Shown: piece by piece, positions 1-64,000 of the stretch | Layout of the letters: every line of letters begins with the position of its first letter | How positions within the stretch are numbered: the stretch's first letter is position 1 | From: Branchiostoma floridae | Lineage: Eukaryota > Chordata > Leptocardii > Amphioxiformes > Branchiostomatidae | DNA: 64,000 nucleotides | NCBI RefSeq assembly: GCF_000003815.2 | Contig: NC_049980.1 | Coordinates: 26,725,248-26,789,247 of the forward strand | Direction: 5' to 3' | Position numbers and translations under genes: made by a program | Notes under the pieces: model-generated | The model's input: only the letters and a program-made list of their open reading frames with translations | Told to the model about the DNA's origin: nothing | Databases searched by the model: none

Positions 1-960
1 CGTGATAACCTGACCTGACGTGCGTTTACGTGTTGAAGACGGACGTGATCGTGATCTACAACACTGTGCTAGTTATACCGTGATAACATGGCCTGATGTG
101 TGTTTACGTGTTGATCTCGGACGTGATCGGGATCTACAAGACTGTGCTAATTATACTGTGATAACATGGCCTGATGTGTGTTTACGTGTTGGACTCGAAC
201 GGGATCCGGATCTACAACCGACTGTGCTAGTTATACCGTGATAACCTGGCCTGACACGTGTTTATTTGTTGACCCCGGGCGTGAACGGGATCTACAACAC
301 TGTGCTAATTATACCGTGATAACCTGGCCTGACAATAGTGACATGTGTTCATGTGTTGACCCCGGGCGTGAACGGGATCTACAACACTGTGCAAGTTATA
401 CCGTGATAACCTGGCCTGATATGTGTTTATGTGTTGACCCCGGGCGTGAACGGGATCCACAACACTGTGCTAGGGAGCTGTACCGTGATAACCTGGCCTG
501 ACAATAGTGACATGTGTTCATGTGTTGACCCCGGGCGTGAACGGGATCTACAACACTGTGCTAGTTATACCGTGATAACCTGGCCTGACATGTGTTTATG
601 TGTTGACCCCGGGCGTGAACGGGATCCACAACACTGTGATAGTTATAACGTGATAACCTGGCCTGACATGTGTTTATGCGTTGACCTCGGGCGTGAACGG
701 GATCTGCAACACTGTGCTAGGGAGCTGTACCGTGATAACCTGGCCTGGCGTGTGTTTATGTGTTTACCTCGGGCGTGAACGGGATCTTCAACACTGTGAT
801 AGGGAGCTGTGTCATGATAACATGGCCTGACGTGTGTTTACGTGTTTAACTCGGACGTGATCGGGATCGCGGCAACACTATGCAAGTTATACCGTGATTA
901 CATGGCCGGACATGTGTTTGTAAACCTGTGGAACTCGGATGTGATTTGAATCTGCAACAC
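1..960. repeat. 78-bp tandem satellite, about 12 copies
   Basis: The core GTGATAACCTGGCCTGA recurs at about 1, 79, 157, 237, 315, 402, 484, 570, 648, 729, 812 and 892, so the unit is about 78 bp. Some units carry a short extra segment near AATAGTGACATGTG. Copies are most alike between 240 and 780 and decay to the right. Because 78 is a multiple of 3, open frames run through several units and repeat a 26-residue pattern. I read this as a by-product of unit length, since there is no start context, splice logic or known domain. The array runs off the left edge of the window. Confidence 0.93.
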
Positions 961-1282
961 TGTGCCAGGGAGCTGTGGCTGTTGGCAGCCACTTCTGCGT
1001 TCCAGGTTAATACCGCACATATTTAAGGCAGTCATAACCGACTTACAGATCACCTTCCCGATGACATCATTCGGATTATCATTCTGAGCAGTTCGACTTC
1101 GGACTACAGTTGACATTCCGGTATTCCAGGAGAACTCCATCTTGGATTGCCCTTATCAATAGAATAGTTTTTAAGGTTTGTTTATTCTGTTGTGTTTATG
1201 GACTATGCCAGCTCAAATTGAGCTTGGACTACTATGTGTTCAGTAGGATTTGAGAAACAAACAGATACTTTCGATTTCATAC
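961..1282. other. intergenic, no feature recognised
   Basis: This stretch lies between the decaying end of the satellite and the relict amylase exon. I see no coding signal or known repeat. Any homologue of amylase exon 13 for the relict copy should lie here, and it is absent. Confidence 0.5.
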
Positions 1283-1425
1283 CGTTATGTTCGTTAACAG
1301 TCCATATCCACATCTAGCATCCAGTAGTGGTCCCCCCACTGGTTGAGTGGTGTGTAGCCGTACCCCTGAGAGCTGACTGTAGCCGCGTTGTTGGAGTTAC
1401 TCGTAGTCCAGACCAGACGACTACC
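1283..1425 (-). pseudogene. relict alpha-amylase exon 12 (fourth copy)
   Basis: The translation matches exon 12 of the three intact genes, including the motif [20 protein letters not shown]. At its 3' end the shared coding text TGTTCGCGAACAGAA has become TGTTAACGAACATAA. This creates an in-frame stop directly after the final DMDC and shortens the exon by 2 nt (143 against 145), although the donor-like CG/GTATG is kept. About 150 bp of the adjoining intron is also homologous to intron 11 of genes A and B, out to the SINE at 1611. No exon 13 or exon 11 accompanies it. It is the remnant of a former amylase copy or of a partial duplication downstream of gene A. Confidence 0.88.
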
Positions 1426-1610
1426 CTGTGCACTAAGGCCCTTTGGTCGGAGGGACGGATTGAAATGAAGCAGGAAGGTGATTGATAGTTGATGGGAGCA
1501 ATATAAACTATCGCTAAAACTATAATAAAGGGAGAAATATCTGTCAGCACAAGACCTTCCGAATGGAACTATTATATGCCCCATGAGAGACAAATTTTCG
1601 ATTGGGTTCA

Positions 1611-1803
1611 AGGGCTAAAGTGCGTGGGGTGTGGTTCTCCCCTTACACAGGACCTCCATTTAACGTCCTATCCGAGGGACGGCCCTAGCCGAAGCTAGGT
1701 ACTCATTTGAACCTGAGGAAAGTGAGGAAAGTCGTGTAAAGTGCTTTTTTTCGATACCTCTCGGTCCTGAGTCAAACACGCTGCCGCTGCGCCACGCGAC
1801 CTC
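1611..1803 (-). mobile_element. tRNA-derived SINE with a conserved central domain
   Basis: On the minus strand the element opens with GAGGTCGCGTGGCGCAGCGG, a tRNA-like head with an A-box, then a degenerate B-box region (GACCGAGAGGT). A central block GGATAGGACGTTAAATGGAG follows, of the kind conserved across SINE families in marine invertebrates. It abuts the homologous flank of the relict amylase exon and probably marks where that duplication was cut. Family assignment needs a repeat library. Confidence 0.7.
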
Positions 1804-2605
1804 ACTAACCTTGACCATTTTCAATGATACAAAGCGGCATTTGCTTTTATTATTTTATTATCTCTCTAAATTACACGTGAGATGTAACAATATCTATCAA
1901 CAATAGATGTTCCTCACGAACAAAGTTACCTTTGAAATTCCTGCTATCCTGTCATTAATGGTGCAAACTATTAACCTAGTTTGCATGATTTACGTATCAT
2001 AACGTTGGTCGTTATTTGATTTAACGACAAAAATTATGAAAATCCATCCGCTTCTTCTTGACTTGTCATGTTTCAACGTCTGCAACTACGACTGCATGCC
2101 CTTCTTGGTAGAAATGTTAGGCAAAGGTTAACATACTGCTTTTGCTTGCAAATATGCCTTTTTAGTTTGCTTATTTATTTGCACCTTATAACCACAACGC
2201 TTGTATTCTAATGTCATAAGATTTTGGGGAGGTCAATACAGTACCCTTTAGCTAGCTAGCTTCCCCTTATGTTTTATTTATCTATCTATCATCCTTTTAT
2301 TATGCTATAATTTCTTGTCTGTATGTATGAGAAAAAATAAACAATCCTTGCGATACTACTTAACTCACCAACTATAATCATCAATGCTGTCACGGTGACC
2401 AAAATTTGTCTACCTCTTATCTAATAAAGTCCACTACCAAAATGATGTACGTCGAAGGTATCAAGTTCCGTTTCTTGTTCTTATCGTCTCTCTTATCATT
2501 TCCATCTTCCTTCCTGCCTCTCTCCCTCCTACGGTTTTCACAAATAGATCTCATCCATAAAACATGTGACATAAGCAGAATAATCAGCAAAATTTCTAAG
2601 TAATC
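1804..2605. other. intergenic, AT-rich, 3' of amylase A
   Basis: This is AT-rich sequence downstream of the amylase A stop codon. The part from about 2400 to 2600 resembles the 3' flank of gene B (about 15020-15180): both contain TCTCATCCATAAAAC and pyrimidine-rich CTTTCCTCCCT-like text. I see no other gene. Confidence 0.5.
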
Positions 2606-13600
<10,995 letters not shown>

Positions 13601-14022
13601 TTCTAACAGAAAGGAAAGAGAAGAGAAGAAACATGTTGCAAACATTATTCCACCGTATTGCAGGATAGGTACACATGCATACGTGGTAGTGTTCACAAAA
13701 TTCACAATATACATTCTGCTAACGTCACTTGCTAACGGCACCCTTTTGTCCTCCTGAACACACTCCGAAGGTTTTGCTACTAATATCTCTTCAACTATTC
13801 CAGTAACAATAATTGGAAACATTTTCTTAATCCCCCCTTCCCCAGCTACAACGTTTTTTTGGCATTGTTACGACTGTGAGAAAAGGTGCGACTGTATACG
13901 TAGCAAAACAAACACACGCGTCCGTCTCTCAACATTACACGCTATATCGACTATACCAAGCATTGAACTGAAGAGTACATACATAAAATATGAGACAACA
14001 CTTTTAAGCAATCGGTACATAC

Positions 14023-14135
14023 CGAGGGGGGATGTCCCTGTCGGTGAACAAGAGAATTAATGTGCTTCTGGAAACAATTCTCGACTTGAGAAAATCGAGA
14101 AAAGAATGTTCCGAAAAAAAGCTATATTTGTCATT
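14023..14135 (-). promoter_or_regulatory. candidate 5' noncoding exon and core promoter for amylase A
   Basis: On the minus strand GGACATCC..CCCTCG is followed by a good donor (GTATGT) at 14022-14017. The matching sequence upstream of gene B (donor at 26639) is conserved. About 100 bp further upstream lies a weak TATA-like AAATATAGC (14124-14132) and then the palindrome TATCACGTGATA. The first coding exon is preceded by an acceptor, so a noncoding first exon must exist. This is the best-placed candidate, but it is an inference. Confidence 0.3.
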
Positions 14136-14486
14136 TTGCCTATCACGTGATAAATCTGACCAACCACGTAGCCTGAATCTGAATCCTAGCCCCTCCCGTG
14201 GGAATACCAAGATGGCTGTTTGGACTGTTCTGTCCCTGGGAGCGACCAACAAGTGCCTAACATGTAACAGTACACGTGTCATCGTCTGACTCCATGTGGT
14301 GGGAATGGTTATGAAACGAAATCAATCCAGACGAGCAGCAACTAAACATACTGATATTAAGTTGACCCCGGGCCTGTTTAATTTCAAAATGGCCAGTACG
14401 ACCTTATGAAATAATGACTCGCCAGGTCCGAGGGAATCTTGTGTTTACCACGATTGTTTACGTCACATAATCGATTTGATTTGATG

Positions 14487-14488
<2 letters not shown>

Positions 14489-14531
<43 letters not shown>
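14489..14531. repeat. (TA)n microsatellite
   Basis: About 21 TA units without interruption. The same position in the B-C spacer has only a short TATATG. Confidence 0.97.
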
Positions 14532-14534
<3 letters not shown>

Positions 14535-14584
14535 AATAAACAAACGATCCTTGTTATCTTACAATCAGTCCATGTTCTCATTAC

Positions 14585-14905
14585 CTTTGTCAAGAAGGTT
14601 ATGTTTTGGGTAGTGTTTGTTTGTATGTTTGTAGAAGACCAGCAAAACTCGAGAGCGCTTAAATGGATTGTATTGATATTCGATATGTCGGGAGGTCATG
14701 ATGAGTCCTAGACAGAGAAGAATATTGATAGATATAAATTATGCAAAGTAATGACCTAATTTGCATAATTTATGAGAAACGGCTATAATGTCATTCTGGT
14801 AAATGACCGGAGCTTCTTATAGCATTTGGAAGATTGTACAGGTGAACATCGTTGTTAATTATGCAAATGAGGTTCTAATTTGCATAAATTATCAGAAAAT
14901 GCGAT
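14585..14905. repeat. interspersed repeat in the A-B spacer
   Basis: GTCAAGAAGGTTATGTTTTG, GTAGAAGACCAGCAAAACTC and GAGAGCGCTTAAATGGATTG match the block at 57345-57440. It ends in paired ATTATGCAAATGAG / TTTGCATAAATTA text. It interrupts homology between the two intergenic spacers. Confidence 0.7.
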
Positions 14906-15186
14906 AAAAGCCTTCTTTTTTAAACATAGATTGCGTACGTCTCTTGTTTGGTGGAGGAGATGACCCCATAATATTGAGCGTGACCTAATGCGCGCATTTC
15001 TTATCAAATGAAATTCACTACCGAAATAACGTCTGTTGCATGTAAGAACGTACTATTTCTTTCTTCGGCTCCTTTCCTCTCTTTCCTCCCTCCCTACCTT
15101 CGGTTAAAACACAAAGATCTCATCCATAAAACAAGAGACAAAAACAGAATAACCAGCTGAGGTATTCATTTATTTTCCAATTGGTC

Positions 15187-23736
<8,550 letters not shown>

Positions 23737-24802
23737 TTCTAAAAGAAAGGAAAGACAAGAAAAGAAACATGTTACCAACATACTGCAGGATAGGTACACA
23801 TTCCAAACTTATTGCTGTATCCATTCAAGCATGTCTTAAAAACATTTCTTTAAGACCTTTTGTTCGTGATATCTAACAAAAGCTACCGCAGAAAGTAGAT
23901 GCTACAGTTATGATGATGGATGGTGTTGAGGAAAAAGCTTTAACAAAAAATGTAAGAACAAAAGAACAGGGACTCGGACGTTTCGAAAGATGAATTTTTC
24001 GCCCCAAGACAACTTGCCTGGTGTGGAAACGATTCGCAAAGATGTTAGGGCTGATTTGTGAGCCAAAAATTCTCCCGGTGGAATGTTATTCAGTTATTCA
24101 TGATTTACCCCTATTCAGACGGGGGGGATGGCTTTTGAAACCTGCGCCAACTTTCATGTCGCATAATGCCAGAACGGCTTAATATAGAGCCACCAAATCT
24201 AGTAACCGTACTACAATTTAGCTAGCAACAATTTCACAAAGTTTGAAAAATGTGCCCTTTTCGCTAATTTCTGTTCCAATGTATTTTTCACGTTTATTTG
24301 CTATATCACTGCTATTTTCTGCTATACGCTTAGAACATTTGACCTTGACAATGTAAGGGTCAACGCCGTTTGTAGCTTTGTACAAACTTAAGTCTAAAAC
24401 AACAGTTCGGTATCTCAAACTTGCATGAGAGCTTTTTTTCCGAATTTCTTTAAAATTTGTCACACATTTGCATAATCCATGCATGGTGATATTCATCTTT
24501 TGTAAGTTGCACACGTCACATGTGATAAGTATAAAATTCCTTAGGAATCATCCTTGCATCAATTATGCAAATGAGCATCTGTTAATGTTACAACTGCCCT
24601 TTGTTACATATGTATAACATGTATCGAATCTATGATATCAATGACTGTTCCTCTCTTCATTGATTATAACTGTTACATAAAATACATTACATAATATGTT
24701 ACATAATATAACCCTATCATTGAACGCCTTTGGTTTATGAGATTTCCTCACTAATTATACAAATTAGATCATGATTATGCATCATGATATGGTTTAGCAT
24801 GG

Positions 24803-24922
24803 GTTAATGACCCGCCCCGAGGTGTATATGGTGTCATAACGCCTGGTCCTTTGCTATAACCACCGAATAAAACCACCGATGTGAGCGAGATGTGTACACC
24901 GAGGAATAGGCGGGTCATTAAC
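24803..24922. mobile_element. small hairpin / MITE-like element
   Basis: GTTAATGACCCGCC at the left end is matched by the perfect inverted copy GGCGGGTCATTAAC at the right. Weaker pairing extends inward (CGAGGTGTA against TACACCGAGG). Confidence 0.65.
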
Positions 24923-25146
24923 GTTATTATCATATAGCCCACCCAAACTTGCAAACTCCTGTATGACGCATAGATCTCTTGGTACTATACGTGTGAAGTC
25001 CTTTGTCGAATTTTTGAAAATTCACATTTGTTCTTGGGTACATGCATATGTAAGGAGATTACACATTGCATTTTGAAACCAAAAATTTCCACAGAAAATA
25101 TTCGAAACATTGCAGGCTTTTTAGAACAACAAAACTCATTATCAAT

Positions 25147-25811
25147 NNNNNNNNNNNNNNNNNNNNNNNNNNNNNNNNNNNNNNNNNNNNNNNNNNNNNN
25201 NNNNNNNNNNNNNNNNNNNNNNNNNNNNNNNNNNNNNNNNNNNNNNNNNNNNNNNNNNNNNNNNNNNNNNNNNNNNNNNNNNNNNNNNNNNNNNNNNNNN
25301 NNNNNNNNNNNNNNNNNNNNNNNNNNNNNNNNNNNNNNNNNNNNNNNNNNNNNNNNNNNNNNNNNNNNNNNNNNNNNNNNNNNNNNNNNNNNNNNNNNNN
25401 NNNNNNNNNNNNNNNNNNNNNNNNNNNNNNNNNNNNNNNNNNNNNNNNNNNNNNNNNNNNNNNNNNNNNNNNNNNNNNNNNNNNNNNNNNNNNNNNNNNN
25501 NNNNNNNNNNNNNNNNNNNNNNNNNNNNNNNNNNNNNNNNNNNNNNNNNNNNNNNNNNNNNNNNNNNNNNNNNNNNNNNNNNNNNNNNNNNNNNNNNNNN
25601 NNNNNNNNNNNNNNNNNNNNNNNNNNNNNNNNNNNNNNNNNNNNNNNNNNNNNNNNNNNNNNNNNNNNNNNNNNNNNNNNNNNNNNNNNNNNNNNNNNNN
25701 NNNNNNNNNNNNNNNNNNNNNNNNNNNNNNNNNNNNNNNNNNNNNNNNNNNNNNNNNNNNNNNNNNNNNNNNNNNNNNNNNNNNNNNNNNNNNNNNNNNN
25801 NNNNNNNNNNN
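25147..25811. other. assembly gap (665 N)
   Basis: Run of N in the spacer between amylase B and C. Confidence 1.
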
Positions 25812-26639
25812 ATGTTGGCCGATAGGGCTTACCAGTATAAATAAAGGTGAAATGAACTGAACTGAACTGCAGGGACTATAGGGTAATCATATAAAGGGGA
25901 GGGCGGGTGCGTCGGATCAAGAAAAGTTTCCCTGACCCTCCCTTAGCTCAAGTTTTCCCCTGAACTGGTCCCCTCGCCACCCCCATGGCCACCTGCGATA
26001 AATTCCTTGCCCCTCCCCTTGTCTGACATCTTAACATTTTATCCAAAACTATTAAACGGTACCGGTGCTGGAAAATGATTCTCGCCGACATTCACAAGAA
26101 AGTGTAAAAACAGTGAATTTCTTTAACTACTGCTTTCCGGGCAATCCACAAGCTAACTATGGAGGCAATTGATCACACATACAAGATGTATAAACACCAG
26201 CATTGATGTTCCCATAATGCGTTGTTGCTTAAGTAAGAAAACAGTCCTACATCTGCTTGGAGTCATTCATGATGTGTAACAAGGACATACTAGACTAAGT
26301 ATGTACCCAAATAAGGTTAAAGGTCATGGGCCCTTGTACCTATAGATATGACCATTTCTTTAATACCCGGGGTGGGGGGGGGGGGGGGTGGCATAAAATC
26401 AAAGCCCTGCTGGCGAAGCTAGCACACTTTTTCAGTCAGTAGCTTAATACACTATGGGAAAATGATCAATGACTCGCACAAGCGTGGCCCTACAACAAAG
26501 TCAAACACAACTCCGCCTGCATGCTGAAAAAGAATATTAGTCTTACAGTGTTTGTATGAATATCAACTATACCAAACATTAAAATGATCAGTACAGTATA
26601 TAAAATATGAGGCAACACTTTTAAGCAATCGGTACATAC

Positions 26640-26750
26640 CGAGGGCGGATGTCCCTGTCCGTGAACTAGAAAATTAGATAAGAGTGGAAACAATTCTAAC
26701 TTGAGAAAGTCAGTCGAAGAATGTTTGAGAAAATAAAACTGTGTCCTTTT
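26640..26750 (-). promoter_or_regulatory. candidate 5' noncoding exon and core promoter for amylase B
   Basis: Homologous to 14023-14135. The minus strand reads GGACATCCGCCCTCG followed by GTATGTACC, and upstream lie GTTTTATTTTC and TATCGCGTGATA. If used by gene B, the first intron would be about 2.9 kb and would span the N gap. Inference from conservation and splice logic only. Confidence 0.25.
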
Positions 26751-27364
26751 GCCTATCGCGTGATAAATCTGACCAACCATGTAACATGAATTCTAGCCTC
26801 CTCGTGGGAATACCAAGATGGCTGTTTGGACAGCAAGGACCTTATATAACGTTCTTGTCGGGAGCGACCAACAGGTGCCTACACGTGTCATCGTCTGGCG
26901 TTTTTACTCCATGCGGTGGGAATGGTTATGAAACGAAATTAATCCAGACGAGCAGCAACTAAACATGCTGATTTTAAGTTGACCCCGGGGCTGTACATGT
27001 GGCTTAGTCTCATAATGGCCAGAATAAATGTGAAATAAAGACTGAATAGGCCCGAGGGAATCAAAAAAGATGTTTCCTACGCTGAAGCATCATCTTTACC
27101 ACGATTGTTTACGGCACATAATCGATTCGATTTGATGTCTGTATATGTGGGAATAAACAAGCGATCTTTGTTGTCATCTTACAGCCAGGCCATGTTCTCA
27201 TTAGCCACGTTGAGGTTATTAATCAAGATCAAGTAAAGTCCACTACCGAAATGATGTATATCGCAAGTATGAAATTCCTTCTTAATAGATAATTCTCATC
27301 CATAAAACATGCGACAGAAACAGAATATAATCAGCAGAGGTATTCGTTTATTTTCCAATTGGTC

Positions 27365-37869
<10,505 letters not shown>

Positions 37870-38376
37870 TTCTTAAAGGGAATGGAAAGAAAAAAAAATG
37901 TTGCAAATATTGTATCAACATATTGCATGTTAGTTACACATTGAAAACTTGTTGCTGTATTTATTCAAGCACGCCTTAAATACCTTTGTTTTAGAATTTT
38001 GCTTTAAATATTCAACAAAAGCTACGGTAGAAAGAACTGAGTAATCATTGCTCCAGATGTTTTCCTTGTTAGTTTTCTGTTTCAGCTTTGATGATACATG
38101 CTCAAAACACGTAAGATATATGAAAAATCTATAAAAGGGAAAAGATAGAAGATATACTCGTACGAAAAACCTAATTATTCGTTTTTTAAAGCATAATATT
38201 GTACTAGTACATTCTTTTAACTTTGCCCACTTTCAATATGGGCTGACGGTTCAGAGACTGCCAACAAGTAGTTGTCAAAAACATGAAAAAAAATACTTCA
38301 TCTTTGGAAAGTAAAATCCTACAGTCGACAGCCAGCTGGTTCGAATAGAAATTTTGGGCAGTTATCAGGTACTTAC

Positions 38377-38444
38377 CTCAAGTTTTGCCGTCCGGTTCTG
38401 CTTTGGTCGTAGACAATGCGCGGATCTTGGGGATCGAATTTATA
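38377..38444 (-). promoter_or_regulatory. TATA box and 5' noncoding exon of amylase C
   Basis: On the minus strand TATAAAT (38438-38444) is followed about 30 nt downstream by a probable start site near 38414. A short exon then ends ...AACTTGAG with a consensus GTAAGT donor at 38376-38371. The first coding exon of gene C begins with an acceptor just before aaATG (37871), so splicing across about 500 bp would join them. Genes A and B have no matching sequence at this spacing. Confidence 0.6.
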
Positions 38445-38606
38445 CAAAAAGAGCAGGCGTCTTTAAAAACAGTTTTTGTTTTTCGTCACCAAAAGTTATA
38501 ACGTTATAGCGCGATAATGTAATGGCCATTGGAAGAATATGATAGGGCAAGATAGTATGCTGACTTTAGGAAATATTGTTGATGTAATGAATTTCTCTGG
38601 CCAAAT

Positions 38607-39530
38607 NNNNNNNNNNNNNNNNNNNNNNNNNNNNNNNNNNNNNNNNNNNNNNNNNNNNNNNNNNNNNNNNNNNNNNNNNNNNNNNNNNNNNNNNNNNNNN
38701 NNNNNNNNNNNNNNNNNNNNNNNNNNNNNNNNNNNNNNNNNNNNNNNNNNNNNNNNNNNNNNNNNNNNNNNNNNNNNNNNNNNNNNNNNNNNNNNNNNNN
38801 NNNNNNNNNNNNNNNNNNNNNNNNNNNNNNNNNNNNNNNNNNNNNNNNNNNNNNNNNNNNNNNNNNNNNNNNNNNNNNNNNNNNNNNNNNNNNNNNNNNN
38901 NNNNNNNNNNNNNNNNNNNNNNNNNNNNNNNNNNNNNNNNNNNNNNNNNNNNNNNNNNNNNNNNNNNNNNNNNNNNNNNNNNNNNNNNNNNNNNNNNNNN
39001 NNNNNNNNNNNNNNNNNNNNNNNNNNNNNNNNNNNNNNNNNNNNNNNNNNNNNNNNNNNNNNNNNNNNNNNNNNNNNNNNNNNNNNNNNNNNNNNNNNNN
39101 NNNNNNNNNNNNNNNNNNNNNNNNNNNNNNNNNNNNNNNNNNNNNNNNNNNNNNNNNNNNNNNNNNNNNNNNNNNNNNNNNNNNNNNNNNNNNNNNNNNN
39201 NNNNNNNNNNNNNNNNNNNNNNNNNNNNNNNNNNNNNNNNNNNNNNNNNNNNNNNNNNNNNNNNNNNNNNNNNNNNNNNNNNNNNNNNNNNNNNNNNNNN
39301 NNNNNNNNNNNNNNNNNNNNNNNNNNNNNNNNNNNNNNNNNNNNNNNNNNNNNNNNNNNNNNNNNNNNNNNNNNNNNNNNNNNNNNNNNNNNNNNNNNNN
39401 NNNNNNNNNNNNNNNNNNNNNNNNNNNNNNNNNNNNNNNNNNNNNNNNNNNNNNNNNNNNNNNNNNNNNNNNNNNNNNNNNNNNNNNNNNNNNNNNNNNN
39501 NNNNNNNNNNNNNNNNNNNNNNNNNNNNNN
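38607..39530. other. assembly gap (924 N)
   Basis: Run of N upstream of amylase C. Confidence 1.
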
Positions 39531-40423
39531 ACGTACTGACCAACTTTTGTCAAAACAGATAGTTACATCAAAAGTTACGGCCATATAACTGCTCGACTGA
39601 AGAATCAGCAGATGTCACAGGCCTTAAACTGCTGAGTAGTTCAGCTGTCTTGTAACAAGTGGTGTCACCACGAGCTGAGGCACATAACGTTATGCAAACA
39701 AGATAAGCAGTGAATTAACTTCGCAGTTCTCACGAAGTCGTAAATCGTACATAATTAAAATGATATATCATGTTACTCTGCTTTTTTACGATGAGAATTT
39801 GATATCTGTGTTGGACAAGGGTATTTGATTGATTTATTCAGCTATTTGAGTAATTGCAGTAACGTTACACTTACATTGTGTGTACATCTCCATCTGGCAC
39901 CGATTGAACCCTCGAAAAATAAATTACATATGGCTATGTTGTTAGATAATTTGTGCGGTATGTGGTATATGGTATGTTTTAGGACACGGAGTTGGGTGTG
40001 CGAGTATATGAGTCCACTTGTACTGTGTGCATTTCAACACCTGAGTCTTGTTGTTTCCCACAGTTAAGTGCCATTTACCAGATAACGCCCTATACGGTCG
40101 GCGCCCGGTAACTATTTCGACGAAGGTGTGTGTGGCGATTTTCAAGACCATTTCAAGTAAGGTAAGGACATGCAAGTTTGTCTGTTTTGTGCGTGATGTG
40201 ATTTAGATTACTTGTTCTGAGATTACTAGCTATCTACATTTGGTGAACGATTTCGTCAAACGATCTACAGGTCTGTGACCTGAACTGTGATACTGAACTG
40301 TGAGAACCTACGTCACGACTCTCACGTCATGCATGTTTGTTAAATGAGTCGTATCTCGTGTTTCCAAACAGAACATTCTAGAAATTCGATGACGCACACG
40401 ACTTTAACACCCTCTTCCAACTC

Positions 40424-40590
40424 NNNNNNNNNNNNNNNNNNNNNNNNNNNNNNNNNNNNNNNNNNNNNNNNNNNNNNNNNNNNNNNNNNNNNNNNNNNNN
40501 NNNNNNNNNNNNNNNNNNNNNNNNNNNNNNNNNNNNNNNNNNNNNNNNNNNNNNNNNNNNNNNNNNNNNNNNNNNNNNNNNNNNNNNNNN
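40424..40590. other. assembly gap (167 N)
   Basis: Run of N in the intergenic spacer. Confidence 1.
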
Positions 40591-41875
40591 ATTCCCAACC
40601 GGGTCCGGCCGGCCTGTTTGTGGAAACGAAAGATAAAGATGTGTATGTTAACATACACACAAACAATGCCCATGATTACTAGTATTCTCTTTACGTCTTG
40701 TGTAATTTGGTGTCTTTTATATCATACTTGTCGCTCACGAGAGCTGACCGGCCAGGCCCGGTTTGGAAATGTGGCGTATAGTACATGTAGGCCTTATTGA
40801 TATGGACACAGTATAGGGAACACCACTTGTGAGAAGAAGTTCCCCTCTCTGAGCCAATGTCTGTTGATGTTAGGGATAGAGTACTGTAAGAGAATAGCTT
40901 GGCGAGTCCCATCGCTCCACAGTAGTTGTTTTTGAGAGCAAGACTAGTTCAAACATTTGGTCAGCCTTGTAGTAACCTGCTGAGCTCTGCTGATTTACTG
41001 TTTATACAAGACCTGTTTTCCGTTTTTGTAAAACGGCAGGCAAATTTACACGATTGTTTGAGGGATGGATCCGTTGACGCGTCAATTTGAAGTGAATAAA
41101 GTCTGTCGATTGAGGGTCCAAAGAGCTTCAACTGGGCAGAACAAATTACATTGAACTGTTTTCGAGAGAACGTGCCATGTGTCGGCTGCATTTGCTTCGG
41201 TCCGTTTTAAAGGTTATTGCATCTAACGACGGTTTTCATAACGAAGCTCGTACACAATCTTAGGATATTCGTACAGAAGTAAAAGACCACTATAAAGAAG
41301 TAGAAAATGTAAATGGTTTATGTTGACACTTTTCCGACTGTTTGTTGTGTCGACAGAGTAACCCACCCTTGGACCTTTCAAAGAGAGACTTAAGCCGTTC
41401 GAGCTTCTCAGTCTAAATAGATGTGACTAATTGATGGTTTGATTGATGGAGTTTTGCCTACCAAAATTGGGAGAGGCGGAGGCCATCAATCATCCATACA
41501 ACATGGCGCGACCTATGGTCACACATGCGACACTTCCTCTATTGGCGTTCTTGTGGTATCTCAGAATACCGTTAGCACAATGCTGCGGGACTTCAGAAAG
41601 ACCGGCCGTGCCTTCGCCAACCCAAGGCGAATTACCATACATTCATTCAATCAATGGCGCCCGACAAATCTCCCGAAGTCAGTACCGTTGTTTAGGTTAA
41701 ACTTGTCTTACATTTTGACAGGTCTGAGCAGTATAGATTTAATCTTTCATACAAAAAACTTGTCGATTTGCATAATCAGTAATTTTAATTGCAGTAACAA
41801 CTTTGGCAAGTGTCAAGGACTAGCTTGTTTGACTACTAAATCATGTGATGCATAATTTGTTCCATCATATTTCAG

Positions 41876-43882
41876 GCATTTGTGAAACTCACGGCATCGC
41901 CACGACACGGAAAGATGAAGATAAATGCAATCGTCACCATTCTCGTTTTCACTACGAACGGAATATCAGGTGTAGCCATCCCTCGTCAGGAGACCAGATC
42001 GACCTACGAACGCACTAGACTCACGTACGACCGCTGCCAGTACAGACCCTTCTCCAATACGCTTCTGTCGTGTCAGCTTAGTTCCCACAGACCATTTGAA
42101 TTCCATGCCGTATATCCCACCAGTTTCGGCTGTGCCTTCACGGACAGACCGATCAGATCAGCGCAGTTGTTGGTGCCTTCGGACGCCATCGAGGTAGACG
42201 CCGAACGATTTGCGGAACGCACCGACGTTGTGACAGACGTGGAAAGAGCCGAGATGGTCTACAGTACTGAAACAGAGAATCTTCAGGTACGTATTTGTGG
42301 AAAATAATCATATCTGGAACTTGTATTGATAGACTGAAGAAAGTTCGTCCCGGTCGCATTCGACTTGCACGTATACGTATCCGCGCAGAAAGGACCAACC
42401 GCCGTCATGGAGCTAATACAATCTTTTCTGTAACAAACGAAGCCGCTGTTTTTTTTTTGTGTACGACACGTGCTCGACTATCCCAAAGATTTCCTCAGTT
42501 TGCGACTGGGCGTATGACTAATGTGACCGTTCCCTACGTCAGAGCGGGACTGTAAATGGTAATTGCATGAACGTCTTTCTTTGTTATTGTCGCTATACTT
42601 TGTACAATGCGCATTACTACCGAGCAATAGAGTTAACTCATTCATCTATCTGTTTCCTAAATGAAAAAGAATTTGTGAGCTTGTTCCAACTCAGCTATTC
42701 AGACATTCCGAATGAACGAGTTTCTTTTCATGGTTACATTTTCTTCCGCGTCTTTTCATTGACTTTCAATAGACACATCATCTTCATGGTTTGGGAGAGC
42801 ATTTCGGCGCCATGGCGGGTGGAATAACCGGGACACGGGGGAACGAGAGAGAAGTGGGCGGGCCTGAAACGGACGAAGGCCAATTGCAAACGGACGTGAG
42901 TCAAACTGACGAGCGTCAAACAGACGAGAGCCAAACGGACGAGACGAGGGACAACGCCCCCGTATTGAGGTCACGCAACGACCGGACCATCCCAACCTGT
43001 GCACTATGGACACGAATAGACAGCCCTATCTACGCCTACAGCGAAGCGGAGGGAACAGACCAGGTAAGCTTCCTTTCGACAACACTTGTGACCGCGTGGT
43101 CATTGTGTAATGCCGTAGCTGAAGTTTGCACACGGCACGACTATACATGCTGTGTATGCCATGGTCTTGATTTTTTATGGTAGATAGCTTGTCATGTCAG
43201 ATATTCACGGCGTAGGTTTTAGTTCTGTACGTTTTTTTCAGCACACGTTGTTTTGATATAAATAATGTGCTATAGTTCCCACTTATAGGCTTTCCACAGA
43301 GGCTATGTTGATTTGATTATGTGGATGACGTCCTCTGAAAAGCGCACAACTGATGCGAGCGTGCGTGCGAATGGAAAAAAACAAGTTTGCCTCCCATAAG
43401 TTGCCTTCATTATGAAATCTAAGTGGCCAGGAAGTTTGAACAAATGACTGAACACATAGAGTATGTATGATATATAGAACAATAAATTCCTTTCCTTCTT
43501 CGTTGACCTTGGAATTGACTTTGGCATTTCAAGACGTTTTGCGAATTTTTAAAATCTTTTCGGCTACTTCGTAAGATTTAACAGTATGGTTGAAAACGCC
43601 CTAGAATTGACGCACGCCTGGATGCAATCAACTCCAATATAACCACGGCCTAATCGCCATCTGCACTTTCGCTAGGTGGAGCTGTACTTCTACGAAGGGA
43701 ACTACCAGTGGTTTCACCTGTCCAGTTGCCATGGCAGCAGCGGCAGCGCCAACCCCGTGGTGAACTGTGCAGGGCAGTGCCGGCAGGTCAGGCTCCAGCA
43801 CCGCGCCGTGGTGGTGCGGGAGGACCTGACGGCCGAGTGGGACTGGGTCTGGTTGGACGCGGGGTGTACACTATACATTTAG
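41876..43882 (+). CDS. secreted precursor with neurotrophin/Spaetzle-like cysteine-rich C-terminus
   Basis: Three exons, 41876-42286, 42773-43063 and 43676-43882, join in phase 0 with clean GT-AG sites. The ATG at 41915 is chosen because it starts a signal peptide (MKINAIVTILVFTTNGISG); it gives 289 residues. A propeptide of about 170 residues includes a run of (S/R)QTDE repeats, then the minimal furin site RNDR (192-195). The C-terminal part has cysteines at 200, 239, 252, 256 and 285, and ends WDWVWLDAGCTLYI. This parallels the neurotrophin end W-R-F-I-R-I-D-T-A-C. The spacing C-38-C-12-C-3-C-28-C is near NGF (42, 9, 11, 27), but the sixth knot cysteine is replaced by Leu. The propeptide has three cysteines, which is unusual. 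I infer a divergent neurotrophin- or Spaetzle-type ligand; another small cystine-rich family is possible. The acceptor at 41875 shows there is an upstream noncoding exon. Confidence 0.8.
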
Positions 43883-43890
43883 AAGTAGCT

Positions 43891-44293
43891 TAGCCTGGTA
43901 CCGGCCAATTAAAACATGCCTCTACCAGGCTCCACAAGTCGCTGGAAGCAGTAGGAATTGACCTAATAGAGATTAACGTTATAACTGTTAACATACCAGA
44001 AGAGTTGGCCGGTCAAATTAAATGCTACAGTTTGCGACCAACTGTAGTTATTTGCCGGCCAACTCCTCTAGTTTGTTGCATACTAGTACTTGGCCAAATT
44101 CCACTATTACTCGCGACCTGTGGAGCCTGGTAAAGACTAGGATTCTGTAACCTGGCTCCGAAAGATCGGCTTTCAGAACAATTAAGTAGCCACTGCTTTA
44201 AATAGTTGGAACAAGGAGGCTATAGGGACTGTGTTGACGTGGCTGGGCCGCTAAAACACCCCTATGCATGGGCCGTCGGATGGTACCAGGCTA
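43891..44293. mobile_element. nested inverted-repeat (MITE) structure 3' of the neurotrophin-like gene
   Basis: The outer ends TAGCCTGGTACC and GGTACCAGGCTA are exact inverses. An inner element (43923-44132) has ends ACCAGGCTCCACAAGTCGC and GCGACCTGTGGAGCCTGGT, with a further hairpin of GAGTTGGCCGG and CCGGCCAACTC in its centre. Noncoding. The outer ends match the palindrome at 54355-54460. Confidence 0.78.
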
Positions 44294-46578
44294 GCAGTAT
44301 CAACCCTCTGTATACAACAGGAACAATTATACTGAACCTATACATTCTGTAAGTTAAAATATCCTTAGTAACAACTTTGTATTCAGATGTTATCAAATGC
44401 GATACTCGGATAACGTTCAGGAATAAGTGAAAGCCTTGACAAGATTATAAACCACATGTACATCTTAGACTAACAACACTTTTGTTATGTATCACTCCTT
44501 GCCAATTACTCAGTTGCCAGTCTGTTACATTAGACATTAGAAAGTGACTAGGTGTTTGAATACAGAAATATGAGGTTAAAGGCCAAAATAAAAGGTGACG
44601 TAAGTAAACAAGTGACTTAAAAACATGGAGCTGACACCATGCATAATTGCATATATTTGTGTTATAAGTTCAAGAGGAAAAAATAAAAAGCTGCTATCTT
44701 TAAATGTTAATTATGAAGAATTCTTCCCTTCTGTGATAGTACACAACCGACTTTATTTGGTTCTTGATCTTGGGTTAACATACACATCTGACATAGAAGC
44801 AGCAGCATATAAGCAGGTACTGTAAGGTTTCACACCCTTCGGTGATAACAAGTGACACCATCATGACATCATACATTAAGATATTCCAATATTGTAATGT
44901 TTAATGCAATTTAAACATGGTCAGTAAGTGGTCTCTGAAGGCTAGAAGAAAATATTAATAGTTATTTTCTTGTTTAGAATCATGCTACCAAAGTAAGTGT
45001 TGGCACTGAAAAAAGATGAGAAAAATTGAGCGGGTGACAAAATCAGCATTATCTCTGAATTGGTAACCCTTATGAGGGTATCAAGTCTTTGTCTGAGATA
45101 ATAAAAGACTAAGTAAATATTCAGTTTTCAGTTTCTGTCATCATTGTGGACCACAGGTTACTTTGTTGAATTCTACAGGTACAGATTTGGACCTGTTTTT
45201 ACACCTCTGTACCAGTACCAGTACTAGATGTTGCATGAAGCTACTCAGCCTTAGCCTTACCAGTATCTGTCAATAACACAAAATAAAGGCACTATTACCC
45301 TGCATACAATAAAAAAAAAGTACCCTAAAGAATGGTTTAGAAAGAAATACAAACAAAACAATAACAAAAATAACTTATCTGATACAAAAATGTTATCTGA
45401 AATGCAACATAAAAAGAACCCAATGGTCTGAGTGAGTAATGGTACATTGTCATTTAAATATTCTTCACAACTAACCAGGTACTGCAAAAAATACTGGAAT
45501 ATATTCTAGTGGTGGCAATAACAAAAATTTTCCTCCTTCATATATAAATATCAAAGCTCCTTTCAACAGCTCCTTTATGAATGTGCACACCATAATGCAT
45601 TGCAAATAGTTTACAACCTGACTTCTTTTCCATAAATCCTACACATTCCAAAATATACATTTACTATACTCAATGTTCTTGACATTTACCTCTGATAATC
45701 TCATACCTTGGTACAGTACAAATCTTACAGGCCCTTACCAAATCAACAGTTGGTATTGCACAACAACCTCAGCTGACACATATATAGTCTTAGAACATTT
45801 TTTTAACAAAACTGCAACACATATATGCCTGAACCACTTCAAATTTACTGTAGGAAGCTGAAACAGTAAATGTACAATATAACATATCTCTTCAGGCCAT
45901 ATTCTTCTTTTCATTTCTGAACTCTAAAGTGTTTCTTTTCTAGGGTGAAATGTGGCGTAATATTAAGCCAGCAGAGTTCAGAGTGGTCAGCAGGCTATCC
46001 CCTTGCTTAAGGCCGAAGCTGTACAATGCACATCTAACATTAGCTATACCCTTGCTTGAGTCTTGTTAATGCTGTAGCTCTCTAGCCTGGTATCCAGCCC
46101 TGCCAGGGGTTACAGTGTCCAAGTGGACCAAAGCTAAACAATGCAGGATACAAGTGTCAGGTACTTGTTGTTCTTGACATGACACAGGGGGTCTAGCTGT
46201 AGGTTGTTACACATGTGCAACAGGATACAATAAAATAATAATACTCTGACTGACTCTCACAAATTTACAACACAACTGTATGGGACCTCGCTAAGTATAG
46301 AGCATTTTCTCTAACATTTCTTATCAATGAAGTGAGCCGGCTCCCGACTGCCATGTTAATGTCCTTCATCTCACTTCAATGAACTGTCAATAGCTCAAGC
46401 ATGAAACACTGTGTTTTTAAACATTTTAAACATCTGTCTAAAATTTGTCTTCTGTGAACAACATTACTTGAGAAGGTTTGATCTATGATTAACTTAAATA
46501 CATATATCTGTGTCTGCCTCCATGTTGGTATCCCAGTGCCATCATGAAAATGCTCTATAAGTTAACATATAAGGTCCA
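44294..46578. other. intergenic, AT-rich
   Basis: About 2.3 kb of low-GC sequence with no exon I can support. The right part probably holds the 3' UTR of the minus-strand Kunitz gene. A TAGCCTGGTATCC fragment at about 46083 resembles the MITE ends above. Confidence 0.5.
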
Positions 46579-49500
46579 TCAGTCCCAGGTCTTGTTGTCC
46601 TTCAGCATGTACTTCCTGTGTGGATCCTCCTCCCCATGCTGACCCTTGCCTGGTCCCAGCTTGAAGCACCCCAGGTCGAACTCCTCAGACACCACATGGT
46701 ACAGTTTCACCTGCACCTTGGCACAACCTGTGTGTGGCGGGAACATAAATACATTGTAACCTTTCATTTACATGTACGCCCACAACTACTGACTATATTC
46801 TGTTACAAACTTCATGAGGGAGGCTGCGTGTGGCGGGAACATAAACACCTTTCATTTATGGCCACAACTATTGACTACAGATATTCTATCACAATCTTCA
46901 TGAGGGGGCCATAATAATTAAGTTCCTTATTGCATACTGATATTATTACACAAACAATCCTATACATTTCATAGTAGAAAATAAGTAGGCAGTGATAAAT
47001 GTCTCCTCACCGGACATCTTGGCCACGGAATAGTTCATGTCATAGAACTTGAGACAGAGACTGACGTAGTCATGGAGGAATGGAACTCCAAAGCAGACAG
47101 GAGGGGGGTTGCGCACTGTTGGAGGAAAAAAGACATGATACTATAATAGGACAATATATATGTGATGACTTCAGTTAAATAGGATTTCTGGTTAGAATAT
47201 TATGCTACACAGACAGCTCACATGACACTGTTTTTAATCCCATTAAAACTCCTAGATTAAAGTAGATACTCTATAAAGCCATTTGTTAAGACTTCCAAAA
47301 GATATCTGTTACAGGTAGATGCTCATACTATCAGATGTGGTACCTGACAGGGACTGATTGACAAGGATCTTCCCATCCAAGGAGAAAAGGATGGAGACGG
47401 CCAAGTTGTCTGGGTCATAGGTCACGTTCAGGCAACCTGCAGAAGAAACAAGGCAGTCAGTATCATCTACAGGGAAGACGGGTACAAGACGAGTCAAGTC
47501 TGGGCCAGCATCCTTCACACTGCAGCAGCAACAACTAGTTGCAAAGTAGAGCTAGTCGTAATGGTGGTATAGGGTCCATTAAAACATTGGAATTGCACTC
47601 TTGGGTGTGTTAAAAACAAACCTTTAGTCATACATTTTTACATCACTTCGTTGGGAGTAAAGTGAAAACAAAGGAGATATTGACAGTTTATTTGTGTGAA
47701 CATACATTACATGTATGAAAATTTACCACATTACCATATTGTCAGTTTTTCAGCTGCTACACCATCTTTTATAGATTCTATTTTGCAGTCATCTCAAAGT
47801 GTCTACAGATACAGTTACAGAAACGTGGCAACCATGCAGATGGTGACACTGATGATACATTTGTAGTGAGGCAGTGCATTAGAACTCTACAGCCTGTGGT
47901 CCAGTGTGGAACTGTGGAATGTACATGTACCAAAAACTATCATAGTTAATGATTTTCAAGTAAAACTAGAATTTCTTCACTGTCTCTTGACATCTATTAT
48001 GAACATCTAATTAACAGCATCCATAATTGTAACTTACATTCTGAATCAATGGCATTACAAACAGTCCTAAACTGTTCCAAATATTTTTCCTAAGATCACC
48101 AACCTGTATCATTGAGTCCAACTTTCTCCACCACAAGATCAGCACAGCAGCCACAGTTACGGACAGTGCAGGTACAGCCTGTGGCTTCTAGGGGCTCTCC
48201 TGGTGGAGACAATAAGGGGATGACTTAGAGGCAAAAATCGAGATGCATTTAGACTGTAAGCACCCACAGTTAATGTGACTGTGATGTTGCTTTACATTAT
48301 GAGATAGGATTCCAAAATCAATATAAATTTAATGCAATACTCTCCAGTGAGTTATAGAACTACAAACTGTTGCAAACAAGCAATGTAGTATAGAATGACT
48401 TTATCTCATTCAACTTGACAAACGTACCTGGCAATGAATATATGCTCATTACATGGAAGTGATATCATAATATCTAAGAACTTTCTAAAAAAAAGGAAGT
48501 TGATATGAAGCACTTACCCTTCTTCATTGGCAAAGGCTGGCATTTCTTCATACAGTCCTTTTCACTCTCAAACCTGTTCTTGTTGCCTCCACATCCTCCA
48601 TACTGGAACTTCTTACAGGTCTTGGACTCCCCGTCGTAATAGAACCTGCAAGAACAAAAGGGGAGTTTCTTCTGGGGCAATCACCTTAATACAGTTTAGG
48701 AGTTTCTCTAGGAAATACAATATGAGGGGATAGGGTAGCCTCCATACCAGGATCTGCACCTTAGCTAGATTAGTGCATAATCAATCTTTGAATTTTTCAT
48801 AGTGCATGGTGCCTGTTTCTAAATTCACTGTTTACAAAAAAAATGACAATAGTTGTAAGTGCATGTTTTAGTAGTGACAAACCTTTTCTTACCAATACTA
48901 TACATTGAACAATAGCAAATAAATGCTACTTTAATTGTTCCAATACTTATGTCATTTTTCCTATTCACCCTTCTACAAAACAAAAGCAAGCAACTACACA
49001 GATTTATACAGCATCTTTCTGGCTCACTTTGTGAAGATGGCACGACAGGGCCCGATGTCAGGCTCAAGTGTGCAGATGTCTTGATCCACAGTCTCTTCAC
49101 TTCTCTTTACAATAGCTGCTCTCTTTCCACCTGCACCCAGACAAAAAAATCAGGCATGAATTAAAACTTGTCAGGTTCTGTATCAACTTGAAAATTTGGA
49201 AGAAATGTCTGAGAACGAAGGAAATACATGAAATGGATAATGGCCTAAAAAAGATGATTTGCTTTTGCTTTAGTAAATTTTAATCAAATATCCACATGCA
49301 TAGTACATAGAAACAACTTTTACAAACAACATGACAAAAATACACTTTGTGTTGCTATCGAAGTTCTTGTGGTGCAAAATGACTTTACATTGAATTTACA
49401 GTAACTCTCTTTTATTTAAAGGCAATTCAATCTCTGGATAATGTTTGGAGATTACTTCTGGTCTTTTCTAGTAACATCCATCACTCTTTGTCACAATAAA

Positions 49501-50673
49501 GTTGCTGAAAAAGAGTGATGAACGTGACTCGAAACTAGGGAAGTAAAACCCTGGTTGTACTTGTAGAGATCTCCATACCTAGGGGTGGTTTGGACCATAG
49601 GGGTCAAACCAATTACTTAGCTGACCTCCGACCCCAGCCCATAGCAGAGCAGTTGCTCCAGCTTCTCTAGCGAGAAGCCAAATTTTTTCTGAGGTCTCAT
49701 TTTTGAAGATCGCACAATGCCTCCAAGAAAGCCACGCTCTAAAGAAGCACCCAGGTTGTGGTGAGTTGACCAACTTCCACCCCAAGGGAAAGGCGACTCA
49801 CCACTGTGAGGGCCTGGGCCTGGTGGACGTTTCGAACGCCGAGAGCAGCAATTAGGACGATCCAAAAAATGGCACGCGGTTGACTACGAAGACAGTACAT
49901 ACACATACTCCATACATACATACATACATACACTCATAGAGATCTCCATTTGTAGAGATTTTCCTTTAATTTAAATACCGTTTACCTGGATGTCTAACCT
50001 TCATAAACATATGAAGCACATGTAACGTCCTTTGTACTTACGGACACGTCCACAAGTGTTTTCACATTCCTCCGCGGTTTCAAAGTTGTTGTCGTTACCT
50101 CCACAGCCTCCATAGATGAAGTTCTCACACTGCCCGGTTTGGCTGTTGAAGAACACCCGAGGAAAGGCAGCCTTGCAGTTTCCAACCTTCTTGGGTTGCT
50201 GACAGGTGCTGTCCTCATCACGTGTGGCAAACTCAAACGGGAGGTCATCTGTATGGAAGAGAGGAGTTGCATCATTTTGTTAAAATCATTTTTGGGGTAC
50301 CTCAAATTGAGTCCTAGGGCTGGCTGTGTGTGTTAAAACTGATATCTTATTTATCTATCCATTTCTATTTATTGGTTTGGCTGGTTAGAACACACAGCCA
50401 TGGCTGCCCAACTAGCCTATGGCTATTACAAAGGGCTAGCCCTGCTGCTGACAAAAACAGAGACAATACATATGGATTTGGACAGGATACTTATCAATAA
50501 AACTGATATAACATTCCTCATGCACACTTCTACGAAGAAGGAACATGTGGTTAAAAATCATTAGTTCCCCTGCCTCGGATGAAGTTGACCTCAGCTGTAC
50601 AGAGGCCGACAACAGCGACCATGAACCAAAACATTGTTGCTGTTCCGTCTTTCTGGTGCTGTTTTGTCGCCAT
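46579..50673 (-). CDS. secreted protein with two Kunitz domains and a C-terminal DUF4773-like domain
   Basis: Eight exons, 5' to 3': 50574-50673, 50042-50248, 49028-49130, 48518-48645, 48104-48199, 47344-47436, 47011-47115, 46579-46727. They join in phase to 326 residues. The first ATG (50673) is used here; the second (50634) would begin directly with the signal peptide [14 protein letters not shown]. Kunitz 1 has cysteines at 49, 58, 74, 82, 95 and 99 (exact 8-15-7-12-3 spacing) with P1 Lys59. Kunitz 2 has cysteines at 122, 131, 147, 155, 168 and 172 with P1 Arg132, and an intron splits it. Basic P1 residues predict inhibition of trypsin-like serine proteases outside the cell. Residues about 188-305 start [11 protein letters not shown] and include a fold-like [20 protein letters not shown] and FDLGCFKLG, which I match to DUF4773 from memory. 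Intron 1 appears to use a GC donor (GAG/GCAGGG), because no phase-compatible GT exists there. Confidence 0.9.
46731..46910. repeat. tandem duplication of about 97 bp at the last intron of the Kunitz gene
   Basis: TGTGGCGGGAACATAAA, then CCTTTCATTTA, GCCACAACTA and CTTCATGAGGG occur twice in the same order. The first copy includes the acceptor of the final exon, so the second copy carries a duplicate acceptor-like sequence within the intron. Confidence 0.85.
49575..49935. repeat. unassigned block in intron 2 of the Kunitz gene, ending in (CATA)n
   Basis: GC content is higher than in its neighbours. Overlapping minus-strand open frames are present without a domain I recognise, and the block is followed by a short CATA microsatellite (about 49910-49930). 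Most likely a transposon fragment. Confidence 0.35.
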
Positions 50674-51991
50674 TTTGCTTCCTTCTGATGACGTCACCTG
50701 TGTTTGGACCGTACTATGCGAGGGGAGTATTTCTCCGCCAAAATACTTAACAAAGTTGACGGGACCATACTGTCAATAAATGAATGTAAAGCATTGCGTT
50801 GATGAAGAATAAGGAAAAAAACCTTTTCATTAAAACATTTTTGATAGTCTTTTGATTAGGGGGCATCTTGTATTTTTTTTAAACGTTGACCCCATTTGGT
50901 ATGACCTGTTATTCTCAAAACAGGGCGTAAGAATACATATTTCATCAAGCATGTAAATATCATAGATCTCTATAAGATAATGTTATATTTCAAATGTCAA
51001 TATATATATCAGAATATTTTTATTTATCATTTTTATTCTGTACTGTGAATTGAAGTGCTAACAATGATGTTTGTTCCGACGCCTTCCCCTCTCATGTCAA
51101 AGTTCGCCCTGAGACAGGAGGCGGGACCACACATGTGGAGGAACCGGTTCAGCAACTTTTTCTCAAGGTTTGTTGTGTTAAATGACACCCATTGCTGATC
51201 TCCTAGGTCATTGAGTACGAATACAAACATGTACAAAGGCGTGATGTTATCTCTGAAACCCATGGCGGTGTTTGTCCGGAAGAGCGGTAAAACCAGGCCC
51301 CACAGGGCATTTAAAAGCTCAGGTGGCTGGAAAAACAGCCAAACCAATAAATAAATAAATAAATAGATAAATAAATAAAAATATTAAGAAAATTGGCTAA
51401 ACAAGTGATTTTGAAAAAAAAGGGTGCCATTTGCAAAACGAACTATTTGGTGGCTACTTAACCAGTACTTTGTATCATAACTGTATTCCATATCCGTCTT
51501 TTTGAAGATAAGGCTAGCTGTCATAATATTTTTGACAAGCGCCTCAGTGAAAACAAGTAAGAGGCAAGGAATACAGTCTCCTGGCTCACGGGATTTGAAC
51601 CTGTGCAGAAAAGAAGAATTAACTATTACGCAGGTTATATATATTGAATAAACAATATTATGAGAGCCTTTTATAAGGTGGACATATTCTGGATAAGACA
51701 ATCTGTATGATATTGACATCTACTGTATTCCCACATTTACATAATTATTTCATGCTTTGAGCTGTTAAAAACAGCACAGTAACAAACCACACAAGGATTC
51801 CTTAAATACCCCCCCCCCCCAAAAAAAAATAATAATTTAAGGCCTTGATCATATTGAATAGAAAAGTGCCAAAAGATTGACTTTGGATTGGAGATTGACA
51901 AGAGACTACTCAGATTAAGTAGTAGTGTTCGCTGTATCTAGTCAGCTTGATATTTATTGAACTGAAGCAAGGGCGGAGAAAAACCCTTATA
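50674..51991. other. spacer between the Kunitz gene and the 5S-derived SINE
   Basis: A minus-strand open frame at 51033-51347 has coding-like composition and is preceded by a CAG acceptor-like site. I recognise no domain in it and cannot join it to another exon. An (AAAT)n stretch lies at about 51348-51380 and a C run at 51811. Nothing else is supported. Confidence 0.4.
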
Positions 51992-52290
51992 TGCTACGGC
52001 CACCTGGCACGTTGGTACACCCAAGGAGGTTTAAAAAAGGTGATTTTTAACCTCCTTGGTACACCCGATCTCTCGATCTCGGAAGTTAAGCAATGCGCGG
52101 TCCGGACAGTACTTGGATGGGGAACAACCAAGGACGTCCGGATTGCTGTAGCCTCACGAAGCTTTCCACGAAATTGTCTTCTGGGAGGGACGTAAAACGC
52201 GGGTGCCCTGCTCGAGGAGGTGCCTCGACCACGTTAAACAGCCTCATTACTCACACTTTGGGTACCTACAGGCTGCAAAATACACCCGAT
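51992..52290 (+). mobile_element. 5S rRNA-derived SINE (or 5S pseudogene) with conserved 3' domain
   Basis: TGCTACGGCCAC, then CACCCGATCTCTCGATCTCG, GAAGTTAAGCAATGCGCGG, AGTACTTGGATGGG and a TGCTGTAGCC end follow 5S rRNA in order, including the internal promoter region. Without the 44 bp of inserted and duplicated sequence the 5S part is 118 nt, near the normal 119-120. The segment after it (GGGAGGGACGTAAAACG, GTGCCC, ACCACGTTAAACAGCC) looks like a conserved SINE body, so a 5S-headed SINE fits better than a lone pseudogene. Several substitutions after the C-box make a working 5S gene unlikely. Confidence 0.8.
52023..52057. mobile_element. 35-bp inverted-repeat insertion inside the 5S part, with 9-bp target duplication
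   Basis: AAGGAGGTTT opens the insert and AACCTCCTT closes it, forming an imperfect hairpin. It is flanked on both sides by GGTACACCC (52014-52022 and 52058-52066). Removing the insert and one duplicate restores continuous 5S-like sequence. Confidence 0.85.
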
Positions 52291-52561
52291 ATTATTATAT
52301 GAAAAAAAAATTGGTTCTGCAATTTTAAGAGAAAAGCCCCACCCTGCTGGTGCCCACTCTACCTTGTTGGTTTGAAAAAATTTATGATTATGTTACTTCT
52401 TTTGTGTTGCTCACACAGTGGTCATGTACAACACAATCTGTGTTGACCTGAACCAGAAGATCAGAAGAAAGGTGCACAGAATTTCTCCTTTATTATCCAA
52501 CCATAACACACTACCACTGGACTCTACAGCAAATAAAAGCTCCTTGTCTACAGGCATCAGC

Positions 52562-55500
52562 ATGGCCCAGTCTGAGAAAGCTGAAGAGATTTTAGAGAAG
52601 CCCCACCTGACGGAGGAGCAGGCAGGGCAGCTTGTGGAGACACTCTATGGGCTCAAGGTGACGTCTCTGAAGCCGCTCGACAGCTACGACGACTTGAACT
52701 TCTATGTGAAAGTTGATGGCCCCGCCGCATGGGCTCGTGGGTACACACTGAAGGTTATGAATGGCACCGACTCCAAAAATGGGGGTGAGTTTCCCAAGCT
52801 GGTCTTCTACAACATCTGACTTAAGCCAAGGAGAATAAACTACTCCAGTTGGTTAGGTCTTTGGGGAAATGTACAGCATTTTCTTCTATCTTGGTCCAAG
52901 ATTTTCACACGTCTTCAAATATTGGTGACCCAGAAAAATGCATACCCATCTTTACATTCTTTTCAATCACTGCCACTGGTACNNNNNNNNNNNNNNNNNN
53001 NNNNNNNNNNNNNNNNNNNNNNNNNNNNNNNNNNNNNNNNNNNNNNNNNNNNNNNNNNNNNNNNNNNNNNNNNNNNNNNNNNNNNNNNNNNNNNNNNNNN
53101 NNNNNNNNNNNNNNNNNNNNNNNNNNNNNNNNNNNNNNNNNNNNNNNNNNNNNNNNNNNNNNNNNNNNNNNNNNNNNNNNNNNNNNNNNNNNNNNNNNNN
53201 NNNNNNNNNNNNNNNNNNNNNNNNNNNNNNNNNNNNNNNNNNNNNNNNNNNNNNNNNNNNNNNNNNNNNNNNNNNNNNNNNNNNNNNNNNNNNNNNNNNN
53301 NNNNNNNNNNNNNNNNNNNNNNNNNNNNNNNNNNNNNNNNNNNNNNNNNNNNNNNNNNNNNNNNNNNNNNNNNNNNNNNNNNNNNNNNNNNNNNNNNNNN
53401 NNNNNNNNNNNNNNNNNNNNNNNNNNNNNNNNNNNNNNNNNNNNNNNNNNNNNNNNNNNNNNNNNNNNNNNNNNNNNNNNNNNNNNNNNNNNNNNNNNNN
53501 NNNNNNNNNNNNNNNNNNNNNNNNNNNNNNNNNNNNNNNNNNNNNNNNNNNNNNNNNNNNNNNNNNNNNNNNNNNNNNNNNNNNNNNNNNNNNNNNNNNN
53601 NNNNNNNNNNNNNNNNNNNNNNNNNNNNNNNNNNNNNNNNNNNNNNNNNNNNNNNNNNNNNNNNNNNNNNNNNNNNNNNNNNNNNNNNCAAGCCGTTTTG
53701 GCGTTAAATTTTTAGGGGAAATCAAAAATTGGTCCCTGACCCTGAACCTTTTTTTTCAGGCCCTTGGACTGACAAAGGGGACTTTCATATGAGGAAGGAT
53801 TGCTTTGTTTCTCTGGCCCTTGTGATAAAGGTTAGCACTTTCTCACAACATTGTTTCGCCTCCTGACCATACCTGGCCCGGGCCCGGATTCCCATAATGT
53901 TCCTGTCACTAAACGCCTGGGCCTAGGATGCTGGTGCTTTTCTAGCCAAAATACATGAGGCCTGAAGGTAAGTACTGGGAGCTTCACCTAATGCAATGTG
54001 ATGCAATGCTGCTGTAAAGTTCTGAGTTTTGATGCTGCTATAGTCTGAGTGGCATTGGTGCAAACAGTGCAGCATTGGACCTATGGTGCCTTTCCTTTAT
54101 CTTGGTAATTATGTGTATGCTCCACATTAAGATTGTGTGCGCAGTCATTTGTGTGCCAGGGCCGATGTAAAACGGTTGTGTTTCTGTTAACCCAACGACC
54201 CTAGTGAAAGCCAGCCCATCCCAACCTTTTTCTTGGGTCTGAGCCAATTAAGCTCAATATGTTGAATATTATTGCCTGTATCATTACTGGCTGCTTTTAT
54301 GCCGAGGACCTGAAATGGCACACCATGCAAATTAATTCTACTTTACATTGCAATTAGCCTGGGTACCATCCTATTTCTACCGGGGCTCCTTACACTCACT
54401 TCCTTTTTTAGGGAAGTGAGTGTAAGGAGCCCTGGTAGAAATAGGATGGTACCCAGGCTACATTACAATGCCAGTTTGCCTTTAATATTTCTTGATTGTT
54501 TCCACCAGGATTTTTCTCACCCAGCCTTGCACAGACCAGAGTTTGTATGGAGCCTGAAATGTCTGCCCAGCCTTGAGAACTACCTACACTGTCTGAAGGA
54601 GGAACGTCACAAGGACATAAACAGGGAAATCATTCTAGCCTTCAGAGAAAAAGTGTTATCCCGTATGGATGACCTTCCACACGGTAAGAAGGGAAGGAAG
54701 TGTTATTTGTTATGGTAATGCAGGAGTACTAAAATCACTCAAATGCCAGGGGTCTTATTGTGATCCAAATCATGTGCTACTGCTTTTTAGAATTTAAAGG
54801 AAGATCTTGCTCCACACCCAGGGACAACGGATGATGATGATATATAGAATGCATTAGTCTTTAAGGGAGAGCAACTCTGCCGCTCAACCTACACTCTAGA
54901 GGCAGATTCCGGGCTGTCCTTGCTTTAACTGACCTGCATGCAGTTGAACATTTGAAAGGGTTGCAATCGTAAGGGACGTTAATTTTACCGGCAGTTGTAT
55001 ATGTTGTTCACTTTTCACTGTCAAAAGGACACGATGGTCATACAATGAAGTCTGTTATACAGTAGATGTTGTTTGTATTTCATGTACATCATGAGCCATA
55101 GAATATTAGTTCTATCTATTTTTGATTTGAGAGTATAAAAGAGGAAAAAAATAAAACCTTATCATTGAATCCAGGACCTTTTAACACCAATTCAACAACC
55201 TTAAACCATGCCATTGTAAGCAGTTATGACATTAATACATAACTGTCATCTCTTGTGACCATATGATATACATGTATATATATATATCTGTAGGAGTGAT
55301 GCATGGAGATTTCAATGACCTGAATGTCCTGGTGGAAGAGGACCCTGTCACCCCCAGTGAGTACAGGGTCTGTGGGCTGCTGGACTACGGTGATGCCATC
55401 GTGAACCCCTATGTGTTTGACCTTGCCATCGCGCTGATGTACTTCATGTCAGTAGTAAAGGATCCGATCACATTTGGAGGACATCTTGTAGCAGGTTAGT

Positions 55501-55937
55501 AAACGATTACCATACCCTACCTTAGTTCCAACATTTTGTTGTTCTGTTCTGAAAAAGAAGCTCCTCCAAAGATCTTCTGTCCTGCTAGTTCTGTTTCCTT
55601 CAAAATTGAGAAACAATGTTCTAGCCTGCATCTATTTTTGCTGTTCTTTGGCTCCGTACATGACCCTTAAACCACAACTGTTAATATAGTCCCTTCACAA
55701 CAATTTTACTTGTACTTTATTTTGGCCCAAGTCATTATGTTACCCATAATCTGTACCAGTTTTGTACAGTCAACAAAGAAAGGATTTAGGCTAGAGTAAC
55801 TGACCATATTGTGATTATGTAAGCACTCTGAAACTGCATGTATGTATCATGCATCATATTTACATTACGTCTTGTTTCCCAGGATTTGAAAGTGTTCGAC
55901 CCCTGACGCCTGCAGAGTGCGATGTCCTGTACTACTG
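52562..55937 (+). CDS. HYKK: hydroxylysine kinase copy 1 (partial, two assembly gaps)
   Basis: Phosphorylates 5-hydroxylysine using GTP in lysine/collagen breakdown. It belongs to the aminoglycoside-phosphotransferase-like kinase fold. Visible exons: 52562-52784 (EEQAGQLVETLYGLKVTSLK, then PLDSYDDLNFYV), 54509-54683 (DFSHPALHRPEFVWSLK), 55294-55494 (catalytic loop HGDFNDLN and metal-binding LLDYGD) and 55883-55937 (FESVRPLTPAE). All match human HYKK in order. Two exons equivalent to 62686-62811 and 62970-63100 of copy 2 should lie in the gap 52983-53688, and the C-terminus in the gap 55938-56517. Phases agree exactly with copy 2. ATG 52562 is chosen because an acceptor (CTACAG) lies just upstream at 52553 and the copy 2 start aligns with it. 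The catalytic motifs are intact, so it is probably functional. Confidence 0.93.
52983..53688. other. assembly gap (706 N) inside HYKK copy 1
   Basis: It probably hides exons 2 and 3 of HYKK copy 1. Confidence 1.
54355..54460. mobile_element. near-perfect palindrome (MITE-like), intron of HYKK copy 1
   Basis: TAGCCTGGGTACCATCCTAT and its continuation through CACTCACTTCC is inverted at the right, ending ATAGGATGGTACCCAGGCTA. Arms are about 50 bp with a very short loop. It ends about 48 bp before exon 4. The ends match the element at 43891-44293. Confidence 0.9.
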
Positions 55938-56517
55938 NNNNNNNNNNNNNNNNNNNNNNNNNNNNNNNNNNNNNNNNNNNNNNNNNNNNNNNNNNNNNNN
56001 NNNNNNNNNNNNNNNNNNNNNNNNNNNNNNNNNNNNNNNNNNNNNNNNNNNNNNNNNNNNNNNNNNNNNNNNNNNNNNNNNNNNNNNNNNNNNNNNNNNN
56101 NNNNNNNNNNNNNNNNNNNNNNNNNNNNNNNNNNNNNNNNNNNNNNNNNNNNNNNNNNNNNNNNNNNNNNNNNNNNNNNNNNNNNNNNNNNNNNNNNNNN
56201 NNNNNNNNNNNNNNNNNNNNNNNNNNNNNNNNNNNNNNNNNNNNNNNNNNNNNNNNNNNNNNNNNNNNNNNNNNNNNNNNNNNNNNNNNNNNNNNNNNNN
56301 NNNNNNNNNNNNNNNNNNNNNNNNNNNNNNNNNNNNNNNNNNNNNNNNNNNNNNNNNNNNNNNNNNNNNNNNNNNNNNNNNNNNNNNNNNNNNNNNNNNN
56401 NNNNNNNNNNNNNNNNNNNNNNNNNNNNNNNNNNNNNNNNNNNNNNNNNNNNNNNNNNNNNNNNNNNNNNNNNNNNNNNNNNNNNNNNNNNNNNNNNNNN
56501 NNNNNNNNNNNNNNNNN
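55938..56517. other. assembly gap (580 N) at the 3' end of HYKK copy 1
   Basis: It cuts the last visible HYKK exon. The true stop codon is not in the sequence. Confidence 1.
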
Positions 56518-56902
56518 CACAACGTCTTTGGTTATTGTTGGCTAAAATATATCGTAAACACCGACAAACAAACCAAAAACAATGATAAACTCCGTTTTCA
56601 CGAAGGGGAAAGACACCCACATACAGCTGCCCGACCGTGATGTGAAAACCAGCCGGTACGTGTTGGCCGACCTCACAGGGGTCAACCCGACCTTAAGAGC
56701 CCGGCCGACGCTAAATGGTCCCAGTTTAATACAATATTGTTTACTAAGGCAATAGACAAATCATTGATGTCAAAGTGCAAAGGTTACTTTGTTCAAAGGT
56801 TACACGAACGCTGGTCTTCGTACATACAACGATACATGTATGCGCCTTCGACGAATAATCTCCTTTTAATTGAGATAACGGTGCTCTTAAACTGTACGAG
56901 TC

Positions 56903-59868
56903 ATGGCGTCAGCAGGCCTAGGTTTATCAGCCGTGTTCGGCCCCGCCACGTTCTGTGCCGTGACGGGAGGAAGCCGCGGGCTGGGCCGGAGCATCGCCGT
57001 GCTGCTGGCGGAGCGGCTAGGGGAGGGCTCCCGACTGGTGCTGACCGGCCGCTCGCTCCAAGGCCTGCAGGAAACCAAACGGCAGGTGGAAGAAAAGTGT
57101 CCGAACCAGCTGGAGGTGAAGTTGGTGACCGCGGACATGGGAGACTCCACTGCCTATCCCGCTCTGTTCTACGACATCTTCGCAGACACTGGACCGGGTA
57201 GATTTACTTAAAGTATAGCCGCAGAGACGACTGTTGGCCTAATATCGCTTATACTACTAACGCTCCCGGGAGCGTTAGTAGTATAAGCGATATTAGGCCA
57301 ACAGTCGACGTCTCTGCGGCTACTTAAAGTATTACCTGCGCCAAAGAGGTTATGTTTTGGTTAGCGTTTGTTTGTAATACTATGCATGTATGTATGCATG
57401 TATGTAGAAGACCAGCATAACTCGAGAACGCCTCAATGGATTATGTTGATATTCGGCATGTGGGTAGGTCTTAATGACACCTGGAAACGGTTAGATTTGG
57501 GGCCTCCTAGCGGCCTGTTACGGTATACAGTGGAACTTCCGGGTTTGATATCTCGATTTCAATACATGTTGTGGCTATGATTTTTGAGTGGTAGACAGCT
57601 CTTGATGTCGAGAGTAATTGTATAGGTTTGGGCCCCCTAGCGGCTTCTTTTGGAACTGCATGGCAGGTTAAGTGTCAGGCTTTGAAAGTTCTAAACGAAA
57701 ACCATTATGAATGGCGCAATGAAAAAAATATGATTGGGTATACCAGAGCTGGGTTAGCTTTGTATTTATCGGCACATTTAAAATTCGCTAGTTGATCGTA
57801 CATTTTGACAACGCCTCTGAGGCGTAACCTTCTCTTTCGTATTCAATCTTTTACACCCCATTTTTTTCGAATGAAATGACCAAATGCTTTCCACACAGAC
57901 CCTAGTATGTTTTGATCAGCTACATCATCTTTTTACTTTTTTTGGGGGGGAGGGGGAGATATATTGACCATATATTGCACATAAAAGTTGGATAGCAGAT
58001 TGCTGTTCGTCTTTGAATGAAATTGAACCCCCTATCAGCTTTTTGGAGATTGCAGGAGCCGACTTTGGGTACATGTATGATGTTTCTATGCGCATCCGCA
58101 CAATAGTGATTTTGCATGTCTCTGTACCTAGGCGCTTTTCAAAATGCTCTGATAATCCACAATGCGGCAAGCCTGGGTGACATGGGCAAGAAGGCAGCGG
58201 AGCATTTCGACCCTGAGATTCTTAACAAGTACTACGCCACCAACCTGACGTCAGTCATCGCTCTGACGGCCAAGTTCATGGAGGTGTGTTTATTTCTTGG
58301 ACGGACATAAGGGGTGACCTAACGACATTATACTAGTACACGTAAACCTCATGGTTTTTCCATTTCCATGGCTTCTCAAGTTGAATGTGAATGGTTACAT
58401 AGAGTCATTCAAGATGGTCGTCACAAACAAATATGTCGGCATGCTAAGTCCAGGACTGCCTTATGTATTTTGCAGACCATTAAGTAGTGGCTGGCGCCAT
58501 GCAAGGTTAATGACCTGAAAAAATCAGGCTATTAACTGATAAAGAACGNNNNNNNNNNNNNNNNNNNNNNNNNNNNNNNNNNNNNNNNNNNNNNNNNNNN
58601 NNNNNNNNNNNNNNNNNNNNNNNNNNNNNNNNNNNNNNNNNNNNNNNNTACAATTCCGGACTGTTGACTTGCCCATACCAGGTGTTCTCTGGTTCTAATG
58701 TCAGACGCACTGTTGTCAACATCAGCTCTGCAGTAGCTGTTGAACCGCTAAGACATCATGCCCTGTACAGTAGTGGCAAGGCCGCCAGGAACATGTTCTT
58801 CAAGGTTAGTACATTCCATCCTCGTACGCAGGGACATCCAACAGCCCAACTGCCTATCTGGATGTCCAGACAGAAAGTTTGGCTGTTGGATGTCCCTGCG
58901 TAGGAGGATGGTACATTCGCGCAGCCAAGGACGGTAAGCTGATGATTTTGTTTAAAATCACACGGCACTAAAGGACAATATTGCCTAATTGATCTTGAAC
59001 AACAAGAATAGCATATTAATACATACGAACGCCAAATTCTTGTGTCAAAATGTAGTCCAGTTGTGACTGTAGTTTATGCCTGTCGCCAAATTCAGTTACA
59101 TTTTCTATCTAAGGAAGACGGTCGTCACATCAGCAACTACAAAAACCACAGAGTCAAAGACACCCAGCCGTACGCCATTGTTCTATTTTGTCCCAGGTGA
59201 TGGCTGAGGAGGAGCCAGATGTGCGCGTGCTCAGCTACTCCCCGGGCCCGATGGCAACAGACATGTTACAGACAGTCAGGTCGTGCGGAGACAAAAAGGT
59301 TGAAGACAGGTGAGTATGCCACACGGATAGCATCTTGGTACATGGTGAACATTTCTTTCAGCGTATGCTTCTGTCTTATTCTATGCAATGCACTGAGTGT
59401 ACAACGCGTATCTCATGATCAAGCAACGACCCTGGAGGTGGAGAAACGGTCTGCGATCCGTTCTCGCTTCGTTAGACTGAGAAAAAGAGGCCCTGCCGGG
59501 CAGTTTAAGGGCGTTATTTTTTGCACTTTCGGGCTTGACCCAATGGGACACTCAGCTTCTCCTGTGGTATTTTTGGGCCCCGGTAACTAATAGACGTCGT
59601 GACCTACCGTTGGGAACACCGAGGGGTACCCCCCCCCCCCTGGCCGTCAGATTTTGGGAGCTCCAGGGGATGTCATCCATAAAATTAAGTCACTGTGGCC
59701 TATTAAATGTGCTTACGCTTCTCTTTACTTAACAGGTTTAACGCTATGGAGTCCAAAGGGCTGATCTTGAGCCCCGACGCCTCTGCGAAGCACATGTGCA
59801 CCCTGCTGGAAGAGGACAAGTTCAAGTCTGGCGCCTTCCTCGATGTCTTTGGCCGCTTCTCACTGTGA
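56903..59868 (+). CDS. SPR: sepiapterin reductase (short-chain dehydrogenase)
   Basis: NADPH-dependent reductase for the last steps of tetrahydrobiopterin synthesis, cytosolic. Exons 56903-57197, 58132-58283, 58682-58804, 59197-59309 and 59736-59868 join in phase to 271 residues (human SPR is 261). The Rossmann motif TGGSRGLG is at 21-28, HNAASLGD at 108-115 corresponds to NNAGSLGD, the catalytic Ser lies in VVNISS (160-165), and Y178SSGK182 supplies Tyr and Lys. SPGPMATDM and FKSGAFLDVFG near the end match the SPR-specific C-terminus. The start ATG sits in a CpG-rich first exon and gives a length typical of the family. Intron 1 has a weak donor (GTAGAT) and carries a long palindrome. Intron 2 includes a 100-N gap and intron 3 a hairpin element. 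It lies between two HYKK copies in the same orientation. Confidence 0.95.
57217..57320. mobile_element. near-perfect palindrome with 50-bp arms, SPR intron 1
   Basis: GCCGCAGAGACG...CGCTCCC meets its inverse GGGAGCG...CGTCTCTGCGGC with no loop at 57267/57268. The only difference is a 3-base indel (TCG) in one arm. ACTTAAAGTA flanks both sides, possibly a target duplication. It begins 20 bp after the exon 1 donor. Confidence 0.9.
57335..57700. repeat. interspersed repeat in SPR intron 1
   Basis: CAAAGAGGTTATGTTTTGGT, TAGAAGACCAGCATAACTCG and GGGCCCCCTAGCGGC match blocks in the amylase introns and spacers (14585-14700, 12240-12420). Confidence 0.7.
58549..58648. other. assembly gap (100 N), SPR intron 2
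   Basis: A gap of exactly 100 N, probably a placeholder length. SPR exons on both sides join in phase 0 without needing sequence from it. Confidence 1.
58811..58916. mobile_element. inverted-repeat hairpin element, SPR intron 3
   Basis: CCATCCTCGTACGCAGGGAC and its continuation ATCCAACAGCC is inverted at the right with about one mismatch. The loop is about 35 bp. It begins about 6 bp after the exon 3 donor. Confidence 0.88.
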
Positions 59869-61926
59869 AAGGGAAAACTCCGTCGCTGAGGCATTTCCGT
59901 GTCAAGAGGACAATGTCATGTGCCCTTACATTTGTGCCAAATTCAAACTCAATCCATAAACAATTAACCTGATTATGATACAAATGGCATTACCGGTCCT
60001 TTTTTTGACTCACGTTTTGTATCAGCATCAACACTAGAAAATGAATTCTTCGACAAAATGGTACACCTTCATCCAGGACTGCCCTCAAGCACAGTGTTGT
60101 AGAGCAGCCATTGCAGACGAACTGGTGTTTGAAAACAAGGCAAGGCTATCCAAGACAGTAGGAGGAAGGCGGTCAGAAGAAGTACAGCTACCGGAGGACA
60201 GCTATAGTACAGCTGCGGGAGCCAACCACAAGTAGACAACATCGCGATCGGGAGACCGGGAGACGAACGGAAGCAATTTAATCAATTTGGCTCAAAACAG
60301 TGATACAGAAAAAAATGATGCTCAGAAGAACACGGAACTGAGAACTGACCAACAGAAGAGTTTTAGCAGGTCTAGATAATAAAAGACGTTCGCATAGTTT
60401 GTAGAAGGTATTAACAATGCATGTAATATAGAATGTAATTAATGATAGGAAAAATGCCAGTCACAGAAACTGAGAAAAGAAAACGAAAAAAAAAATGTTT
60501 ACTTCAGTACCACTAAGAAGTGTGTCTGTGTTGACAGGTTCAGTGTAGCATTAGGACCGTTTTATGGTGTTAAGTACCAAGGTCAGGTGTGTTTGTGTTG
60601 GGTCTGACAGATGTGGCGTGCAGAGTGTGAGAGTAAAATGTGTAAAGTACCAAAGACATGTGGCTTCCTTGTTTCTTTCTGTGTATTAAAAGTACTAATA
60701 AAAAAAAACAGGCAATGAAAGAGTTTTGTCAAGTTAAGTGTAAAGTATATTTCCTACCACATCATATTTAAGTTCATGGATCAAAAGTGACGCTTAGCAA
60801 TGTTTTCTAAAACTGCAAGCATCTATTTCAAAGAAGCATCAACCGAAAAGCTTAATATTCTCATGGACCAAAAGCGTCACCAGAAAATGTTAGCAACTAG
60901 CAATTTTGTAGCACCTAGCGATGCCGATGGAACGCCATGACTTCCAATGCTTGGAAAAACGCCCGACCGGGACTGTGAGATCGCTTTTCATCCATATACG
61001 ACTGTAACGTCTTTGGTTGGTTCTACACCAAGCTGTCCCTTCCGCTTTATGGTAGGGTTGTACACCCACTCGTGGATTTCCTCTCTGACTCGTCGATGGC
61101 CTCTTCTGCTATCCGAAGATTTCGTGATTTACATGATTTTTCCATGTCAGATACTGAAATACATTCCTCAGTACGCAGTGATTGTGTTTTCGTTACCTTT
61201 GTTACCTTTGGATACTAATTAAGAACTTTCAAATGGCTTAGCTAAATGTCAAAATTTCAACATTTTGGCTTTGAAGAATATGCCTTCTTAAGTTTGCTGT
61301 CCTTGCTAACATTGCTAGATCTTGAGAAATGGTGAAGATTGTAGATGTCATGGCATTTGATTGATAGTCTGTCCAAATTTTCGTACACCAGATTGAATGT
61401 AGACCAGATGAACAAGTTGTCTGCGATACCGAATGGCACATAATTGAGATCGAGTCCCGAAAGATAAGACGAGTTGAAATACTCTTAGTCTATGTTTTAG
61501 TTTAAATCTGTATCGCCATGTGGTTAGATTAACGGAACGTCTTCCATATTTCCAGACATTTCCATACTGGGTTTAGTCAACCGTGTCATTTGCAAGCCCA
61601 TTGTAATAGGCAATATCAGAAGCACAATGACAAGATATATAAATGTACAAAATAAGTAGACGACCGACAATGGTAGAATTATTTGACCCTCGGCGAAATA
61701 GAAGTAAAGCTTTCCATTTAGGCATTATCTAAGAATGCGTTATGAAGTGAGTTTGATTTGAAGAGTTTATCACACGTACCGGTGGTGAAACGGCCAGTAA
61801 CGCCAGCATTTTTGTGTGCACTGTTTATTGTGGTATATCTCTTTCGGGTTAGTGTTGACAGCTACACGGCCTGGGGAAGCTGAATTCAACTACTCAGAGT
61901 GATCGATATAACAGCAGGAATCAGAC
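59869..61926. other. spacer between SPR and HYKK copy 2
   Basis: It holds the SPR 3' UTR and possible polyadenylation signals (AATAAA-like text near 60690), then AT-rich sequence. Open frames at 60041-60235 and 60947-61222 show no domain or splice logic and are not called as genes. Confidence 0.5.
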
Positions 61927-63500
61927 ATGGAGCAAACGGACAGCACAGGAGAGATTGTTGAGAAACCGAGTTTAACAGAGGAACAAGCAACTCGCCTTGC
62001 AGAACGACTTTACGGGTTTAAAGTTGAAACTTTGAGGCCACTGGACAGTTATGACGACCTGAACTTCCATGTCATAGTTGACGGCGACACTTCTTCTCCC
62101 CATGGCTACACACTGAAGGTTACTAACGGTACTGACTCACAACATGAAGGTTGGGTTTTATGGATTTTGTTTCAGATGTGGAGATAAATCGAGTTATGCC
62201 TTCGAACGTTGGAGCTATTAGCCCTACTCTCCAAGCAGAGGGCTTTCTATTTTGTATTGTATCTTGCTGTGGCAAAACCTAACACAGCAAGTTACAATAC
62301 AAAATAAGAAGTCCAATAAAAACGACTAAAGAAAATAAAACTTAAAAAACAACAACAGCCGGAGCCTAACCTCTGCTTGGGGAGTAATTAGCCCCAGGTA
62401 GTAGATGAAGAACTTCGTGTAATTCGTGTTGTAAGTCTAGATCTTGACGTATCTCCCATACATAGCGTTTGTGATTACCATATTGACCGATAGTGGTATT
62501 AGTGACAGATAGTTCTATAGACATGCATTACATAATACGTATACAGCCAGAAGAATACTTGTATAAAGTACAAATAGCGCATGTCATACTATCTTTCAAC
62601 AGCTCTTATCGCCCGGATCTAGCCGTAGAAGAATACTGATAGCCAATGATTACTTCATCGTCCTCCCTGTAATTTCAAATTTCAGATGTGTTCGAGGCTC
62701 AGAACCAGATGATGACGTTCCTAGCAGACAAGGGGTTCCCGGTACCTCAAGCAGTTCCTAACCTTTGGGGTCACGTCATGACTCTGGAGAATCTGCGGAG
62801 GAGCGACAACGGTAAATGTAACATTCATGTTATTGTATATAGAGACAGGTCTTTGACTTCAAATCACGCGAGCTTGTGGTCTGTTTCCAAAACGCACGTT
62901 ACACCTAAACTGCCCCACTATAGTTTCTGTCTTTGCTGTAACGTTACATGTTTCCCGATAAACATACAGGTGGTTGTTCTGAAAACCTAGTGCGTCTTTT
63001 GACATACCTACCCGGGACTGTGTACCACGATGTTCCAATGACGGTTGCGCTGGCTTACGAAGCTGGAGTGTTTCTGGCAAAAGTACAAGAAGCACTGAAG
63101 GTAGGTGACTGATATGTTATCTTTTTACCACGGGCTTTTGGCATGACACTTCACACAATTCACACAATGGGGCATAAATAATGACTTTTTATGAACACTA
63201 TCTGTCACGATGAATAGTGTGATGTTGGGAAGTGGAACCTAACTCTAGAGAGACAGAGAAAGAGACAGAGAGAGTGGGATGTTTGGCATGCAGCGATAAC
63301 TAAACACTACTTACCCCGTTTGTAGGATTTCTCTCACCCATCACTACACCGGCCTAACTATGCATGGAGCCTGGCAGGTGTCGCCAGCCTAGAGAAATAC
63401 ACGCATTGTCTTCATGATGACCGCGCTAAGGAAATCATTACCAAGATTGTGCAGACCTTTGCGAAGAAAGTGTTGCCTCGCATGGATGAGCTTCCACAAG
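61927..63500 (+). CDS. HYKK: hydroxylysine kinase copy 2 (5' part; continues past the window)
   Basis: Same family and role as copy 1. Exons 61927-62149 (EEQATRLAERLYGFKVETLR, then PLDSYDDLNFHV), 62686-62811 (FEAQNQMMTFLADKGFPVPQ), 62970-63100 (ENLVRLLTYLPG, then AYEAGVFLAKVQEALK) and 63326-63500 (DFSHPSLHRPNYAWSLAGVA). Phases are 1, 1, 0 and 1, matching copy 1 where both are visible. The last donor is GTCAGT at 63501. The exon with the HGD catalytic loop lies beyond the right edge, so activity cannot be judged. The start ATG aligns with copy 1 and with human HYKK. Intron 1 carries a MITE. The two copies are clearly diverged, so the duplication is not recent. Confidence 0.94.
62214..62393. 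mobile_element. MITE in intron 1 of HYKK copy 2
   Basis: GCTATTAGCCCTACTCTCCA runs on into AGCAGAGG at the left, and CCTCTGCTTGGGGAGTAATT then AGC is its inverted partner at the right. An inner hairpin pairs TATTTTGTATTGTA with TACAATACAAAATA. About 180 bp, noncoding. Confidence 0.87.
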
Positions 63501-63639
63501 GTCAGTTCTTCATCGTGTTGACGTTAAACCATTTAGAACGGTTATCTTATTTGTTTACATTAAAAAAAAAACTTAACTTGATAACAGGTATCAACCTGAC
63601 TAGACTGAGCTTGCTGTAATATCTATACCGCATCTAACT

Positions 63640-63800
63640 GGCATAGTTGACGAGGAATGTCTTTAATTTTGCATAATTGATGACGAAATGCTAGAAGTCT
63701 TCTTTGTTAAGACACATCTCTTATTTGGATGGAGAGATAATCAACTGTTATATCTATGCAAATGAGGTCTTATTTGTATAATCAACGAGATACATTTCCT
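63640..63800. repeat. interspersed repeat fragment with octamer-like motifs
   Basis: TTTTGCATAATTGATGACG and ATCTATGCAAATGAGGTCTT match the ATGCAAAT/ATTTGCAT repeat family seen at 11860-12130, 14740-14900 and about 4180. Confidence 0.55.
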
Positions 63801-64000
63801 TTTATATCGATTCTCATAAATTTAAGTTGATACTATCAATAACTCCAATGTTTGCTAGCGAAAACCTCATCAGCTCTGCTGGTAGAAAAAAGAGTGTGTA
63901 CTCATTTTTCAAATGTTGTTTCATTTAATCTCACCTCACCTCGCCTAGCTAGTCCCATCCTCATCTAGAGGGTCGGGGACCATGGTTCCTCCAGCACAAG

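Follow-up and report, generated by a model that had tools for sequence, protein, structure and literature searches.

A predicted lancelet pro-ligand of the neurotrophin family with an incomplete cystine knot

In NGF, the knot cysteines form the disulfide pairs C1-C4, C2-C5 and C3-C6. Residues that separate the neurotrophins (NGF family, PF00243; NGF, NT-3, BDNF and NT-4) from Spaetzle and the Drosophila neurotrophins (PF16077) are described in PMC2772990. According to this paper, neurotrophins have a Trp before C5, an Ile or Val three residues on, a Gln before C2 and no Pro at alignment site 13, whereas in Spaetzle site 133 is aromatic and site 130 is not Trp. The same paper states that the canonical vertebrate and sea urchin neurotrophin precursor is contained in one coding exon. 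Mention of further amphioxus neurotrophin genes was not found in the titles and abstract openings of the open-licence papers searched.

The gene described here lies on the forward strand of a 64,000-nucleotide stretch of the Branchiostoma floridae genome (C2:26725248-26789247), hereafter called the window. It has three coding exons that specify a protein of 289 amino acids (870 coding bases including the stop codon), and the frame is open across all three. Both introns are in phase 0 and have canonical GT-AG boundaries. The 5ˊ part of the first exon (41876-41914), read from the sequence as a probable 5ˊ UTR, is preceded by the acceptor 'tttcag' and is open in frame with the ATG. Coding exon 1 (41915-42286; residues 1-124) carries the start codon, a putative signal peptide judged by eye to span approximately residues 1-19, and propeptide sequence. 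Intron 1 (42287-42772) is followed by coding exon 2 (42773-43063; residues 125-221), which contains the remaining propeptide, the cleavage site and the first knot cysteine (C1, C200). Intron 2 (43064-43675) falls within the knot domain directly before V-E-L, and coding exon 3 (43676-43882) supplies C2 (C239), C3 (C252), C4 (C256) and a WDWVWLDAGC end with C5 (C285), closing with a TAG codon at 43880-43882. A 15-nt tandem repeat of 3.9 copies (42887-42944) encodes acidic QTDE-type units in frame. Downstream of this repeat, the sequence RNDR at residues 192-195 (42974-42985) is a minimal furin-type R-x-x-R site; a further Arg occupies P6. Cleavage at this site would leave a predicted mature chain of 94 amino acids (residues 196-289). 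A first-pass annotation of this DNA had proposed three in-phase exons, an (S/R)QTDE propeptide repeat and an RNDR furin-type site, and all of these are present.

The window protein resembles neurotrophins in having C1-C5, a Gln before C2, a Trp-x-x-Val before C5 and a predicted pro-protein layout with an R-x-x-R site. Unlike neurotrophins, it is acidic, has Leu in place of C6 and has a C3-C4 loop of three rather than 11 residues. Further differences are the propeptide cysteines, the introns that interrupt the precursor, one of them within the knot domain, and the lack of a Pfam match for the protein on its own. Similarities to Spaetzle and the Drosophila neurotrophins include an intron-rich gene, a Pro nine residues after C1 (C1+9) and, by expectation, the same superfamily fold. 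However, the aromatic residue of Spaetzle is absent from the window protein, the Trp of neurotrophins is present, and sequence comparison gives no significant match to Spaetzle.

Other features of the window include several exon copies for alpha-amylase on the reverse strand between 7097 and 34333 (for example 8184-8483, 20001-20357 and 33980-34333), suggesting a tandem cluster; among three of these exons that were scanned, one scored above the Pfam cut-off and two just below. A Kunitz/BPTI domain exon (71.2 bits) is found at 50004-50279 on the reverse strand. Positions 1-919 are occupied by a 78-bp tandem repeat of 11.3 copies with long open frames of repeated ITWPD-type units. Two similar exons on the forward strand, at 52388-52816 and 61912-62184, share the pattern LTEEQA..L...LYG.KV..L.PLDSYDDLNF.V.VDG, suggesting a related gene pair, and neither has a Pfam match above the cut-off.

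The coding potential of the three exons was assessed with a codon score trained on only 653 codons, for which the background consisted of the 2229 open draws among 200000 random 291-nt draws from the window, with N-containing draws dropped. Scores as high as those of exons 2 and 3 were reached by 4.9% and 4.7% of these open draws, respectively. Exon 1 was matched by 44% of them and thus gains no support from this measure; it is accepted because of propeptide homology to related genes, which becomes visible only once those relatives are known. The GC3 value of exon 3 is 0.86, compared with a GC content of 0.41 for the intron. The DNA of exon 3 has a single match in the 513-Mb assembly. As judged from its homology, the three-exon gene is a real gene.

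No credible match was obtained when the window protein alone was compared with Pfam (NGF or Spaetzle), NCBIfam and the PDB (phmmer). Unrelated families appeared only below threshold (TMEM132_C, YciZ, PRK13658.1, carboxypeptidase-like 5 and Tti1), and these were taken as chance.

Searches of the genome yielded four related genes, which bring the number known here to five. One is a canonical neurotrophin (C19; C19:4385589-4385915), and three are divergent relatives that we label C13 (9717598), C2b (C2:11630494) and C2c (C2:11635459). A genome search with PF00243 gave 81.2 bits for C19, 31.8 bits for C13 and 23 bits for C2b, and a search with PF16077 returned C13:9717598 weakly (E 0.07). A second PF16077 match, C11:17770361 (E 5.97), was dropped as chance upon inspection by eye, since its frames contain nothing neurotrophin-like. 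A scan of the 100 kb surrounding C2b, together with a 164-kb region that contains the window, located C2c 5 kb downstream of C2b. Scores on the Pfam NGF model are 30.9-31.8 bits for C13 and 29.3 bits for C2c, both above the cut-off of 27, and 21.8-24.5 bits for C2b, which is below it. Whole-genome protein searches (E up to 10) with the window protein, a 203-residue piece of C2b and the last exon of C2c gave 4, 4 and 3 rows, with 3, 1 and 1 of these being self matches, and the non-self rows comprised only C2b, C13 and C2c. The window protein reaches C2b only at E 4.6 genome-wide, and neither the C2b nor the C2c query reached the window gene within the E limit of 10. A search for relatives on viral contigs gave 17 pattern matches, none of which was confirmed.

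C19 reads EYTFIAINTSCNC, with a Tyr at the site where the amphioxus neurotrophin is reported to have Tyr in PMC2772990. By this Tyr, which also fits a lancelet genome, C19 is taken to be Bf-NT of PMC2586362 and PMC2772990. The C19 frame (1108-2280 on the reverse strand, in the local numbering of its piece) runs more than 100 residues beyond the knot into a very Arg/Lys-rich tail. C19 comes from the same genome and domain family as the window gene, but differs from it in having six cysteines, an 11-residue C3-C4 loop, an uninterrupted frame from propeptide to domain and the Arg-rich tail. C2b and C2c form a head-to-tail pair of neurotrophin-group genes. C2b carries its propeptide block and knot domain in a single frame, and C2c has an intron-split knot domain and an 8-residue C3-C4 loop. 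For C13, no signal-peptide exon was found by a simple rule within 8.6 kb upstream. The three divergent relatives resemble the window gene in a propeptide block that contains two paired-off cysteine positions, in the C-x-G-x-C loop (C13 and C2b) and in the knot-domain intron (C2c), and they differ from it in retaining six knot cysteines and in lacking a cysteine at the position of C73. They are mutually close, at 51-54% identity (for the last exon of C2c), and the window domain is 25-27% identical to them and 18% identical to C19.

Comparison with these paralogues reveals a relationship that is hardly visible directly. The window domain aligned to mouse NGF has a Smith-Waterman score of 36 (z ~2), which is reached by 235 of 5000 full shuffles and by 197 of 5000 shuffles with the cysteines held fixed. 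Against C13, the mature domain scores 79 (z 12.9), and C13 against mouse NGF has a z value of 12.7, with none of 5000 shuffles reaching the score in either comparison. The window domain also matches C2b (z 8.5; 0 of 3000 shuffles) and, to a lesser extent, C19 (z 3.3; 35 of 3000). A profile built from C13, C2b and C2c, with the window sequence left out, gives the window domain 27.7 bits, whereas the best among 5000 Cys-fixed shuffles is 9.6 bits. With a profile of canonical members only (C19 and NGF), the domain scores 5.0 bits, a value that 7 of 2000 shuffles attain, and this weak score indicates that the link between the window domain and the neurotrophins runs via the paralogues.

Profiles that include the window sequence lead to the same family. 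All 16 PDB matches of a profile from the window domain and C13 are neurotrophins (best E 0.0015). A five-gene amphioxus profile matches neurotrophins in 18 of 19 cases (best E 6.6e-14), aided by its canonical C19 row; the remaining row is a DNA-binding protein at E 1.1. The CAGQC (C-x-G-x-C) sequence raised the question of an IL-17- or TGF-beta-type knot; the PDB profiles match neurotrophins instead. Moreover, the knot intron of C2c, for which splice sites were picked by eye, lies at the same place and in the same phase 0 as that of the window gene (...RKNEE / VELWVG compared with ...EGTDQ / VELYFY); in C13 and C2b, a single frame continues across the site. By these comparisons, the domain is homologous to the neurotrophin family through its paralogues, not directly.

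The propeptide provides a second region of similarity. The block at residues 41-73 (42035-42133) contains the pair C41-x11-C53, which is common to C13, C2b and C2c, where the spacing is x10. In exon 1 of the window gene, the block reads C-x11-C-x-L followed by FG. The relatives show C-x10-C-x-L in all three cases, with FG again present in C2b and C2c. Pairwise tests of the propeptide are weak (z 0.2 against C13; z 2.5 against C2b, with 77 of 3000 shuffles reaching the score). The window score was reached by 5 of 5000 shuffles with a two-row profile and by 1 of 5000 with a three-row profile, although with the latter an unrelated frame ranked level with that of the window (E 0.13 and 0.14) in a set of 9302 segments. 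When the three-row block was made longer, the window sequence scored 17.2 bits and none of 10000 Cys-fixed shuffles reached it, a figure that is somewhat flattering because the block was lengthened between tests. With the longer block, the window frame, at E 0.0026 among 9302 six-frame segments, ranks first of those that did not enter the profile, and the next is at E 0.23. The three propeptide cysteines had been described as unlike known neurotrophins. Two of them are not peculiar to this gene and are common to the group of relatives. C73, which directly follows FG, is found in the window protein only; the same place is occupied by Glu in C2b, Leu in C2c and a gap in C13.

In total, the window protein has eight cysteines (positions 41, 53, 73, 200, 239, 252, 256 and 285). 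Its mature part retains C1-C5 of the six knot cysteines with the spacing 38-12-3-28 and has a Leu codon (Leu287; 43871-43873) at the place of C6, precisely as the first-pass annotation had read this region. The C-terminal C-x-C is kept in all four relatives, being C-S-C in C13, C2b and C2c and C-N-C in C19, each of which retains six knot cysteines, whereas the window protein has C-T-L there. A C-x-C after the C5 codon is absent from both other reading frames of the window gene. The mature chain has a pI of 4.7, compared with 7.8-8.6 in the other four amphioxus genes. With C6 lost, C252 would lack its partner and the knot ring would be open. The earlier suggestion of a dimer bond through an unpaired cysteine is a guess. 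From cysteine parity, we infer that C252 might pair with C73 or link two subunits.

With the sites of PMC2772990 placed on the window protein through our own alignment to NGF, Trp276, Val279 and Gln232 are of the neurotrophin type. Pro209, at C1+9, has the spacing seen in Drosophila Spaetzle; it occurs also in C2b and C2c, not in C13. The score of the window domain against Drosophila Spaetzle (z 0.9) is reached by 564 of 3000 shuffles. On Pfam Spaetzle (PF16077), the relatives score 20-24 bits, below the cut-off of 27 bits, and the window protein is unmatched. Spaetzle chains are absent from the 16 and 19 PDB matches of the two profiles. By these sites and scores the domain is neurotrophin-type rather than Spaetzle-type, one Pro aside. 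Of the family assignments proposed from the first reading, the description as Spaetzle-like is accordingly given up on most points, whereas that as a divergent neurotrophin relative is borne out. The proposal of a separate ligand branch also gains support, as the three paralogues share the propeptide block and two of the three share the C3-x3-C4 loop.

Structure prediction and phylogeny contribute less. An AlphaFold2 model from two rows was uninformative (pLDDT 36.4), and one from five rows (pLDDT 44.5, pTM 0.30) has low-confidence strands at 28-35, 38-45, 64-76 and 82-95 that form two hairpins. When this low-confidence model was submitted to Foldseek, the top eight of 40 positions went to neurotrophin entries, with a best E of 0.38 and no entry significant; Spaetzle was at rank 17, and von Willebrand factor and a TGF-beta complex were lower. 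This ranking gives at most weak support to a predicted neurotrophin fold. In a seven-row tree, C19 and NGF are joined (98/98) apart from the remaining rows, C2c pairs with Spaetzle (95/97), whose row is extremely long, and the order of the window gene, C2b and C13 is left unresolved. The placement of the window gene is unsure because of its branch length of 4.28. The four divergent genes are not one clade in this tree; what probably unites them in one group is instead the propeptide block, together with the loop, the intron and their pairwise similarity.

The explanation that we favour, and regard as likely, is that the window gene belongs to a lancelet group of the neurotrophin family, evolves fast and encodes a pro-ligand with an incomplete, two-disulfide knot. 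The very long branch, the loss of a structurally essential cysteine, the acidic pI relative to the other amphioxus genes and the background-level codon score of exon 1 could also reflect a decaying duplicate, in which a neurotrophin-group gene under relaxed selection is en route to becoming a pseudogene. However, all 870 coding bases remain open in three exons with intact splice sites, C1-C5, the Gln, the Trp and the propeptide cysteine pair are retained, and the GC3 of exon 3 contrasts with the GC content of the intron, so that decay appears unlikely. An incomplete model might also account for the missing cysteine, if the last exon is in reality spliced to an undetected exon encoding C6, or the assembly might contain an error there. 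Although a GTAC overlaps the C5 codon, C13, C2b, C2c and C19 all run through C-x-C to the stop in one uninterrupted frame, no alternative frame of the window gene offers C-x-C after C5, and the exon matches the genome only once. We therefore consider a hidden C6 quite improbable.

Still less probable is that the gene encodes a Spaetzle-type Toll ligand, a surviving deuterostome Spaetzle. The intron-rich precursor, the Pro shared by the window gene, C2b and C2c with Drosophila Spaetzle, the scores of the relatives on Pfam Spaetzle and the Foldseek rank of a Spaetzle entry are consistent with such an origin, as is the placement of C2c next to Spaetzle in the seven-row tree, albeit on very long branches. 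These PF16077 scores are nevertheless below the cut-off, whereas C13 and C2c pass that of NGF; the window domain hardly resembles Drosophila Spaetzle in direct comparison, Spaetzle is missing from the PDB profile matches, and a Trp is present with Val in place of an aromatic residue at the sites given in PMC2772990. Finally, comparable open frames are not rare in the window, as the 2229 open random draws attest, and the protein has no Pfam match, as might be found if chance reading frames had been mistaken for a gene. The shuffle results for the knot domain (0 of 5000) and propeptide (0 of 10000), together with the shared intron position, leave this explanation a negligible probability, and for exon 3 it is ruled out by homology.

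In the favoured model of a divergent neurotrophin-family pro-ligand, the window protein would be secreted as a pro-protein and cut after RNDR195. The acidic mature chain would keep the bonds C1-C4 (C200-C256) and C2-C5 (C239-C285), and because C252 (C3) would be left without a partner, a closed cystine-knot ring should be impossible within one chain. This orphan C252 could be free, could join two subunits or could tie the propeptide to the mature chain, given a total of eight cysteines that includes the extra C73. The product is probably a dimeric extracellular ligand, for which the putative receptor might be Trk, p75, a Toll-like receptor or another protein.

More speculatively, and with some doubt on our part, lancelets may possess a second multi-gene neurotrophin branch, marked by a propeptide module of its own and in some of its genes by a knot-domain intron. 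One member would have given up the C3-C6 bond and re-used C252 to bond either with C73, creating a covalently held latent ligand, or with a second subunit. If C252 is indeed re-used, this protein would be a ligand of the neurotrophin family able to function with no cystine knot. The window gene also provides a natural test case for whether the third knot disulfide is dispensable to a ligand of the neurotrophin type.
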